Source: an uncultured Lachnospiraceae bacterium (GTDB taxonomy: Bacteria > Bacillota > Clostridia > Lachnospirales > Lachnospiraceae). Taken from it: a stretch of 64,000 nt of DNA. Under the pieces are notes generated by a model. It had not been told where the DNA came from and made no database searches. It was given only the letters and a program-made list of their open reading frames with translations. Shown here one piece after another: positions 1 to 64,000 of this stretch. The position numbers were made by a program, and so were the translations under genes. The DNA is taken from contig CAMNSD010000009.1 of assembly GCA_946554445.1 (NCBI GenBank), forward strand, positions 1 to 64,000, written 5' to 3'. The stretch's first letter is position 1. Every line of letters begins with the position of its first letter.

Positions 1-40
1 ATCATCTTTCGCAGAAGAGAACAATCTGCGAAATCATGAT
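1..40. terminator. Inverted repeat / possible terminator at left edge
   Basis: TTTCGCAGA (7-15) pairs with TCTGCGAAA (25-33), and outer ATCAT (1-5) can pair with ATGAT (36-40). A T-containing stretch (TTCTTTTATT) follows on the plus strand, so this could end a plus-strand gene lying left of the window. It could also be part of a structure cut by the edge. Confidence 0.35.
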
Positions 41-174
41 TGTGTTCTTTTATTGGATCAAAAAGATATGACATAAGATTGTCTGTTCAAGGATGACTGG
101 GAAATTTAGATTTTGAAAATTTTTAATTATGAAGATATTCACAAAAAGAATTAAAAATATTTTTACAATCAGCG

Positions 175-207
175 CCACCGGCCTATGATGCTATGCCGGT
201 GGTTTTG
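175..207. terminator. Intrinsic terminator-like hairpin
   Basis: CCACCGGC (175-182) and GCCGGTGG (195-202) form a perfect 8-bp GC-rich stem, followed by TTTTG on the plus strand. It lies about 70 bases past the stop of the minus-strand protease-like gene. Reading leftward the hairpin is followed only by a loose T-rich stretch, so it may serve either strand. The rest of bases 41-273 shows no gene I can support. Confidence 0.5.
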
Positions 208-273
208 TGATTGTAAAAGTTGACTGCTGCCCTACTATCTGGCGTAAGTCTGCAAAAGGAGATGCCGTCCATA

Positions 274-3200
274 TTAGTCTTTCTTTTTCTCCACCTTAAT
301 CTGCTTCTCGATTGTAACGATAATTCCGTCAATACAGACTTTCATTTCGAACCGATATTCTCCCGGAAGAAGTTTTCCCACATAAATATGAAAAACATCT
401 TCCCGAACCATTCTATATAATTCACTTTCTTGCCGCATTCCGTTTCTGTTATCCGCGTGAAGGGACCAGCTTATTCTTGTGTGCCTTGGGGAAACATACC
501 CCCTAAATTGTACAAATTCGTCTGCTGAGAAAAGATAAGTTTCACCGGAAGCCGGCGGTATCACATAAGGAAATGGGAACGGATAACATTGCTCCAGCGG
601 CATATTTTTCAATTTTGGAAAATGGCGTTCAGAATCCATTTCCCATGTATTTGCGAAATCCCATCCCATTTCTTCATAGGTTTCCTGTTTGAAAAATGCC
701 TCTGCCTTTCGTGTAGAAGCTGTATCTTCGTCCAAAAAGGCTGCTCCTGCTTCTGTCTGTATTCCACCATATGCAAAGCAAGAAGTGGCATCTTGCTTAG
801 GAGAAATTTTATATGTACCTGTCTTGGATCCATGCAAATAAGCGCTGGCCACAATGCAGCCCGCAAGAGAATGGATTTTTGCAGCTGTAATGCCTGCTGC
901 CAAATCCGCCCATATACTGCCTGCCATGCAGCAATTTCTAATGGTTATCTGGTTATTTTCTGGTGCATCGTACAAAATACCAGCGGCATAAACGTTTTTA
1001 ACGGAAGGCAAGGAGCAGAGGCAGTCTGCTATCACAGCAGATTCTTTTGTCTCAGAACAGATACCTCCGAACATATATCCGGATTGACTTTCCATTCCCA
1101 TATCTTCCGTGGAGACAAAGCACTTTGTAATTTCCGTCCCGCCGCTTACCATGCCGGCAATGCCGCCAAAATAAATGCCGCTTCCATAATAGCATCCTAT
1201 CTCTGCGGCGCATAAAGTTATTTTGGATGCGTCTGCAGTGCCGACGATACCGCCCAAATGAACGCTGCCATCCTGACTTGAAATTCGCGGTTCTATTTTT
1301 GAACTACAATTTTCAATTAAGCATCCGTTTTGTAGGGAACCGGCAATCCCTCCAAGACAATGCTTGTCTTTCAGCGGCTGCATGACGGACAGGCTGCCTT
1401 CGAATTGACAGTTTTGGATTTTTGTATTGCTTCCGCTTACAAGAAAACCGCCTGCATTTGTACCAGTCAGAGCGCTGTGTTCTGTCACTTGGCAGTCGGT
1501 GATTGTGCTGTTCGACGCCTGGATGCAGATACCTGCCACGCTGGCTCCGATCAAGCTGCATTGAACCTTGCAGTCTCTTATAGTCGTATGATCTGAAATC
1601 TCATTTGCGATACCGGCATAATTGTAGTTTTGAGATGAGTCGGTGCATTTTAAGTTAACGGAACAGCCTTCTATAGTACTATTGAATGCGCTTTCAGCAA
1701 TACCATAAAACCAACCATTGTCTTGACCATAAACTTCTGCGGAAATTTGACAGTTTTTCATGGAACTATGGTCCATTTTCTTAACCAACGGCACAATCCG
1801 ATCTCTGCCTTTATTTTCGGTATAAATAAAGCGGCAGTTTTCTAAGGAAGAATTCTCGGACATTTTATCAATCAGCCTACAATTGACGCCAATTTCAAAA
1901 TCAATGCCGGTTATGCTGGAATCAATCATCTCATTGATCAGGGTATTTTCCAATCCGCTGTCTTCCAGTACAATGACGGGGCGTGAATCCTCGTCAAGAG
2001 ACTGGCATCCGTTTTCCAGTTCTGCGCATGAAAATCCCCGGAGAACCCAATATTTCAACCTTATGAATATAAACCATTCCGGGCGCATACGATATCTTTG
2101 TTTCTTTAAGTAGTATTGGTAACCCAGATAAATAGAAGTACCGATTACCAAGAGCAGGGAAAGGCCGAAAGCTGTGCTTATAATAACTGTTTTCGTCTTA
2201 TCATCCACATCGTTAGGATTTTGAATTGTCAAGGATACCCAATTGCTTGTAATGCCGTTACAGATTGCTTTTATAGAAAACGTTCCGCAACACATCCCAA
2301 GGGAGCAATTCTGTATTTCAAAGGAACCGTCCGCCTTCGGGTTAACGTTCTTGATATTTTGCCAGTCGTCATAGTCATCCCCAAAAGCAGACGCCATCAG
2401 GGCGTCCTCGTCATTCCCGGAATTTTTCTTCGCATAAAGTGTCACCTGACTTTGGCCGAATGGAGATTTCCCCTTGATCGTAAATTTGTTTTGGCCCTTT
2501 TCAGGGGAGGTAATCGGATCCAGCATAAGCCGTGCTGGCTTTATGGATGTATGGAAAAATTTCTGCACGGCATATTTTTCTTTTGCTCCCTGTATGGTTA
2601 ATTCCGCCATCAAAAGAAGCTTGACATCTTTGTCGGATTTATTGATGATCGTATTCTGGTTTTCTATGGACACGTCTTTCATCGCATCCGGCATGCTCCA
2701 TTTTATCTGTATTTTTTTGTCAGAGGACGCCGTCTGCAGGTTGCCGACTTTGGATTCCATAGCCGCCGGCAAGTTTAACTGCTCTGTAAATGTTTGGAGG
2801 CTGTCCCATGCGTCATCTGCCGGGACGGTAATGACTTTAATGGAAAGTCGTCCCAGGGAATTATTTTCTAAGCTGCAGATGTCTGTATATTTGTTATCAA
2901 GCGATATATCACAAATAAATTGGGTGCCGTTTTCCAGGGGCGTGATCTGTGTATTCACATTGCGTACGCCTGAAGTAGACTCTATGGAGTACGGCAAATT
3001 AACGCTTTTGTGTTTTAATTCTATTTCCACTTGGTAAGATTGTACTGCTTCATCCAGGAGGATTTTCTTTGTGTCTGCCGCCCATAACATATGGTATCCC
3101 CCTTCTTTCAATTCTTTCCATTCGACTACTTTTTCAACCGTTTCTTCCCCCTTCTGCTCCTTAATAATGCTTGCCGACACAATTGTGTTTTCAATTGCGC

Positions 3201-4167
3201 TGTATATGCTGATTCCTTTCACATACTCAGGGTATGGACTTGTTTTCTTGCACTTTATTTTTTGTTTGATATGATTGATATCGAACGTGCTGTTCTCATA
3301 AAACAAATTATTTACGCCAAAATAATTGTTTTGGCAAATGGTATGGATGTTGTAAGAAGGAACCACGCCTCCGATGGCGTATCCGTTCCTGTATAGAAAA
3401 CAGTCTTCGTAAGACAGCCAATAACATCTCCGGTAAGGTTCCGCTAATTCCGGAAGGGAACCTGTGATGCTGGAATCCATAATTAAAAAGGCACCAGAAG
3501 AAGGCGGCTTTACGTTAAAATATTCTTTAGGGAAGCTGTCGTCCCAGCCAATAATCAGCGCGGAATGGGCAAAGCGGCCTTTGGTATCGGTGCAGTATAA
3601 TGCGGAATGAGCCTGATTATAATCTTTTTCATCATAAGCTAAGGAAATAGGAACTCCGCTATATGCCTGTAAGGCAGATTTTATCCAGTTTCTTTTTTTA
3701 TCTCTGTAGGCGCCAGAAATTTTTTGCATATTATAAATATCCGTCACATAATAAGCTTTTGGCTTTCCTTCTGTTTCTGCCCAAGTTCTTTTGGTAGGCG
3801 TCATATCCTTCTGGAATTTGTCATAATCATTATATACCACGCCGCTGCCCCGGCTTAAATAGGCGCCGGTGATACCAATCAGATCATTATCTTTGGGAGC
3901 GGGATAAATGATCTCGTCTTTAACTTGAGGATTAAACCCATAGATATTTTTATAGGTATCCTCTTGAAAGATATTAAAGCAGGAATATTTGGCATGTACT
4001 TCCGACAGACGCAGATTTTCTCTCGTTTCATTCTTAAATTTGCGCAAAATTGCAATTTCTACGGCCCGGCACATGGAAAAGGACCAACACATATTGCTAT
4101 ATTCCTGGGACCTTCGGATAGGGACATGTTCTTCTTCAATAAAGTATTTTTCCGGTAAATCAGCCAT
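274..4167 (-). CDS. C1 (papain-like) peptidase domain protein with transmembrane segment and C-terminal beta-helix-like repeats
   Basis: 1297 residues. The N-terminus carries a papain-like core: oxyanion Gln21, a Cys-Trp-Ser-Phe-Ser box with Cys27, a Leu-Ser-Glu-x-His helix near 54-58, and the catalytic-His segment AHSALIIGWDD with His201. The usual Asn-Ser-Trp box reads MDSS, with Asp231 in the place of the catalytic Asn. A beta-rich region follows to about 650, as in surface C1 proteases with a lectin-like domain. Then comes one hydrophobic helix (about 660-681). The region from about 740 to 1180 is a ladder of repeats of the kind (I/V)xxCxVxxxSxxAGI, typical of a right-handed beta-helix or GLUG-type repeat. 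No N-terminal signal peptide is visible, which is odd for a surface protease. The start is set by AAAGGAGG 11 bases upstream. Protease activity is uncertain because of Asp231. Confidence 0.75.
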   Translation of the reverse strand: MADLPEKYFIEEEHVPIRRSQEYSNMCWSFSMCRAVEIAILRKFKNETRENLRLSEVHAKYSCFNIFQEDTYKNIYGFNPQVKDEIIYPAPKDNDLIGITGAYLSRGSGVVYNDYDKFQKDMTPTKRTWAETEGKPKAYYVTDIYNMQKISGAYRDKKRNWIKSALQAYSGVPISLAYDEKDYNQAHSALYCTDTKGRFAHSALIIGWDDSFPKEYFNVKPPSSGAFLIMDSSITGSLPELAEPYRRCYWLSYEDCFLYRNGYAIGGVVPSYNIHTICQNNYFGVNNLFYENSTFDINHIKQKIKCKKTSPYPEYVKGISIYSAIENTIVSASIIKEQKGEETVEKVVEWKELKEGGYHMLWAADTKKILLDEAVQSYQVEIELKHKSVNLPYSIESTSGVRNVNTQITPLENGTQFICDISLDNKYTDICSLENNSLGRLSIKVITVPADDAWDSLQTFTEQLNLPAAMESKVGNLQTASSDKKIQIKWSMPDAMKDVSIENQNTIINKSDKDVKLLLMAELTIQGAKEKYAVQKFFHTSIKPARLMLDPITSPEKGQNKFTIKGKSPFGQSQVTLYAKKNSGNDEDALMASAFGDDYDDWQNIKNVNPKADGSFEIQNCSLGMCCGTFSIKAICNGITSNWVSLTIQNPNDVDDKTKTVIISTAFGLSLLLVIGTSIYLGYQYYLKKQRYRMRPEWFIFIRLKYWVLRGFSCAELENGCQSLDEDSRPVIVLEDSGLENTLINEMIDSSITGIDFEIGVNCRLIDKMSENSSLENCRFIYTENKGRDRIVPLVKKMDHSSMKNCQISAEVYGQDNGWFYGIAESAFNSTIEGCSVNLKCTDSSQNYNYAGIANEISDHTTIRDCKVQCSLIGASVAGICIQASNSTITDCQVTEHSALTGTNAGGFLVSGSNTKIQNCQFEGSLSVMQPLKDKHCLGGIAGSLQNGCLIENCSSKIEPRISSQDGSVHLGGIVGTADASKITLCAAEIGCYYGSGIYFGGIAGMVSGGTEITKCFVSTEDMGMESQSGYMFGGICSETKESAVIADCLCSLPSVKNVYAAGILYDAPENNQITIRNCCMAGSIWADLAAGITAAKIHSLAGCIVASAYLHGSKTGTYKISPKQDATSCFAYGGIQTEAGAAFLDEDTASTRKAEAFFKQETYEEMGWDFANTWEMDSERHFPKLKNMPLEQCYPFPFPYVIPPASGETYLFSADEFVQFRGYVSPRHTRISWSLHADNRNGMRQESELYRMVREDVFHIYVGKLLPGEYRFEMKVCIDGIIVTIEKQIKVEKKKD

Positions 4168-4209
4168 CTTATATCGTGCCTCCTTTAAACTAAGATTTTC
4201 AATGATATT

Positions 4210-4239
4210 ATTATATCAGACGCCTATCATGAAAGTCCA
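4210..4239 (-). promoter_or_regulatory. Candidate promoter of the C1-peptidase-like gene
   Basis: Reading leftward, TGGACT (4239-4234), an 18-base spacer and a perfect TATAAT (4215-4210). The -35 matches TTGACA at four of six bases. It lies about 45 bases before the start codon and just past the end of the upstream broken gene. Confidence 0.45.
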
Positions 4240-4264
4240 GTTTAAACGACAATAATCAATTTGT

Positions 4265-5831
4265 TCAATTTTGGCACCACAGACAGGAAAGATTGTAATC
4301 CGAACCATATATGTACAAATACTCGATTTTTGTCTCAAACCATATATTTTCTGCATGGCTTGCGCGAAATCTTTCAAACGCTTCCAGATATTCTTCGGGC
4401 ACAACATATGCTGTCCGTGAATGATATGGCATATTGGGCACATACCAATCCGTGCTACTCAACCATTTGCACATATCCATACTCTCCATAGAGCCAACCG
4501 CCGCGCCGCGTACAGCCCCCTGCGACAACACGGTTATCACATTGCCCTTATCAAAACTCGTATATGCTATTTCGTAATGATTCTCCTGCAAATATTTACA
4601 CACTTCGTATTCTGCCGATTTTGCAGGCTCTTTACTTTCCATAACAGGTAAATAGATTTCACGAATCTGGAAAATAAGTAAATACAATACCAAAGCACAG
4701 CCAACGACACGAAGGTAACTCGCCTTTTCATGAACCCAATGCATAAAACGGATAAATCCAAAAGCCATGATAGGAAAGATTAAAAAATAATATCTCTTGG
4801 AAGACTCCATGGTTGTAAAGGCAACCGCTGCCATCGTGGCGCCAAGTGATATCCACAGCAGAATATATGCCCAGATCAGCGGCTTTTGCCCCCCCCCCAC
4901 ACTCCTCATTCTTTTTGAAAAGTTGAATCATACAGCCGATCAACACCCCTATCGCAACCAACAAAAAGCAAACAGGTACGACTCTCCCCACACCTTCAAC
5001 ACCCATAAATCCCATAGCCTCAAACACATGCGGCATCACTTTCTCCCACAGCTTTGGAAAACCCTTTCTGATATTTCTGGAAATCTCCTGCCCGACGGAA
5101 AATGGCGCAAAAGTGCCAGCATACCCCGCAAGCAGTAAAAGCGTACACCAGCCTGCTATATAACCATCTCTTTTTTTCCATTCTTTTTTATACCAAAGGA
5201 CGATTTGTCTTACTATCTCTGTCGCAAACATCGGTGCATTGAGCACTAAAATTCCCCGCAGCCCCTGCATTCCAATCGTAAATGAAGAAAGGATAAGAAG
5301 TACCTGCCAGACACCGTGAACACGCGCATTGCCAAGAAGCCTTACATAAACTCCCAGTGTAAGAAACAATAAAATAATATGAACTGCATAATACGAACAA
5401 AACAGATAAAACAATTCCAGCATCACAAAATGATTGGGAAGTATCAGACACAGTAACAAAAACAATAGTTTTTCTTCCCGCCGAAAAGAAAATTGAGAGA
5501 CAAAAAAATAGAGACTTCCCAAAATACCGAACGTCAAAATACTACTCGCACATCCCATGGCGAACTCTATATTGTGAAACACGCCATAAAACAATGCGCC
5601 CAGATTAGCCGAAGAAAGAATTCTATATTCTGTAGACGGTATCCATGATTTGGGGATCGCCTCCCCGCTTTCCCATATAAGCTGTGCGAGTACCACTTCG
5701 GAAGCGATATCCGCATTCATTCGATAACAGTAATGAAACAGGTTTGTGTATACAATCAATCCCGTCACCAATAAAACTGCACCAAATAAGAATACCTCAT
5801 AAACTTTTTCGATTTTCTTTTGTACCGACAT
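4265..5831 (-). pseudogene. Multi-pass membrane protein (GT-C glycosyltransferase-like), split by a 10-G tract frameshift
   Basis: Two overlapping reading frames make one protein. The first runs leftward from 5831 through a string of hydrophobic helices to Asn-Glu-Glu-Cys-Gly-Gly-Gly at the tract 4898-4889, then reads out of frame to a stop at 4728. The second frame (4909-4265) picks up right at the tract with GGQKPLIWAYILLW and continues with more helices and a soluble tail. Removing one G (nine instead of ten) joins them into about 520 residues. The N-terminal Asn-Ala-Asp-Ile-Ala-Ser-Glu loop after the first helix resembles the acidic first loop of GT-C-fold membrane glycosyltransferases, but I do not recognise the family. 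The ATG at 5831 has AGGAGGG 14 bases upstream; a TTG at 5855 keeps the frame open but has no ribosome binding site. It may be a true pseudogene, a phase-variable gene, or a sequencing error. Confidence 0.6.
4889..4898. repeat. Homopolymer of ten C (ten G on coding strand)
   Basis: A mononucleotide run inside the broken membrane protein gene, exactly where the reading frame must shift by one base. Runs of this length slip readily during replication. Lengths of nine or twelve would restore the frame. Confidence 0.95.
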
Positions 5832-5890
5832 AATGTCTGTGTCTGCCCTCCTCAATTCATTTCATTTGACTACCGTCAACGATACTAAGA

Positions 5891-7456
5891 TTATACCACG
5901 CGGCCGCCTAAACCACCAAGTAAAAGCTTCCGTTTGCGCTCAATCATTTCATCTATTTTTTGTATGTAGAGAGATACCTCTTTCACATTCTCGCTCCGCT
6001 CGATCCGCCCGTCCGGAAATACCCTTTTCGTGATCGAACCGGCGCCAAGCGCAACGATCGTCTGCATCTCCTCCATGATCAATATATTATAAATCCCATA
6101 CTTGTCTTCCTTAGAGTACCCCACATTTTCAAAATTACCGGACATGTTCTTCTGTCGATAGAGATAGTAGGGCTCCATTCCCATATCCGCCGCGCCTTCT
6201 GCCGCAATCCGCATAGTCTCTTCTGTATTGTTGTACGCTGTCACGCCGTTCTCCTCAATCCACTGATGCAGCTTAGATGCCCGCTTCACCGCCAGGGAAT
6301 GTACCGTCAGTGCATCCGGCGACAGTTCTTTTATGGCCGCTATGGTGTGAGACACATCTGCTGCCTCTTCTCCGGGAAGGCCTAAGATAATATCCATATT
6401 AATATTGTCAAAGCCTGTCCGCCGCGCCAATGTAAAGGCTTCCATCACCTGCTCCACCGTATGCTGTCTGCCGATCAGTTGTAATGTCTCCTGCTTCATG
6501 GTCTGAGGATTCACGGAAATTCTGGTAACCCCATTTGCATAAAGGACTCTCAGTTTCTCCTCCGTAATACTGTCAGCGCGCCCTGCTTCCACCGTAAACT
6601 CCTGTACCGTACTGAAATCAAAGGTGTGCTTTAATTTTCCTAACAGTCTCTCCAGCTGCGCCGCTGACAATGAACTGGGCGTACCGCCACCAATATACAC
6701 GGTGTCCAATATCTTATCACGATACAACTTCGCCACCGCATCAATTTCCCGCTCCAGTGCCGCCAGATAGTCGTCCACCCGTTCCCGCCACAGGCTGATC
6801 GGATAAGAGGTAAAAGAACAGTACAGACAGGTTGTGGGACAAAAGGGAATCCCGATATAGAGACTATATCCATCGGTATAGTGAAGGGTACTTAAAATAT
6901 TGCGCTCCCGCTTGGCAATCTCAATGCCGAGCGCTGTCTTTTCCTCACTGACGAAATGTTCCTTTTTTAAAAAATCTGCAATCTCCGTCTCGCTCTTACC
7001 CTGTTCCAGCATGGTCATCGCAATCTTCGTAGGCCGGATACCCGTCAGGTTCCCCCAAGGAAGAGATATCCCTGTCTCCTCCCGAAGAGATGTATAGAGA
7101 AAACGCTTAAAAATATTCTTATATTCTGTCGGATCCACTTGATCTGTATGCTGCCAGAAGTACGCATGATATCCAGCCTTTTCCATATCATGTTTTTCCC
7201 CCGTATCAACTTCACACGACTGCTCCTCATGATTATGTCTATCAAAATTATGTAAACTATTTTGCACACGAAACACGACTTCCGTGTCTCCAAACAAAAG
7301 TTCCATCACCGGTTCCATTTCCAAGATTTTTTTATCTTTTATCACAGAAGCCGGTGTCAGCACTTTTAATTCCCATTCCGGATAAAAAGCTTTCACCAAC
7401 GCGTGGATATCATATTCAAACTGCGCCTTGTTACTCCTGAAAATCTGTATATTCAT
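5891..7456 (-). CDS. hemZ: Oxygen-independent coproporphyrinogen III oxidase-like radical SAM protein HemZ
   Basis: 521 residues. Radical SAM enzyme of the HemN/HemZ group, expected to decarboxylate coproporphyrinogen III anaerobically in haem synthesis. Members in clostridia may also be HemW-like or act elsewhere. The cluster motif is C-PTT-C-LY-C (Cys206, 210, 213), followed by the Gly-Gly-Gly-Thr-Pro-Ser loop and the typical RISVNPQTM and DNINMDIILGLPGE segments. The long N-terminal extension before the radical SAM core is usual for HemZ. I chose the ATG at 7456 (MNIQIFRSNK) because GAAAGAAG precedes it; the frame is open 18 codons further up without a better site. It is monocistronic between the broken membrane protein gene and a divergent phosphoribosyltransferase. 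Confidence 0.88.
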   Translation of the reverse strand: MNIQIFRSNKAQFEYDIHALVKAFYPEWELKVLTPASVIKDKKILEMEPVMELLFGDTEVVFRVQNSLHNFDRHNHEEQSCEVDTGEKHDMEKAGYHAYFWQHTDQVDPTEYKNIFKRFLYTSLREETGISLPWGNLTGIRPTKIAMTMLEQGKSETEIADFLKKEHFVSEEKTALGIEIAKRERNILSTLHYTDGYSLYIGIPFCPTTCLYCSFTSYPISLWRERVDDYLAALEREIDAVAKLYRDKILDTVYIGGGTPSSLSAAQLERLLGKLKHTFDFSTVQEFTVEAGRADSITEEKLRVLYANGVTRISVNPQTMKQETLQLIGRQHTVEQVMEAFTLARRTGFDNINMDIILGLPGEEAADVSHTIAAIKELSPDALTVHSLAVKRASKLHQWIEENGVTAYNNTEETMRIAAEGAADMGMEPYYLYRQKNMSGNFENVGYSKEDKYGIYNILIMEEMQTIVALGAGSITKRVFPDGRIERSENVKEVSLYIQKIDEMIERKRKLLLGGLGGRVV

Positions 7457-7608
7457 GTTCCCATGTCTTCTTTCTTTTAGATTGAAAAATGCTCTATCCA
7501 TCCTTTCCAAATGCTTACCTTTTCAAGCTTACACCGGAATACCTGCCATTTTCCTTACAGCTTATCATCTCTCCCGCAAAATGTACAGGATATTTTGGCA
7601 AGCCGAGA

Positions 7609-7637
7609 TTGATTTACAACTGCGCAGGCTGTATAAT
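7609..7637 (+). promoter_or_regulatory. Sigma-A-type promoter for the phosphoribosyltransferase gene
   Basis: TTGATT (7609-7614), a 17-base spacer and TATAAT (7632-7637). This predicts a leader of about 70 bases ending in GGAGG seven bases before the ATG at 7713. Confidence 0.7.
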
Positions 7638-7712
7638 ATTTACAACAACATGATAATTCCTCCGGGAAATATTGTGTCCCAAATAAACTTTATCATGATA
7701 GGAGGTATGCAT

Positions 7713-8354
7713 ATGAAGGAACTCATTAAGATTCACTCCAAAAGCCACCCCAACATCGAGTTGAAGGCAATCCACGGACATTTTGTAACCCCCAACTCCC
7801 ATATCAATCACTTTCTGGATATGACCACCATGAAGACTAGATTGAGCGAGGCATCCACCGCTGCCAAGGAACTGAGCAGACAGATCATGCTGTCTACCGT
7901 CGTGGATACCATCGTCTGCATCGACGGCTGCGAGATCATTGGCGCATTTTTAGCAGAAGAATTGACAAGGGCTGGCGTATATTCCCGAAATGCACACCAG
8001 ACAATCTATATTGTCACACCGGAGTACTCCACTTCCGGACAGATGTTATTCCGCGATAATTATCTGCCTATGATCAAAGATAAGAATGTACTGCTCCTCT
8101 TGGCTAGTGCAACCACCGGGCGCACTGTTACCAAGGCGGTACAGACATTGACCTATTATGGGGCAACCATCAGCGGCGTGAGCGCAATCTTCAGCGCCGC
8201 CAACAGCGTGGTGGGGATTCCGATCAACTCCTTATTCAACACATCCGATATCCCGGAGTACAAAACTTACAGTCCTGAGGAATGTGCCCTGTGCAAGGAA
8301 AAACAACCTATTGATGCTTTCGCAAATGCATATGGCTATTCTTCCATACAATAA
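7713..8354 (+). CDS. Phosphoribosyltransferase family protein (orotate-PRTase-like)
   Basis: 213 residues. A type I phosphoribosyltransferase fold is suggested by the order VDTIVCIDGCEIIGAFLAEEL (substrate loop and helix, about 60-80), a flexible loop, then KNVLLLLASATTGRTVTKAVQTLTYYGA (about 125-150). In the last of these, ASATTGRT stands where PRTases carry the PRPP-binding (D/E)DxxTTG motif; the two acidic residues are replaced by Ala and Ser. A Cys-pair-like ECALCKEKQPID element lies near the C-terminus, as in PyrE-related proteins of Lachnospiraceae. The substrate is unknown. The ATG at 7713 is preceded by GGAGG at ideal distance, and an in-frame ATG at 7707 is too close to it. A good promoter lies upstream and a cluster of structured repeats follows directly. 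Confidence 0.75.
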   Translation: MKELIKIHSKSHPNIELKAIHGHFVTPNSHINHFLDMTTMKTRLSEASTAAKELSRQIMLSTVVDTIVCIDGCEIIGAFLAEELTRAGVYSRNAHQTIYIVTPEYSTSGQMLFRDNYLPMIKDKNVLLLLASATTGRTVTKAVQTLTYYGATISGVSAIFSAANSVVGIPINSLFNTSDIPEYKTYSPEECALCKEKQPIDAFANAYGYSSIQ

Positions 8355-8357
8355 CAA

Positions 8358-8540
8358 AAGTTAATTTGCTTCGCAAATTAACTTTGCGAGATCCGCTTCG
8401 CGGACTCGGATAAGCGAAAGATATTTTCCTGTGACATAGAAAAGTATTTTTGCGAGGACTGCTTCGCAGCCTCGGATAAGCGAAAGATATTTTCCTGTAA
8501 CATAGAAAAGTATTTTTGCGAGATCCGCTTCGCGGACTAT
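8358..8540 (+). repeat. Structured intergenic repeat, locus A: one leading hairpin plus three 66-bp tandem units
   Basis: A perfect 12-bp hairpin with TTC loop (8358-8384) is followed by units beginning GCGAG at 8386, 8452 and 8518, period 66. Each unit folds as CGAG-A-TCCGC-TTC-GCGGA-CTCG. The middle unit reads CGAGG-A-CTGC-TTC-GCAG-CCTCG, with both sides of the stem changed together. The stem is followed by GGATAAGCGAAAGATATTTT; the third copy is cut after its hairpin. Related copies lie at 21371-21445, 31797-31940 and 60193-60259. It fills the gap between the phosphoribosyltransferase and the MATE gene. Confidence 0.9.
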
Positions 8541-8575
8541 GACATTAAATCTTTATTAGTGAGAGATGACGCAAA

Positions 8576-9937
8576 ATGCAGGTATCCTTTCTGGCTAAAC
8601 ACAGTAAAGAAAATATCCTTGTCACTTTCAATATGGCATGGCCATCCATTGTGGAATCTTTTTTCGTGGCTTTCGCCGGACTGGTGGACTCGCTGATGGT
8701 CAGTTCCCTTGGCTCTTATGCAGTAGCCGCCGTGGGACTTACCACACAGCCTAAGTTCATCGGTCTGGCGTTGTTCTTTGCCCTGAATGTAGCGATTTCA
8801 GCATTGGTAGCAAGAAGACGGGGCGAGGAAAAGCCTTATGAGGCAAATCGGATTCTCAGTACTGCCATTGTTTTTATCATCGTGGCGGCAGTTCTTCTGA
8901 GCGTCCTTTTTGTTATGCTGGCAAGTCCCATCATACACCTGTGCGGTTCCACGCCGGAAACTCATGACAGCGCCGTGGCTTATTTCCAGATCATCATGGG
9001 CGGCATGATCTTTAACTGCATCCAGATGGGTATTAATTCCGCCCAGAGAGGCGCCGGCAACACAAAGATTACCATGCGCACCAATGTGACATCCAACACG
9101 GTGAATATCATTTTTAACTATCTGCTGATCAATGGTCACCTGGGCTTTCCCGCCCTGGGCATCCATGGCGCAGCTCTGGCAACTGTCCTGGGAACAGTCG
9201 TTGCCTGCATCATGAGTATCCTCTCCATCTTGAAACCAGATGGTTTCATCAGTCTCCCTTATATTATGAAAAACCGCGTTGTGCCCGCCATGGAGTCTTT
9301 CGTACATTTGATCAAAGTCGGTTACAGTGTGTTCTTTGAACAGCTTCTCATGAGAATCGGTTTCATGCTGACAGCAATCATGGCAGCAAAACAGGGGACT
9401 GACGCCATGGCAGCCCATCAGGTGGGAATGAATATCATGGGACTGTCTTTCTCCTTCGGTGACGGACTGCAGGCGGCCGCTGTGGCGTTGATCGGACGCA
9501 GTCTTGGCGCCGGGGATGAGAACCTTGCCAAGGAATATGGCCGCATATGCAGGATGTTCGGCGGCATTATTTCCGCATTCCTTGCGGTCGTTTACTTTGT
9601 GGGCGCCGCACCGCTGATGCGTCTCTTCTTTGCGGAGGAACACATTGTTGCTATCGGCGTGAATATCATGCGCGTCATCCTCTTCGTTGTGGTCTTCCAA
9701 ATCAGCCAAGTAGTCTATATGGGCTGTCTGCGCGGCGCGGGAGATACCTTCTACACCGCTGTGGCCTCCACCATCAGCGTCACCTTTATCCGTACCATCG
9801 GCTCTGTTGTGGGCGGTTACGTGCTGGGATTTGGCATCGTAGGTATTTGGCTGGGCGTTCTGGCAGATCAAATCTCGCGTTTCCTCTTTGCCTCAACGCG
9901 GTTTAAAAAGGGTAAGTGGACACAGATCAAAATATAA
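8576..9937 (+). CDS. MATE family efflux transporter
   Basis: 453 residues, the usual MATE length, with twelve predicted membrane helices in two halves. Family features include the N-terminal ITWPSIVESFF-like first helix, the GAGNTKITMRTNV loop after helix 4 to 5, and the matching C-terminal-half segment RGAGDTFYTAVASTISV. It is expected to export cationic drugs or metabolites using Na+ or H+. The start ATG has only a weak GAGAGATGA upstream; the repeat array ends about 35 bases before it, so the promoter may lie in or next to the repeats. It is one of three MATE genes in this window. Confidence 0.9.
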   Translation: MQVSFLAKHSKENILVTFNMAWPSIVESFFVAFAGLVDSLMVSSLGSYAVAAVGLTTQPKFIGLALFFALNVAISALVARRRGEEKPYEANRILSTAIVFIIVAAVLLSVLFVMLASPIIHLCGSTPETHDSAVAYFQIIMGGMIFNCIQMGINSAQRGAGNTKITMRTNVTSNTVNIIFNYLLINGHLGFPALGIHGAALATVLGTVVACIMSILSILKPDGFISLPYIMKNRVVPAMESFVHLIKVGYSVFFEQLLMRIGFMLTAIMAAKQGTDAMAAHQVGMNIMGLSFSFGDGLQAAAVALIGRSLGAGDENLAKEYGRICRMFGGIISAFLAVVYFVGAAPLMRLFFAEEHIVAIGVNIMRVILFVVVFQISQVVYMGCLRGAGDTFYTAVASTISVTFIRTIGSVVGGYVLGFGIVGIWLGVLADQISRFLFASTRFKKGKWTQIKI

Positions 9938-10080
9938 GGACAAAAAGCAAACGGTAGAATTTGCTTCTCAATGAGCGCCATGAACTTCACAACAGGGCAA
10001 TGCATATCCGTGGAATTTTCTCATAAGACAACAAATTCAAAAAATGTACATTTCTTTTGGTTTATGGAATAGATTTTTCG

Positions 10081-10740
10081 CTATCTGTCCCTAGGCATTG
10101 CCATCTTATCCAACACTCCGGATGCCCCAATACCCGGATGTGTCAGATATAGTCTGCAGATTTGTTCCGCCGTTTCTTTATCAATCTTATATTTGCTGGC
10201 AATCTCCGCAACACTCCTGCCCTTATCCACATCCTGCAGCAACAAGGCCAGCGTCTTTTCCGTAAACGCTGTCTCACGTCCCACTGCCGTATTTGCAATG
10301 TCCTTCTTTACAACCCGAAATGTCCCGTCATCCTCCACTTCCACCACCGCCATCGTCACCGGCAGGGAAAATCTCCTCGGTCCGCAGCTGCCCGGGTTTA
10401 AGAAGAAGCACTTCTCTTTCCGCTCTTCATATTTATGGGAATGTCCGTAAATGACCAGATCGTATCCTGACAAATCTGTCGGCAGTTCTTTCTTATTATG
10501 TACCATATAAACCCGCAGACCGTAGATTTCTTCATCCAGCGCCAGCGGCAGCGGCTTGTCCCATTCTTTGTCGGCGTTCCCCTGCACCGCGCAGACCGGC
10601 GCAATCTCTTGCAGTCTCTCTAACACTTTGGGCGTATTGATATCTCCTGCATGTAATATCCGGTCACATCCCTGTAGGACGTCTATCACTTCCTTCCTAA
10701 GTTTTCCATGCGTATCTGAAAGCACCCCTATTTTCTTCAT
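10081..10740 (-). CDS. YfcE/MJ0936-type metallophosphoesterase
   Basis: 219 residues. Calcineurin-like phosphoesterase of the short YfcE group, a two-metal phosphodiesterase. Visible motifs are GVLSDTHG (metal ligands Asp and His), HAGDI, GNAD, and GHSH with NPGS near residue 120. After the catalytic domain there is an extra tail of about 60 residues that includes a helix-turn-helix-like stretch (SVAEIASKYKIDKETAEQICRLYLTHPG), resembling sequence seen in some Lachnospiraceae homologues. The chosen ATG (MKKIGVLSDTHG) lies 13 bases after AAGGAG; a frame extension of 11 codons upstream has no ribosome binding site. It follows enolase on the same strand at a 77-base distance. Confidence 0.85.
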   Translation of the reverse strand: MKKIGVLSDTHGKLRKEVIDVLQGCDRILHAGDINTPKVLERLQEIAPVCAVQGNADKEWDKPLPLALDEEIYGLRVYMVHNKKELPTDLSGYDLVIYGHSHKYEERKEKCFFLNPGSCGPRRFSLPVTMAVVEVEDDGTFRVVKKDIANTAVGRETAFTEKTLALLLQDVDKGRSVAEIASKYKIDKETAEQICRLYLTHPGIGASGVLDKMAMPRDR

Positions 10741-10768
10741 CTTTATAAAATGACTCCTTCCATAATAT

Positions 10769-10805
10769 GACATGTAAGCAGCCAGTCTCTGACCGCCTAC
10801 ATGTC
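10769..10805. other. Hairpin between enolase and phosphoesterase genes
   Basis: GACATGTA (10769-10776) and TACATGTC (10798-10805) form an 8-bp stem that can be extended inward by GTC/GAC. A T-rich run follows only on the plus strand, while both flanking genes are on the minus strand. It may therefore be an intercistronic RNA structure rather than the terminator of either gene. Confidence 0.4.
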
Positions 10806-10817
10806 CATTTTTAGTTT

Positions 10818-12269
<1,452 letters not shown>

Positions 12270-12345
12270 TCATACTTGAAAACAAACTCTTACGAAAGTT
12301 TCCTATTCCTATTGAGAGTGTCCGAGACAGAAACCGCTCGCCACA

Positions 12346-13395
12346 CTATCTGAGCGTATTGATGCTGAGCGCGTGCATATAGGCATCAGAACCTCTCGCA
12401 CATGTCACGCTCACCCACATATCTCTCACAACAACCTTTCCATTATTTTCCCCATTTATTTTATCCATCTTCAGTTCCATTTCCCCATATCGCGTATCCA
12501 ACCAAAGGATATTCTCCGTTGACTTCTTCATGACCTGCCCAGATACGGTAGAAGTATTGGAAGAATCTACTGACACATCTGAGGAACTTTCCTTTTCACC
12601 CACAATACCCGTGGCGTGAAGGTATCCGTCTGAACCATGGTAAAAATACACTGTCAGCTTATTCCCTTTTGTATGTACCATGCCTCTGCTGGTATCTGCA
12701 TCGCTGTCAATCTTAAACTGCATCACCCCATCGGACGTGGACAAATACAGAATGTCCGGCGTTGTATCGCTGGAAACACTACCCGTAACAGAATTGGAGG
12801 AATTGCTGTTGCTGGGCACATAAGAAGTAGTGCTGCCACTGTAAGACGATGCATCACTGATGCTGATAGCATGCATGTAAGCATCGGAACCTCTCACACA
12901 TTTCACCGTATAATTCTGTCCCAGGACCATAATGGAACAACCGCTCATATCCAAGGAATCATCATATTTCAATTCCATAAGGCCATACTGTGTGTCCAGA
13001 CAAAGAACATCGTTTTTGGTCTTATCGCTCAATGTCCCTGTCACGGTAGATACACTGGACGTATCCAGTGTGACGGAAGAATCCTGTGCATCTGCGGTCA
13101 TCTTTACTGCATGAAGGTATCCGTCTGAACCATGGGAAAGAGAAACGCTGATCACTTTCCCCGGCAGTAAAAACTTACACCCGCTGGTGTCTGTACTGCC
13201 ATCAATCTTCACCTCCATCTTCCCACTGGAAGTATCCAGATACATCAACTGGGATGTGGTTCCCTTCATCACTGTTCCGCGCACTGTTGCTATCACCTCA
13301 GCCGCCTGCGCATCCATCCGCGCCACCGGAAGGATCAGCAACCCTAAAGCCATACACAATGCCATACACCATTGAACTATTCTATGCTTTTTCAT
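12346..13395 (-). CDS. Secreted protein with four imperfect repeats
   Basis: 349 residues. A classic signal peptide (KKHRIVQWCMALCMALGLLILP, cleavage probably after AQA near 30) precedes four repeats of about 75 residues. Each repeat has the pattern V-x-G-x-V-x-K-x-T-x-x-x-L-x-L-D-T-x-x-G-x-M-E-x-K, then a central D-x-S-G-x turn and a closing GSD(G/A)Y(L/M)HA. The first two and last two are separated by a Ser-rich linker. I do not recognise a named family; the repeats look like small beta-barrel or OB-like domains. The start follows GGAGGAG. It is probably anchored loosely or released, as no LPxTG or membrane anchor is seen at the C-terminus. It reads alone, downstream of a weak TTGCTT-N18-TATGAT candidate promoter. 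Confidence 0.7.
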   Translation of the reverse strand: MKKHRIVQWCMALCMALGLLILPVARMDAQAAEVIATVRGTVMKGTTSQLMYLDTSSGKMEVKIDGSTDTSGCKFLLPGKVISVSLSHGSDGYLHAVKMTADAQDSSVTLDTSSVSTVTGTLSDKTKNDVLCLDTQYGLMELKYDDSLDMSGCSIMVLGQNYTVKCVRGSDAYMHAISISDASSYSGSTTSYVPSNSNSSNSVTGSVSSDTTPDILYLSTSDGVMQFKIDSDADTSRGMVHTKGNKLTVYFYHGSDGYLHATGIVGEKESSSDVSVDSSNTSTVSGQVMKKSTENILWLDTRYGEMELKMDKINGENNGKVVVRDMWVSVTCARGSDAYMHALSINTLR

Positions 13396-13672
13396 TTTTC
13401 TCCTCCAATACATATTCAAATTGTATTACCATAATAAATATTTATGTAAATCTATCATACAACATTTTTATAGGAAAAAGCAAGCAATTTTTCCTTAATT
13501 TTCTTTATTTTTTCTTAATTCGCAAAATTATTATTAAAAAATCCGTTTACATTCATAAATATTATGTCAAGTCAAAAAGCACAGGCTTTACCCCACCTTA
13601 ATTCCGCAGCAATTCTCTTAATTTCATTTCTCAAACAACATCATATATACCTGTCCTATCCCCAAAAAACAA

Positions 13673-13737
13673 CTCGGAGGAACCATATTTTTTGCGGAGT
13701 GACAACACAGTACCGCAGAAATTATGATTCTTCCGAG
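13673..13737 (-). terminator. Long-stem terminator closing the ABC/FtsX operon
   Basis: CTCGGAGGAACCATA... (from 13673) pairs over about 25 bases, with a few G-U pairs and mismatches, with the complementary stretch ending at 13737. In the minus direction the stem is followed by TTGTTTTTT. It lies 37 bases after the stop of the permease gene. The gap from 13396 to 13672 otherwise shows only AT-rich upstream sequence of the secreted repeat protein. Confidence 0.7.
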
Positions 13738-13773
13738 CATCCATTTTGTTCAGTCTGTTTTATTTAGTCCGTT

Positions 13774-15123
13774 TTACTCCGTCCTTATCGCCGCCAACGG
13801 ACTCAGCTTCATCGCCCTTCTGGCCGGGAAAAATCCTGCCACCATACCCACCAGGATTGCAAACACCAATGACAACAGCACCAGCCAGATAGGAATATAG
13901 GAAATTCCTGACATATCTGTCATATTCTGTGACATGGTCGCCGCCACATGATTGACTATAGCAGAGAGAATAAAACTGAGGATCAATCCAATCACCCCAC
14001 CGATAAATCCGATAAATCCTGCCTCCATCAAAAACAGGCTCCGGATATTACGAAGATCGCACCCCAGCACTTTCATGACACCGATCTCTTTGGTCCGCTC
14101 GTAGATAGACATCATCATCGTATTGGTGATACCGATTGCCGCCACAAACAACGATACGGCTCCAATTCCACCAAGCACCGCCTGGATATAGCCCATGGTC
14201 TTCTGCTCAGATTCCACCCATTCCGCCTGGCTGTAGGTATTGTATCCGGAATCCTTTAGATAATTCTGTATCTCCACCACATGATCCATGCTGTCCACAT
14301 TTACCAGAAGACGATTATAGAATATCTCTTTGTAAGGCTTACCCGTCTTCGTGGTGGGCTGTCCCGGAATCGGTTTATTCTTAAAAATCTTCTTAAACTC
14401 CACCATCAACTGGTCAATATCACAAAAGGTATACCACCCATACTGCGACCATTGATCTTCTCCGGGTTCTTTCTCCACGCCGCAGGTCTCGATCAGATAT
14501 TTCTTAGGCGGCTTTTTGACCTGGCCGTTCTCATCCGTTGATCCAGAATTGTAATAAGCGTCCATATCAAAAATCACAAAGATGGGATCGTTCATCAGAT
14601 CAATATCCGGCAGGGTACCCGTCTCCCAGTAACTTCCGCCGCTTCCCTTACTGTTGTAAAAATTCCGCAGTACCTCGCACCCATAGAAGAATTTCAACTG
14701 GTCATCGTTGCCTGGCAGCTGCCCCTGTCCTACCTCGATATTCATATCCGCAAAAGCCTCTTTGGGAATGGCTTGTATCTGCAAGTAGCCCTGATAACTT
14801 CCGTATTTGGCCATCGCCTGGGTATCCAACACCGGATAGACTGACTCCACATGCTCGATAGCCAGAATCTCATCGATCAGCGCCTGATCAAGACGTTTCA
14901 CTTCCTCCGAAGAATCGCCCCAGGGTTCATTTACCTCAATCTGCGTCAGACTCCCATAAGACTCATACTGCTCCATCAGGGAACGGCTTAAACCGAGGCC
15001 CAAGGAAATCATGACTACGATAGAAGCCACGCCGATCACCACGCCGAGTACCGTCAGAATCGTCCTCACTTTTCTTTTCCAGAGATTAGAGCTGCTCATG
15101 CGCAGCAAATCCAGAAACTTCAT
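13774..15123 (-). CDS. ABC transporter permease, MacB/FtsX type (YtrF-like)
   Basis: 449 residues. MacB-type permease: an N-terminal membrane helix (about 20-40, RTILTVLGVVIGVASIVVMISLGLG), a large extracytoplasmic domain (about 60-310), then three helices. It contains the FtsX core IGAVSLFVAAIGITNTMMMSIYERTKEIGVMKVLG and the C-terminal FPARRAMKLSPLAAIRTE signature. It works with the ATPase at 17003-17758 in mechanotransmission-type transport or cell-envelope stress resistance. The ATG overlaps the stop of the upstream gene (ATGA at 15123-15120), indicating translational coupling. It is the last gene of the Ytr-like operon and is followed by a strong terminator. Confidence 0.88.
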   Translation of the reverse strand: MKFLDLLRMSSSNLWKRKVRTILTVLGVVIGVASIVVMISLGLGLSRSLMEQYESYGSLTQIEVNEPWGDSSEEVKRLDQALIDEILAIEHVESVYPVLDTQAMAKYGSYQGYLQIQAIPKEAFADMNIEVGQGQLPGNDDQLKFFYGCEVLRNFYNSKGSGGSYWETGTLPDIDLMNDPIFVIFDMDAYYNSGSTDENGQVKKPPKKYLIETCGVEKEPGEDQWSQYGWYTFCDIDQLMVEFKKIFKNKPIPGQPTTKTGKPYKEIFYNRLLVNVDSMDHVVEIQNYLKDSGYNTYSQAEWVESEQKTMGYIQAVLGGIGAVSLFVAAIGITNTMMMSIYERTKEIGVMKVLGCDLRNIRSLFLMEAGFIGFIGGVIGLILSFILSAIVNHVAATMSQNMTDMSGISYIPIWLVLLSLVFAILVGMVAGFFPARRAMKLSPLAAIRTE

Positions 15124-16976
15124 CCTTTTTTATCCTCATCCTGCTCCAGTTCTTTCTCCAGATCGGCTATCTCTTCCGCCAATGCCTTCGCCGCTTTTTT
15201 CTTTTTACTTATCTTTAAGAATACGACAAGTATCCCTACTGCCACAACTACACTGGCAGCTACGATTCCGATGATCAGGCCCTTCTTAGGTCCTTGTTCT
15301 TCTTCCATCATAAAATCGTCACCCATCATATCATCGCCCATCATCATATCATCCATAAAAACTTCATTTACAAATAGGGTAATGGTCTTTTCCTGGGTCG
15401 TTACATTCCCCGCTTCATCCTCGTAGGAAATCTCCATCACGATGGTCCCGTCATCCATGGTGGCCGACGCGCCGGTCAGCATCACGTCCACATTGCCCGT
15501 ATTACCGGACTGCAGGTTGCCCACGAAAGCGGAAGCCTCCTCGATAGAATCCGCCCGGAACTTCACCTGTACATTGTATAACGTAGTCTTTCCCGTATTA
15601 TAAATGCTAAACATCACATTGGACTGGGAACCCACCTCGATATCGGAAGGCACCACTTCCGGGATACTGGTGTCAAAGCGGCTCTCCTGCAGGATTGGTA
15701 TCGACACGCTAGCTTTATCGGTCAGGTCAAACACAGTGCTGGCGTCATATTTCATGTTCACGTCAAGCACATAAGGTTTCTGTGCCAGATCCGCCTTGGC
15801 TGTCATCTCGATCACAATATCCGCCGCCGTATCCGGTCCGATCCTATCCATATAAACCGAACTGGAACCGGAAGTAGGCAAAAATGCCGAATAGGTGTTA
15901 GTCTTATCCTCACCTTCCTGGGCCGCCTGCATATCAAACAATACATTGGTCACCGCAGTGTCCTTGGCGGTATTCTGTACATGGATTGTCAGCGTAAAGG
16001 TATCTCCCGCATATACACTGGTCGGATTAGTCTCAAATCCCGTCACCACGATACGCGGCTTCGCGCCAGAAGCTTCCTGCCCATTGCCGCCGATAATGCC
16101 GCTGCCCGGCTTACCGATGGTCTTGACATACACAGTCAGTTCTATGGGTTCCTCGCTTCGAACCCCGGCCTTCGTATAAGAAACATTGAATTTCAAAGGA
16201 TAATAACCGCTCATCACATCGCTTCTGGTGGTAAAATGGAAAGTAAATTCCCGGCGGTTGATCATAGCCGCTTCCTTGGTATCGCATCCTGGAATAAAGG
16301 GCTCCGTCTGCAGATAGTTCGTCATATCCGGCTCAAAAGGCCACTCCGTCACCAAAGTGGATGTCACGGGCTCTATGATCAGATCGTTCAATTCCTCCGT
16401 TCCAAAGTTAACGACAGGCAGTACAATAGAGACCGATTGGCCGTAACTGACAATGGGTGTCTCCCAATTATCCGCCACCTGCAAAAACTCACTGGTGGTC
16501 ATGGTAACCTTCTCCACTGCCGCAGACTCCATGGAAGATTTGGCGCTTGCCACAAAGGACCACAGTTCTGTAAGCGTCATCTCCGTATTGGCAATATAAT
16601 ATACCGCGCTGTCGAACACCTTATGTAGGTTCTCCACCACCTTGGCATCCAATTTATAACGCACTTCCAGACTCTGCATATAGTAGAGCATATCCGCATC
16701 GGCATCCGCCCGGTCATCATCTGTGATCACCCGGTCTGAGGACCGTTCCAGATACTTAATCTTGGTATGATTTTCGCTGACCTCTTCGTCTTCATACCAG
16801 TTCCCATCTTCATATCTGTAGTTCTCAGTGGCATAAACTCGGCTCATCATCCCGTCAGGATCCACCACCGGTATCAGAAGCATAAAGGAAATTCCAAGCG
16901 CTATGGCGCTCAGAATCTTTCTCCTCTGCTTTCCTTTCATCAATGTATTTCCTGCCTTTCTCTGTCCTCTGCTCAT
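15120..16976 (-). CDS. CARDB-like exported membrane-anchored protein of the ABC operon
   Basis: 618 residues. An N-terminal signal or anchor helix (about 20-40) precedes an extracytoplasmic region of about 500 residues. This has immunoglobulin-like beta domains resembling CARDB/NEW3 modules (for example PRIVVTGFETNPTSVYAGDTFTLTIHVQNTAKD). A juxtamembrane stretch is very rich in Met and Asp (MDDMMMGDDMMGDDFMM, about 550-566). One transmembrane helix (GLIIGIVAASVVVAVGILVVFL) and a charged cytoplasmic tail follow. It sits where an accessory adaptor would in a MacB-like system, between ATPase and permease. The ATG at 16976 has AAGGA seven bases upstream; a GTG at 17006 overlaps the previous stop but has no binding site. 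The function is unknown; partnership with the flanking ABC proteins is inferred from the operon. Confidence 0.75.
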   Translation of the reverse strand: MSRGQRKAGNTLMKGKQRRKILSAIALGISFMLLIPVVDPDGMMSRVYATENYRYEDGNWYEDEEVSENHTKIKYLERSSDRVITDDDRADADADMLYYMQSLEVRYKLDAKVVENLHKVFDSAVYYIANTEMTLTELWSFVASAKSSMESAAVEKVTMTTSEFLQVADNWETPIVSYGQSVSIVLPVVNFGTEELNDLIIEPVTSTLVTEWPFEPDMTNYLQTEPFIPGCDTKEAAMINRREFTFHFTTRSDVMSGYYPLKFNVSYTKAGVRSEEPIELTVYVKTIGKPGSGIIGGNGQEASGAKPRIVVTGFETNPTSVYAGDTFTLTIHVQNTAKDTAVTNVLFDMQAAQEGEDKTNTYSAFLPTSGSSSVYMDRIGPDTAADIVIEMTAKADLAQKPYVLDVNMKYDASTVFDLTDKASVSIPILQESRFDTSIPEVVPSDIEVGSQSNVMFSIYNTGKTTLYNVQVKFRADSIEEASAFVGNLQSGNTGNVDVMLTGASATMDDGTIVMEISYEDEAGNVTTQEKTITLFVNEVFMDDMMMGDDMMGDDFMMEEEQGPKKGLIIGIVAASVVVAVGILVVFLKISKKKKAAKALAEEIADLEKELEQDEDKKG

Positions 16977-17002
16977 TTTACCATCCTTCCAGATTCCCGT
17001 AT

Positions 17003-17758
17003 TCACGCCTGCTTGGCAATCTCATCCGGGATCTCTTCCCCTCTGTGATCTTCTATTTCTATAATCTTACCATCCCGAATCCGCAGAATGATATCTGCAA
17101 ACCCGGCCAGATAATTGTCGTGGGTGACCATCACCAGCGTCTGGTTCTTTTCCCGCACCACCCTTTTCATCAGATTCATGACTTCCACCGAAGTGTTAGA
17201 ATCCAGATTCCCAGTAGGCTCGTCTGCAAAGATAATCTCCGGCTCCACCACCAGGGCGCGGGCCACACCCACACGCTGCTGCTGTCCGCCGGACATCTGA
17301 TTAGGTTTATGTTTCTTATGACTGGTCAGTCCCACCAGATCCAACATCTCCTCCGCCTTCCTGTTGCGACTCTTTCTATCCATCCCCTGAAATGTCAGGG
17401 GAAGAGCCACGTTCTCGATGGCGTTCATGGTGCCCATCAGATTAAAGGACTGAAAAATGAACCCGATGTGTTCCCTGCGAAAAGCAACCAATTGGTTTTC
17501 GCTCTTTTGTTCCATATGCTCTCCGGCAATGACAATCTCGCCCTTGGTAGGCTTTTCCAGTCCTGCCAGCATATTCAAAAGCGTAGATTTACCGGAACCG
17601 GAGGTGCCCACGATGGAGCAGAAATCCCCCCGGTTGATGGTGAAGCTGACGCCGTTTAGGGCGCGCACTCTCTCTTCACCAACCCGATATATCTTATACA
17701 AATCTTTTACCCATATGACGGGTTCCGCTTTTTGCTGCCTCTCCACCGTCTCCTCCAT
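17003..17758 (-). CDS. ABC transporter ATP-binding protein, LolD/MacB type (YtrE-like)
   Basis: 251 residues. Walker A is GTSGSGKST, the signature is [15 protein letters not shown], Walker B is [13 protein letters not shown] and the switch His is in MVTHD. The sequence belongs to the MacB/LolD/YtrE group that powers FtsX-type permeases, here the one at 13774-15123. The N-terminal ATG region contains GGAGGAG, so translation may actually begin at the GTG four codons in. It is separated by 67 bases from the preceding permease gene with no clear terminator, so it is probably in the same transcript. Confidence 0.92.
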
Positions 17759-17825
17759 TCTGCCGATCTTTTACATATCGTTTGTACGTAATGTTAATCA
17801 TTTTTGCCTGTTCAGCCGGCAGTCT

Positions 17826-19988
17826 CTATTCTTCCACATAAGCGGTCGCTTCCACCACAAATTCTGGCACCTGTCCGCCCAGGAAATAGTAGTTAAAATA
17901 GTAAGAATCTCTCTCGTAAGGATATGAGGTATCCTTCTTAAACACCACTTCCACTGCATAATTATTGTCTGTGGCCTCTCTAGTCGCAAACTCGGATACC
18001 ATCCAGTTAGGATGGATATTGTCCAGGATTTCCGCAATCTGTGCCTGATCATAAAAGGTCTCCCGCACCGAATAATCCACATAGAGGCCTTCCTCATACT
18101 TGGCCTCCACCGCCATTGCGGATCCATAGGCTTCCCGATATAAATCATAGCCCGGATCATCCATATACATCTGTTCCGTCAGTTCATTATGATAATTTGT
18201 AATCGTAATATAATCAACATCCGCCGCATCCAGTTTCACCGGGTAATAAGCTTCCATCTCCTGCAAGCAGGCGATCGTATTCTCAAAGTCCTCATAGACT
18301 AACAGATAATTGGACATATAATTTACATACTGTAAATTAATCTGCCCGCATGGATGATTCTCCCGCACCAGCGTAAAATCATACTGCTCCATATCCTTCA
18401 TCCACGCCTCTTTGAGCCTGTTCACTTCTTCTATGGGGATAGTCGTCTTAGCTGCACCATTGCTATAAGTGACACGCATCAGCTTATCCAGCGAAATATC
18501 CTCTGTCATATACTGGAAAATACCCTTCTTGTAGGCATCCGATGCCATGATTCGGTTCAGCTGTGCCTGCGCATCCGCATCGGCATAATCTATCATAAAG
18601 GAACGGTTTACCTGTCTGCCGGATTTAAGCCGGTACAACACCTGCACGCCTCTAGCATCCTTCATCTGCTCCTCATCCGCCGTCTGAAACTTCTTTGCAA
18701 GCGTAAGGACCGGCTCCGTATCGGTGAGGAACATATGCTCCATCTCAAAATCCGCCAGACTGATATATTCGAAGCTTTCATCCCAATAGTTATCATAGTA
18801 TCCGGATACTGAAATTGCAATACTTTCTATTTTATTTTCCTCCGGTATATAATTATCATACCCGAATACATCCCACTTATAGATGCAAAATACTGCCAAA
18901 ATACCTGCAATCGCAATGCCGCCCGACCACAAATGTTTAAAAAGACTTTTGATATCAAAAGCAAACAATACTTCCAGCGCCGCACAGAAGATTACACCGC
19001 TAACCAACATACCGATCATCATCAGCATCTCGTTTTTGTAGGACATATCCAACACCACCATCCCGACGATAAGACCTGCGGGAATGACGACTGCAATCTT
19101 TACGATTGGCTCCACAACACGATAGGCAAGCGCCTTACCGGCCGCTTCAGACTGCCTTTTGTTATAGCACAGATATGCCGCCACAAGAAACACTGCCGCA
19201 ATCAAAATCCATTTGCCACAAATGGGCAGACAGATGCTGGCCGCCTTAGCCGCGTCTTCTGCATTTTTCAACTCCCAGCCCACGGACATACAGTCGTACA
19301 CCGGCGAAATCCTGGGACTCGTCTGCAAATAAAAGCTGGTAGCCGTCTTAAAAAATGACCACTTCATACTGTCCAGGATCCAGTACGCCAACATCTCATA
19401 CAATACAAACACGCCAAACATACACAGCGTCACAAACCGGCTGCCCGTAAGCATCACCGCCAGTATCATGGCATGATATATCACCAGAAACAAAAGGAAG
19501 TTCCACAGAAAAGCAAGTCCCTCATTGGCCAAAACATCCACATTGACAGATTTTTGCGCCGCCGCAATCATAGTTCCTGTCAGAAGCCCAAGGAGATTTC
19601 CTGTCAGATAAATGATAATACCGTTGACATAGATAACTGTAAAACGTTTTTTCTTCGATACGGGTACGCTATGATACATATCTACCTTCCGCCTGTCATA
19701 CAGATAAGAAAATCCCTGCATGCCAATCACCGCTCCCAGAAAAACGACCAACGGCCATAAATTGTCCGAGAAAGCGAGTGCATCCCTGGCGGCTTGGTAC
19801 ATGGCATTGCGGAAAGCCTCTGCCGTCCGGAACGCTCCCATCTCATACTGATTCTTGATCCGGCTTAAATAGATGGTTACCATGGCGCAGTATCCAAGAA
19901 GCTGCGACAGCACCGCCACAACCCACACCCAGATCCTTCGTTTATGATTTTCCCTGCTGCTAGCCCAGAATGAGTTTTTTGATGTCAT
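17826..19988 (-). CDS. ABC-2-type permease with DUF6449-like C-terminal region (YtrC/D-like)
   Basis: 720 residues. The first 390 contain about eight to ten hydrophobic helices in the arrangement of ABC-2 permeases, with the early loop FSYLYDRRKVDMYHSVPVSKKKRF typical of this Firmicutes family. From about 390 a soluble, probably extracytoplasmic, domain follows (YDNYIPEENKIESIAISVSGYYDN...), as in DUF6449 proteins. It pairs with the ATPase just upstream, whose 3' end it overlaps by 29 bases; GGAGG nine bases before the ATG sits in that overlap. Likely role: export or envelope-stress response under the GntR-type regulator at the head of the operon. The substrate is unknown. Confidence 0.8.
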   Translation of the reverse strand: MTSKNSFWASSRENHKRRIWVWVVAVLSQLLGYCAMVTIYLSRIKNQYEMGAFRTAEAFRNAMYQAARDALAFSDNLWPLVVFLGAVIGMQGFSYLYDRRKVDMYHSVPVSKKKRFTVIYVNGIIIYLTGNLLGLLTGTMIAAAQKSVNVDVLANEGLAFLWNFLLFLVIYHAMILAVMLTGSRFVTLCMFGVFVLYEMLAYWILDSMKWSFFKTATSFYLQTSPRISPVYDCMSVGWELKNAEDAAKAASICLPICGKWILIAAVFLVAAYLCYNKRQSEAAGKALAYRVVEPIVKIAVVIPAGLIVGMVVLDMSYKNEMLMMIGMLVSGVIFCAALEVLFAFDIKSLFKHLWSGGIAIAGILAVFCIYKWDVFGYDNYIPEENKIESIAISVSGYYDNYWDESFEYISLADFEMEHMFLTDTEPVLTLAKKFQTADEEQMKDARGVQVLYRLKSGRQVNRSFMIDYADADAQAQLNRIMASDAYKKGIFQYMTEDISLDKLMRVTYSNGAAKTTIPIEEVNRLKEAWMKDMEQYDFTLVRENHPCGQINLQYVNYMSNYLLVYEDFENTIACLQEMEAYYPVKLDAADVDYITITNYHNELTEQMYMDDPGYDLYREAYGSAMAVEAKYEEGLYVDYSVRETFYDQAQIAEILDNIHPNWMVSEFATREATDNNYAVEVVFKKDTSYPYERDSYYFNYYFLGGQVPEFVVEATAYVEE

Positions 19989-20865
19989 AACCTACCACCT
20001 CCGTTTCGCTGATAAAGATCTCTTCCAGTGACAGAGGAAGCACTTCATAAAATATCATATCTACCGTGGCGAATCTCGCCTCCACTTCCTCCCTGGTACT
20101 CCTCACGGTAACAGTACACAAAGATCCTCTCTGTTCTTTCTTGAGCACCGTCAGCCCGTTTAATACTTTTAATTCATCTTCCGTGGAAGAGAACACACAC
20201 TGAATTTTCTGGATATTACATTTCATATCTTCCAGATCCTTTGATAATAGCACGCCCCCTTTATGTAAAAGCCCCACATGGTCACAGATATCTTCCAATT
20301 CTCTTAAATTATGGGAAGCAATTACCGGTGTCAGTCCTCTCTCCTCCATCTCCTTGGCAAAGATCGACTTAATGCCCTGACGCATCACCGGATCGAGCCC
20401 GTCAAAGGTCTCATCGCAGAGTATGTATTTCGTGTGCGCACAGATGCCCAGAAGCAGTGCCAGCTGCTTCTTCATACCCTTGGAAAAAGTGCCAATCCTT
20501 CTTCTCTTATCCAGATTGAATTTTTCCAGATATTTATAGAATTCCAGGTTATCAAAATTTTCATAAATGCCGCTGTAATAATGCTCCATGGTCTGGGCAT
20601 TGGCATTGGCAAAAAAATAAGGTTCATCTGCAATAAAAAACAGTTTTTTCTTCGCCTCCACATTGTCATAGACCGGCATATTATCCACAGCCACCGTACC
20701 TTCATCCGGCTTCAACACGCCGGACACCATGCGCAGCACCGTACTCTTGCCGGCGCCATTGGTCCCGATCAGCCCGAACACGGTCTTCTCTTTTATCGTG
20801 ACGCTGACTTCATCGACCGCTTTGATCTTGTCAAAATTTTTCGTCAGATTATGTATCTCTATCAT
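19960..20865 (-). CDS. ABC transporter ATP-binding protein (YtrB-like)
   Basis: 301 residues. Walker A is GTNGAGKST, the signature is a non-standard FSKGMKKQLAL, and Walker B is YILCDETFDGLDP, with Thr where Pro is usual. A His switch is present in IASHN. A C-terminal extension of about 80 residues follows the ATPase domain, as in exporters paired with ABC-2 permeases. The ATG at 20865 follows AGAGGAGA; the open frame extends further but overlaps the regulator gene. It is encoded 22 bases after the GntR-family regulator and overlaps the following permease. Confidence 0.9.
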   Translation of the reverse strand: MIEIHNLTKNFDKIKAVDEVSVTIKEKTVFGLIGTNGAGKSTVLRMVSGVLKPDEGTVAVDNMPVYDNVEAKKKLFFIADEPYFFANANAQTMEHYYSGIYENFDNLEFYKYLEKFNLDKRRRIGTFSKGMKKQLALLLGICAHTKYILCDETFDGLDPVMRQGIKSIFAKEMEERGLTPVIASHNLRELEDICDHVGLLHKGGVLLSKDLEDMKCNIQKIQCVFSSTEDELKVLNGLTVLKKEQRGSLCTVTVRSTREEVEARFATVDMIFYEVLPLSLEEIFISETEVVGYDIKKLILG

Positions 20866-20887
20866 AAATCTCCTCTCTTCCTGTCCG

Positions 20888-21247
20888 TCATACCTGCAGC
20901 TGCTCAATCTCACGGATTAGTTCCATCTTGGTCATACCAATCTCCAGCACTTCTCTGGCCAGTTCCAGAATCTTCTGGATGCACTCACATTTACGCTCCT
21001 CCACCAGCCGTCCGTCGCCAGACACAAAGTTCCCTCTGCCCTTGACCGCATAGATAAATCCCTGCCGTTCCAATTCCGCATAAGCTTTTTGGATGGTATT
21101 GGGATTGATGGAAAGTTCCATCGCCAGACTGCGCACGGAAGGCATCTGTTCATCTGCCTGTAAGGCTCCATGCAGTATCAACGTCTTGAACTTCTCCACT
21201 ACCTGCTCGTATATCGGCCTTGTGTCCTTATAATCTATGATTATCAT
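20888..21247 (-). CDS. GntR family regulator, YtrA subfamily
   Basis: 119 residues. A short GntR protein: a winged helix-turn-helix at about 10-75 (PIYEQVVEKFKTLILHGALQADEQMPSVRSLAMELSINPNTIQKAYAELERQGFIYAVKGRGNFV) followed by a helical tail of about 40 residues, the size of YtrA-type regulators. It heads a six-gene operon ordered like the ytrABCDEF operon of Bacillus subtilis, whose repressor responds to cell-wall antibiotics. A promoter and YtrA-like palindrome lie upstream, so autoregulation is expected. The ATG is preceded by AAAGGAG at good spacing. Confidence 0.9.
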   Translation of the reverse strand: MIIIDYKDTRPIYEQVVEKFKTLILHGALQADEQMPSVRSLAMELSINPNTIQKAYAELERQGFIYAVKGRGNFVSGDGRLVEERKCECIQKILELAREVLEIGMTKMELIREIEQLQV

Positions 21248-21289
21248 GCCGTCTCCTTTCCTTCATTCCATCTTCTTTCACGCATACTA

Positions 21290-21344
21290 ACTGTACTATT
21301 TGTGATGGTACACTTAATATACAACATCTGGATACTAATGTCAA
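21290..21344 (-). promoter_or_regulatory. Promoter and YtrA-type operator of the ABC operon
   Basis: Reading leftward: TTGACA (21344-21339), a 17-base spacer and TATATT (21321-21316). Then AGTGTA (21314-21309), 13 bases, and TACAGT (21295-21290), which covers the expected transcription start. From memory, the B. subtilis YtrA operator is AGTGTA-N13-TACACT; only one base differs here. Confidence 0.75.
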
Positions 21345-21370
21345 CCCCACCGCCATATCTGCTTATAAAA

Positions 21371-21445
21371 AAGGTAAATTCCTTCGGAATTAACCTTACG
21401 AGATCCGCTCCGCGGCCTCGAATAAGCGGATAACTTTCCTATACC
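21371..21445 (+). repeat. Structured intergenic repeat, locus B
   Basis: Single copy. Leading hairpin AAGGTAAATTCC-TTC-GGAATTAACCTT (21371-21397, one mismatch), then the second hairpin CGAGATCCGC-TCC-GCGGCCTCG (21399-21420), then AATAAGCGGATAACTTTCCT. It lies between the gpmI terminator and the ytr-like promoter, in plus orientation. Confidence 0.85.
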
Positions 21446-21487
21446 AAAAAAAGAAGAGAGATACATCACAACACGTGTATATCTCTC
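21446..21487 (-). terminator. Terminator of gpmI
   Basis: GAGAGATA (21456-21463) pairs with TATCTCTC (21480-21487), extended by CA/TG. In the minus direction it is followed by TTCTTTTTTTGG. It lies about 50 bases past the gpmI stop. Confidence 0.75.
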
Positions 21488-21535
21488 CCATCGTTTCTTA
21501 CATTCTGTTTATCATTACCTGTATCTTCTTCTATC

Positions 21536-23080
21536 TTACTTCACCAACAACGACTTTCCAGTCATCTCCGCCGGCTGTTCCATTCCCATTAACTCAATCA
21601 GCGTAGGTACGATATCCGCCAGGCAGCCGCCCTCGCGCAGTTTGTAGGAAGGATCCGCATTGACCAGGATAAACGGCACCGGATTCGTCGTATGTGCCGT
21701 GAAAGGCGCCCCGGTCTCCTCATCGATCAGCTGCTCCGCATTGCCGTGGTCCGCACAGATGAACATCACGCCATCCACTTCTTTGACAGCTTCCACCGCG
21801 CGTCCCACGCACTCGTCCACTGCTTCCACCGCTTTGATAGCTGCTTCCTGCACGCCGGTATGTCCTACCATATCCGGGTTTGCAAAGTTGATGATGATCA
21901 CATCGTAAGTGCCGGACTTGATTGCCTCCACCAGTCTGTCGCATACTTCATAAGCGCTCATCTGGGGCTTTAAATCATAGGTCGCCACATCCTTAGGGGA
22001 ATTGACTAGGATTCTCTCCTCTCCCTCGTTAGGCTCCTCCACACCACCGTTAAAGAAGAACGTCACATGCGCATACTTCTCCGTCTCCGCAATTCTTGCT
22101 TGTTTCATATGGTTGGCCGCCAGCCATTCGCCAAAAGTGTTGGTGACGGAAATCTTGTGGAACGCCACTTCCTTGTTGGGGATTGTGGGATCATAATCGG
22201 AAAAGCACACATAGGTTAAATCCAGCCTCTTCTCTCTTGCAAATCCCTTAAAATCATCATCGCAGAAGCTTCTGGTGATTTCCCTTGCACGGTCCGGACG
22301 GAAATTAAAGAAGATCACGGAATCGCCGTCTTGAATGGTCGCTACCGGCTCACCGTTTTTCTTCACTACGGTGGGTTTTACGAACTCATCCGTCTCGTTC
22401 CTGTCATAAGAAGCCTGGATACCGGCCGGTCCGCTTTCCGCCTCCAGTCCCTCGCCCTTTGTGAGCGCCAGGTATGCTTTCTCCACTCTGTCGTAATTAT
22501 TGTCACGGTCCATCGCATAGTAACGTCCTGTCACGGTAGCCACCTCGCCCACACCGATTTTGGCCATCTCTGCTTCCAGATCTTCCACAAAACCCTTGCC
22601 GCTTGCAGGCGGTGTATCACGTCCGTCTAAGAAAGCGTGAACATATACTTTGGAAAGACCGTTTCTCTTAGCCAGTTCCAATAAGCCGTACAGATGGGTA
22701 TTGTGGCTGTGTACGCCGCCATCTGATATCAAGCCAAACATATGCAGAGAAGAATCATTTTTCTTACAATTATTCACCGCATCCATTAACGCCGGATTTT
22801 CAAAAAATGTGCCATCCTGAATTTCCTTCGTGATTCTGGTCAGTTCCTGATAGACAATACGGCCTGCGCCCATATTCAAATGTCCTACCTCGGAGTTCCC
22901 CATCTGCCCATCCGGCAGACCTACTGCCATGCCGCTGGCATTTCCTTTCACGAAAGGACATTCCGCCATCAGTTTGTCCATCACCGGCGTTTTAGCCAGG
23001 GCAACTGCGTTTCCTTCCGTCTTTTCATTCAGGCCATAGCCATCCAAAATCATCAATACAGCAGGTTTTTTTCTTCCCAT
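21536..23080 (-). CDS. gpmI: 2,3-bisphosphoglycerate-independent phosphoglycerate mutase
   Basis: 514 residues, normal for the family. Interconverts 3- and 2-phosphoglycerate in glycolysis using two Mn2+ ions. Landmarks: the N-terminal PAVLMILDGYG metal site, the phosphoserine motif MGNSEVGHLNMGAGRIV, LISDGGVHSH, DGRDTPP, NFRPDRAREIT, FANPDMVGHTG, and ADHGNAEQL with TAHTTNPVP. The ATG at 23080 follows AAAGGAG by ten bases; eight more upstream codons are open but lack a site. It is transcribed alone with its own terminator. Confidence 0.95.
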   Translation of the reverse strand: MGRKKPAVLMILDGYGLNEKTEGNAVALAKTPVMDKLMAECPFVKGNASGMAVGLPDGQMGNSEVGHLNMGAGRIVYQELTRITKEIQDGTFFENPALMDAVNNCKKNDSSLHMFGLISDGGVHSHNTHLYGLLELAKRNGLSKVYVHAFLDGRDTPPASGKGFVEDLEAEMAKIGVGEVATVTGRYYAMDRDNNYDRVEKAYLALTKGEGLEAESGPAGIQASYDRNETDEFVKPTVVKKNGEPVATIQDGDSVIFFNFRPDRAREITRSFCDDDFKGFAREKRLDLTYVCFSDYDPTIPNKEVAFHKISVTNTFGEWLAANHMKQARIAETEKYAHVTFFFNGGVEEPNEGEERILVNSPKDVATYDLKPQMSAYEVCDRLVEAIKSGTYDVIIINFANPDMVGHTGVQEAAIKAVEAVDECVGRAVEAVKEVDGVMFICADHGNAEQLIDEETGAPFTAHTTNPVPFILVNADPSYKLREGGCLADIVPTLIELMGMEQPAEMTGKSLLVK

Positions 23081-23199
23081 GATCTTATCTCCTTTTCTGT
23101 TCAATTCTCCCTCTACAATGGTAACTCTACCACCCAGTATTTGTAAAGTCCATGATTGTTTTTATTTTATCAAAAATCCTTCCGCTTCGGAATTTCCCT

Positions 23200-24258
23200 T
23201 TATTCTCTCGCCATTCTCTGCTTACAGGTATCCATCAGCGCAAGGGCATCCAGATTTTCCGGATCGTTCATAAGCACCCTGTTCAGTTTATCCACTGTGG
23301 TCTGGGTACAATTTCCGGCATTGATATCCGCCACAGCCTCGTTGATGAGAAGCTTGTTATAATACCGTAAGATTCCCTCGTCCTTTGTCTTCTCCCAGCC
23401 CTTATACAAAAGCTGTTCCGCCTCCGTCGTCTGTTCCTTCATACGCAGACAGCCTGCTGCACCCCGATAAGCGCGCACAGACTTTTCATTGATTTCTATC
23501 GCCTCCTGGTACGCTTCAAGCGCTTTATCATATTCTTCACTCCTGGCATATTTATCTCCCCTGGAAATGCTTAGAATACATTTGGCAGGAGACAGGAAGA
23601 AAATTAAAATTGTGATCAGACAAAGGACGATTATCGTGGCAGAAGCCGCCATAATAATCTTCTGCCTTCTCACACGCCGCAGCCGTTCCTCTCTTCTCCT
23701 GGCACGCTCTATATCCCGGCTGGACATATTGCTGTCATAATCCATCCTGCTTCTTTCCGATGTCCTTCCGGTCCTTTTCGCCGTCGTTCCGGCTCTTCTG
23801 TTTCTTTCCGGTGTTCCAGTTCTTCTTTCTCTTTCGGGTGCCCCAGTCCTTTTCTCTCTTTCCGGTGCCCCGGTTTTTCTTTCTCTTTCCGGCGCTCCGG
23901 TCCTTCTTTCCCGTTCGGGTGTTCCGGTCCTTCTTTCCCGTTCGGGTGCTCCGGTCCTTTTTTCCTGCTCGACCGCTCCAATTCTTCTTTCCTGTTCGGT
24001 GGTTCCGGTTCTTCTCTCTCTTTCGGCCGCTCCAATTTTTCTCTCCCGTTCGGGTGTCCCGGTCCTTCTTTCCCGTTCGGGTGCTCCGGTCCTTTTTTCT
24101 CTTTCTGGCGCTCCCGGTCTGTTCCCGGCTTCCCCCACGTCCACAGTTCTCTGACTCTGCGAAGGTCTCCTTCTTGCGGATGCCTGGGCATTCCCGCCAG
24201 AAGATCTTCTTTCCCGCTCCGGTACTGTTCTATCCGGTTCTCTGGTTCTTTCACTCAT
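23200..24258 (-). CDS. Arg/Glu-rich tandem-repeat membrane protein with TPR-like C-terminus
   Basis: 352 residues. The first 160 are low complexity, dominated by twelve units of nine residues of the type G-(A/T)-P-E-R-E-(R/K)-(R/K)-T (residues 49-156). A basic segment follows, then one transmembrane helix (about 198-220, IIMAASATIIVLCLITILIFFL) and a helical C-terminal domain with TPR-like features (YDKALEAYQEAIEINEKSVRAYRGAAGCLRMKEQ). The highly charged N-terminus is therefore cytoplasmic and the TPR part outside, if the positive-inside rule holds. The ribosome binding site is weak (AGAGG). I do not recognise the family; a role in protein-protein contact at the membrane is a guess. Confidence 0.65.
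   Translation of the reverse strand: MSERTREPDRTVPERERRSSGGNAQASARRRPSQSQRTVDVGEAGNRPGAPEREKRTGAPERERRTGTPERERKIGAAERERRTGTTEQERRIGAVEQEKRTGAPERERRTGTPERERRTGAPERERKTGAPEREKRTGAPERERRTGTPERNRRAGTTAKRTGRTSERSRMDYDSNMSSRDIERARRREERLRRVRRQKIIMAASATIIVLCLITILIFFLSPAKCILSISRGDKYARSEEYDKALEAYQEAIEINEKSVRAYRGAAGCLRMKEQTTEAEQLLYKGWEKTKDEGILRYYNKLLINEAVADINAGNCTQTTVDKLNRVLMNDPENLDALALMDTCKQRMARE
23791..24114. repeat. 27-bp tandem repeat, twelve units, inside a coding region
   Basis: Codes for the nine-residue units of the Arg/Glu-rich protein. Units differ by a few bases, the middle ones most (AAERERRTGTTEQERRIGAVEQ). Neighbouring frames are also free of stops here because of the repeat composition. 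Confidence 0.9.
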
Positions 24259-24492
24259 ACGATGTACCTCTGTTTTATCTGATTGGTTCTTCTTTATTTC
24301 CTTTTATTCTTTTTATATGCCCTCATCATACTAGCACAATTCATGAGATTTTGTCCATAAATCCATGCTATTTTCTTCCTGTTTTTGCCCATTTCTCTTT
24401 TGCCTTTTTCTATATTATGTGATATATATTTTATTAATATATTCCCTGCAACAGATTGAAAATATTTTCACACAGAACACAGGAACACCGCC

Positions 24493-25089
24493 ATGGAAAA
24501 CACCTACCGAATCAAATACCAGAGCAGACTCTATGATCTGTCCTATACAGTCATCCGCAGCCGTCGGAAAACCTGCGGCATCAGCATCACACCCGACGGA
24601 GCGATCACACTGCGAGTACCGCTTCGTACTTCCGAGCGGGAAATTCGTCATATTCTTCTGGAAAAACAGCACTGGATCATCACCCACTATCTGGAAGTGA
24701 TGGAAAAGGCCAAAAGCCGGCCTGCATCCGATTTAAGCGATGTGCAGCGCGCTGCCCTGGAAAAAAGATATATGAAGGCAGCCCGGGAATATTTTCCCAA
24801 AAGAGTTTCCTATTTCCAGACACTTACCGGCGGTAACTATCACCGCATCACCATCCGCGACCAAAAGACACGTTGGGGCAGCTGCAGCGCCAAAGGCACC
24901 CTCTCTTTTAATTGGCGGCTTATGCTGGCACCGCCCGCCGTCCTGGACTACGTGGTCGTCCACGAACTATGTCACTTAACCCATATGGATCACTCCGCCG
25001 CTTTCTGGCAGGCGGTGGAAGCTGTCTGTCCCGACTATCGAATCCACCGTAGATGGCTCAAAGACCACGGGCACGAACTGGTACTGTAA
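24493..25089 (+). CDS. YgjP/SprT-like zinc metallopeptidase (DUF45, M48-related)
   Basis: 198 residues. The zinc motif is VVHELCHLTHMDHSAAFW (His-Glu-x-x-His near 157-161), and the preceding conserved block QKTRWGSCSAKGTLSFNWRLML is diagnostic of the YgjP-like (DUF45) family. The N-terminal part is beta-rich (YTVIRSRRKTCGISITPDGAITLRVP). The physiological substrate is unknown. The start has AGGA eight bases upstream. It is convergent with the DEAD-box helicase gene, only two bases apart at the stops, and divergent from the repeat protein. The 234 bases before it (24259-24492) are AT-rich with no feature I can name. Confidence 0.88.
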   Translation: MENTYRIKYQSRLYDLSYTVIRSRRKTCGISITPDGAITLRVPLRTSEREIRHILLEKQHWIITHYLEVMEKAKSRPASDLSDVQRAALEKRYMKAAREYFPKRVSYFQTLTGGNYHRITIRDQKTRWGSCSAKGTLSFNWRLMLAPPAVLDYVVVHELCHLTHMDHSAAFWQAVEAVCPDYRIHRRWLKDHGHELVL

Positions 25090-25091
25090 TC

Positions 25092-26867
25092 CTATTTGGT
25101 CTTGATGCGCAGGGAACCGTAGCGGTTGTTTCTGCCGCTGTCCCTTCTTTCATAACTGCCGTCCCTTCTCACATCTTTTGCTTTGATACTGCCAAGAGCA
25201 CCGCCTTTGAAAGGTTTTTTCTGCTTCTTCTCGCCCTCACTAAGGTATTCTCGGCCACGCTTTCCCCTGTCATCATAATTTCCTTTATTTACACGCCCGT
25301 CCCGTTTCTCTCTTTCTACACGGCTGCTTCTGCCATCTCTTTCATCACGACCGCTTCTGCCGCCGCGGTTTCCCTTACTTCCATTGCCACCCTTACCACC
25401 GCGGCCGGACATCCTGCCCCTCTTCTCAAAGAAAAACTTCTCTTCCTTGATATCTTCAATCTCTTCCCCAAGACGCATCTTCATAAAGGCCGCCGCAATC
25501 TGCGTAGCGCTGTATTGTCCCAGCGCTACAGCATCCAGGATATACTCTGTGGCCCTGCTGATATCCTCTTTCTCGATCACGGCCATCGCCTCTTTTAAAA
25601 TTTTCTCCGCCTTCCTGGCTGTGATGTCCGCCGCATTGGGCACCTTACGTTCTTTAATTTTTGTATGGCATACCCGCTCGATATCACGAATCTTGTAGGC
25701 CTCTCTCCCCACCACCAAGGTAAAGGATCTTCCCGTCTTACCAGCGCGTCCGGTCCTGCCGATTCGGTGCACATAATATTCAATGTCTTCCGGCACATCA
25801 TAATTATAGACTGCCTCCACATCGTTCACATCAATCCCCCGTGCCGCCACATCAGTTGCGATCAAAATGTTGGTATTGCCGCCACGGAACAGATTCATCA
25901 CCGTATCCCTCTGGCCCTGCGTCAAGTCCCCATGAAGACCTTCCACCTCATAGCCTCTCGCTTTCAGATGTTCCGTCAACTCATCCACCATCCGCTTGGT
26001 ATTGCAGAAAATAAGCGCCCGTTTGGGATCATAGTAATCAATCAGGCGACAGAGTACCTCTTCTTTATCCTGCTTACGCACCTGGTAGTAAGCCTGTTTG
26101 ATCAGCGGAATCGTGACCTCCTTCGGCGTCATCTTGATGTAGGCTGCATCTTTCTGATAAGTCTTTGTGATATCCAGGATAGGTTTGGGCATAGTCGCAG
26201 AAAAAAGCCCTGTCTGCCGCTCTTCCGGCATCTCCTTTAAGATGGTCTCGATATCCTCCCGGAACCCCATGTTCAACATCTCATCCGCTTCATCTAAAAC
26301 TACGGTATGCACTTGGTCCATTTTGAGGGTATGTCTGCGCATATGATCCATCACTCGGCCCGGCGTACCCACCACAATCTGTACGCCGCATTTTAAATTC
26401 TTGATCTGTCTGACAATATCCTGCCCGCCATACACCGGAAGCACCTTAATGCCATTCATATACTTGGCGAATTTCCGCAGTTCCTCCGCTGCCTGCATGG
26501 CAAGTTCCCTGGTAGGACATAAAATCACTGCCTGCAGAGATTTGTTTTCCGGATCGATCTTTTGTAAAATCGGAATTCCGAAAGCCGCCGTCTTACCAGT
26601 TCCCGTCTGAGCCTGTCCAATGATATCCCTACCTGTCATAAAAAGGGGAATCGCCTGTTCCTGAATTGGCGTCATCTGCTCAAATCCAAGTTCCCTGACA
26701 GCGCGCAGGATTCTCTCATCAATCCCAGCATCCTCATAGCGCATGTTCTCTTGTCCATCTTCCTCTTTCTTTTCCTCATACAGACTGTCATACTTATGCT
26801 GTGTGAGAATCTCTTCTTCAAGAAATCTGTCAAATTGTTCGTTGCTTTTCTTCTTATTGCTGCTCAT
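25092..26867 (-). CDS. DEAD-box ATP-dependent RNA helicase (CshA/DeaD type)
   Basis: 591 residues. All helicase motifs are present: Q-motif FEQMTPIQEQAIP, AQTGTGKT, PTRELAMQ, GTPGRVMDH, DEADEMLNMGF, SAT, then ATDVAARGIDV and HRIGRTGR. The last 130 residues are Arg/Gly/Lys-rich (GGKGGNGSKGNRGGRSGRDERDGR), a disordered RNA-binding tail as in cold-shock helicases. An acidic N-terminal extension of about 50 residues precedes the Q-motif. It is expected to act in ribosome assembly or mRNA turnover. The ATG at 26867 follows GGAGAGAAC; the frame is open eight codons further. A 209-base untranslated stretch lies upstream. Confidence 0.93.
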   Translation of the reverse strand: MSSNKKKSNEQFDRFLEEEILTQHKYDSLYEEKKEEDGQENMRYEDAGIDERILRAVRELGFEQMTPIQEQAIPLFMTGRDIIGQAQTGTGKTAAFGIPILQKIDPENKSLQAVILCPTRELAMQAAEELRKFAKYMNGIKVLPVYGGQDIVRQIKNLKCGVQIVVGTPGRVMDHMRRHTLKMDQVHTVVLDEADEMLNMGFREDIETILKEMPEERQTGLFSATMPKPILDITKTYQKDAAYIKMTPKEVTIPLIKQAYYQVRKQDKEEVLCRLIDYYDPKRALIFCNTKRMVDELTEHLKARGYEVEGLHGDLTQGQRDTVMNLFRGGNTNILIATDVAARGIDVNDVEAVYNYDVPEDIEYYVHRIGRTGRAGKTGRSFTLVVGREAYKIRDIERVCHTKIKERKVPNAADITARKAEKILKEAMAVIEKEDISRATEYILDAVALGQYSATQIAAAFMKMRLGEEIEDIKEEKFFFEKRGRMSGRGGKGGNGSKGNRGGRSGRDERDGRSSRVEREKRDGRVNKGNYDDRGKRGREYLSEGEKKQKKPFKGGALGSIKAKDVRRDGSYERRDSGRNNRYGSLRIKTK

Positions 26868-27076
26868 GTTCTCTCCATTCTTTGTATGCATGCTTTTCAG
26901 AGACTGCTGCTCTCAAGCTACACATTTGCTTTTACATGATAAGTGCTGCCAACTCCTGCGATAAACAGGCATGGCAGCATTATCTCCAACGTTCCATGTT
27001 TTTATCATGATTCAGAGCTCAACGGATTGGAATCCGATCATAATCTTATGAAAGTCCTGTCACAGGCACTTTGTCC

Positions 27077-27766
27077 TCACTTCATCTGCTTTTGCTTTCT
27101 GCCTGTTCCTGCCATATAGATTCTGCGCAGTTTACTCACTGCCCGTTCGCTGATCAGGCACTCCCCATGCTCCTGTAAAAACAGCAGCCGCTCCTTAGAC
27201 GCTGCAACCAGATTACCAAATTCTACAGCCGGGGCACTGATCTTATTGAATGTCTTATAGGAAAGACGGTTCTTTTCCAACACCAGATAATAACCGACGC
27301 CCTCCTTATAAAGATGACTTTTCACAGAATATGTACTAGGAATCGTTGCCACATACTGCATAGTCTGACGCATGGATGCAAAGACAAATATCCTGTAATT
27401 TTCCTCATATTCCTGATTGGCCACCTGTGGCTGCCGCGCCATCTCATCCTGATGGGACAGTTCCGCGCTCACATCCTGCAGAACCTCTTTTAAATGCTGC
27501 AGCATCTCCTTAAAAGCCGCCGGCCCCTCATCCGTAAAGGTCACCACCAGGCCTTTATCCTTCAAGGGCGTGATCTGCATGGCAATATTGCCGTTGTTAA
27601 TCTGGTAGCCGACTTCCTCATGGGCCCGCTCGATGATGTCACGAAGGAACTCCTCGCCTTTTTCACTGCGCTCAAAAATATCCGACAATGTAAGGCCGTA
27701 TTCCGTCATGTCATCCTCGGAAATGATGCATTGTACCGTTGCTTCATTAATCTTTTTATATTTCAT
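27077..27766 (-). CDS. mecA: Adaptor protein MecA
   Basis: 229 residues. ClpC adaptor of the MecA/YpbH family, which delivers substrates to ClpCP. The N-terminal substrate-binding part (MKYKKINEATVQCIISEDDMTEYGLTLSDIFERSEKGEEFLRDIIERAHEEVGY) and the C-terminal ClpC-binding beta-alpha domain (YRIFVFASMRQTMQYVATIPSTYSVKSHLYKEGVGYYLVLE) are clear. AAGGA lies five bases before the ATG. It is monocistronic. The 209 bases between it and the helicase start (26868-27076) show no coding sequence I can support. Confidence 0.85.
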   Translation of the reverse strand: MKYKKINEATVQCIISEDDMTEYGLTLSDIFERSEKGEEFLRDIIERAHEEVGYQINNGNIAMQITPLKDKGLVVTFTDEGPAAFKEMLQHLKEVLQDVSAELSHQDEMARQPQVANQEYEENYRIFVFASMRQTMQYVATIPSTYSVKSHLYKEGVGYYLVLEKNRLSYKTFNKISAPAVEFGNLVAASKERLLFLQEHGECLISERAVSKLRRIYMAGTGRKQKQMK

Positions 27767-27836
27767 TGTATATCCTTATCCCCTGTCTTCTTCGCTGTTT
27801 GTATGTCTAAACATTAGAATCCTATATTATAATACC

Positions 27837-27872
27837 ACAAAAATACGCAATAAGAAAGCATCTTATCGCGTA
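27837..27872 (-). terminator. Terminator of the BlaI/BlaR1-like operon
   Basis: TACGC and AATAAGA (27844-27855) pair with TCTTAT and CGCGTA (27861-27872). In the minus direction the stem is followed by TTTTTGTGG. It lies about 35 bases past the stop of the M56 gene. Confidence 0.75.
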
Positions 27873-27907
27873 TCTTTCAAAAAACTCTATTTGTTCCCCT
27901 CTTATCC

Positions 27908-30568
27908 CTAATCCCAGAAGGGTTCCTGCCACTCTTCCCCGCAGCTGACCGCAAAGTGCAGATGACTTCCTGTGGATCTGCCAGTCGAACCGACCGTAGC
28001 TATTTTATCACCTGCGGAAATCTGATTCCCTTTCGAAACCAATACTTCTTCACAATGCGTATAATAGGTCATCTGGCCACTCTGTCCATGCCAGAGAACC
28101 ACATAATTGCCATCTTCCGCATCGAATCCGGTCTCGTAAACCCTGCCGTCTGCTGCGGCCACGATAGCCGCACCCTTCTCGGCTGCCATATCCACTCCAT
28201 TGTGTTTCTTAATCTCTCCTGTAATAGGATTCGTGCGTTCCCCGTACCCGTCTGAGATTCGGTCATATTCAGGACAGGGATTTAGAAACGCAATCTCCAG
28301 TTCATGGTGCGCTTCTTCGCTGTTGACAAGCGGCTTGCTCAGATATCCTGCCGCTTCATCAGACCGCATATCCACACCTTTTCCCGCTCGGATCTCCTCC
28401 AGCTGCCGTTGCTGTGTCAAAGAGTGGAGAATAGCCTGCTCAGCAATCCTTGGCTGTTGCAGTACAAACGCCGGCTCCTGTCCCGGATAGCACAGCACCT
28501 GCACAATCAGAGGATGCAGGCCGTCAAACCAAACCCCATCCATACCTTCCAGTTTTAACCCAACCGCCAGAGGCAGTACCACTCCCTCAAAACCGTCCTG
28601 CTCTCCATAACTTTCTCCCACCAAACTACCATCGTCCAGTTGGAATCCGGCCACATCAGGACTGATTGCCACTCCCACTACCTTCTGATCCTGATATGCA
28701 GAAATATCAAGCGGCGCCAGCACCATATCTCCATCATAGGTAATGAGTACCTCATCCCCGGACGCGCTCACTTCAAAAGAAAGATGCCTATCCGCCCAGT
28801 CACGATACATCTGTGCCGTTAGTTCCTCTATCTCCACAGTCCCTGTATCATACCGGAATCCACTGTAAAGTTTCCATATCTCCCTGTCAGGCGTATTCTC
28901 CGCCAATATCTTAAAGACAAATTTCCTGGGCAGACCATCTTTTGCATTTTCCAGGGTTCTGATATTGGCGCTGTCCCCGTTCATGCCGCTCGGACACCAG
29001 GCAATATCGTAAGTGTTTACATCCTCCCCGATCAGCGTCTTGATGCCGCGCGGGCCAAACTCCTGTGTATAAAGTCCATAGAGGGAAATCTGCGCCTCCC
29101 CGTTGCGGCAGAGCAGATACCAGCCATTTTCCGGCGGCTCCTCCTGTTCTTTGCCCTGACTGTTCTGCTTTCCGTTGAAATAGTCATAATAAGCCTGATA
29201 ATCCAGCTGCCTGTCTAAGGCAAGTTCACTGTCATCCTTGCCCGCCATCACACCCTGGTAATCCAAGACCGCAAGAAAGTCATAATCCTGTTGTACCTGT
29301 TCCAATGACTGAACTTGTGCATGAAGGTCACCGACGACATCTTCATATTCCTTTCTGATACGCACAAACTCCTCATCAGATGCATCCCCGACTGCCTGCT
29401 GTCTGGCCGCCTCTCCTAGCACTGTCTCCGCAGCCTGCTCGTCTTGTTTTGCTTCTTCTCTACCGTCTTTTGCAGCTTCCTCTTCCTGCGCACTCCCCGT
29501 AAAGGCACAACCGCAGATTAAGAGCATTGTCACACCAACGGTGGCCGCCACCCATCTCTTGCGTTCCGTGCTTCCCGCTATCATATGGACTCTCTCCTGT
29601 ACATCCTGTTTGCGTCCCTCCATGGTAAGCGCCGTTCCCGCACAATCAATCTGACCAGTCCCGACAGAGAGCAGATACAAGAGCGTCCTGCCATAGGCAA
29701 AGCGTTCTTCTTCCCCAAGCATGCCGATTACCGTCTCATCACAGGCCAGTTCACTGTCCCGTCTAGCTGCAAAAGCCGCCGCCCACACCAGCGGGTGGAA
29801 CCAGTATACCGCCGCCAGAGTGCTTCTCAGGAAAGCCCAGAATGGATCAAACTGTACCGCATGGCAATACTCATGCGCCAGCACATGGAGAAGTTTCTGT
29901 CTCTCATTTAAAAGTTTCGTATCCACATAAATATTTCGCCCTACCAGACAGGGGCTCGCCAGACCATCCACCTGATAAACCCTCATCCCGTGTGCCGCCA
30001 GCCTGCCTGTCAATTCAGCAGGTATCTCCCTCTCCCTGACTCTGCAGCGCCTCCTGCGCAGAACTCTCCTAAAACGGATTTGGCTGACGATCATATAGAC
30101 ACCAACAGACAAAGTTCCAAGCAACCATACGACATGAAAGATTCCTGAAATCTTTCCGAAAGACTCGGCTGTTGTCCCATTAACTCCCAATGCCAGACCA
30201 GTGTTTATTTCTGTGGGTGCACTGTCAGCCTCCGACTTCCGCTCCTGTCCGCTCAACCCTCCTGCCAAATCCACAGTCTCTCCATTCCCCTGTTCCCAAT
30301 CTGCATAGGTTCCTCCTATATCCCCCTCCACAGCAGTTTTGTCCGTCTCTGTCTCCATGCCTTCCTGTGACGGCACGTTCCTGCCATCCGGCAATAGATT
30401 CATTACACTAAACGCACTATTCATAATCGGCACCGGTAAAATAAGTCTCAGAGCCACCACAAGCCACAACGCATAACGAAACCGCATGCTGATTTTTCCC
30501 TTTGTCATCCTGCGCAGCAAAAGAATTGCCAGGATAAGCACCGAAGACGTAATCACCAATTCTATCAT
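27908..30568 (-). CDS. BlaR1/MecR1-like M56 peptidase with C-terminal M23 (LytM) peptidase domain
   Basis: 886 residues. Residues 1-60 and 140-165 hold membrane helices. The M56 zinc motif HEYCH (232-236) and the downstream DSELACDE (271-278) mark the cytoplasmic metalloprotease of BlaR1-type sensors. A last helix (about 334-352) precedes a large extracytoplasmic region, where BlaR1 would have a penicillin-binding sensor. Here residues 785-886 are instead an M23 domain, with HxxxD (His789, Asp793) and HLH (869-871) zinc ligands and the GYGERTNP lead-in. The start overlaps the BlaI-like gene (ATGA), with GGGGGAG upstream. Expected action: sense wall damage, cleave the repressor. Whether the M23 domain cuts peptidoglycan or only binds it is unknown. 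Confidence 0.85.
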   Translation of the reverse strand: MIELVITSSVLILAILLLRRMTKGKISMRFRYALWLVVALRLILPVPIMNSAFSVMNLLPDGRNVPSQEGMETETDKTAVEGDIGGTYADWEQGNGETVDLAGGLSGQERKSEADSAPTEINTGLALGVNGTTAESFGKISGIFHVVWLLGTLSVGVYMIVSQIRFRRVLRRRRCRVREREIPAELTGRLAAHGMRVYQVDGLASPCLVGRNIYVDTKLLNERQKLLHVLAHEYCHAVQFDPFWAFLRSTLAAVYWFHPLVWAAAFAARRDSELACDETVIGMLGEEERFAYGRTLLYLLSVGTGQIDCAGTALTMEGRKQDVQERVHMIAGSTERKRWVAATVGVTMLLICGCAFTGSAQEEEAAKDGREEAKQDEQAAETVLGEAARQQAVGDASDEEFVRIRKEYEDVVGDLHAQVQSLEQVQQDYDFLAVLDYQGVMAGKDDSELALDRQLDYQAYYDYFNGKQNSQGKEQEEPPENGWYLLCRNGEAQISLYGLYTQEFGPRGIKTLIGEDVNTYDIAWCPSGMNGDSANIRTLENAKDGLPRKFVFKILAENTPDREIWKLYSGFRYDTGTVEIEELTAQMYRDWADRHLSFEVSASGDEVLITYDGDMVLAPLDISAYQDQKVVGVAISPDVAGFQLDDGSLVGESYGEQDGFEGVVLPLAVGLKLEGMDGVWFDGLHPLIVQVLCYPGQEPAFVLQQPRIAEQAILHSLTQQRQLEEIRAGKGVDMRSDEAAGYLSKPLVNSEEAHHELEIAFLNPCPEYDRISDGYGERTNPITGEIKKHNGVDMAAEKGAAIVAAADGRVYETGFDAEDGNYVVLWHGQSGQMTYYTHCEEVLVSKGNQISAGDKIATVGSTGRSTGSHLHFAVSCGEEWQEPFWD

Positions 30569-30957
30569 AAGGCTTCTCCCCCTTCCTTACCCTTCTCTTC
30601 TGCTCGTCTTAAAATCTCATACAGCTCTGTGATTTCTTCCCTGGATAACGCCTGCTGTTCCACCATCGTGTTGAGCATCAGTCCCATCCTGCCGTCAAAG
30701 ACTTTGTCCAGAAATCCCTCTGTTTCCTGCAAGACAGCTTCCCTTCTGTCAATCTTCGGATAATACAGCTTAGCCCTGCCTCCCTCTTCATAATAAATGG
30801 CTCCCTTCTCCTCCATCCGTTTTAAGAAGGTCATGACCGTATGCTTCGTCCAACCGGTAGTCTCTTTAAAATGACTGGTCACCTGCATCATGGTCTGTGG
30901 CGCCTCTTCCCACAACAGGCTCATGACTTTCCATTCCGCCTCTGACAATCTTATCAT
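30565..30957 (-). CDS. BlaI/MecI family transcriptional repressor
   Basis: 130 residues. Penicillinase-repressor-type winged helix (IRLSEAEWKVMSLLWEEAPQTMMQVTSHFKETTGWTKHTVMTFLKRMEEKGAIYYEEGGRAKLYYP) followed by a dimerisation helix region. Cleavage by the co-encoded M56 protein would relieve repression. GGTGGGAG precedes the ATG. A near-perfect promoter embedded in a long inverted repeat lies about 110 bases upstream. Confidence 0.9.
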   Translation of the reverse strand: MIRLSEAEWKVMSLLWEEAPQTMMQVTSHFKETTGWTKHTVMTFLKRMEEKGAIYYEEGGRAKLYYPKIDRREAVLQETEGFLDKVFDGRMGLMLNTMVEQQALSREEITELYEILRRAEEKGKEGGEAL

Positions 30958-31052
30958 ACTCCCACCTTATCCCTTTCCCACATTTCACAAAAATAATTTG
31001 TCTCAAGAACTCAAATATCTGAAATAGTTTTCCATCCCTTATAACATGCACT

Positions 31053-31110
31053 ATAGGTTGACATTTGCCTACCATCATTGTATAGATTAGGTAGGCAAAT
31101 GTCAACCTAT
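31053..31110. promoter_or_regulatory. 21-bp perfect inverted repeat carrying two facing promoters (candidate BlaI operator)
   Basis: Arms 31053-31073 and 31090-31110 are perfectly complementary around a 16-base centre. Plus strand: TTGACA (31058-31063), 17 bases, TATAGA (31081-31086). Minus strand: TTGACA (31105-31100), 17 bases, TACAAT (31082-31077). The two promoters share the same DNA and point at each other. T7 follows the right arm on the plus strand, so the plus transcript or an incoming one could also be terminated by the same hairpin. The rest of 31111-31395 is AT-rich with no gene. Confidence 0.7.
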
Positions 31111-31451
31111 TTTTTTGTTTTTCATTTTCCACCTATATATTACCTGTAACACCCTTTTTTATTGTCCCATTTTTATTTTGACTTTCATTAATGATATTAC
31201 GATTTAATTATCAGATAATTTATATTTTTTTATAAATTTTTGCGACTTTTCTCTTTCATTTATTATGAAAGTCTGTTAAAATAATCTTAAGAAAATGTGA
31301 TTCTTGCCGATATTATTATCAGAACAAGGAGTTCGCTGTGCATTTTCAAAATACTGAAACACTATAGTATTCAGGGAACGCGCAAATCTGAATCCAAGGA
31401 GGGATCACCGCAATATATGCAGATGAAAGGAATTATAAAATCGAAGCGGTT

Positions 31452-31667
31452 ATGGCGATTACCCCGCTGAAAAAGAACAAAAATCACCAGTCCAAGCAGA
31501 ACCCCCAAACCCTGGCAAAGAAATTTTTCTCTGAGGTTTTGGAAGAGGCATGTGAAAAGGAACAGAATCGAAATATCGAAATTCGTACCAACGGATACAC
31601 GAAAGATGCTCTTCCCTTTTGCAATTTTGTAAATATGCGGGAATATTCTTTGAATTACGGCAAATAA
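31452..31667 (+). CDS. Small protein of unknown function, possibly with a non-ATG start
   Basis: 71 residues from the ATG at 31452 (MAITPLKKNKNHQSKQNPQTLAKKFFSEVLEEACEKEQ), hydrophilic, basic at the start, with a central amphipathic helix. No ribosome binding site precedes this ATG. A strong AAGGAGGG lies at 31396-31403, and the frame is open from there: ATA at 31413, ten bases after GGAGG, would give an N-terminus IYADERNYKIEAVMAITPLKK. I therefore suspect a non-standard start or a one-base error near 31415. A terminator follows. I do not recognise the family; the size and FSEVLEEA-type helix recall small proteins near DUF6033 genes. Confidence 0.5.
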   Translation: MAITPLKKNKNHQSKQNPQTLAKKFFSEVLEEACEKEQNRNIEIRTNGYTKDALPFCNFVNMREYSLNYGK

Positions 31668-31678
31668 TTAAAAAGACA

Positions 31679-31716
31679 GGCGATTCAGTTTACATAAATT
31701 GAATCGTCTATCTTTT
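31679..31716 (+). terminator. Terminator after the 71-residue protein gene
   Basis: CGATTCA (31681-31687) and TGAATCG (31700-31706), with further pairing TTTA/TAAA in the loop, followed by TCTATCTTTTT. Confidence 0.75.
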
Positions 31717-31721
31717 TATGA

Positions 31722-31940
31722 GATAACCCGGACACTTCTCCGAAGCCGTGAAGCAGATTTTGCAATTCAATAAAACAATCGAGCACAGTTCCTCTTTATA
31801 TAATATAAGAAAATCCACCGCATATCCGAGTCTGCGAAGCAGATCTCGTAATCGAGCGCAGCTCCCCTTTTATAATATAAGAAAATCCACCGCATATCCG
31901 AGTCTGCGAAGCAGATCTCGTAATCGAGCGCAGCTCGATT
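31722..31940 (-). repeat. Structured intergenic repeat, locus C: two 74-bp units plus a degenerate third
   Basis: Read on the minus strand from 31940: the leading hairpin AATCGAGC-TGC-GCTCGATT (31940-31922), then CGAGATCTGC-TTC-GCAGACTCG, then GGATATGCGGTGGATTTTCT. The unit repeats with period 74 (TATAATATAAG at 31797 and 31871). A decayed third copy lies at about 31722-31790. The stem pair is CTGC/GCAG where other loci have CCGC/GCGG. Confidence 0.9.
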
Positions 31941-32059
31941 TTTTATCATATCACCTATAAAGAAAAGACCTCTATATTACGATATATAATGTAACAGGTG
32001 GGTATTTGCGTCCACTGCAGGTAAATGGATTTACAGATCATGCTAAGGAGGGCAAAGTC

Positions 32060-32791
32060 ATGAACAAGGTAGCCGGATATAACACATTCCAAAACAACTA
32101 TTACAATAACAGCGTACAAAGCAAAAAGGATACAAAGTCCGAAAAAGCAGGCACATCCCAAAAGACCGCTGACACAAAAAAGACTGGTCAGAATACACCA
32201 CAGTTAAGCGACAAGGCGAAAGCGCTTTTACAGGACCTGAAAAAACAGTATAGCAATATGGATTTCTTTGTAGCCGAATACGACAGCGAGGAGGAAGCCG
32301 CTTCTTATCTCTCCCGCGGTTCTAAAGATTACAGCGTACTGATCGATCCCGAAGAGTTAGAGCGCATGGCTGAGGACGAGGATGTTAAGAAACAGAATCT
32401 CGCACTGCTTGATGAGGCAGTCGGCAAACTCGACGAGATCAAAGAAGAGCTCAAAGACACCGGTAAAGAAGACGAGGTCATAACTCTCGGCGTTTCCATC
32501 GGCAAAGACGGCAAGGTCTCCTACTTTGCAGAACTGGAAAAAGCTGGCGAGCGCCAGAAAGAATTCGTGGATAAGATCCGTGAAGATAAGAAAGAAGCTG
32601 CAAAGGAAGCTGCTGAAAAGGCTGCTGATAAAGGCCAGGACAAATACAATTACGAACATAGCAAACGCACTACTGTCTATGCAGACAGCGCAGAGGAACT
32701 GCTTAAAAAGATTACCAATATCAACTGGGATGAAGTCAAAGAACAGACCACCGTTCCGATGCCTGGCGGGCATTTCGATTTAAGCGTTTAA
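32060..32791 (+). CDS. DUF6033 family protein
   Basis: 243 residues, hydrophilic and Lys/Glu-rich, without signal peptide or membrane helix. The start MNKVAGYNTFQNNYYNNSVQ, an Asn/Gln/Ser-rich leader, then LSDKAKALLQDLKKQYSNMDFFVAEYDSEEEAASYLSRGSKDYSVLIDPEELERMAEDED are characteristic of the DUF6033 proteins common in Lachnospiraceae. A long charged helix (about 120-210, EFVDKIREDKKEAAKEAAEKAADKGQDKY) follows. The function is unknown. AAGGAGG sits eight bases before the ATG at 32060. It is followed by its own terminator and preceded by the repeat cluster. Confidence 0.8.
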   Translation: MNKVAGYNTFQNNYYNNSVQSKKDTKSEKAGTSQKTADTKKTGQNTPQLSDKAKALLQDLKKQYSNMDFFVAEYDSEEEAASYLSRGSKDYSVLIDPEELERMAEDEDVKKQNLALLDEAVGKLDEIKEELKDTGKEDEVITLGVSIGKDGKVSYFAELEKAGERQKEFVDKIREDKKEAAKEAAEKAADKGQDKYNYEHSKRTTVYADSAEELLKKITNINWDEVKEQTTVPMPGGHFDLSV

Positions 32792-32808
32792 ATCGACTGA
32801 CATTGTAA

Positions 32809-32857
32809 GGGCCGCCCTCTATAACTGATTTTCAGTTATGGGGAGCGGCTCTTTTTT
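32809..32857 (+). terminator. Terminator of the DUF6033 gene
   Basis: GGGCCGCCCTCTATAACTG (32809-32827) pairs almost fully with CAGTTAT...GCGGCTC (32833-32851), followed by TTTTTT. Confidence 0.85.
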
Positions 32858-32859
32858 AA

Positions 32860-32888
32860 TTGTCCCCAAAGTACTTTTATGCTATATT
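32860..32888 (+). promoter_or_regulatory. Promoter of the GH112 operon
   Basis: TTGTCC (32860-32865), a 17-base spacer and TATATT (32883-32888). The spacer contains the palindrome AAAGTACTTT (32868-32877), a possible operator. Confidence 0.55.
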
Positions 32889-32965
32889 TAAAGTAGCAGT
32901 TCAAACAGTCAGCAGGTGAAATATCATAAAACTTTCATATCGCTAATATCAAAGGAGGATTCCCA

Positions 32966-35137
32966 ATGAATCAGACCAATACCGGACGTCTCACCCTTCC
33001 CACCGATGTGGATATGGTGGAAGAAACCATACGGCTCAAGGAACTTTTGGGCGCTGATGCCTTAAGGGACTGTGACGGAACCAATATGCCTGAAGAACTT
33101 CTGTCACAGGATGCCAAGATTTACGCAACTTATTATACCACCAGGAAAGATAACGACTGGGCTATGAAACATCCGGAGGAGATTCAGCAGGAATATCTGA
33201 TCAGCGACCGTGTGACTGCCAAAGGCGACAGCCTGCGGATCGAACTGATGAAGGGATTTCACACGCAACAGCTCAAAGTCAACAATATTGACTCTCCCAG
33301 TCGATGGTGGGAAGTCATTGACAGAACCACTGGAAGGATCGTCCCGCCCGACCACTGGCGCTACGAAGAAGCCACCGGGGAAGTTATCATCGACTCCATC
33401 CCTTACCATCAGTATACGGTCAGTTTCCTGGCCTTCCTGATCTGGGATCCGGTACACATGTACAATTTCATTACCAACGACTGGAAAGATGCGCCGCACC
33501 AGCTCACCTATGATGTGCGCCAGCCAAAAACGCAGGCTTATGTAAAAGAAAAACTCAAGAAATGGTGCGAGGCAAATCCTCAGGTTAATGTGGTCCGCTT
33601 CACCACCTTCTTTCACCAATTCACGCTGACTTTTGACGACCAAAAACGAGAAAAATTTGTGGAATGGTTTGGTTATAGCGCCAGCGTAAGCCCTTACATC
33701 TTGGAACAGTTTGAAAAATGGGCCGGCTACCCTTTCCGTCCTGAATATATCGTGGATGAGGGTTACCACAATTCCATTTTCCGGATCCCTTCCAAAGAAT
33801 TTCGGGATTTCATAGAATTTCAGCAGATTGAAGTCAGCAAACTTGCCAAAGAACTGGTAGATATCGTACACAGCTACGGCAAGGAAGCCATGATGTTTCT
33901 GGGTGATCACTGGATCGGCACAGAACCCTTTGGCAAATATTTTGCCAACATCGGCTTAGACGCCGTGGTCGGTTCCGTGGGCGATGGCGTCACCCTGCGT
34001 ATGATCTCTGATATCCAAGGTGTCAACTATACGGAAGGCCGGCTTCTGCCCTACTTCTTCCCTGACGTCTTTACGGAAGGCGGCGATCCCATTGGAGAAG
34101 CCCAGGATAACTGGCTGAAAGCAAGACGCGCCATCCTGCGCTCCCCTGTGGACCGGATCGGTTACGGCGGTTATCTGAAACTTGCCAGCGAGTGGCCAGG
34201 TTTCATTGATCAGATCAGTAAAGTGGTAGACGAGTTTCGGCAGATTCATGCCAACATGAACGGCACAGGCGCCTACACCGCTCCTTTCAAAGTGGCTGTC
34301 TTAAACAGCTGGGGGAATCTGAGGCGCTGGATGGCCAACCAGGTACATCACGCTCTCTGGTATCGGGAAATTTATTCCTATGTGGGAGTAATTGAAGCAT
34401 TAAGCGGCATGCCTATAGACGTGGAGTTTATCACCTTTGAGCAGGTAAAAGAAGGGCTGGATCCCGCCATCAGAGTCATCATTAATGCGGGGGACGCCTA
34501 CACGGCCTTCAGCGGCGGTGACAACTGGAAGGATTCTGATCTGGTCTGCGCGCTCAGACGTTTTGTCGATCAGGGCGGCGGTTTCATCGGCGTGGGAGAA
34601 CCCACTGCCTGCCAGTATCAGGGACGGTTTTTCCAATTGAGCGATGTCCTTGGTGTGGACAGGGAACTGGGCTTTTCCATGAGTACCGACAAGTATAACT
34701 CCCTGAACCCGGAACATTTCATCCTGGAAGACGTGTCTGCCGATATTGATTTTGGCGAAGGCAAAAGCCGCATTTATGCCCAGGGAGAACACTACCAGAT
34801 TCTTAACATGGATGGCAAATACAGCCGTCTTGTGGTAAACGAATACGGAAAAGGCCGCAGCGTCTATTTCACCGGTCTGCCCTATTCTCCCCAGAACTGC
34901 CGTATCCTGCTCCGGGCCATCTACTATGCGGCGCACCGTGAGGAGGAAATGAAGAAATACTATGTTACCAATCCCGAAACCGAAATTGCCGTATTTGAAC
35001 AGACCGGAAAACTTGCCGTGATCAATAATACCAAAGAACTGCGCGAAACCGATCTGTATCTAGAAGGCACTTTCAGACTGCACTTGACTCTAGCGCCCAT
35101 GGAACTGCGCTGGATTGATTATAAGGAGGAACTGTGA
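32966..35137 (+). CDS. lnpA: 1,3-beta-galactosyl-N-acetylhexosamine phosphorylase (GH112)
   Basis: 723 residues. Phosphorolyses galacto-N-biose or lacto-N-biose I (from mucin or milk glycans) to galactose 1-phosphate and GalNAc/GlcNAc. The whole length matches GH112: RLTLPTDVDMVEETIRL start, TYYTTRKDNDWA, SRWWEVIDR, WDPVHMYNFITNDW, the catalytic region FLGDHWIGTEPFGKYF with Asp314 (the counterpart of Asp313 in the Bifidobacterium longum enzyme), and a C-terminal beta domain. AAAGGAGG precedes the ATG. The stop overlaps the kinase start by one base (TGATG). There is no sugar importer or galactose 1-phosphate uridylyltransferase in the operon. Subclass preference cannot be read by eye. Confidence 0.93.
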   Translation: MNQTNTGRLTLPTDVDMVEETIRLKELLGADALRDCDGTNMPEELLSQDAKIYATYYTTRKDNDWAMKHPEEIQQEYLISDRVTAKGDSLRIELMKGFHTQQLKVNNIDSPSRWWEVIDRTTGRIVPPDHWRYEEATGEVIIDSIPYHQYTVSFLAFLIWDPVHMYNFITNDWKDAPHQLTYDVRQPKTQAYVKEKLKKWCEANPQVNVVRFTTFFHQFTLTFDDQKREKFVEWFGYSASVSPYILEQFEKWAGYPFRPEYIVDEGYHNSIFRIPSKEFRDFIEFQQIEVSKLAKELVDIVHSYGKEAMMFLGDHWIGTEPFGKYFANIGLDAVVGSVGDGVTLRMISDIQGVNYTEGRLLPYFFPDVFTEGGDPIGEAQDNWLKARRAILRSPVDRIGYGGYLKLASEWPGFIDQISKVVDEFRQIHANMNGTGAYTAPFKVAVLNSWGNLRRWMANQVHHALWYREIYSYVGVIEALSGMPIDVEFITFEQVKEGLDPAIRVIINAGDAYTAFSGGDNWKDSDLVCALRRFVDQGGGFIGVGEPTACQYQGRFFQLSDVLGVDRELGFSMSTDKYNSLNPEHFILEDVSADIDFGEGKSRIYAQGEHYQILNMDGKYSRLVVNEYGKGRSVYFTGLPYSPQNCRILLRAIYYAAHREEEMKKYYVTNPETEIAVFEQTGKLAVINNTKELRETDLYLEGTFRLHLTLAPMELRWIDYKEEL

Positions 35138-36243
35138 TGACCATAAATCCTACCTGTGATAGAATTGAAGAAGTCATAAACGCCTATGCTCTGCCAGGCG
35201 CCCTGACAGACAGACAGCCCTATGGAAACGGTCATATCAATGACACCTTCCTGCTTACCTATGATACACCGGATGGCGGCAGAAAATATATCTTACAGAG
35301 GATGAACCATGCTGTTTTTAAGAAACCGCAGGAGTTGATGGAAAATGTCTGCAATGTCACCGATTATCTGCGTCAGATCATCCTTCGCCGGGGCGGGAAT
35401 CCCGACCGTGAAACCCTGAACGTGATACGGACTGCTGACGGCGGCATGTTCTATCAGGATAGCGCCGGCAACTACTGGCGGATGTTTTTATTTATTGAAG
35501 ACACCATCTGTCTGGAACAGGTATCAGATGTCAGTGAATTTTATGACAGCGCCGTGGCCTTTGGTTCTTTCCAGCGGATGTTAGCCGATTATCCGGCCGA
35601 TACCCTGCACGAGACCATTCCCAATTTTCATAATACCCCCTCCCGTTTTTGCGATTTTCGGAAGGCAGTGGAAAAAGATACGTCCGGCCGCGCGCATCTT
35701 GCCCAACGCGAGATTGAATTTGCGCTGTCTAAAGAGGCCGATACCCATGTGTTAACGGATCTGCTCGCCAAAGGAGAACTACCATTGCGGGTAACCCACA
35801 ACGACACCAAATTAAACAATATTCTCTTCGACCGCGCCACCAGAAAGGCTCTCTGCGTTATTGATCTGGATACTGTAATGCCCGGACTCAGCCACTACGA
35901 CTTTGGTGATTCCATACGGACAGGCGCAAGTACCGGCGCCGAGGATGAACAGGATTTATCTAAAATAGAACTGGACCTTACACTCTATGAAACTTTTACA
36001 AAAGGGTTCTTAGCGGGCTGTCAGGGGAGTCTCACAGACCGCGAGATTGAACTGCTGCCCATGGGCGCCAAGCTGATGACCTATGAATGCGGCATCCGTT
36101 TCCTGGCAGATTACCTGGACGGAGATGTCTATTTTAAGATACATAGAGAGGGACAGAATCTGGACCGGGCAAGGACACAGTTTAAACTGGTGGCCGATAT
36201 GGAGAAGAAATGGGACGCCATGTGCGCCGTTTTAAAACGATAA
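35137..36243 (+). CDS. nahK: N-acetylhexosamine 1-kinase-like phosphotransferase (NahK)
   Basis: 368 residues. APH-fold kinase expected to phosphorylate GlcNAc/GalNAc released by the phosphorylase upstream at C1. Motifs: the nucleotide loop YGNGHINDTFLL, QRMNHAVFKKP, the catalytic VTHNDTKLNNILFD (Asp223) and the metal-binding CVIDLDTVMPG (about 241-251), followed by DFGDSIRTGAS. All match the NahK/LnpB family. The ATG at 35137 is seven bases after AAGGAGG; the GTG three bases earlier is too close. It is translationally coupled with the GH112 gene. Confidence 0.92.
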   Translation: MTINPTCDRIEEVINAYALPGALTDRQPYGNGHINDTFLLTYDTPDGGRKYILQRMNHAVFKKPQELMENVCNVTDYLRQIILRRGGNPDRETLNVIRTADGGMFYQDSAGNYWRMFLFIEDTICLEQVSDVSEFYDSAVAFGSFQRMLADYPADTLHETIPNFHNTPSRFCDFRKAVEKDTSGRAHLAQREIEFALSKEADTHVLTDLLAKGELPLRVTHNDTKLNNILFDRATRKALCVIDLDTVMPGLSHYDFGDSIRTGASTGAEDEQDLSKIELDLTLYETFTKGFLAGCQGSLTDREIELLPMGAKLMTYECGIRFLADYLDGDVYFKIHREGQNLDRARTQFKLVADMEKKWDAMCAVLKR

Positions 36244-36262
36244 ATAAGGAATGGAGAATACT

Positions 36263-37450
36263 ATGAACCAACAGAAATTATCCCGCCTGCAGGAACTTTT
36301 ATGGGAAATGACAGAGAAAAGCTTCGTCTCAGGCGTAAACTGCATGGTCCTGCAGGGCGGACAGGAACAATGCTACTACGAAGCCGGCATGCGTGACCTT
36401 GCCGCCGGGCTGCCCGTGACAAGAGATACTATTTTCCGATTGTATTCCATGACCAAACCTGTCACAGCAGCAGCTGCGATGATACTCCTTGAGGAGGGAC
36501 GAATTGACCTGTATGATCCTGTTTCTGATTATCTGCCCGGATTTTGCGATCAGCAAGTGATGACGGACGGGGTGCTCGTACCCGTAAAACGTCCTGTCAT
36601 CATACAAGATTTGCTGAATATGACTTCCGGATTGACCTATCCGGGGGAAACATGCGCTTCAGAAATCCGCACGGACCAGCTTATGGACGAGGTGATCACG
36701 AACTTATCCTCTCCTCAGGCGCTGACAACTTGCGAAATCATGAACCGGCTTGGCAAGATTCCCTTGGCCTTTCAACCCGGTGAAAAATGGCATTATGGCA
36801 TGTCCGCAGATGTACTCGGCGCAGTCATCGAAATAGTTTCCGGTATGCGTTTCGGTGATTTTTTAAAGAAACGTATTTTTGAACCCCTTGGCATGCATGA
36901 TACGGATTTTTTTGTACCTCCCCAAAAACAGCCCCGGCTCTCTAAAGCATACCAGGATATCGGCAAGGGATTGGAAGAATTCCATTTCCCCCGTCTGGGA
37001 ATCAGCAACCATATGAAGACGCCTCCCGCTTTCGAATCCGGCGGAGCAGGACTGGTCTCTACCATTGACGATTATGCCCGCTTCGCACAGATGCTTCTGC
37101 AAAAGGGCAGCTTTGATCATGTTACTATCCTCTCCCCGCAGACGGTTGACTTTATGACACACGCCCACCTTGCCCCGGCGCTCGATCCCTACGTCTGGCA
37201 ATGGGAAAGCCTGGCTGGCTGCAGCTACGCCAATCTGATGCGTATCATGAGAGATCCCGGCGCTGCTATCTCCATAAGCCGTACTGGAGAATTTGGCTGG
37301 GATGGCTGGATGGGCACCTATATGACCATTGATCCTGCCGATGACATGGTTCTCCTGCTCATGCTCCAAAAAACGGATACAGGGACCACTGCCTACACTA
37401 GAAAAATACGCAATGTAGTCTTTTCTTCATTAGATCAGGCAAGAAATTAA
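36263..37450 (+). CDS. Serine hydrolase of the beta-lactamase class C / EstB family
   Basis: 395 residues. The nucleophile motif SMTK (Ser62, Lys65) and the second motif Tyr-Gly-Met-Ser (Tyr178) are clear; the region FGWDGWMGTYMTIDP replaces the KTG-type box. No signal peptide is visible, so it is probably cytoplasmic: an esterase, amidase or peptidase rather than a beta-lactamase. The ATG at 36263 follows GGAG by six bases. It lies 19 bases after the kinase gene and shares its terminator, so a role in trimming an acylated or glycosylated substrate is possible but unproven. Confidence 0.85.
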   Translation: MNQQKLSRLQELLWEMTEKSFVSGVNCMVLQGGQEQCYYEAGMRDLAAGLPVTRDTIFRLYSMTKPVTAAAAMILLEEGRIDLYDPVSDYLPGFCDQQVMTDGVLVPVKRPVIIQDLLNMTSGLTYPGETCASEIRTDQLMDEVITNLSSPQALTTCEIMNRLGKIPLAFQPGEKWHYGMSADVLGAVIEIVSGMRFGDFLKKRIFEPLGMHDTDFFVPPQKQPRLSKAYQDIGKGLEEFHFPRLGISNHMKTPPAFESGGAGLVSTIDDYARFAQMLLQKGSFDHVTILSPQTVDFMTHAHLAPALDPYVWQWESLAGCSYANLMRIMRDPGAAISISRTGEFGWDGWMGTYMTIDPADDMVLLLMLQKTDTGTTAYTRKIRNVVFSSLDQARN

Positions 37451-37471
37451 ACAAGATACTTAATTAAGACT

Positions 37472-37524
37472 TTATCAAAAAAAGTAATCCTCTTTTCTCA
37501 ATTACGGATTACTTTTTTTGATAA
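37472..37524. terminator. Bidirectional-looking terminator of the GH112 operon
   Basis: A perfect 19-bp inverted repeat (37472-37490 and 37506-37524) containing A7 on the left and T7 on the right arm. Confidence 0.8.
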
Positions 37525-37530
37525 ATGCCC

Positions 37531-37559
37531 TTGACATTTCACATCAATACTGATATCAT
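37531..37559 (+). promoter_or_regulatory. Promoter of the coiled-coil protein gene
   Basis: TTGACA (37531-37536), a 17-base spacer and TATCAT (37554-37559). It predicts a leader of about 170 bases. Confidence 0.65.
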
Positions 37560-37677
37560 TTTACTACAGCATTGATATTCTAACGGAATTTCATTTATTC
37601 TTTTTTTCTATAAAATATCTAAAAATGATATTTTATCTGTTTTAGAATCCTTGCTTACCAATAAACTATTCACACAG

Positions 37678-37734
37678 GCAGGGAAAACAGACCTTCGCTA
37701 TCAACCAGCTTTCCCTGCTGACAAACGAAGGGAG
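37678..37734 (+). promoter_or_regulatory. Candidate pseudoknot leader covering a ribosome binding site
   Basis: GCAGGGAAA (37678-37686) pairs perfectly with TTTCCCTGC (37710-37718). The loop between them holds CCTTCG (37692-37697), which is complementary to CGAAGG (37726-37731). The latter is part of the ribosome binding site CGAAGGGAG of the next gene. Forming both stems gives an H-type pseudoknot that would hide the binding site. Confidence 0.5.
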
Positions 37735-37739
37735 AAAAT

Positions 37740-38165
37740 ATGAATACGAAACGAAACACCCGGCAACCTGCAACCATCTCTTGGGAAAAGGAGGAAATCC
37801 TTGTGGCTCTGACACAACGCGATCTTCAGGCAATTTCTGATCTGTTGGACCAGAAACTAGAAGAAAAACTTGACCAAAAGCTAGATGAAAAACTCGACCA
37901 AAAGTTAGACCAGAAATTTAAGGCGGAACTCAAGCCTATCTATGAACGGCTTGATCATATTGATATGCGGCTTGACCGCGCCGATGACAATTTCAAATAT
38001 CTGGATGTCAAATTAAATAAAACCATTGACAAATTGGAGGACCTCGACCTCTCCTTCCGAAACTTTGCACAGAATACGAAAAGAGATATCACGAAGCTGC
38101 AGGATGGCATGGATACCATCGTGGAAATCCTGCGCATCAACAAACTGGTACCTGGGAAACACTGA
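37740..38165 (+). CDS. Coiled-coil protein of unknown function
   Basis: 141 residues, entirely helical and charged. A short repeat of LDQKLEEK/LDQKLDEK type (about 39-62) leads into a predicted coiled coil (ERLDHIDMRLDRADDNFKYLDVKLNKTIDKLEDLDLSFRNFAQNTKRDITKLQDGMDTIVEIL). No membrane helix. Similar proteins are often called hypothetical or compared with viral or chromosomal coiled coils without a known role. GAAGGGAG lies five bases before the ATG and can be sequestered by the leader structure described above. Confidence 0.7.
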   Translation: MNTKRNTRQPATISWEKEEILVALTQRDLQAISDLLDQKLEEKLDQKLDEKLDQKLDQKFKAELKPIYERLDHIDMRLDRADDNFKYLDVKLNKTIDKLEDLDLSFRNFAQNTKRDITKLQDGMDTIVEILRINKLVPGKH

Positions 38166-38183
38166 TTCCCGCATAAAAATCCG

Positions 38184-38597
38184 TTAAAGTACCATAATGA
38201 GCGTCCCGGCCGTGATCAGAACACTGCCGATAAATGACTTTGCCGTAAATGATTCATGGAGAAAAACAAAGGCAAGAATCAACGTAATGACTACGCTGAG
38301 TTTATCTATCGGAACGACTTTGGATGCCTCACCAATCTGCAGGGCCCTGTAATAACAAAGCCATGACGCCCCTGTTGCCAGCCCAGATAAGATTAAGAAA
38401 ATCCAGCTTTTTCTACTGATCTGGGCAAGGCCGTTTTGCGTGTTCGTCAAAAAGACCATTCCCCAGGCCATTACTACCACGACAACAGTCCGAATGGCCG
38501 TCGCCAGATTGGAATTGACGCCCTCAATTCCCACTTTGGCGAGAATGGAAGTCAGTGCCGCAAACACGGCCGATAATAATGCAAACCAAAACCACAT
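38184..38597 (-). CDS. EamA-like small drug/metabolite transporter (single-domain)
   Basis: 137 residues with five hydrophobic helices, a single EamA unit (FALLSAVFAALTSILAKVGIEGVNSNLATAIRTVVV ... YYRALQIGEASKVVPIDKLSVVITLILAFVFLHESFTAKSFIGSVLITAGTLIMVL). Full-length DMT proteins have two such units, so this one must act as a dimer. GGAGAGGAG precedes the ATG. It is divergent from the dehydrogenase at 38669 and convergent with the coiled-coil gene. The substrate is unknown. Confidence 0.85.
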   Translation of the reverse strand: MWFWFALLSAVFAALTSILAKVGIEGVNSNLATAIRTVVVVVMAWGMVFLTNTQNGLAQISRKSWIFLILSGLATGASWLCYYRALQIGEASKVVPIDKLSVVITLILAFVFLHESFTAKSFIGSVLITAGTLIMVL

Positions 38598-38668
38598 AGT
38601 TACTCCTCTCCTTGCATCTGCAAACCTTTTCTTTATATCATAATATCATAAACACGGAGGTTTATTTC

Positions 38669-39595
38669 ATGAAACAATCATCTGCAACACCATCCATCAC
38701 CATCATCGGCATGGGAGCGCTGGGCATCCTGTACGGGGATATTTTCACCCGCAAACTGGGGCGGGAATCCGTCACCTTTCTGGCTGACAAAGAACGCATC
38801 CATAGATACAGGACGGAAGGTGTCCTCTGTAACGGAAATCTCTGCGATTTCCAGATGACCACTGAGGCGAAACCTGCTGATTTGTTAATCTTCGCCGTCA
38901 AGGGCACATCCCTGGAGGAATCGATCGAACTCGCACGGCCTGCCGTGGACGAAAACACGATTATTCTCTCTTTATTAAACGGCATCAGCAGTGAGGAAAT
39001 CATTGCTTCGGAAATAAAACAAGGGCATATCATTCACTGCATCGCACAGGGCATGGACGCTGTAAAACTTGGAAACAAGCTGACCTATGCCCATGCTGGC
39101 GAGTTGAGGATTGGCACCCCCGATGTATCCAAACGTCCCTTCCTTGCGCAGGTGGAAACGCTTCTTTGTACTGCAGGGATTCCCTGCATCGTGGAGGAAG
39201 ATATCATCCACCGCCTTTGGGGCAAATGGATGCTGAACGTAGGTGTCAATCAGGTTGTCATGGTATCTGAGGGCACCTATAAAACCGTCCAGGAACCCGG
39301 CAAACAACGTGATCTGATGATTGCTGCCATGGAAGAAGTTTTAAATCTTTCCATCTGTGCCAATACTGGTGTCACCAGAGACGACCTCGACAGCTATGTG
39401 GCCCTGATAGATACCCTGAATCCGGACGGAATGCCCTCCATGCGCCAGGACGGTATTCTGAAAAGACGCACAGAGGTGGATTTCTTCGCCGGAACCGTGA
39501 TTACCATGGCATCAAAATATGGACTGGATGTCCCCGTTAATCAAATGCTTTATGCCAGAATCAAAGAAATGGAGGCTGAAATGCTGCATGACTAA
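38669..39595 (+). CDS. Ketopantoate reductase family protein (PanE/ApbA-like)
   Basis: 308 residues. N-terminal Rossmann domain with [14 protein letters not shown] (about 10-23) for NADPH, the conserved [25 protein letters not shown], then the C-terminal helical domain with [16 protein letters not shown] and PSMRQD near the end. Canonical PanE makes pantoate for coenzyme A, but many clostridial paralogues have unknown substrates. The ATG at 38669 follows GGAGG by eight bases. The gene overlaps the end of pepT on the other strand by four bases. Confidence 0.85.
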
Positions 39596-40830
39596 TCATG
39601 CTTTTCTCCATATTTCTCTGCAATCCTGATCAAAAGCTTCACGATCATCTCCATCTCATCCGCACAGGCGTATTCAAATCGGCCGTGGAAATTCTGGCCG
39701 CCGGTACATAGATTCGGGCAAGGCAGTCCCATGAAGGAAAGTCTCGCCCCGTCTGTACCGCCGCGGATTGGCACTACTACCGGACTGATGCCCAGTTCTT
39801 CCATGGCTTCTTTTGCATGATCCACCAGATGCAAGTGCTGCTCAATGATCTCCTTCATATTGTAATAGGAATCTCTCATCTCGATAGCAAAGGTCCCCGC
39901 TCCATATTTTTGATTCAAAAATTCCCCAATCCGTGTAAAGTTTTCCTTCTTCTTCTCAAACTTCTCTCGGTCATGGTCCCTGATAATATATTCTGCCACA
40001 GCTTCCTCCACAGTGCCATGCAGCTGATCCAGATGATAAAATCCTTCATAGCCGCTGGTATACATGGGATTTTCCGATACTGGCAGCATTGTCTGGAATT
40101 CCTGGGCCATCAGGATAGCATTGCGCATCTTATCCTTGGCCTCTCCCGGATGAACGCTCCTGCCATGTATCGTTACTTTAGCGCCCGCCGCGTTAAAATT
40201 CTCATACTCCAGTTCCCCAAGTCTGCCGCCGTCCACCGTGTACGCATACTCTGCGCCAAATCGCTCCACATCAAAATAGTCTGCGCCCGCACCCACTTCT
40301 TCATCCGGGGTAAATGCAATCCGTAACCGGCCGTGTTTGATTTCCTCATGTTGCAACAGATATTCGGCCATCGCCATGATCTCCGCCACCCCCGCCTTAT
40401 CGTCTGCTCCCAAAAGTGTGGTTCCGTCCGTGACGATCAAGCTCTTACCCTGATAGGAAGCAAGTTCTGGAAAATCCGCTACTTTCATGACAATATTCTT
40501 TTCCTGGTTTAACAGAATATCCTTCCCATCATAGGTTTCCACAATACGGGGCTTGACTTCCGTCCCCGTCACTGCCGGAGACGTATCCATATGGGCAATA
40601 AAGCCAATCACCGGCGCCTGCTCACAGCCCGCTGTGGCCGGAATTGAAGCATATAGGTAACAATGCTCCTTATCATAGACGATGTCCTGCGCCCCCATCT
40701 CCTTTAACTGTCTCTCCAGAACCTTAGCGAGGTCATGCTGCTTGGATGTAGAAGGCGTACTCGTACTCTCCTCGGAAGACTGCGTGCCTATTTTTACATA
40801 CTCTAAAAATTTTTCAATCACTCTTTCCAT
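39592..40830 (-). CDS. pepT: Peptidase T (tripeptide aminopeptidase)
   Basis: 412 residues, M20B family cytoplasmic zinc aminopeptidase that releases the first residue of tripeptides. Motifs: [83 protein letters not shown] and [25 protein letters not shown]. The ATG at 40830 follows AAAGGA; seven upstream codons are open but have no site. It lies 26 bases downstream of the YbaK-like gene, probably co-transcribed with it and Lhr. Confidence 0.95.
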
Positions 40831-40856
40831 GGCTTTTCCTTTCTCTGTCAAAACTA

Positions 40857-41327
40857 TTAAAAATATCCTTTACACACATCCACCCACTCCGTATAGCCGG
40901 AATATTGTTCTAATTGTGGAATTGTCAGTTCTATCGCGCTGTTCGCACTTCCACAGGCTGGAAAGACTGTCTCAAACCGTTTCAGTGACACATCCAGATA
41001 CACCGTCACCCCATCTTTTACCGCAAAAGGACAGACACCGCCCACCGCATGGCCTACCAGCTCCTCCACCTGATCCGGAGAAAGCATTTTCGCCTTGGTG
41101 GCAAACTGCTCCTTGAATTTATGATTGTCCACCTTTGCATCCCCTGCCGCCACAATCAGCACCGGATGATCTGCCACCAAAAAGGATAAGGTCTTTGCAA
41201 TCCGCTGTGGTTCGCAATGCAGCGCCTCCGCCGCCAGTTCTACCGTTGCGCTGGATACATCGAACTCCAGAATCTTCTCCTCCATGCCGTACTGTCTGAA
41301 ATATGCCTTTACGTTCTCTATTGCCAT
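40857..41327 (-). CDS. YbaK/EbsC family aminoacyl-tRNA deacylase-like protein
   Basis: 156 residues, one YbaK domain. Features: [34 protein letters not shown] with the conserved Lys, then the [44 protein letters not shown] block typical of Cys-tRNA(Pro)/Ala-tRNA(Pro) deacylases. It is a proofreading enzyme by family. The ATG at 41327 follows GGAGG by nine bases. The lhr stop lies 29 bases upstream of this start, so the genes are probably co-transcribed. Confidence 0.9.
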
Positions 41328-41355
41328 CTTCGTTCTCCTCCCTTTATAATGCCTC

Positions 41356-44300
41356 TTAAAGATACAACACATAATCCTGCATCTCTTTCCTAAATCCTGC
41401 CTGCCGCAAGGCCTCTCCCGTCGTATCCGGATATTCTTTCACTACAATCCGCTTCACACCGGCAAAGATACTGCCCTGCTTGAACTTCTCCGCAAACAGC
41501 CGCATACATTCCTCCTTAAGTTCCTCCTGCCAGATTCGCAAGACTTTTCCCTGTCTCTCCATCACAGCCACCGGTATCCCGCCATAGCAGGCAACGGCTG
41601 TTCCGGGCACATTAATAAAATTGCGTCCTTCCCTGTGCGGCAATATCTTTCCCCAGCACTGGGCCGGATCCGCCGCATTAACCCACACAAGTTTTTTCTC
41701 CGGATTGTGCAGTCTTCGCACCACACTCTCGTAATCCTTTCCCCGAATAAACTGGGAACCGGAAAGGTCTTTGACAAAGTATCCCCGTCTCGCCTGCCCG
41801 GTATACTCCCAAATGCGAAGCACCGACAACGCCTCCTGCCAAGAGAGTCCGCAGACGGAGACTGTTTCCTTGCTGATAATGGGACTGACACGAAAACAAT
41901 CTTCCAGTTTTTCCTCGATTGTTTTGTCTCGTACTGGTCTGACAATATCCCACCTTCCCGTCTGCAACGCCTTCACCCGCAGATTGACTCGCTGTCTTAC
42001 CACAGCCTTTTTCGTCTTTTCCCGGTCAAGCCACTGTCGCACCGGCAGGAAACTATCCGCATAGACAAGTCCCTTCTCCATCAGGGAAAGCAGGGTATCA
42101 TATGGCGACTGCGCGGGAAGCAGATCGTTTAATGCTTGCATAAAACAGGCGCCGCGCCTGATGATTGCTTCATAGATAACTCGTTCTTCCTCCGTCAGTC
42201 CTTCCTTTATCAACGCCTCTTGCGGCCTGTCCGTCTCCCAGTCAACAGCTGCCTGATAATCGAATCGCAGGCTTCCTTTCGCATCCATATGCCAGAACAA
42301 TTCTCCCTCCGACAGGAAAGCATCCAACAGGGAAGGTCTGTAATTTCTCACCCGACTGGGTAACAGGATTTTTTCCCAATATACAGCCGGCAATGTCATT
42401 CCCGCATACTGCCTGATCGTATTCTGCACACATTCTGCCGCCGGTGCGCCAGATTCCATCTGAGACAGCATCAGCGCCGCATAATGTTCACCCGGACTAG
42501 TTTGAATCTCTTCCCGCCTTTTTTTCAATGTCCGCACTCTGGCACGCCTGTATAACTCCCCATGATAATATCTGTCATCCTGTTTTACCGCCGCTTTCTG
42601 TCGGCACAATTCTTCCAGGATATCTTCCGCCAATTTTACAGGCCAGCCATATCTGTCCGCCGTCTGCCCGGCGTCCGCACCACCTCTGTAGCGCAGCATC
42701 CGCCTTACAATGTGAAGCTGCTCACTGACAAACAGTTTTTTCTCCTGCTCCTGTTCTTTCTCCTGCTCCTCTGCTTCCCCAAGCGCCCTGGCATATTCTG
42801 CTTCCTGTTCCGCCGCAATCCATAAGCCCTGTTCCAGGTACAGCACCCTGCCTTCCTGCGCCAGCTTGTCAAGCCATTCCACCGGGATTTCCAGTTCTCC
42901 GGCCGTCAGATCGCCCTCCGTCATGAGAAGCGTGTGCAGCTGTTTTTCATCCTGGGGCAGGCGGCTTCTCTCCTGCACTTCCGACAGTTCTCGGCTGCCT
43001 GGCTGTATCAAATGTTTTTCCTGCTTTAAGGCCTCCTCCACTGCGCCGTGAATCCCCCGCGGCGTGGGCGCATAGTCATACATGACTGCAGCTTCTTGGC
43101 TCCACTGTAAAGGCAGAGACATGGGTGACGGTATATCTGTATAGATTTCTCGGATTTTAACCGCACCGCTGCGGATATCATAGAGAAGTTCCTGCACACC
43201 GGCCGCATCCCACAATTCCTGCATACATTCGCGCCTGGTCTCCCGAATCAACGGATGCTCTTTCTCCCTGACCACCTGTTCCAACATCTCCGCGCTCTTA
43301 AGTCTCTGCATCCACAAGGGCTGTCTCCCGTTTTTTCGCACACCCATCATCAAAGCCCGGCCGCTGTTATAGCGAAAAGCCATATTAAAAAGGGGTGTGG
43401 CCGGCAACAGAATTTCCAACTGCCGCAGACAGGCATCTGCGTCAATCCTTTGCAGCAATCCCTCTGGCAGGCTCTGATTTCCATAAGAATATAGCAGGAA
43501 ACCATCCTCCTCGTCCACGCTGCCAATCTCCATATGCAATTCTTCCCTAGCTGTCTGTGCAGCAAGCAAAGACAGGGGTGCATTGATTCTCCTGCCAAAT
43601 ATGGAATGCACCATCATCTGACTGTTTCCCACCGTATCCTTAAAGTGCTCTATGATCAATGTCTCATGATCCGGCAGGCTTCCAGCCGCCTTAATCTGCC
43701 GCTCCAGATAACCGGATGCCAGAGAAGCCGCCGCTTCGTCAAGCCCTAATCCGCCAAGCGCTTCCTGCAGCCTGCCGTCTTCATAAGCCCCCTGCAGAGA
43801 ACGGAAGATACGCCCGAATGCCTCTCCCGTTCGTTTATCTCTTCCTTTGATCTCCCCATGCCAAAAGGGAAGTCTCGCACCTTCCATCTTCGCCTGCGTT
43901 ACTGTCACAGTATCCCGGCTGATATTCACAATCTTCCACGCAAAAGAACCAAGAATAAAACGGTCGCCTGTCTGGGACTCATAGATAAATTCTTCATCCA
44001 CCTCGCCCAGTTTAACCCCTTCCTCGTTCCTCACCGTATATAAACCTTTATCGGGAATCGTACCGCCAGCCGATACGGCTAACATCCTGCTGTAGCCGTC
44101 TCCCTCCACCCGCTCATGAATCCTGTCATAGAGAATCCTGGGCCTTGTCGGAATATCCCTGTCATGTTCATAATCTCCTGCCAGCATGGAAAGGACTGCC
44201 TTCACATCCTCTCTGGTAATCTGGCGAAAAGGCCATGCACGGGGTACAATCTCCATCACTTCATCAATCTCGTAACTTCTGAATGCCGCCATGGACACCA

Positions 44301-45513
44301 GATGCTGCGCTAACACATCCAAGCACTGTGAGGGCGGTTTGACATGTTCCACGCCCCCTTCCCTGGCCAGCTGTGCCGTCATGCCGCAGGATACGCATTC
44401 CGCCGCCATTCTGGGAAAAAGATACATCACGCTCACACGGCCCGGATTATGACCAGCCCGTCCCAATCGCTGCATGGTTCCCGAAATCGTGCGGGGACAC
44501 CCCACCTGCAGTACTTGATCGATCTCCCCCACATCAATCCCCAACTCCATGGATGAAGTGGCGCACAACAACCTGAGCTTACCGTCCCGCAGCTGCAGTT
44601 CTGTCTCCATTCTCTGTTCCTTGGACAGGCTCCCATGATGTACCCTGGCAAATCCATCCCCGCCCAATAAGTTTACATAATATGCTAATTTTTCTGCATA
44701 CCGCCTTCCTTCCACAAAAGCGATCACACTGCGGCTGCCCTGGCAATACTGAAAGACCAGCTTCCCCAGTTCCTCCCACACAGGATCCTTTCTGGGACCT
44801 TTTCTCGTATCCGGGTAAGGACTTAAAATCTCCAATCGTACCCGCTTCTTCATCTCCGGCGCGGCAATCCTAACTTCCTCTGGCGCCAGATACTGCGCCG
44901 CCGTCTCCAAAGGTTCTATTGTGGCAGACAAGCCGATACGCTGACATGCCTTACCGCACAGATGATCCAGTCTCGCCAGAGAAAGCATCAGATGGGCGCC
45001 TCTCTTGGTATCAATCAGGGCGTGAAGCTCATCAATAATCACTGCTCTGGCCGTAGCCAGCACATTCTGCCCCGTCTTACTGGTGAGCATCAAATACAAA
45101 GACTCCGGCGTAATGATCAGGATATGCGGCGGCTTCTTAATCATTCTCTGCCTATCCCGCTGGGGCGTATCCCCTGTCCGAATTCCTACCGATATGATAT
45201 CCTGGGCGCCGATACCCTCCAAAGGACGCTTTAAATTCTCCCGGATATCCGCCGCCAGGGATTTGAGCGGTGAGACATAAATCAACTGTAATTCCTGCTG
45301 CAATGTTCCTGCCTGGGCCTGCCGTTTCATCTGGTCCAGAAACACAAAAAAAGCCGACAGCGTTTTACCCGTACCTGTGGGTGCGGAAATCAGTGCATGA
45401 CTTCCCGCCGCAATAATCGGCCAGCTTTCTTTCTGTACCGGAGTAGGCTCCCCCAGCGTATTGATAAACCAGTCAGCTGTCTGTTTTTCAAAAAGTTCTA
45501 ATACATGCTCCAT
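41356..45513 (-). CDS. lhr: Lhr-like ATP-dependent helicase
   Basis: 1385 residues. Superfamily 2 helicase of the large Lhr group: Q-motif-like TPVQKESWPIIAAG, Walker A SAPTGTGKT, VSPLKSLAADI, DELHALI, GLSATIEP, then RVHHGSLSKEQRMETE, CATSSMELGIDVGEIDQV and QRLGRAGH. The C-terminal half holds the WH and Lhr-specific domains (DUF4145-like region and C-terminal beta domain). It acts in DNA repair by family. Coding starts at the ATG 45513, with only a weak ribosome binding site. The 300 bases upstream (45514-45814) hold a terminator of the preceding gene and nothing else I can support. Confidence 0.92.
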   Translation of the reverse strand: MEHVLELFEKQTADWFINTLGEPTPVQKESWPIIAAGSHALISAPTGTGKTLSAFFVFLDQMKRQAQAGTLQQELQLIYVSPLKSLAADIRENLKRPLEGIGAQDIISVGIRTGDTPQRDRQRMIKKPPHILIITPESLYLMLTSKTGQNVLATARAVIIDELHALIDTKRGAHLMLSLARLDHLCGKACQRIGLSATIEPLETAAQYLAPEEVRIAAPEMKKRVRLEILSPYPDTRKGPRKDPVWEELGKLVFQYCQGSRSVIAFVEGRRYAEKLAYYVNLLGGDGFARVHHGSLSKEQRMETELQLRDGKLRLLCATSSMELGIDVGEIDQVLQVGCPRTISGTMQRLGRAGHNPGRVSVMYLFPRMAAECVSCGMTAQLAREGGVEHVKPPSQCLDVLAQHLVSMAAFRSYEIDEVMEIVPRAWPFRQITREDVKAVLSMLAGDYEHDRDIPTRPRILYDRIHERVEGDGYSRMLAVSAGGTIPDKGLYTVRNEEGVKLGEVDEEFIYESQTGDRFILGSFAWKIVNISRDTVTVTQAKMEGARLPFWHGEIKGRDKRTGEAFGRIFRSLQGAYEDGRLQEALGGLGLDEAAASLASGYLERQIKAAGSLPDHETLIIEHFKDTVGNSQMMVHSIFGRRINAPLSLLAAQTAREELHMEIGSVDEEDGFLLYSYGNQSLPEGLLQRIDADACLRQLEILLPATPLFNMAFRYNSGRALMMGVRKNGRQPLWMQRLKSAEMLEQVVREKEHPLIRETRRECMQELWDAAGVQELLYDIRSGAVKIREIYTDIPSPMSLPLQWSQEAAVMYDYAPTPRGIHGAVEEALKQEKHLIQPGSRELSEVQERSRLPQDEKQLHTLLMTEGDLTAGELEIPVEWLDKLAQEGRVLYLEQGLWIAAEQEAEYARALGEAEEQEKEQEQEKKLFVSEQLHIVRRMLRYRGGADAGQTADRYGWPVKLAEDILEELCRQKAAVKQDDRYYHGELYRRARVRTLKKRREEIQTSPGEHYAALMLSQMESGAPAAECVQNTIRQYAGMTLPAVYWEKILLPSRVRNYRPSLLDAFLSEGELFWHMDAKGSLRFDYQAAVDWETDRPQEALIKEGLTEEERVIYEAIIRRGACFMQALNDLLPAQSPYDTLLSLMEKGLVYADSFLPVRQWLDREKTKKAVVRQRVNLRVKALQTGRWDIVRPVRDKTIEEKLEDCFRVSPIISKETVSVCGLSWQEALSVLRIWEYTGQARRGYFVKDLSGSQFIRGKDYESVVRRLHNPEKKLVWVNAADPAQCWGKILPHREGRNFINVPGTAVACYGGIPVAVMERQGKVLRIWQEELKEECMRLFAEKFKQGSIFAGVKRIVVKEYPDTTGEALRQAGFRKEMQDYVLYL

Positions 45514-45740
45514 GATAACTGTTCAAACTCAACCTATCCAAAAGTTTTACGTTTCCTAATTCTGAATCACACATTTCATGATATCCTGCCCTCTATTGTA
45601 CACATCAAAACTGCAGCCCGCAATATGTTCCTGCCCTCTTTCCTGAAAATATTCTCCATTCAAACGAGTATATCAACAACATCCAATTGCAGAACCACAA
45701 CACCGGATAGCAGACTTCTCCAGATATCCCTTATGTTGAC

Positions 45741-45784
45741 AAGAAAACAACGGCATATCCCCACGAAATACGCCGCTGTTTTTC
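45741..45784 (-). terminator. Terminator of the DUF1349/MFS operon
   Basis: AACAACGGCATAT (45747-45758) pairs with ATACGCCGCTGTT (45768-45780). In the minus direction TTTTCTTG follows; in the plus direction TTTTTCTC follows, so it may work both ways. Confidence 0.65.
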
Positions 45785-45814
45785 TCATCTGCTCAACTAA
45801 CATTATTAATTGTA

Positions 45815-46426
45815 TTACTGATTGTCTTCCGCCCGCCAATCAGCATCTGACTTCCACTGACACTCCGTAATCTCCATATTGGAAAACACAGCCCGATAGG
45901 AACCTTCCGTAGGACTGCAGGCATAGATTCCGTATGTAATCTCTTCCGCCCCTTCCCACATATGGAAAATCCTCATCTGCATAAAATGGACACCATCCCG
46001 ACTACATTCAATACAGAAGTCGCTGTCTCTTCTTGAGAAACGATACCACATACTATTGATATCCGAAGAAATATCCGTAGTCGCCCAATCGGAATAGCCA
46101 TGATTCGTGACTACGCTTCCCAACCTCTGCACTTTATCATCCTCATATTCAATAGAAGCCTTGAACCAGTTGTCACTGTCCAGATACATCGCCACGCCGC
46201 ACTGATCAAATCTGCAGGAGCTCTCAAATTCCGTCTTAACAATAAAAGAAAAGAATTTGTCACTTGTCCTGGTCTGTAATACCGGTGCGTTATCATTCTG
46301 AAACCCATAATAGGTACGCGCCCATAAATCCGTTCCCTTTTCTGTGGTGATTACAACTCTGCTTTCGTCCAACTCCACCTGTTCTGGTTTCCGCGTCCAC
46401 TGCGGATTTGTTTTCAAAAATTCCAT
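45815..46426 (-). CDS. DUF1349 domain protein (concanavalin-like fold)
   Basis: 203 residues. DUF1349 family: WTRKPEQVELDESRVVITTEKGTDLWARTYYGFQNDNAPVLQTRTSDKFFSFIVKTEFESSCRFDQCGVAMYLDSDNWFKASIEYED matches the jelly-roll fold of this group, which occurs near sugar metabolism genes. No signal peptide, so probably cytoplasmic. GGGAGAGGAAG precedes the ATG. It follows the MFS transporter gene at 61 bases on the same strand. The function is not known; sugar binding is an inference from the fold. Confidence 0.85.
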   Translation of the reverse strand: MEFLKTNPQWTRKPEQVELDESRVVITTEKGTDLWARTYYGFQNDNAPVLQTRTSDKFFSFIVKTEFESSCRFDQCGVAMYLDSDNWFKASIEYEDDKVQRLGSVVTNHGYSDWATTDISSDINSMWYRFSRRDSDFCIECSRDGVHFMQMRIFHMWEGAEEITYGIYACSPTEGSYRAVFSNMEITECQWKSDADWRAEDNQ

Positions 46427-46487
46427 TTGCTTCCTCTCCCTTCGTTTTACTTTATTTCCAGTTCTTACTTTATTTTACCTTTTATTC

Positions 46488-47675
46488 TTATGCCTGCCCC
46501 CTTTTCATCTTCCCACAGAGGATAACCCCCGTCAGCAAAAGTACCGGGAAGATAATCCCTGCCAAGATTCCCATTTTCAGATTATCTTCAAACATGCTGG
46601 ACACCATACCCACCACCGTCGGGCCCCCGGAACATCCCACGTCCCCGCCTAGGGCTAACAGTGCAAACATGGCCGTTCCGCCCTTTGGCAGGGCTGCTGC
46701 CGCCTTGCTGAACGATCCTGGCCACATGATCCCTACGGAAAGCCCACAGATTGCACAGGCCGCCAGACTAAGCTGTGGAATCGGAAGCAGGGAAATTCCC
46801 AGATAAGATAAAATACACAGACTGCTGCTGTAGATCATAAATTTATCCAGCTTGATACGCTCTCCAAATTTTCCATAGAAAGCCCTGGATGTACCCATCA
46901 GGATTGCAAAAGCCATAGGGCCTGCCAGATCGCCCGCTGTCTTGGAAATGCCAAGTCCTTTCTCTGCAAAAGTGGACGCCCACTGACTTACCGCCTGCTC
47001 GCTTGCCCCCGCACAGATCATCATCATCATCAAAATCCAGAACAGCTTCATGCCAAGCAAATCTTTTAACGTCAGTCCTTCCTCTCCCTCTTCCATCAAC
47101 TCCGCCATAGGAACTTTAGCAAACACAAAAGCATTACAAAGCGGCACCAGCGCCCAGACGATTGCCATCACTTTCCAGTTATGAATACCAAAAACCGTGA
47201 AAAACAGGGTAGATAACAGCACTACGCCCACATGTCCCCAGCAATAGAAGGAATGTAACATACTCATAGCCTTTTCCTTATTATCCGAAGGGCAGGCTTC
47301 CACCACCGGACTCACAAGCACTTCCAGAAGACCGCCGCCAATGGCATAGATCATCACCGCTATCAAAATCCCTGCAAAAGGAGAAGGCAGTACTTCCGGC
47401 AAAATGGTCAAAAGGATTAGCCCTGCAGCAGAAAGTATATGAGCAATGACCATGGAAGCTCGATAACCTATCTTGTCTACAAACCCCACAGAAAGCAAAT
47501 CCACCAGAAGCTGCACGCCAAAATTGAAAGTCACAAGCAGCGTAATCTGTGACAGCGGAATCGAATAACTTCTCTGAAAGGTTAAAAACAACAGGGGTAC
47601 AAAATTGTTCACAATCGCCTGTACAATATAGCCCACAAAACATGCCCTAATGGTTTTCCTGTATCGATTCTCCAT
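46488..47675 (-). CDS. MFS transporter (possible sugar importer)
   Basis: 395 residues and about twelve membrane helices. The inter-half loop region KVPMAELMEEGEEGLTLKDLLGMKLFW and the first-half signature VDLLSVGFVDKIGYRASMVIAH are typical of the FucP/FHS-like MFS proteins of Firmicutes. Together with the DUF1349 gene and a divergent AraC regulator it suggests a small carbohydrate locus. The second ATG (47675) is eight bases after GGAGG and was preferred to the ATG at 47681, which is too close. Confidence 0.85.
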   Translation of the reverse strand: MENRYRKTIRACFVGYIVQAIVNNFVPLLFLTFQRSYSIPLSQITLLVTFNFGVQLLVDLLSVGFVDKIGYRASMVIAHILSAAGLILLTILPEVLPSPFAGILIAVMIYAIGGGLLEVLVSPVVEACPSDNKEKAMSMLHSFYCWGHVGVVLLSTLFFTVFGIHNWKVMAIVWALVPLCNAFVFAKVPMAELMEEGEEGLTLKDLLGMKLFWILMMMMICAGASEQAVSQWASTFAEKGLGISKTAGDLAGPMAFAILMGTSRAFYGKFGERIKLDKFMIYSSSLCILSYLGISLLPIPQLSLAACAICGLSVGIMWPGSFSKAAAALPKGGTAMFALLALGGDVGCSGGPTVVGMVSSMFEDNLKMGILAGIIFPVLLLTGVILCGKMKRGQA

Positions 47676-47743
47676 TTTCATTTCCTCCTCGTCAATACTT
47701 CACATGTCTGATGGGATTATATCTCATTCCTTCTAGAAAATCA

Positions 47744-47773
47744 TTGCATATTATCACATGATTATGGTACAAT
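47744..47773 (+). promoter_or_regulatory. Candidate promoter of the AraC gene
   Basis: TTGCAT (47744-47749), an 18-base spacer and TACAAT (47768-47773) in the divergent gap between the MFS and AraC genes. Confidence 0.4.
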
Positions 47774-47807
47774 ATCTCAAATCACAAGAATTATGGAGAA
47801 AAAAGGA

Positions 47808-48701
47808 ATGGATTCCCTGAAACCCAACACGCTGATCACCGATGACACGCTTCGGGAAACCGCTCAACATGGAAGCAGCGATTTTCCTCTGGCATACTAT
47901 CTGGAAGATATCTGGAAAGCAGACTTCCATTGCATCGACTGGCATTGGCATTATGAATTGGAGTTTCTGTCTGTCACAGAAGGCAGTCAGTTATGTCTTG
48001 TGGGGACAGAACAAATAGAACTGTCCAAAGGATACGGTATGTTCATCAACAGCGGTGTTCTCCACCGTTTCGAGGCCAAAGCAAGCGTTGTAATACCCAA
48101 CATCGTTTTTTCTCCGCTTCTTTTATCTCCCAAGGAGAGCCTGCTCTATGAAAAATATATTCACCCTGTCCTGCTCTACGCTCCCGCCTGCCAGATTCTC
48201 GATCCACAGATTGACTGGCAAAACCAGATTCTCCTGTTATTAAAAGAAATTTATGCTTTACAGGAAGCCTCCGAAAAACAAGAACTACAGACCGTACAAC
48301 GCCTCCTGCAATTGTGGGGCATTTTATATGAACATATGAATCTGTCTCCTGAGACCTTGCCCCCGAAGCGCCTGGACGCCCGCCAAGCAAGGCTGCAGAT
48401 CATGATGCAATATATTCATGACCACTATCAGGAAGAGGTGACATTAGAAGAGATTGCTGACGCCGCCTCTGTCAGTAAAAGCAGCGCCCTGCATGTTTTC
48501 CAGTCCTGCATCCAAATTGCACCAGTGGCCTACCTGATACAATACCGCCTTATGCGTGCCGCAGAACTACTCAATACCACAACAAAACCTGTCTCCACCA
48601 TCGCAGTAGAAACAGGTTTTTCAAGTGCCGGTTATTTTTGCCGTAAGTTTAAAGCCCGCTACCATATAAGCCCCAATGAATATCGAAAGCAGCGGCTCTA
48701 A
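47808..48701 (+). CDS. AraC family transcriptional regulator
   Basis: 297 residues. An N-terminal cupin-like sensor domain (DFHCIDWHWHYELEFLSVTEGSQLCLVGTEQIELSKGYGMFINSGVLHRFEA) and a C-terminal pair of helix-turn-helix motifs (EEVTLEEIADAASVSKSSALHVFQSCIQIAPVAYLIQYRLMRAAELL ... STIAVETGFSSAGYFCRKFKARYHISPNEYRKQ). It probably activates the divergent MFS/DUF1349 pair in response to a sugar. The ATG at 47808 follows GGAG by eight bases; an ATG 15 bases earlier has no site. Confidence 0.9.
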   Translation: MDSLKPNTLITDDTLRETAQHGSSDFPLAYYLEDIWKADFHCIDWHWHYELEFLSVTEGSQLCLVGTEQIELSKGYGMFINSGVLHRFEAKASVVIPNIVFSPLLLSPKESLLYEKYIHPVLLYAPACQILDPQIDWQNQILLLLKEIYALQEASEKQELQTVQRLLQLWGILYEHMNLSPETLPPKRLDARQARLQIMMQYIHDHYQEEVTLEEIADAASVSKSSALHVFQSCIQIAPVAYLIQYRLMRAAELLNTTTKPVSTIAVETGFSSAGYFCRKFKARYHISPNEYRKQRL

Positions 48702-48723
48702 TTCCTCGATCATATGCGGAATC

Positions 48724-49806
48724 TCACACTAGCCTCCGCACAGAATCTCTCTGCACAACATCCACCTCAAACTCGTAATTCGCATCAAAAAACGGCTCCT
48801 CTATCATCTGCAGCAAATTTTCCGCAGCTTTTTTACCCAATTTTTCCATGGGATATGGCGCAGACGTAATCCCCACTTCGCCAAGCACCGCCAACTCGGA
48901 ATCGTCCACACTGGCAATGGAAATATCCTGCGGTACACGAATGCCGGCCTTTTTAAAGACATCCAGCAGGCCAAACGCCACTTCATCATTATAACAAAAC
49001 AATCCTGTACAATCCCGATAGCGTTCCATCACCCGGTCCGTCAACTTGTCCATATGTTTTAAATCTTCCGTATCAATCCAGAGTATCTTGGCATCATCAA
49101 TCTCCAGACCTGCCTCCAGTACAGCATCCATATATCCTGCAAAACGCTGCTTTCCCTGTCCGTCATCCAGTTTAAAGATACCACCTATCCTGCTGTGTCC
49201 CATGTCAATTAGATGCCTTGTCATCTTATAGCCTGCCATTCGGTCATTGATAGATACATGAGGAATATCAATGCCATGATAAAAACTATTGATAAAGATT
49301 ACCCGGATTCCTCTCTCTAAAATCTCACGGTAGAGATACAGGTTAGGATTAGGCAGTCCGCTCTTTGTGGTCTCCACGATAATACCAGCCACCTCGTCCC
49401 TGTTCAGGATATCCTCTAGGATCGTCCGTTCCCTCCCAACCTGATTATTGGTAAAGGCAATCTGCACAGAATACCCTTCCTCCAACAGGACTTTCTCAAT
49501 CCCCTGAATCGTTCGGGGAAATATATATCCGTCCACATAAGTCGTCACGACTGCCACCCGCATCCGTTTGGAAATATTGGCAAACCGATTGTCATTGACA
49601 TAAGTCCCACTGCCCCGCACCCTGCGGAGCATCCCTTCCTGCTCCAACACACTGATCGCATGTCTGACTGTCTGACGGCTCACACCAAACATTTCCTTCA
49701 ATTCATTCTCAGAGTATATTTTCTGCCCTGCTATAAGTTTCTTCTCCTGAATCTGTGCATTGATCCACCTGACCAATTCCAAATATTTGGGTGAAGCCTT
49801 ATCCAT
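48724..49806 (-). CDS. GntR/LacI hybrid regulator (AraR-like)
   Basis: 360 residues. An N-terminal GntR winged helix (PKYLELVRWINAQIQEKKLIAGQKIYSENELKEMFGVSRQTVRHAISVLEQEGMLRRVRGSGTYV) is joined to a LacI-type sugar-binding domain from about 82 (RMRVAVVTTYVDGYIFPRTIQGIEKVLLEEGYSVQIAFTNNQ), the architecture of AraR, the arabinose repressor. It lies just downstream of the sugar ABC transporter, past a hairpin. The ATG at 49806 follows GGGGAGG by 12 bases; the long open extension upstream runs through the permease end and is not used. It likely binds the palindromes near the transporter promoter. Confidence 0.88.
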   Translation of the reverse strand: MDKASPKYLELVRWINAQIQEKKLIAGQKIYSENELKEMFGVSRQTVRHAISVLEQEGMLRRVRGSGTYVNDNRFANISKRMRVAVVTTYVDGYIFPRTIQGIEKVLLEEGYSVQIAFTNNQVGRERTILEDILNRDEVAGIIVETTKSGLPNPNLYLYREILERGIRVIFINSFYHGIDIPHVSINDRMAGYKMTRHLIDMGHSRIGGIFKLDDGQGKQRFAGYMDAVLEAGLEIDDAKILWIDTEDLKHMDKLTDRVMERYRDCTGLFCYNDEVAFGLLDVFKKAGIRVPQDISIASVDDSELAVLGEVGITSAPYPMEKLGKKAAENLLQMIEEPFFDANYEFEVDVVQRDSVRRLV

Positions 49807-49830
49807 CTTATCGCATTTCCTCCCCTTTTT

Positions 49831-49863
49831 ACACAAAGGGCCGCCCCTTAAACGGACAGCCCT
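49831..49863 (-). terminator. Hairpin between sugar permease and regulator genes
   Basis: AGGGCTGTCC and GGGGCGGCCCT (49863-49837, minus strand) form a stable stem followed only by TTTGTGT, so termination may be partial. Confidence 0.45.
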
Positions 49864-49894
49864 CGATTTCATATTCTTTCGAGAAAAGTTCTCT

Positions 49895-51067
49895 TTAACC
49901 TTTCTTTCTCTTAGACATAACGTCAACGGTAACGGCTCCCAGAAGTACAGCACCTTTAACGATCTTCTGAATATCTGTTGACCACCCGTACAGGGACATA
50001 CCATTATTCAGGATACCCATAATGAACGCACCGACTACGGCACCGAGGATCGTACCGGCACCACCTGCTACGGCAGCTCCACCAATGTAACAGGAAGCGA
50101 TCGCATCCATCTCGAATCCGTCACCAGCCTTCGGTGTGGATGCCGCGTTACGTGCAGTGAGGACAACACCCGCTACAGCACTGAGAATACCCATGTTGGT
50201 GTATACCCAGAAGAATACTTTATTGGTATCAATACCGGACAGATTAGCCGCTTTTCTGTTACCGCCCAGCGCATAAATCTGACGGCCGGATACTGTCTTG
50301 CTTGTGATAAATGCATACAATGCAATCAGCACAACCATGATAACCAATACAAACGGCAGACCGTTATAACGAGCCAGTTTGTAGAAGAAGAACCAGATGA
50401 TGACAAGCATAACTGCTAGTTTCAATGCTACCTGCCACATCGGGTTGGTCGCAAAGTTATATTTCTTCTTGGTCGCAATACTCTTCATCTCTGCAAGAAC
50501 CAAAGCAATAGATGCAATAACTGCCACAATAATACATACAAGATCCAAAGTTCCGCCTGCAAAATTCACCTTGATCGTGGGAAGGAAACCAGCTCCGATA
50601 TAGATATAATCATCCGGAAGCGGGCCCTTGGTCTGTGCTTTTAATAGCGTGTATGTAAGACCGCGTCCCATAAGCATGGTAGCCAGCGTTACAACGAAGG
50701 GCGGGATTCCCAGATAGGCGATGAAGAAGCCTGCAAACATACCCACCGCAAGACCGATCAGAATTGCTACCAGGATAGCTACCCACATATTCATCTTATA
50801 ATCTACCAGGATAATACCTGCCGCAGCACCGGTAAGGGCTACTACGGAACCTACACCCAGATCAACGTTACCGGTCAATACGCACAGCAGCATACCGATT
50901 GCCAGGATGACAACATAACCGTTCTGCATGATCAGATTGTTGATATTAGCAGGAGATAAATTCTTACCGCCCGTCATAATGGCAAAAATAACGTAAATTG
51001 CAATAAGGGCAAGAAACATACCGTACTGTTTCATGTCAAGATTTACTACTTTTTTCTTATCATTCAT
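49895..51067 (-). CDS. gguB: Sugar ABC transporter permease (GguB/MmsB/XylH type)
   Basis: 390 residues with about ten membrane helices. Hallmarks of the ribose/xylose permease family: [68 protein letters not shown], the coupling-helix region [19 protein letters not shown], and [37 protein letters not shown]. The start at 51067 lies eight bases after AAAGGA and overlaps the ATPase gene by eight bases. It forms the membrane channel for the multiple-monosaccharide transporter, probably for L-arabinose or a related pentose. Confidence 0.92.
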
Positions 51068-52619
51068 TTCCATCATCCTTTCTATTATGAGCCATAATAC
51101 ATTGCATAATCTGCTCCTGTGTCAGTTCATCCTTGCTCAGTTCTCCTGCGATTCTGCCCTCATTGAGTACATAGGTTCTGTCACAGGTACCAATAATCTC
51201 CGGCATCTCAGAGGAGATGACTATCACGGCCTTACCGGCTTTGGCAAGATCATTGATGACACAGTAAATCTCATACTTAGCGCCTACATCGATACCACGT
51301 GTAGGCTCATCCAGAATCAGCACATCCGGCTGTGTCAGCATCCACTTTGCCAGGACAACCTTCTGCTGGTTTCCTCCCGACAAAGAGCCCACAACCTGCT
51401 CGATGGAATTTGCCTTAACGTTGATTCTCTTCTTATATTCTTCCGCTGCCACAATCTCATCATTGCTGTTGATGACACCATGTTTGGAGAAAAACTTCGG
51501 ACGCGCAGCGATCGTCATATTCTCCTTAATCTCACCGATCAGATTCAGTCCATAAACTTTTCTGTCTTCCGACACATAGGCAAGCTTACTGTTAATGGCA
51601 TCCCTGACATTATGCATATGTACTTCCTGCCCGTTGATCTTAACGGTTCCGGAAATCTTCTGCCCATAACTGTGTCCGAATACGCTCATGGCAAACTCTG
51701 TACGCCCGGCGCCCATCAGCCCTGCAAGCCCTACAACCTCACCCGCTTTCACACTGATATTAATATCTTTTAAAACCTGACGGTTCTCGTCATCGGGATG
51801 ATACACATTCCAGTCATTGACCTCAAAAATGGTATCTCCTATGGTAACACCTTCTCTTACCGGATAACGGTTGGTCATCTCACGTCCTACCATGCCCTTG
51901 ATCACACGGTCTTCCGTATATTCATCCACACCCTTAACCAATGTCTCTATCGTCTTACCATCACGGATGATCGTCACCGCATCAGATACATATTCAATCT
52001 CATTTAACTTATGGGAAATGATGATACAGGTAATGCCCTGTTTCTTCAATTCCAACATAATGTCCAGAAGTTTCTTACTCTCTTCATCATTCAAAGCTGC
52101 TGTAGGCTCATCCAGAATCAAAAGTTCAACCTTCTTCGCCATCGCTTTGGCAATTTCAATCAGCTGCTGTTTGCCGACACCAAGCGAATTAACGGGAACA
52201 TTCACGTCCTCATGTTCCAAACCCACTCTTGCAAGCATCTCCTGCGCACGCTGTCTCGTCTTCGTCCAGTCAATCACGCCTTTGGCTGCCAACTGCTCAT
52301 TGCCGATAAATACATTCTCCGCTATGGAAAGCAGAGGACTGAGCGCCAGCTCCTGATGGATGATAACGATGCCCTTGGCTTCACTGTCTCTTAAGTTATG
52401 AAACTTACAGGTTTCTCCCTTGTATACGACATCACCGGAATACGTTCCAAAAGGATATACGCCTGATAAAACATTCATCAGTGTGGATTTTCCGGCTCCG
52501 TTTTCTCCGCACAGAGCATGAATCTCACCGCGCTTCACCTTCAGATTGACATCATCCAGCGCCCTAACGCCCGAAAACTCTTTGATAATGTGATTCATTT
52601 CCAAGATGTAATCTGACAT
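51060..52619 (-). CDS. gguA: Sugar ABC transporter ATP-binding protein (GguA/MmsA type)
   Basis: 519 residues, two fused ATPase domains. The first has GENGAGKST, signature [16 protein letters not shown] and [11 protein letters not shown]. The second has a degenerate Walker A (GLMGAGRTE), signature [15 protein letters not shown] and [21 protein letters not shown]. This is the standard layout of monosaccharide ABC ATPases. GGAG lies eight bases before the ATG. A stem-loop terminator sits between the binding protein gene and this gene, so expression is probably lower than that of the binding protein. Confidence 0.95.
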
Positions 52620-52722
52620 TCCCCCAACTCCTTTTCTCTAAATTTGCTGCGGCTACCCCATCTATGTCATAGTCACAGTTGTTCTCAAATAAAATGGAAA
52701 GTATATGCAAAACATATTTCCT

Positions 52723-52757
52723 GAAAAAAGGGGGCGGCAACATACTCGTGCCACCCC
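52723..52757 (-). terminator. Intercistronic (attenuating) terminator after the sugar-binding protein gene
   Basis: GGGGTGGCA and TTGCCGCCCC (52757-52731, minus strand) form a strong stem followed by CTTTTTTC. It separates the binding-protein gene from gguA and probably keeps the binding protein in excess. Confidence 0.8.
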
Positions 52758-52776
52758 ATTCACATTCTTTCTTAAA

Positions 52777-53925
52777 TTACTCAGCTAACTGCTCTGCTGT
52801 GTAGTAACCGCCTTCTACGATGATCTCCTCGTAGTTGTCTTTATCAACAGCTACCGGTGTGCACAGGTAAGAAGGAACTACGATCTTACCGTTATCGTAC
52901 TGCTCAGTATCATTGATCTCAGGCTCTGCACCCTCAAGCACTGCCTGCACCATGGTTACGCACTTCTCAGCTAAGAGACGTGTGTCTTTGTAGATAGACA
53001 TTGTCTGCTTACCGGAGATGATGTTCTTGGTAGCCATAAGTTCTGCATCCTGACCTGTGATCAGCGGCCAGTTAGCCTCTGTATAACCTGCACCCTCTAA
53101 AGCTGCCTTACAACCATATGCGAAACCGTCAAATGCGGTTGCGCAAATATCCAGATCTTCATCTGCATAGAAACCTGTCAGATAGTTCTCACAGTTCTGC
53201 TGTGCTGTCTCCTGGGACCATCTCAAGATACATGTGTCATCAAAAGAGGTTCTGCCGGACTTACAAATCAATGTGCCATTGTCTAAGTACGGCTGAAGCA
53301 CTTCCATCAGTCCATCATACAGCATATGAGCGTTGTTATCATCAGGAGAACCCATGAAGAACTCGATTGTGAAAGTCTCGCTTGTGTTAGCGAGGTCTTT
53401 CTTCTCCTCAATGTACTTACCAATCGCTGTACCAACACCCTTGTTATCGAAGGTTGCGTAGTAGGATACTGCATCTGTATCCATCAGCAGACGGTCGTAA
53501 GCGATGATCGGAATACCAGCTTCCTTAGCCTGTGCCTCAACGTTTACAAGCGCACCAGAGTCGATAGATGCGATAACCAGGCAGTTAACACCGGATGCAA
53601 TCATGTTCTCAATCTGAGAAACCTGCATCTGTACATCATCCTCAGCGTACTGAAGATCCACTTCATAACCAAGTGCCTCCAACTGAGCCTTCATGTTAGC
53701 ACCATCGTTAATCCATCTCTCGGAAGACTGGGTAGGCATTGCCACACCAACCTTCTTGCCGCTGCCTGTTGCTGCTGTGTCTGCCGGTGCAGCCGCGTCA
53801 GCTGCAGGTGCCTCCGCTGCAGGTGCCTCTGTTGTTGCAGGTGCTGCGTCACCACCGCCGCATCCAACAAGCAGAGTAGCTACCATTGCTACACTGAGTA
53901 GTGCGCCTAATACTTTCTTTTTCAT
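52777..53925 (-). CDS. chvE: Sugar-binding lipoprotein (ChvE-like substrate-binding protein)
   Basis: 382 residues. A lipoprotein signal with lipobox LLVGC (Cys22), a Pro/Ala/Thr-rich linker, and then a type I periplasmic-binding fold (KVGVAMPTQSSERWINDGANMKAQLEALGYEVDLQYAEDDVQMQVSQIENMIASGVNCLVIASIDSGALV). ChvE-group features are FFMGSPDDNNAHMLYDGLMEVLQPYL and GQDAELMATKNIISGKQTMSIYKDTR. It captures a monosaccharide for GguAB. AAGGAGG lies seven bases before the ATG at 53925. A strong promoter and AraR-like palindromes lie upstream. Confidence 0.93.
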   Translation of the reverse strand: MKKKVLGALLSVAMVATLLVGCGGGDAAPATTEAPAAEAPAADAAAPADTAATGSGKKVGVAMPTQSSERWINDGANMKAQLEALGYEVDLQYAEDDVQMQVSQIENMIASGVNCLVIASIDSGALVNVEAQAKEAGIPIIAYDRLLMDTDAVSYYATFDNKGVGTAIGKYIEEKKDLANTSETFTIEFFMGSPDDNNAHMLYDGLMEVLQPYLDNGTLICKSGRTSFDDTCILRWSQETAQQNCENYLTGFYADEDLDICATAFDGFAYGCKAALEGAGYTEANWPLITGQDAELMATKNIISGKQTMSIYKDTRLLAEKCVTMVQAVLEGAEPEINDTEQYDNGKIVVPSYLCTPVAVDKDNYEEIIVEGGYYTAEQLAE

Positions 53926-53951
53926 ACTTTTCCTCCTTAAAATTTGTTGTG

Positions 53952-53990
53952 ATACAAATAAGTTGTATTTACTCCGCGTCAAGTTGTACT
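53952..53990. promoter_or_regulatory. AraR-like sites in the leader of the sugar-binding protein gene
   Basis: ATACAA (53952-53957) and TTGTAT (53963-53968) form an inverted repeat, with a further half site AAGTTGTAC at 53981-53989. These resemble the upstream palindrome and the ATTTGTAY/RTACAAAT type of AraR operator. Confidence 0.45.
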
Positions 53991-54138
53991 ATGTGTGCAC
54001 ATTGCTCATTTTCATAGGTTGCCGTCTTCCTCCCTGTCATCCATTTCGGAAGATTGAACGAAAAAAATGAGCGTAACAAAACTTCCTGTATGCAAGTTGC
54101 TGTGCTCATCTGTATTGTCCTTGCGCGAAACTATATAC

Positions 54139-54167
54139 ATTATATATAGATACCTGAAATGAGTCAA
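54139..54167 (-). promoter_or_regulatory. Promoter of the sugar ABC transporter
   Basis: Minus strand TTGACT (54167-54162), a 17-base spacer and perfect TATAAT (54144-54139). It gives a leader of about 205 bases. Confidence 0.8.
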
Positions 54168-54191
54168 GTATTATTTTATATTCTATGTACA

Positions 54192-54227
54192 TTTCCCCAA
54201 AGTTGTATCAATACAACTTCAGGGAAA
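54192..54227. promoter_or_regulatory. Palindromic operator candidate (AraR-type) upstream of the sugar transporter promoter
   Basis: AAGTTGTATCAATACAACTT (54200-54219) is a perfect palindrome, flanked at two-base offset by TTTCCC and GGGAAA. It ends about 25 bases upstream of the -35 box. No T-tract follows, so a terminator role for the upstream gene is unlikely. Confidence 0.6.
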
Positions 54228-54236
54228 TTATGTGCG

Positions 54237-54527
54237 TTACATGGTATCTTCATCCGAACCCCTCACGCCGCCTTCCTCTGTCTGCTGCTGTTCAATCTCA
54301 GTCCTGGTCTCGACACATACCGTATCCTCTGTCCTCGATCCCTCTTCCTCTTCGCTGCCATCGTCATAGTCTTTCATAATCAGCTTATAGGCCGATGTGG
54401 CCAGTATCAATCCCCCGCCTATTACAAATATAATGATCGCCGCGAGCGACAACATCTGATTAGAAGCTGTCCCATAATCCTTAATCAGTCCATATGCCAG
54501 ATACAGCACATAGGCCGATACGAGCAC
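54237..54527 (-). CDS. Small two-helix membrane protein; start codon unclear
   Basis: 96 residues from a GTG at 54527, which falls inside the first hydrophobic helix and has no ribosome binding site. The frame continues upstream to an ATT at 54566 that has AGAGGA five bases before it. Starting there gives a natural N-terminus, ITKKVNKVTLLLRVLVSAY (109 residues). Two membrane helices (SAYVLYLAYGLI and MLSLAAIIIFVIGGGLILATSAY) are followed by a Glu/Asp/Thr-rich cytoplasmic tail. The family is unknown; similar small proteins are common in Lachnospiraceae. Confidence 0.65.
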   Translation of the reverse strand: MLVSAYVLYLAYGLIKDYGTASNQMLSLAAIIIFVIGGGLILATSAYKLIMKDYDDGSEEEEGSRTEDTVCVETRTEIEQQQTEEGGVRGSDEDTM

Positions 54528-54665
54528 ACGTAATAATAATGTAACTTTGTTTACCTTTTTCGTAATCGTAGTCCTCTCTTTCCCTGATTGTCTGTCATTT
54601 TTTCATTTTATCAGAAATACTTTTGTATAGCAATCAATTCGTTCCCAGGGATAAAGTATCCTCTC

Positions 54666-55961
54666 TTATAAATCCCCTTTCGCCTTACCATTGGGATAGA
54701 TTCGTTCCATTCTCTCATCGTCAAAGTATTCATCCATGGACTGTTCCCACTTATGTATCGGAGTTTTCCCCGCCGCCCGGGTATCATAGCGCACCAAAGC
54801 CAGCATGGAAATCAGGATATTAAACGCCATAAACAACATTAGAAGCATGGTTGGAATCTGTCCGGTCCCTCGTAAAATAAAAGTGATCAGACGCGAAACC
54901 TTCGGATACAGCCCTTTGATCCACACCACGGCCGCAATCCCCCAGAAGAAGCAATACAAAAGATTGATCCGACCGCCCAGATTAAAGGGCATGGCGCTGT
55001 AGTCCCAGAACACCTTACCAAACACAATCTCCGTAAAGACACTGCAGATGTATTCATAGGCGCCGCCCAGAAAAAAGCCCACCCAGAAAATATGACGATC
55101 CTGCCTGTCCCTATCTTTATACAACAGCATGGTTGCCAGCGCGATCGCCAACCCCCACACCACACTGAACGGGCCCCACACTAGGCTGCTCCTGCTCATC
55201 CATACCCCTGATGTGATCCGGCAGAATATAGTCTCCACGATATCTCCTGCCAAAGCCCCGATCACAAACATCCAGAATATCTGCACGAAACCAAAGGACT
55301 CCCCGCTCTTCTCCTCCGCCTGATCCTGCAAGACGCAAGGGTAAGATCTGCCGATTCTCCTATCCACATATCCTGATATTCTGGCGGTAAGCCGGTAAGT
55401 CACTCTTTGCAGCTTATGATTCCAGAAAAGAAGCCGCGGCAGTTTCTCTTCCACATGCCAGACTGCTAATAATGTGCCTGCAAAATCAACAAAACCTACC
55501 ACAATCAGTCCCCAGACCACAGCTTTCCTAGCAATCCCCGGCAACATATCATATACGCCCAGCAAAATACCGTTTCCATAGCGCACCGCCAAAAATCCCA
55601 AAATCCCCCACAACAGAGAGTACTGCAGACAAATGTAACCATCAAAGTTTCCAAGCTTGCCGGAGTAATCCCACCACTTTTTACGCTTAATCCGCTCTAA
55701 AGTCTTACCAGCAAACCACTGTACGGCAGTGGCCACCGCCATACTGCCGACAAACAGGAAAAAGGCATCCTTTCTTAAATCCTGTAAAAAGACGGTCAGG
55801 ATAACACCCGTAAAACCATACAGAAAGCAAAAAGGGCCTGATAAAAATCCTCGATTCCTGAAATTTCTCTCTTTGACGGTAGCTACCACCGTTTCCATAA
55901 GCCATGCCAGAAAAGAATAGGCAAAAAACAGCATGGACAGTTCATAAAATGTATAATTCAT
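54666..55961 (-). CDS. Putative ABC transporter permease family membrane protein with two CmpB-like domains
   Basis: 431 residues, about twelve hydrophobic helices in two similar halves. Each half has the marks of the ABC_trans_CmpB-type family: an N-terminal FFAYSFLAWLMETVVATVKERNFRNRGFLSGPFCFLYGFTGV, mirrored by FWMFVIGALAGDIVETIFCRITSGVWMSRSSLVWGPFSVVWGLA, and KWWDYSGKLGNFDGYICLQYSLLWGILG, mirrored by VFWDYSAMPFNLGGRINLLYCFFWGIAAV. This is an internal duplication. No ATPase partner is nearby and transport is not shown. The C-terminal tail is soluble. Confidence 0.8.
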   Translation of the reverse strand: MNYTFYELSMLFFAYSFLAWLMETVVATVKERNFRNRGFLSGPFCFLYGFTGVILTVFLQDLRKDAFFLFVGSMAVATAVQWFAGKTLERIKRKKWWDYSGKLGNFDGYICLQYSLLWGILGFLAVRYGNGILLGVYDMLPGIARKAVVWGLIVVGFVDFAGTLLAVWHVEEKLPRLLFWNHKLQRVTYRLTARISGYVDRRIGRSYPCVLQDQAEEKSGESFGFVQIFWMFVIGALAGDIVETIFCRITSGVWMSRSSLVWGPFSVVWGLAIALATMLLYKDRDRQDRHIFWVGFFLGGAYEYICSVFTEIVFGKVFWDYSAMPFNLGGRINLLYCFFWGIAAVVWIKGLYPKVSRLITFILRGTGQIPTMLLMLFMAFNILISMLALVRYDTRAAGKTPIHKWEQSMDEYFDDERMERIYPNGKAKGDL

Positions 55962-56013
55962 ATTTCCTCATTTCTCTTATCACCCGGCTCACTGCCGCAG
56001 AAATAAGTCCAAA

Positions 56014-57345
56014 TCAATAGCCATATCTCTTTCTATACTTTAAGAACATAACCGCAGACAAGACAAGGGCCATCAATTCCGCCGCCGGTGTCGCCAGCCA
56101 GATACCGTTCACACCGAGAAAAATTGGCAGTACGATCATCGTGATCAGCATGAACACAAACGACCGGGAAAATGCCAAAACGGCCGAAACGATACCATTG
56201 GAGAGCGCCGTGAACATCCCACCGGCAAAAATATTGAAGCCGATAAAGAATAGGGCAATCGTACAGATCCTGTTCCCGGTCACTGCCAAATCATACACCG
56301 GATTATCCGGGCGGGCAAAGACAGATACCAAAGGCCTGGTCATGATGAAAGATACCGCCACCGTCACCACCGAAATCACCGCGATCACGCGCAGGCTGAC
56401 CGTCACTAACTTCTTTAACTTCTCATGATTCTGTTCTCCATAATAAAAACTGAGCATAGGTGCCACACCATAAGAATACCCTGTATACAAAGAACTTGCA
56501 AACATAAGTACATACATGATGATCGTGACTGCCGCCACGCCGTCCTCTCCCACATAATGGAGCATGGTCCAGTTGAACATCATGGTGATGATACCTGTGA
56601 CAAGCGCCGTGGCCATCTCGGAACATCCGTTGGTGGCAGCATTCATAAGGACTTTCAGGCGGCATACCGGTTTCTTAAAATGCAGCAGACTCTTTTTGCG
56701 GCTGAATACCAGCAACCCCACAATAGCTGTCACCGAGTATCCCAGACCGGTAGCAATCGCCGCTCCACTGATCCCCATATGAAATCCCGCGATAAATACC
56801 CAATCCAGTACCATGTTCAGGACGCCGCCGGTCACCGAACAGACCAGTGACAGCGTAGCCTTCTCACTGGCGATCATATACAGTGTAAAATTATTCATCA
56901 GCAGAATAGGTACTGTAAAGAGAAGGTAACGGCTCAAATACTCCACACAGTATCCGGCTACATCCGCAGAAAGATTCATGCCCGCAAAAATGCGATTCAT
57001 CAACAGATATCCTAACAGGCACATCACAAATCCCACAAAAACGTTCACCAGAATCAAGAAGGTAAAATCCTCCTTCGCCTCCTCCTGTTTCTGCTCTCCC
57101 ATCTTCTTCATGATCACTGCGCTCCCGCCGGTGGCAAGCATTGTGGAAATAGCTGTCACAAGCTGAATGATCGGGGCTGTCAGATTAATGGCCGACAACG
57201 CGTTCGTACCAATCAAATTAGATACGAACAGACCGTCCACCATGGTATAAAAAGACATAAAAACCGTCATTGCAATCGTGGGAACAGCAAATTTTAAAAT
57301 ATTTTTTAGGGTTACAGGTTTTCCATACACATTTGTGTCTTTCAT
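56014..57345 (-). CDS. MATE family efflux transporter (MepA-like)
   Basis: 443 residues and twelve helices. Landmarks: LKNILKFAVPTIAMTVFMSFYTMVDGLFVSNLIGTNALSAINLTAPIIQLV, GGSAVIMKKMGEQKQEEAKEDF, and in the second half NGCSEMATALVTGIITMMFNWTML and SYGVAPMLSFYYGEQNHEKLKKL. These fit the MepA/DinF-like branch with Na+/H+-driven multidrug export. GGAGG lies six bases before the ATG. A promoter with an operator-like palindrome lies about 90 bases upstream. Confidence 0.9.
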   Translation of the reverse strand: MKDTNVYGKPVTLKNILKFAVPTIAMTVFMSFYTMVDGLFVSNLIGTNALSAINLTAPIIQLVTAISTMLATGGSAVIMKKMGEQKQEEAKEDFTFLILVNVFVGFVMCLLGYLLMNRIFAGMNLSADVAGYCVEYLSRYLLFTVPILLMNNFTLYMIASEKATLSLVCSVTGGVLNMVLDWVFIAGFHMGISGAAIATGLGYSVTAIVGLLVFSRKKSLLHFKKPVCRLKVLMNAATNGCSEMATALVTGIITMMFNWTMLHYVGEDGVAAVTIIMYVLMFASSLYTGYSYGVAPMLSFYYGEQNHEKLKKLVTVSLRVIAVISVVTVAVSFIMTRPLVSVFARPDNPVYDLAVTGNRICTIALFFIGFNIFAGGMFTALSNGIVSAVLAFSRSFVFMLITMIVLPIFLGVNGIWLATPAAELMALVLSAVMFLKYRKRYGY

Positions 57346-57431
57346 ACTCTTCCTCCATTCCGAAACACCATACGCCGGGATGACAAATCCCGGACCAAAG
57401 TTTCTTTTTCTCTTTCTTCTTCACGGAGTAG

Positions 57432-57460
57432 CATATACCGTACAGTAACTGTATGGTCAA
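57432..57460 (-). promoter_or_regulatory. MATE gene promoter with palindrome in its spacer
   Basis: Minus strand TTGACC (57460-57455), 17 bases, TATATG (57437-57432). The spacer contains TACAGT-A-ACTGTA (57441-57453), a 13-base palindrome well placed for a repressor. Confidence 0.6.
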
Positions 57461-57477
57461 GTCTTTTTATAAATTTC

Positions 57478-57506
57478 TTGCATTACGCTTCAAAGTAGAT
57501 TATGAT
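57478..57506 (+). promoter_or_regulatory. Promoter of the cobalamin riboswitch operon
   Basis: TTGCAT (57478-57483), a 17-base spacer and TATGAT (57501-57506), ending seven bases before the riboswitch. Confidence 0.6.
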
Positions 57507-57513
57507 GATACAA

Positions 57514-57660
57514 GAACAGGTGCCCGCAAGGGAGAATAGGGAAGTAAGTTACACTTCACGGTCACGCCGCTGTATGGGAGGAGTGCAGATCGATATGCCA
57601 CTGGGAAACCGGGAAGGCGCATCTGTGCCGGGATACCTTAGTCAGAATACCTGCCTGTTT
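57514..57660 (+). ncRNA. Cobalamin (B12) riboswitch
   Basis: The order of conserved segments fits the cobalamin riboswitch: P1 strand AACAGG (57515-57520), GTGCCCGCAAGGGAGAATAGGGAA, CACGGTCACGCCGCTGTAT, GGAGTGC, the B12-box-like ATGCCACTGGGAAACCGGGAAGG, AGTCAGAATACCTGCCTGTT closing P1 (57654-57659). A terminator about 50 bases downstream suggests transcriptional control: B12 present, operon off. Confidence 0.93.
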
Positions 57661-57710
57661 GGGTAAAATCATGTGTTACGAGGGATGACAGCATGATGAT
57701 AGCTTAGTTT

Positions 57711-57743
57711 AGGCTGCCCGAAATTTCCCGGCAGCCTTTTTTT
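57711..57743 (+). terminator. Riboswitch expression-platform terminator
   Basis: GGCTGCC (57712-57718) pairs with GGCAGCC (57730-57736), followed by TTTTTTTG. It lies between the riboswitch and the DUF4430 gene. Confidence 0.88.
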
Positions 57744-57801
57744 GTATTATATGGAATCGCTATTTTCATACTGCCATCCTGCATAAAGATGGGAGGAACT
57801 T

Positions 57802-58209
57802 ATGAAAACAGAACAGAAAAACATCAAACGCTCAATCTTGGCCATTGCCGCACTGCTCATCGTTATCGCGGCGCTCTTTGGCATCTATCAATTCACAAAA
57901 GGCGCTGTCTCACAGGGAGCAAAGACCATTACCGTTGAAGTGTTCCACAAAGACGGCTCACAGAAAACTTTTAACTACCATACGGACAGGGAATACCTAG
58001 GGGAAGTGCTCACCGATGAAGAACTTGTCTCAGGCGAAATCGGTGCTTACGGCATGTTTATCACCACCGTAGACGGTGAGACCGCGGACGATACTAATCA
58101 GGAATGGTGGTGTATCACCAAGGACAGCGGACAACTCAACACTTCCGCAGACCAGACACCTATTGCAGACGGCGATCAATACGAATTGACTCTTACGGCA
58201 GGATACTGA
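57802..58209 (+). CDS. DUF4430 (transcobalamin-like) membrane-anchored protein
   Basis: 135 residues. One N-terminal membrane anchor (about 10-30, SILAIAALLIVIAALFGIYQF) and an extracellular DUF4430 domain (TITVEVFHKDGSQKTFNYHTDREYLGEVLTDEELVSGEIGAYGMFITTVDGETADDTNQEWWCITKDSGQLNTSADQTPIADGDQYELTLTAGY). This matches the C-terminal domain of transcobalamin/intrinsic factor, seen with Trp-Trp and the closing beta-strand. Under B12 riboswitch control and next to an ECF S component, it is best read as a surface corrinoid-capture protein. GGGAGGAA precedes the ATG. Confidence 0.88.
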   Translation: MKTEQKNIKRSILAIAALLIVIAALFGIYQFTKGAVSQGAKTITVEVFHKDGSQKTFNYHTDREYLGEVLTDEELVSGEIGAYGMFITTVDGETADDTNQEWWCITKDSGQLNTSADQTPIADGDQYELTLTAGY

Positions 58210-58214
58210 TTGCC

Positions 58215-58748
58215 ATGCAGACACAAAAGAACGGTCATGTTAACAAAACGATACAACTCGTCACCATGGGAGCGCTCAGCGGCATCCTGCTGGCGGGACA
58301 GCTTGGCCTGGCATTTCTTCCTAATATTGAAGTAGTCAGCACCCTGATCATCCTGTATACCCTGACCTACAAAAAGCGCGTCTTTCCAGTGATTTTAACC
58401 TTTGTTCTTCTGGAAGGGATCGTATTCGGGTTCGGGATTTGGTGGATCAGCTACCTGTACGTGTGGAACATTCTGGCCCTTATCACGTTGGCATTGCAGA
58501 AAATGGATTCCGCCCTCCTCTGGGCCGTAGTTTCCGGAGCTTTCGGATTACTGTTTGGTGCCTTATGCGCCATTCCCTATCTGATCACCGGCGGTCCTGG
58601 CGCCGCACTCGCCTACTGGAGCGCCGGAATCCCCTATGACATTCTCCACTGCGGCGGCAATTTTGTGCTCACACTGGTTCTGTATCGGCCTATGCTTCGT
58701 CTGTTAAAATATTTGCAGACCGCCCTGCAGCAGAATCAGGAAATTTAA
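58215..58748 (+). CDS. ECF transporter substrate-capture (S) component, probably for cobalamin or a precursor
   Basis: 177 residues, six hydrophobic helices, the size of ECF S components (TIQLVTMGALSGILLAGQLGLAFLPNIEVVSTLIILYTL ... GAFGLLFGALCAIPYLITGGPGAALAYWSAGIPYDILHCGGNFVLTLVLYRPM). Substrate assignment rests on the riboswitch and DUF4430 neighbour, not on residues I can read. No EcfA/EcfT genes are near, so it must use the shared group II ECF module. The ATG lies five bases after the DUF4430 stop. It ends six bases before the convergent ATPase gene. Confidence 0.85.
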   Translation: MQTQKNGHVNKTIQLVTMGALSGILLAGQLGLAFLPNIEVVSTLIILYTLTYKKRVFPVILTFVLLEGIVFGFGIWWISYLYVWNILALITLALQKMDSALLWAVVSGAFGLLFGALCAIPYLITGGPGAALAYWSAGIPYDILHCGGNFVLTLVLYRPMLRLLKYLQTALQQNQEI

Positions 58749-58754
58749 GTTCCC

Positions 58755-60008
58755 CTATAATTCCAGGGAATCCTGCCGCAGCAGGAAATCATATACGTTC
58801 ATCATCAGTATACCCTCATCATTATAAAAAGGTTTGGGGGTATCTGAGGTGATTATGATTTTCTTAAACGAATCATTAATTTTTAAAAACGGTCTTATTT
58901 CCTGTGCTATCTTTTCCTCGCTGATAAGCATATAGGCTGACTGAATATAATATTTCTTAGATCCTTTCTTACAAATAAAATCGACTTCTAACTGTTTCTT
59001 TACAGGTTTTTTATTTTTACCCGATTCTACAATAGAAAGATTCCCTACATCGACATGAAATCCCCGTATTTTAAGTTCATTGTAGATTACATTTTCCATA
59101 GAATGGGTTACTTCTATTTGTCTGAAATTAATTCTCGAATTTCTAAGCCCCATATCTGTAAAATAATATTTCATCGGTGTGCCAATATAAGATTTTCCTT
59201 TGATATCATAGCGTCTTGCCTCTTCAATCAAAAAAGCATCCTCCAGATATTCAATATACTTCGTAATAGTCGTGGCTGTTATTTTGGATTGATTCACACT
59301 CTTAAATGTATTCTGAAGTTTATTCGGATTGGTCAAAGATCCTATTGACGATGCCAGCACATCCACAAGAGATTCCATCTCACCAATATTTTTTATTTTA
59401 TTTCGTTTCACAATATCACTGATATAAGTTTCTTGAAACAAATTATCCAGCATTGCCATTTTCTGTTCTTCTGTCTGCGCCAGAACAACAAGCGGAATCC
59501 CTCCATAAGTGATATATTCGTCCCATCCATCGTAACGATTTCCATCATAAATACTCATGAACTCTGAGAAGCTTAACGGATACATAGTAACCTCATCGCC
59601 TCTGCCTCCAAATTCCGTTGCAATATCCCTGGAAAGAAATTTGGCATTACTTCCGGTTACATAGACATCACAATTTTTATTATCTGACAGACCATTAAGA
59701 ACACTCACAAACTCTCCTAACATCTGTACTTCGTCTAAAAGGAAATAATATTTTCCCCCATCCTGAATCTGTTCTTTTGCCCACGGATAGAATATTCTGG
59801 GATCCCTATAGTCTATATTGTCAAACAGATCAAACGCCATTTCAATAATATGACTTTCATCTATTCCATTCTCCAACAAATGCTCTTTAAATAGAGTACG
59901 AAGTAAAAATGATTTTCCGCATCTTCTAATCCCGGTTACAATTTTAATCAAACCATTATTTTTACGTCTTATCAATTTTTCCAAATAATAGTCTCTTTTA
60001 ATCCTCAT
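58755..60008 (-). CDS. AAA+ ATPase with DUF4143 C-terminal domain (copy 1)
   Basis: 417 residues. Walker A GIRRCGKSFLL near 25-35 and Walker B YYFLLDEVQML near 100, then VTGSNAKFLSRDIATEFGGRGDE sensor region. The C-terminal DUF4143 part ends in a PD-(D/E)xK-like core LEVDFICKKGSKKYYIQSAY (about 343-362), in which the usual final Lys reads Gln. Family function is unknown; such proteins are often linked to mobile or stress loci. A close paralogue lies at 61114-62409. AGGAG precedes the ATG, and two related palindromic repeats lie just upstream. Confidence 0.85.
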   Translation of the reverse strand: MRIKRDYYLEKLIRRKNNGLIKIVTGIRRCGKSFLLRTLFKEHLLENGIDESHIIEMAFDLFDNIDYRDPRIFYPWAKEQIQDGGKYYFLLDEVQMLGEFVSVLNGLSDNKNCDVYVTGSNAKFLSRDIATEFGGRGDEVTMYPLSFSEFMSIYDGNRYDGWDEYITYGGIPLVVLAQTEEQKMAMLDNLFQETYISDIVKRNKIKNIGEMESLVDVLASSIGSLTNPNKLQNTFKSVNQSKITATTITKYIEYLEDAFLIEEARRYDIKGKSYIGTPMKYYFTDMGLRNSRINFRQIEVTHSMENVIYNELKIRGFHVDVGNLSIVESGKNKKPVKKQLEVDFICKKGSKKYYIQSAYMLISEEKIAQEIRPFLKINDSFKKIIITSDTPKPFYNDEGILMMNVYDFLLRQDSLEL

Positions 60009-60020
60009 GGCATTTACTCC

Positions 60021-60135
60021 TAAAAGATATTTCGGTTAGTTTTAACCTCAATTTCTTATAGTATACCTCATATCCAAAATTTTTTAAAGTATTTAAAAGA
60101 TATTTCGGTTAATTTTAACCAAAATATCTTTTAAA
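60021..60135. repeat. Operator-like repeat pair upstream of DUF4143 copy 1
   Basis: TAAAAGATATTTCGGTTAGT plus TTTAACC (60021-60047) recurs with one change at 60094-60120. The second copy is half of a 44-bp near-perfect palindrome (60092-60135) built of TTTAAAAGATATTT, a central GGTTAATTTTAACC and AAATATCTTTTAAA with a single mismatched pair. The palindrome lies about 85-125 bases before the start codon. Confidence 0.85.
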
Positions 60136-60192
60136 AAGTCCCATCCATAAATATATCCATATAAAAAAAGTAATTTGCTCCGCAGAATAACA

Positions 60193-60259
60193 AATCGAGC
60201 AAGCTCGATTGCGAGATCCGCTTCGCGGCCTCGGATAAGCGGAAGACTTTCCTATACCA
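60193..60259 (+). repeat. Structured intergenic repeat, locus D
   Basis: Leading hairpin AATCGAGC-AA-GCTCGATT (60193-60210), the same stem as at locus C. Then GCGAGATCCGC-TTC-GCGGCCTCGG (60211-60233), ATAAGCGGAAGACTTTCCTATACC. Single copy, between the GNAT gene and the palindrome of the DUF4143 gene. Confidence 0.9.
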
Positions 60260-60299
60260 TAAAAAAGCCAGACGTTTATATCGTCCAGCCTTTTATATA

Positions 60300-60722
60300 C
60301 TATGAAATTGCCTTAATCAAAAACATCTCCATCGGCTGCTCATAGCCCGGAACATCAATGACAAACCCGCCGCAGTCCCGATAACCCAGCTTCCTATAGA
60401 AATGCTGGGCGTCTTCGTCCACCTGCGTGGAAGTCAGAACCATGCCATATCCCTGGGCTTTCATGTCTGCTTCCCAATATTCCATAAGTTCTCTGCCATA
60501 CCCCCTGTTTCGATACCTTTCAGCCACAAAGAGCATGGTACAAAAGGGGGTACTGTCCCAGAAAAGATTGTATCTTAATAAACCCGCTGGCTTGCCATCT
60601 GCCGTGATGATATAACCACTTTTATCACGGACTTTATTTACAAACTCTGATTGCGGCAAGTGACTGTCCAGGCTGTACCAGAACGCTTTATCCTCTGCCT
60701 GCACATATCTGATTTCTGTCAT
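60300..60722 (-). CDS. GNAT family N-acetyltransferase
   Basis: 140 residues, one GNAT domain: YIITADGKPAGLLRYNLFWDSTPFCTMLFVAERYRNRGYGRELMEYWEADMKAQGY, with the acetyl-CoA loop RYRNRGYG and the closing DAQHFYRKLGYRDCG. The substrate is unknown. GGGAG lies eight bases before the ATG. It ends about 40 bases past repeat locus D and is preceded by a small membrane protein gene on the same strand. Confidence 0.9.
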   Translation of the reverse strand: MTEIRYVQAEDKAFWYSLDSHLPQSEFVNKVRDKSGYIITADGKPAGLLRYNLFWDSTPFCTMLFVAERYRNRGYGRELMEYWEADMKAQGYGMVLTSTQVDEDAQHFYRKLGYRDCGGFVIDVPGYEQPMEMFLIKAIS

Positions 60723-60762
60723 ACTTGTTACTCCCGTGTTATCTACTCTTACATTTCACACA

Positions 60763-61023
60763 TCATTGCAGGCTTTCCGCTTCTTCCTGCACGTCCTCCT
60801 CTGTATCCTCCTCCAAAACAACGGAAGCAAATTTGGACATTAAGGGAATATAGGTGGCCGCAAAAACAGCTACGGCTGCTATTCCTACCGGTTTCCGGTT
60901 CTTTTCCGGTATGTGAATGCCAACCAGAACTCCCATAGCAAAGAGGCAAAATTTGAGGAGCGCAAAGTCTTTCCAGGTACTTTGCCTGATGTATTTGTCC
61001 GCGTAATGAAATAGCTCTTTCAT
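60763..61023 (-). CDS. Small membrane protein (phosphate-permease-like annotation)
   Basis: 86 residues with two hydrophobic helices (LLKFCLFAMGVLVGIHIP and PVGIAAVAVFAATYIPLMSKF) and an acidic tail. Such proteins in Lachnospiraceae are often labelled permease of a phosphate ABC transporter, without evidence. GGGAGGG lies before the ATG. It is probably co-transcribed with the GNAT gene 40 bases downstream. Confidence 0.8.
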   Translation of the reverse strand: MKELFHYADKYIRQSTWKDFALLKFCLFAMGVLVGIHIPEKNRKPVGIAAVAVFAATYIPLMSKFASVVLEEDTEEDVQEEAESLQ

Positions 61024-61113
61024 AAATATAACCCTCCCTTTTCAAAATTTATATTATTATATGCTTATATCATAACATGACTATCCTCAATCGAACAGTG
61101 CCTCTTTTGCCGC

Positions 61114-62409
61114 TCAGCCTTCCATACTTGCCGGATTGAGCAGGAAATCATAGATATTTAACGTCAGAATACCGTACTCATCATAATGGGCCGGTACTAC
61201 ATCCCTGGTGACGATAATTTTCTTAAAAGAATCATCTATTTTGCGAAATGGTCTTATTTCCTGTACTCTTTTCTCTTCATCAGGAACCAAATAGGCTGAT
61301 TGAATGTAATATCTTGCCGAACCCAGATTACACACAAAATCGACTTCGAGCTGTTTGCGTATCACTTTTCCCGCCTTATCTTTCTCCGCTATTGGTACAA
61401 CACCGATATCCACACGATAACCACGCATACACAGTTCATTATAAATCATGTTTTCCATACAGTGTGTCTGTTCAAACTGACGGAAATGAATCCGGGCATT
61501 CCGAAGTCCCAAATCTGAAAAATAATATTTTTTCGGCGTTTCAATATATGACTTCCCCTTAATATCGTACCGCTGTGCTGACGCGATCAAAAAAGAGTCC
61601 TCCAAACAATCCAGATATTTCTTGATTGTATTGGACGTTATCTTGGATTTTTTTACGGTTCTGAATGTATTCTTCAGCTTTTCCGGATTGGTCAGGGAAC
61701 CGATTGCAGAAGACAGGATGTTGAGCAGATCCTCAAGTTCTCCCTCATTCCTCAATTTGTTCCGCCTGTAGATATCCCTGATATAAATTTCACTGAACAG
61801 ATTTTCCAAAACTGCCGCTTTTTCCCCCGCCCCATCACGGAGAACTACTAATGGAATCCCTCCATAAAGCATGTATTCTGAAAGTCCCTCGTATTTATCT
61901 CCTTTGTATACAGACATAAACTCTGCAAAATTCAGGGGATACATGTGAATCTCATCCCCACGCCCTGCAAATTCCGTAATGATATCTTTCGATAAAAATT
62001 TTGCATTGCTTCCCGTCACATAGACATCCATATTATTTTTGCGCAGATACCCGTTCAATACAGCCTCAAAACAGTCAAGCATCTGCACCTCGTCCAGCAA
62101 AAGATAATACATTCCCTGATCCGTCATCTGGCCACGGATATACGCCATAAATTTTTCCGGATCAGCCCGCCTTTTTTCCTTTTCCATTTTGATAAGACTT
62201 TCCCCGATCATGGTAAGGTCTTCGGCCGAATCAAAGGCAAAGCGTATAATATGACGCTCGTCCACACCTGTTTCCAAAAGATAATTGTAAAAAATAGTAT
62301 TTAACAGATACGATTTGCCACACCTGCGGATACCAGTTATCACCTTAATCAGGCCATTGTTCTTTCTGTTTATCAGCTTATGCAGGTAAAAATCGCGTTT
62401 GATTTCCAT
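61114..62409 (-). CDS. AAA+ ATPase with DUF4143 C-terminal domain (copy 2)
   Basis: 431 residues, a clear paralogue of the gene at 58755-60008: EIKRDFYLHKLINRKNNGLIKVITGIRRCGKSYLLNT, YYLLLDEVQMLDCFEAV, VTGSNAKFLSKDIITEFAGRGDE, RNKLRNEGELEDLLNILSSAIGSLTNPEKLKNTF, and the C-terminal LEVDFVCNLGSARYYIQSAY with the same Gln in place of Lys. The start at 62409 follows GGAG by eight bases; 21 further upstream codons are open without a site. The upstream palindrome of copy 1 is not found here. Confidence 0.85.
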   Translation of the reverse strand: MEIKRDFYLHKLINRKNNGLIKVITGIRRCGKSYLLNTIFYNYLLETGVDERHIIRFAFDSAEDLTMIGESLIKMEKEKRRADPEKFMAYIRGQMTDQGMYYLLLDEVQMLDCFEAVLNGYLRKNNMDVYVTGSNAKFLSKDIITEFAGRGDEIHMYPLNFAEFMSVYKGDKYEGLSEYMLYGGIPLVVLRDGAGEKAAVLENLFSEIYIRDIYRRNKLRNEGELEDLLNILSSAIGSLTNPEKLKNTFRTVKKSKITSNTIKKYLDCLEDSFLIASAQRYDIKGKSYIETPKKYYFSDLGLRNARIHFRQFEQTHCMENMIYNELCMRGYRVDIGVVPIAEKDKAGKVIRKQLEVDFVCNLGSARYYIQSAYLVPDEEKRVQEIRPFRKIDDSFKKIIVTRDVVPAHYDEYGILTLNIYDFLLNPASMEG

Positions 62410-62563
62410 GAAGGTTTCTCCTCTACAAAGGATTTTTGCAACTTTTTGCATATTTCTTTTATATACTACCAAATCATTATGAAAATATCAATCTTATTCT
62501 TGCGCGTATGCAACAATTCGTTTAAAGTAAATTTTATCAGACATTATTTATTTTTAGGAGAGC

Positions 62564-62839
62564 GTGAAAATAGTGAAAAAGATACATTGGAAAATTTTAA
62601 ACGCAGCATTATGGATAGAGATTGTTTTGTCCTATTTCTTACCTTTCAGGGTAACCAACGACTTTCAGTATCAGGTCGGGTTCCCGATATCATTTATCTC
62701 TGTTTATGATACCAAACCTAGCATCAATCCGTTTATGTCCATGCATTTTAACCCCCTTGGATTTGTGTTGGATGTGGTTGTCATTTATCTGCTCATTACA
62801 GGTCTTATAAAATTATATCAAAAAAAGAGAACCCCGTAG
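62564..62839 (+). CDS. Small two-helix membrane protein of unknown function
   Basis: 91 residues from a GTG with AGGAG three bases upstream; an alternative GTG lies three codons further. It has an N-terminal helix (ILNAALWIEIVLSYFLPF), an extracytoplasmic loop with many aromatic residues, and a C-terminal helix (GFVLDVVVIYLLITGLIKLY) with a KKRTP tail. No family is recognised. It is convergent with the MATE gene at the window edge. Confidence 0.65.
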   Translation: MKIVKKIHWKILNAALWIEIVLSYFLPFRVTNDFQYQVGFPISFISVYDTKPSINPFMSMHFNPLGFVLDVVVIYLLITGLIKLYQKKRTP

Positions 62840-62905
62840 GGCTCCCTCTCGGTCTCAGGCATCTCAAGCTTCTGAAACCTTATCCACAGATTATAATATC
62901 CAAAC

Positions 62906-64000
62906 CTACACCGCCTTCTCCTTCCACTTCCCCCTCTTATAGAATATAAAGGTAATCAGCGCGCCCAGAATCCAAGAGACCAACAGGGAGATAAAAATAC
63001 ACTCCTGGCGGCCATTGGGCAGCTGCGGCGTTCTCGTAAGATAAGAAATGCCATAGGCAATCGGCACCCGGATAAAAATGGTCGTCGCTATAGAAATCCA
63101 CATAGGCGTCATCGTGTCTCCCGCGCCCCGCATCACGCCCGACAGACTCTGGGTTACCGCCATGGCAATATACCCCACTGCTAGGATTCCCATCATATCC
63201 CGGCTCAAATCCACCAGTTCCGGCGTCTTTGTAAAGATTCCCATCAGGAATTTACCAAACAACAAAATCAACCCTGTGATTACCGCAGAAGTGACCACTG
63301 CAATCAAAGTTCCCTGCTTGGCACCTGTCTCCACTCTTTCATCCTGCCTGGCGCCTACATTCTGCCCGGCATAAGTAGTCATCGCCGTCCCAAAGGAAAA
63401 GTTGGGCATCATGGCGAAACCGTCCACTCGCATGACGATCACGTTGGCGGCAATAAACATTTCCCCAAAACTATTGGTCAGCGACTGCACCACGATCATT
63501 GCCATGGAAAGAATGGCCTGTGTGATACCGGAAGGCAGTCCCAGACGAATGATCATACCACTGTATTTTTTCTTTATCTTGAGATAGGAACTATGCATAT
63601 CAAAATATTCTTTCATCTTCATCAGACGAAGCAGACACAATAATGCCGAAATAAACTGTGCGATTACCGTCGCCAGCGCCACACCGTTAACGCCCATACC
63701 AAGCTTGGCCACAAACAAAAGATCCAGTATGATATTGATCACAGTAGAGACAAGCAAGTAAACCAGAGCGGACATGGAGTCCCCCAATCCCCGCAGGACA
63801 CCGCCCAATATATTGTAATAAGCAAGGCCTGCCGAACCGATAAACAAAATCAACAGATAAGAATGACACCAGTCTATGATCGACTCCGGCGTATCCAGAA
63901 GTTCCAAAAGCGGTCTCGCCACCAGGGAAGCCACTATCATCACAAGAAGGGAGGCGATTGCCGTGAGCGTAATACAATTGCCGATAGTCACGGACAGTTT
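62906..64000 (-). CDS. MATE family efflux transporter, 5' part cut by the window edge
   Basis: At least 364 residues of the C-terminal part are present; the frame runs on past the right edge (Lys-Leu-Ser before the first full codon here), so the N-terminal helices are missing from the window. Landmarks: GSAGLAYYNILGGVLRGLGDSMSALVYLLVSTVINIILDLLFVAKLGMGVNGVALATVIAQ, IIRLGLPSGITQAILSMAMIVVQSLTNSFG, FGTAMTTYAGQNVGARQDERVETGAKQG and RGAGDTMTPMWISIATTIFIRVP. The third MATE gene here; each belongs to a different branch. Confidence 0.9.
   Translation of the reverse strand, partial: KLSVTIGNCITLTAIASLLVMIVASLVARPLLELLDTPESIIDWCHSYLLILFIGSAGLAYYNILGGVLRGLGDSMSALVYLLVSTVINIILDLLFVAKLGMGVNGVALATVIAQFISALLCLLRLMKMKEYFDMHSSYLKIKKKYSGMIIRLGLPSGITQAILSMAMIVVQSLTNSFGEMFIAANVIVMRVDGFAMMPNFSFGTAMTTYAGQNVGARQDERVETGAKQGTLIAVVTSAVITGLILLFGKFLMGIFTKTPELVDLSRDMMGILAVGYIAMAVTQSLSGVMRGAGDTMTPMWISIATTIFIRVPIAYGISYLTRTPQLPNGRQECIFISLLVSWILGALITFIFYKRGKWKEKAV

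Follow-up and report, generated by a model that had tools for sequence, protein, structure and literature searches.

Proteobacteria, cyanobacteria and streptococci are well-known carriers of small hairpin-forming repeats. The small dispersed repeats (SDRs) of cyanobacteria are very small, hairpin-forming and dispersed, and the ERIC and Correia elements are longer and have terminal repeats. The double-hairpin elements of Allomyces mitochondria are likewise hairpins inserted between genes.

In the portion of the REP literature drawn on here (PMC3733652), REP elements often lie downstream of coding regions and are plausibly RNA elements, and those tagged with CGTC are also said to lack a dedicated transposase; the words Firmicutes and Clostridi are absent from the main text of that source. 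As far as the relevant sections of PMC3049150 describe them, BOX elements are structured if transcribed and vary between strains, placement at stop codons is not among their features, and the ERIC and Correia palindromic repeats lie in transcribed regions and are reported to trigger transcript cleavage. SDRs are named in the part of PMC3116915 used here, and the corresponding part of PMC2800124 describes repetitive hairpin-forming and double-hairpin mitochondrial elements that lie between genes and insert in tandem, as well as sponge elements whose stems are conserved while their loops vary.

The repeats described here come from a window of 64,000 nucleotides (contig CAMNSD010000009.1, positions 1 to 64,000, forward strand) of an uncultured Lachnospiraceae bacterium. 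The closest described kinds are the REP and BOX elements; the family works like such repeats and is not classed as either. Like REP, BIME and REPIN sequences it consists of short imperfect palindromes that are extragenic, clustered and present in high copy number (132 matches at E ≤0.1, with 99 of 107 sites outside gene calls). Unlike them, it has two different hairpins per unit, forms head-to-tail arrays, shows GTAG or CGTC at the hairpin foot in no more than 5 of the 115 copies parsed, and has no linked Y1 transposase, although the existence of CGTC-type REPs without a transposase means that this absence alone cannot separate the family from REPs. With the BOX elements of Streptococcus (boxA-boxB(n)-boxC) it shares the character of a small, modular interspersed repeat with a tandem middle module of variable number, but the modules differ and the likeness is one of architecture, at the level of kind. 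The SDRs, compared by general description, differ in their cyanobacterial taxon, and ERIC and Correia elements are set apart, again by description, by their length and terminal repeats. In contrast to the sponge mitochondrial elements, here the stems covary and a TTC loop is usual.

Organization of the array

A tandem array at 8357-8540, reported in a preliminary description made from the sequence alone, is borne out by the sequence and by a repeat search. The gene upstream of it (7713..8354, + strand) encodes 213 aa and is orotate phosphoribosyltransferase-like by a weak match (NCBIfam TIGR01367, 32.7 bits with E 5e-8, where the curated cut-off is 150); a Pfam search with it gave no match, and its close relatives (81-97% identical) come from uncultured bacteria, Lachnospiraceae bacteria and isolates such as 0.1xD8-71 and 1xD42-87. 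The co-oriented downstream gene (8576..9937, +) encodes a MATE family transporter (Pfam PF01554, E 1.6e-54). The TAA stop of the upstream gene occupies 8352-8354 and is followed, after 2 nt, by the first hairpin.

This 5′ module, hairpin A (AAAGTTAATTTGC-TTC-GCAAATTAACTTT, 8357..8385, +), heads the array in single copy and covaries in other copies of the family. Its arms (8357-8369 and 8373-8385) are 100% complementary, in keeping with the perfect hairpin first described, although they are 13 nt long and not 12. Hairpin B follows at 8387..8408 (+) as CGAG-A-TCCGC-TTC-GCGGA-CTCG with a one-base 5′ bulge, and then, as judged from sequence and predicted fold, a conserved GATAAGCGAAAG and a spacer (8409..8452, +). 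The second hairpin B, at 8453..8474 (+), is the compensatory variant CGAGGACTGC-TTC-GCAGCCTCG, and the third, at 8518..8540 (+), is truncated to its upper stem (covariance model score 23.1 bits), with TCCGC-TTC-GCGGA intact and the lower stem, CGAG/CTAT, broken. The 66-bp spacing of the three reported units therefore stands, although only two units are complete. The stem change between units 1 and 2 is indeed compensatory, but the bulged A, which had been thought to stay in place, moves by one position (A-TCCGC/GCGGA to GA-CTGC/GCAG-C).

Folded as RNA, the region 8352-8560 has a predicted energy of -69.2 kcal/mol (z -5.8), with none of 200 shuffles equally stable, and part of this stability comes from the inter-unit spacers pairing with each other. 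The spacers between the B hairpins (8409-8452 and 8475-8517) are each nearly self-complementary, and it is these that pair mutually in the predicted fold.

Membership of an Rfam RNA family was considered and rejected, in that the sole Rfam match in the window is a cobalamin riboswitch at 57501-57672 (85.9 bits), and the best sub-threshold match at 8300-8600 reaches 17.1 bits where the gathering score is 88. An origin as a phage or plasmid element was rejected as well, the array having no match in phages or plasmids; viral contigs gave 0 exact matches of two core patterns, a search that overlooks variant copies. Neither Rfam nor the open-licence literature searched yielded a described family, in agreement with the preliminary description.

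Other elements in the window and their modular structure

The hairpin B core was said to recur at 21.4, 31.8 and 60.2 kb, and this proved correct. With up to 3 mismatches allowed, the core pattern has 6 matches in the window, against a chance expectation of 0 in 100 shuffles. Two lie inside the array, whose middle unit is too diverged for the pattern, and the others are at 21,397 (+), at 31,827 and 31,899 (-, two units) and at 60,210 (+). The match at 21,397 belongs to a single element at 21370..21445 (+, 81.4 bits; right border set by eye) composed of hairpin A, hairpin B and a tail, TTTCCTATACC, and this element is antisense to both called neighbouring genes. The two-unit element at 31812..31941 (-, 49.3 and 41 bits) has as its 5′ module a different hairpin, C (AAATCGAGC..GCTCGATT). 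At 60164..60258 (+) is a three-hairpin element with a partial A, then C, B and the tail (50 bits for 60192-60248; outer borders set by eye).

The general anatomy was derived by reading about 50 copies together with part of the 128 copies in the same genome. Elements are modular and approximately 65-110 bp long, each with a 5′ hairpin of type A, type C or both, followed by a hairpin B whose loop is TTC and whose stem is asymmetric by one base on the 5′ side. Hairpin A has the form xxxxGTAAATTCC-TTC-GGAATTAACxxxx, in which an A.A mismatch recurs; hairpin C either replaces A or follows it; and hairpin B has the form CGAG-n-CCGC-TTC-GCGG-CTCG, in which the 5′ arm is longer by one base. Hairpin B is followed on its 3′ side by GATAAGCG and in some copies by the tail, which a fuzzy match finds at 16 of the 107 sites in the genome. 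Arrays consist of B alone or of A+B repeated head-to-tail. At the stop codon of the NifU-like gene that precedes the GGGtGRT gene, loci L239, L240, L242 and L247 have two or three A modules in tandem before B, showing that hairpin A can multiply independently.

Size and distribution of the family

BLAST with one unit gives 49 matches in the genome from which the window is taken. A covariance model (R1) was built from 14 equal-length seed copies, with 66 positions and 20 pairs, and finds at least 132 matches there at E ≤0.1 among the best 150 of 1963 candidates scored, a list that is loose at this threshold and also incomplete. At E 0.001 there are 120 copies, among loci covering 128 of the 132 matches. 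Element copies were seen at contig ends in three loci of this genome (L019, L020 and L035); the assembly may therefore break at the repeats, and the copy number is perhaps underestimated.

Among genomes of the same genus, this one included, 32 of 37 have matches at E 0.001, the search of relatives using stricter filters and scoring at most the best 85 candidates per genome; within those limits the number per genome ranges from 0 to more than 80. None of 24 genomes from other families of the order has a match at E 0.001. In a sample across the whole family, with the best 13 candidates per genome scored, matches at E 0.0001 turn up in 6 of 397 genomes, representing 4 of 334 genera; three of the six genomes are of the same genus, and the other three have 1-2 weak matches each (35-40 bits). 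As far as these searches indicate, the repeats are largely restricted to one genus of Lachnospiraceae. Among the weak matches outside the genus, one in a spacer between fabG- and fabF-like genes (L150) looks homologous by eye.

Covariation of paired positions

In the seed alignment, 7 of the 20 pairs have changed on both sides, with 19 two-sided and 0 one-sided cells, while slid controls give 0 to 1 two-sided pair. The two larger alignments were fitted to the model and so lean towards structure (slid controls are 29-49% paired): among 120 copies from the same genome, 18 of 20 pairs have changed on both sides, 95.5% of 2199 cells are paired, and there are 283 two-sided cells (33 one-sided) against a shuffled mean of 71; among 60 copies from relatives, 16 of 20 pairs covary, 96.2% of 1146 cells are paired, and there are 155 two-sided cells (13 one-sided) against a shuffled mean of 38. 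Recent identical duplication is ruled out by this covariation in both sets. The covariance-model search proposed in the preliminary description has thus yielded a large, genus-wide and strongly covarying family, and the copies first seen are neither the only ones nor invariant between genomes.

The following counts of pair types omit one poorly paired position beside the bulge, unpaired in 52 of 118 copies of the same genome. The 2081 cells from this genome comprise 1995 Watson-Crick pairs, 40 G-U, 19 A-C and 27 other combinations, and the 1091 cells from relatives comprise 1062, 12, 11 and 6, respectively. Overall G-U occupies 52 of 3172 cells, compared with 30 for A-C; it exceeds A-C in the genome of the window (40 to 19, p 0.009; 14 to 4 at its stop-codon sites), but not in the relatives (12 to 11, p 1.0). 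Pairing is thus maintained with hardly any wobble, unlike in many RNA families. So few G-U pairs speak weakly for selection on a sense RNA, and their rarity is compatible with a cause of the pairing at the level of DNA. The earlier attribution of the paired changes to selection for an RNA or cruciform structure is partly borne out, the covariation being strong, but it is not the sole reading, given that G-U is rare and favoured over A-C only in the one genome. That description also overlooked the filled and empty sites of this dispersed repeat and the link of its placement to stop codons.

A different reading is that the hairpins matter as DNA, either selected as cruciforms or as single-stranded sites for a nuclease or transposase, or shaped during replication by hairpin-templated (template-switch) mutation. 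The large excess of two-sided over one-sided changes in all three alignments speaks for this reading, as do the rarity of G-U, which in the relatives does not rise above A-C, and the many antisense copies. Templated correction, however, should erase imperfections in the stems, and these persist: the A.A mismatch of hairpin A is present in 59 of 72 parsable copies of the same genome and 38 of 53 from relatives, and a parser that requires the 2-to-1 asymmetry in hairpin B accepts 106 of 120 and 51 of 60 copies, respectively, of which 24 and 7 read as an internal loop and not as a clean bulge. Such persistence argues against passive perfection of a palindrome, and the excess of G-U over A-C in the genome of the window is a further point against the DNA reading. 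A DNA-level origin is compatible with mobility and overlaps with the explanation that we favour below; we take it seriously, albeit as rather unlikely.

Location of elements relative to genes

The 128 matches in the genome represent 107 sites, of which 8 overlap a called gene and 99 lie outside; genes were called by a codon-usage heuristic in element-bearing loci only, and some were missed. At one site (C12:43202) the upstream reading ends in MINLQAL followed by a stop codon that the gene caller left unassigned. Relative to the element, the upstream and downstream neighbours of the 99 sites are same/same at 34, opposite/opposite at 26, same/opposite at 22 and opposite/same at 14, with one neighbour missing at 3. 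There is no strong overall bias in orientation, and the striking feature is position. With a stop site defined as an element start approximately -9 to +6 nt from the stop codon, 45 of the 107 sites lie at the stop codon of a co-oriented upstream gene, out of 59 that have such a gene, whereas 1540 of 93180 intergenic strand-positions in the same loci (1.65%) would qualify, a null that rests on the heuristic gene calls in element-bearing loci. The first paired base is most commonly 2 nt after the stop (16 of 36 A-type sites). A similar open reading frame test in relatives places 20 of 34 elements at stop codons; these 34 are mostly best matches, and the 14 that fall elsewhere include later array units.

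The stop codons at the 36 A-type stop sites are TAA in 29, TAG in 4 and TGA in 3, compared with 133, 56 and 64 among 253 background stop codons, and TAA is thus enriched. A TAA-rich 5′ flank is also present in 20 of 45 A-type copies away from stop codons. TAA as a plain DNA target is nonetheless disfavoured, in that 22 of 42 TAA-flanked A-type copies lie at stop codons whereas 110 of the 2243 intergenic TAAs in the element-bearing loci are stops, and TAG and TGA are used too; a looser count of 29 of 49 includes stops inside the element. Given the enrichment at stop sites, some preference for TAA may still exist. Several elements provide the stop codon from within their own sequence, as the TGA of xTGAAG or the TAA of GTAA. 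In L181 (1416-1481) and L199 (1451-1515) the called upstream frame enters the element, and the element would in that case encode the final codons as well as the stop.

Elements occupy the spacers mutS/mutL (L189 in this genome, L148 in a relative), atpE/atpF (L205), oadB/oadA (L208 and L065), minC/minD (L172) and groES/groEL (L067, where the copy is a later array unit), and that between a gene with a weak NifU match and GGGtGRT (L178). Ordinary intrinsic terminators, or hairpins derived from them, would also follow stop codons, and at C12:43202 a hairpin that looks terminator-like by eye takes the place of the element in three of four relatives, the fourth being unalignable. Yet copies such as those in atpE/atpF and mutS/mutL are inside operons, and none of 115 parsed copies (13 of the 128 were not parsed for this or for the tag tests below) has TTTT in the 8 nt that follow hairpin B or 6 T in the 10 nt that follow it. 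A strict scan moreover finds that 9 of the 45 stop-site copies have a separate forward terminator in the next 250 nt, compared with 0 of the 42 whose upstream gene is opposite and 4 of the remaining 20. We consider it very doubtful that the elements are terminators.

New copies might be targeted to gene 3′ termini as such, arriving preferentially at the stop codon and in the sense orientation. The route would then be one that recognizes the ends of genes, such as translation-linked cleavage or an RNA intermediate, or else function would strictly require a double hairpin directly against the terminating ribosome. Either would be unlikely in our estimation; if true, it would define a new class of stop-codon-anchored structured mobile RNA. 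At 42 of the 107 sites the upstream gene has the opposite orientation and the element cannot act at the 3′ end of that gene, a point against the explanation that we favour below.

Filled and empty sites

A query for the NifU-like/GGGtGRT gene pair matched 70 of 77 genomes of the genus, and 30 loci were extracted, of which 14 are filled, 1 is partial and 15 have no element. In the 14 filled loci the elements begin at the stop codon, and both unit number and stems vary between species; the partial locus has a lone hairpin B within other sequence; and among the 15 unfilled loci the spacer is 30 nt or less in 12 and longer in 3. At atpE/atpF, 5 of 30 extracted loci have an element, with that of the window's genome included and with 3 of the 5 sharing identical or nearly identical DNA, while the others have unrelated, partly palindromic spacers. 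The atpE/atpF loci L267, L268 and L269 are 100% identical (rounded) between this genome and genomes G478 and G459, for which two other regions are only ~76-90% identical, the result of either recent transfer or assembly cross-contamination.

Comparisons with four related species at individual sites show similar variation. At the site of the window array a single element is present in one species and no element in two, and in the remaining one just 7 nt stand where ~200 would be; at the 21,370 site a 3′ remnant is all that one species has, and the other three are without an element. In genome G486 a spacer matching the latter site (L305) is ~1 kb long, with an XRE-like regulator/methyltransferase gene by eye and no element. 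C12:41852 is empty in three relatives and has other sequence in the fourth, and C12:48130 has a different, longer version in one and none in three. The relatives compared are mostly ~76-90% identical in syntenic stretches, and gain is therefore indistinguishable from loss. The borders between filled and empty sites are ragged, at some sites other sequence stands in the element's place, and no clear target site duplication, a feature that together with terminal inverted repeats and a related transposase would mark a MITE, was seen in the empty/filled pairs compared. Twelve of the 34 elements from relatives share an upstream flank with a site in the window's genome, 10 of them strongly, at 7 distinct sites.

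Diverged copies at one site in several species, together with the strong covariation and the placement behind stop codons in operons, might point to a structured regulatory RNA that arose and was kept independently at each gene end, binds a trans-acting protein, and is not mobile. It is difficult, however, to accommodate in this way the very similar copies at unrelated sites, the empty sites in related species, the tandem multiplication, the 42 sites with an opposite upstream gene, or a range of 0 to more than 80 matches within one genus (best 85 candidates scored), and we think such an RNA quite improbable.

The search for a mover covered one enzyme family, that of the Y1 transposases (Y1_Tnp, PF01797). 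The window's genome has one open-frame match and one that is interrupted by stops, with no element at either locus. Across the genus, Y1 matches are confined to 29 of 77 genomes and are lacking in element-rich ones such as G001, G002, G013, G014, G027 and G032, where element matches number 29-44; no element was found in the 31 Y1 loci scanned, which are part of the listed matches and have flanks of up to ~1.5 kb. Small size, bulged imperfect palindromes, intergenic location, more than 100 copies and clustering would all suit classical GTAG-type REPs or REPINs moved by a REP-associated tyrosine transposase (RAYT), but the pattern of Y1 matches would not, nor would the foot of hairpin B (≤6 nt), which among the 115 parsed copies has GTAG or its complement in 4 and CGTC or its complement in 1. 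GTAG occurs near the model start in 5 of 115. We regard this identity as extremely improbable.

Possible mobility and function of the elements

The explanation that we favour, and consider probable, is that these are non-autonomous, REP/BOX-like mobile repeats, largely restricted to the genus and enriched at cistron 3′ ends, where they probably serve as mRNA 3′-end or intercistronic structures. Dispersal, filled and empty sites, differences in unit number, covariation and stop-codon placement are all evident at the level of sequence. The short, imperfectly palindromic repeats would be moved by some enzyme; their copies lie between genes and can multiply head-to-tail. Since the enrichment is exactly at the 3′ ends of co-oriented genes, many copies would be transcribed as tandem stem-loops behind the stop codon, before the terminator of the gene or the ribosome-binding site of the next, and two or more stem-loops could form immediately after the terminating ribosome. 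As with BIME, ERIC and Correia elements, for which transcript effects are reported in the sections of PMC3049150 used here, transcribed copies may act as RNA, affecting the stability or processing of mRNA 3′ ends by protecting or cutting the message, and may set the relative expression of genes within operons. Preferential retention or insertion at cistron 3′ ends fits the data, and an effect on mRNA ends would explain their retention at the same sites (mutS/mutL and oadB/oadA) in more than one species.

The family offers a clean system in which to ask by what means hairpin repeats lacking a known transposase spread, and if they turn into functional modules of mRNA 3′ ends, with filled and empty sites in conserved operons such as atpE/atpF providing natural experiments. 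We also noted a second two-hairpin repeat, of the same plan and other sequence, in L073 (~4640-4760) and L074 (~3464-3600), it too behind a stop codon. It comprises AAATCG..CGATT, CAGAGAATGC-TCC-GCATTCTCC and GTCGCAATTTCCTATA.., is partly duplicated in L074, and suggests that a wider superfamily exists.
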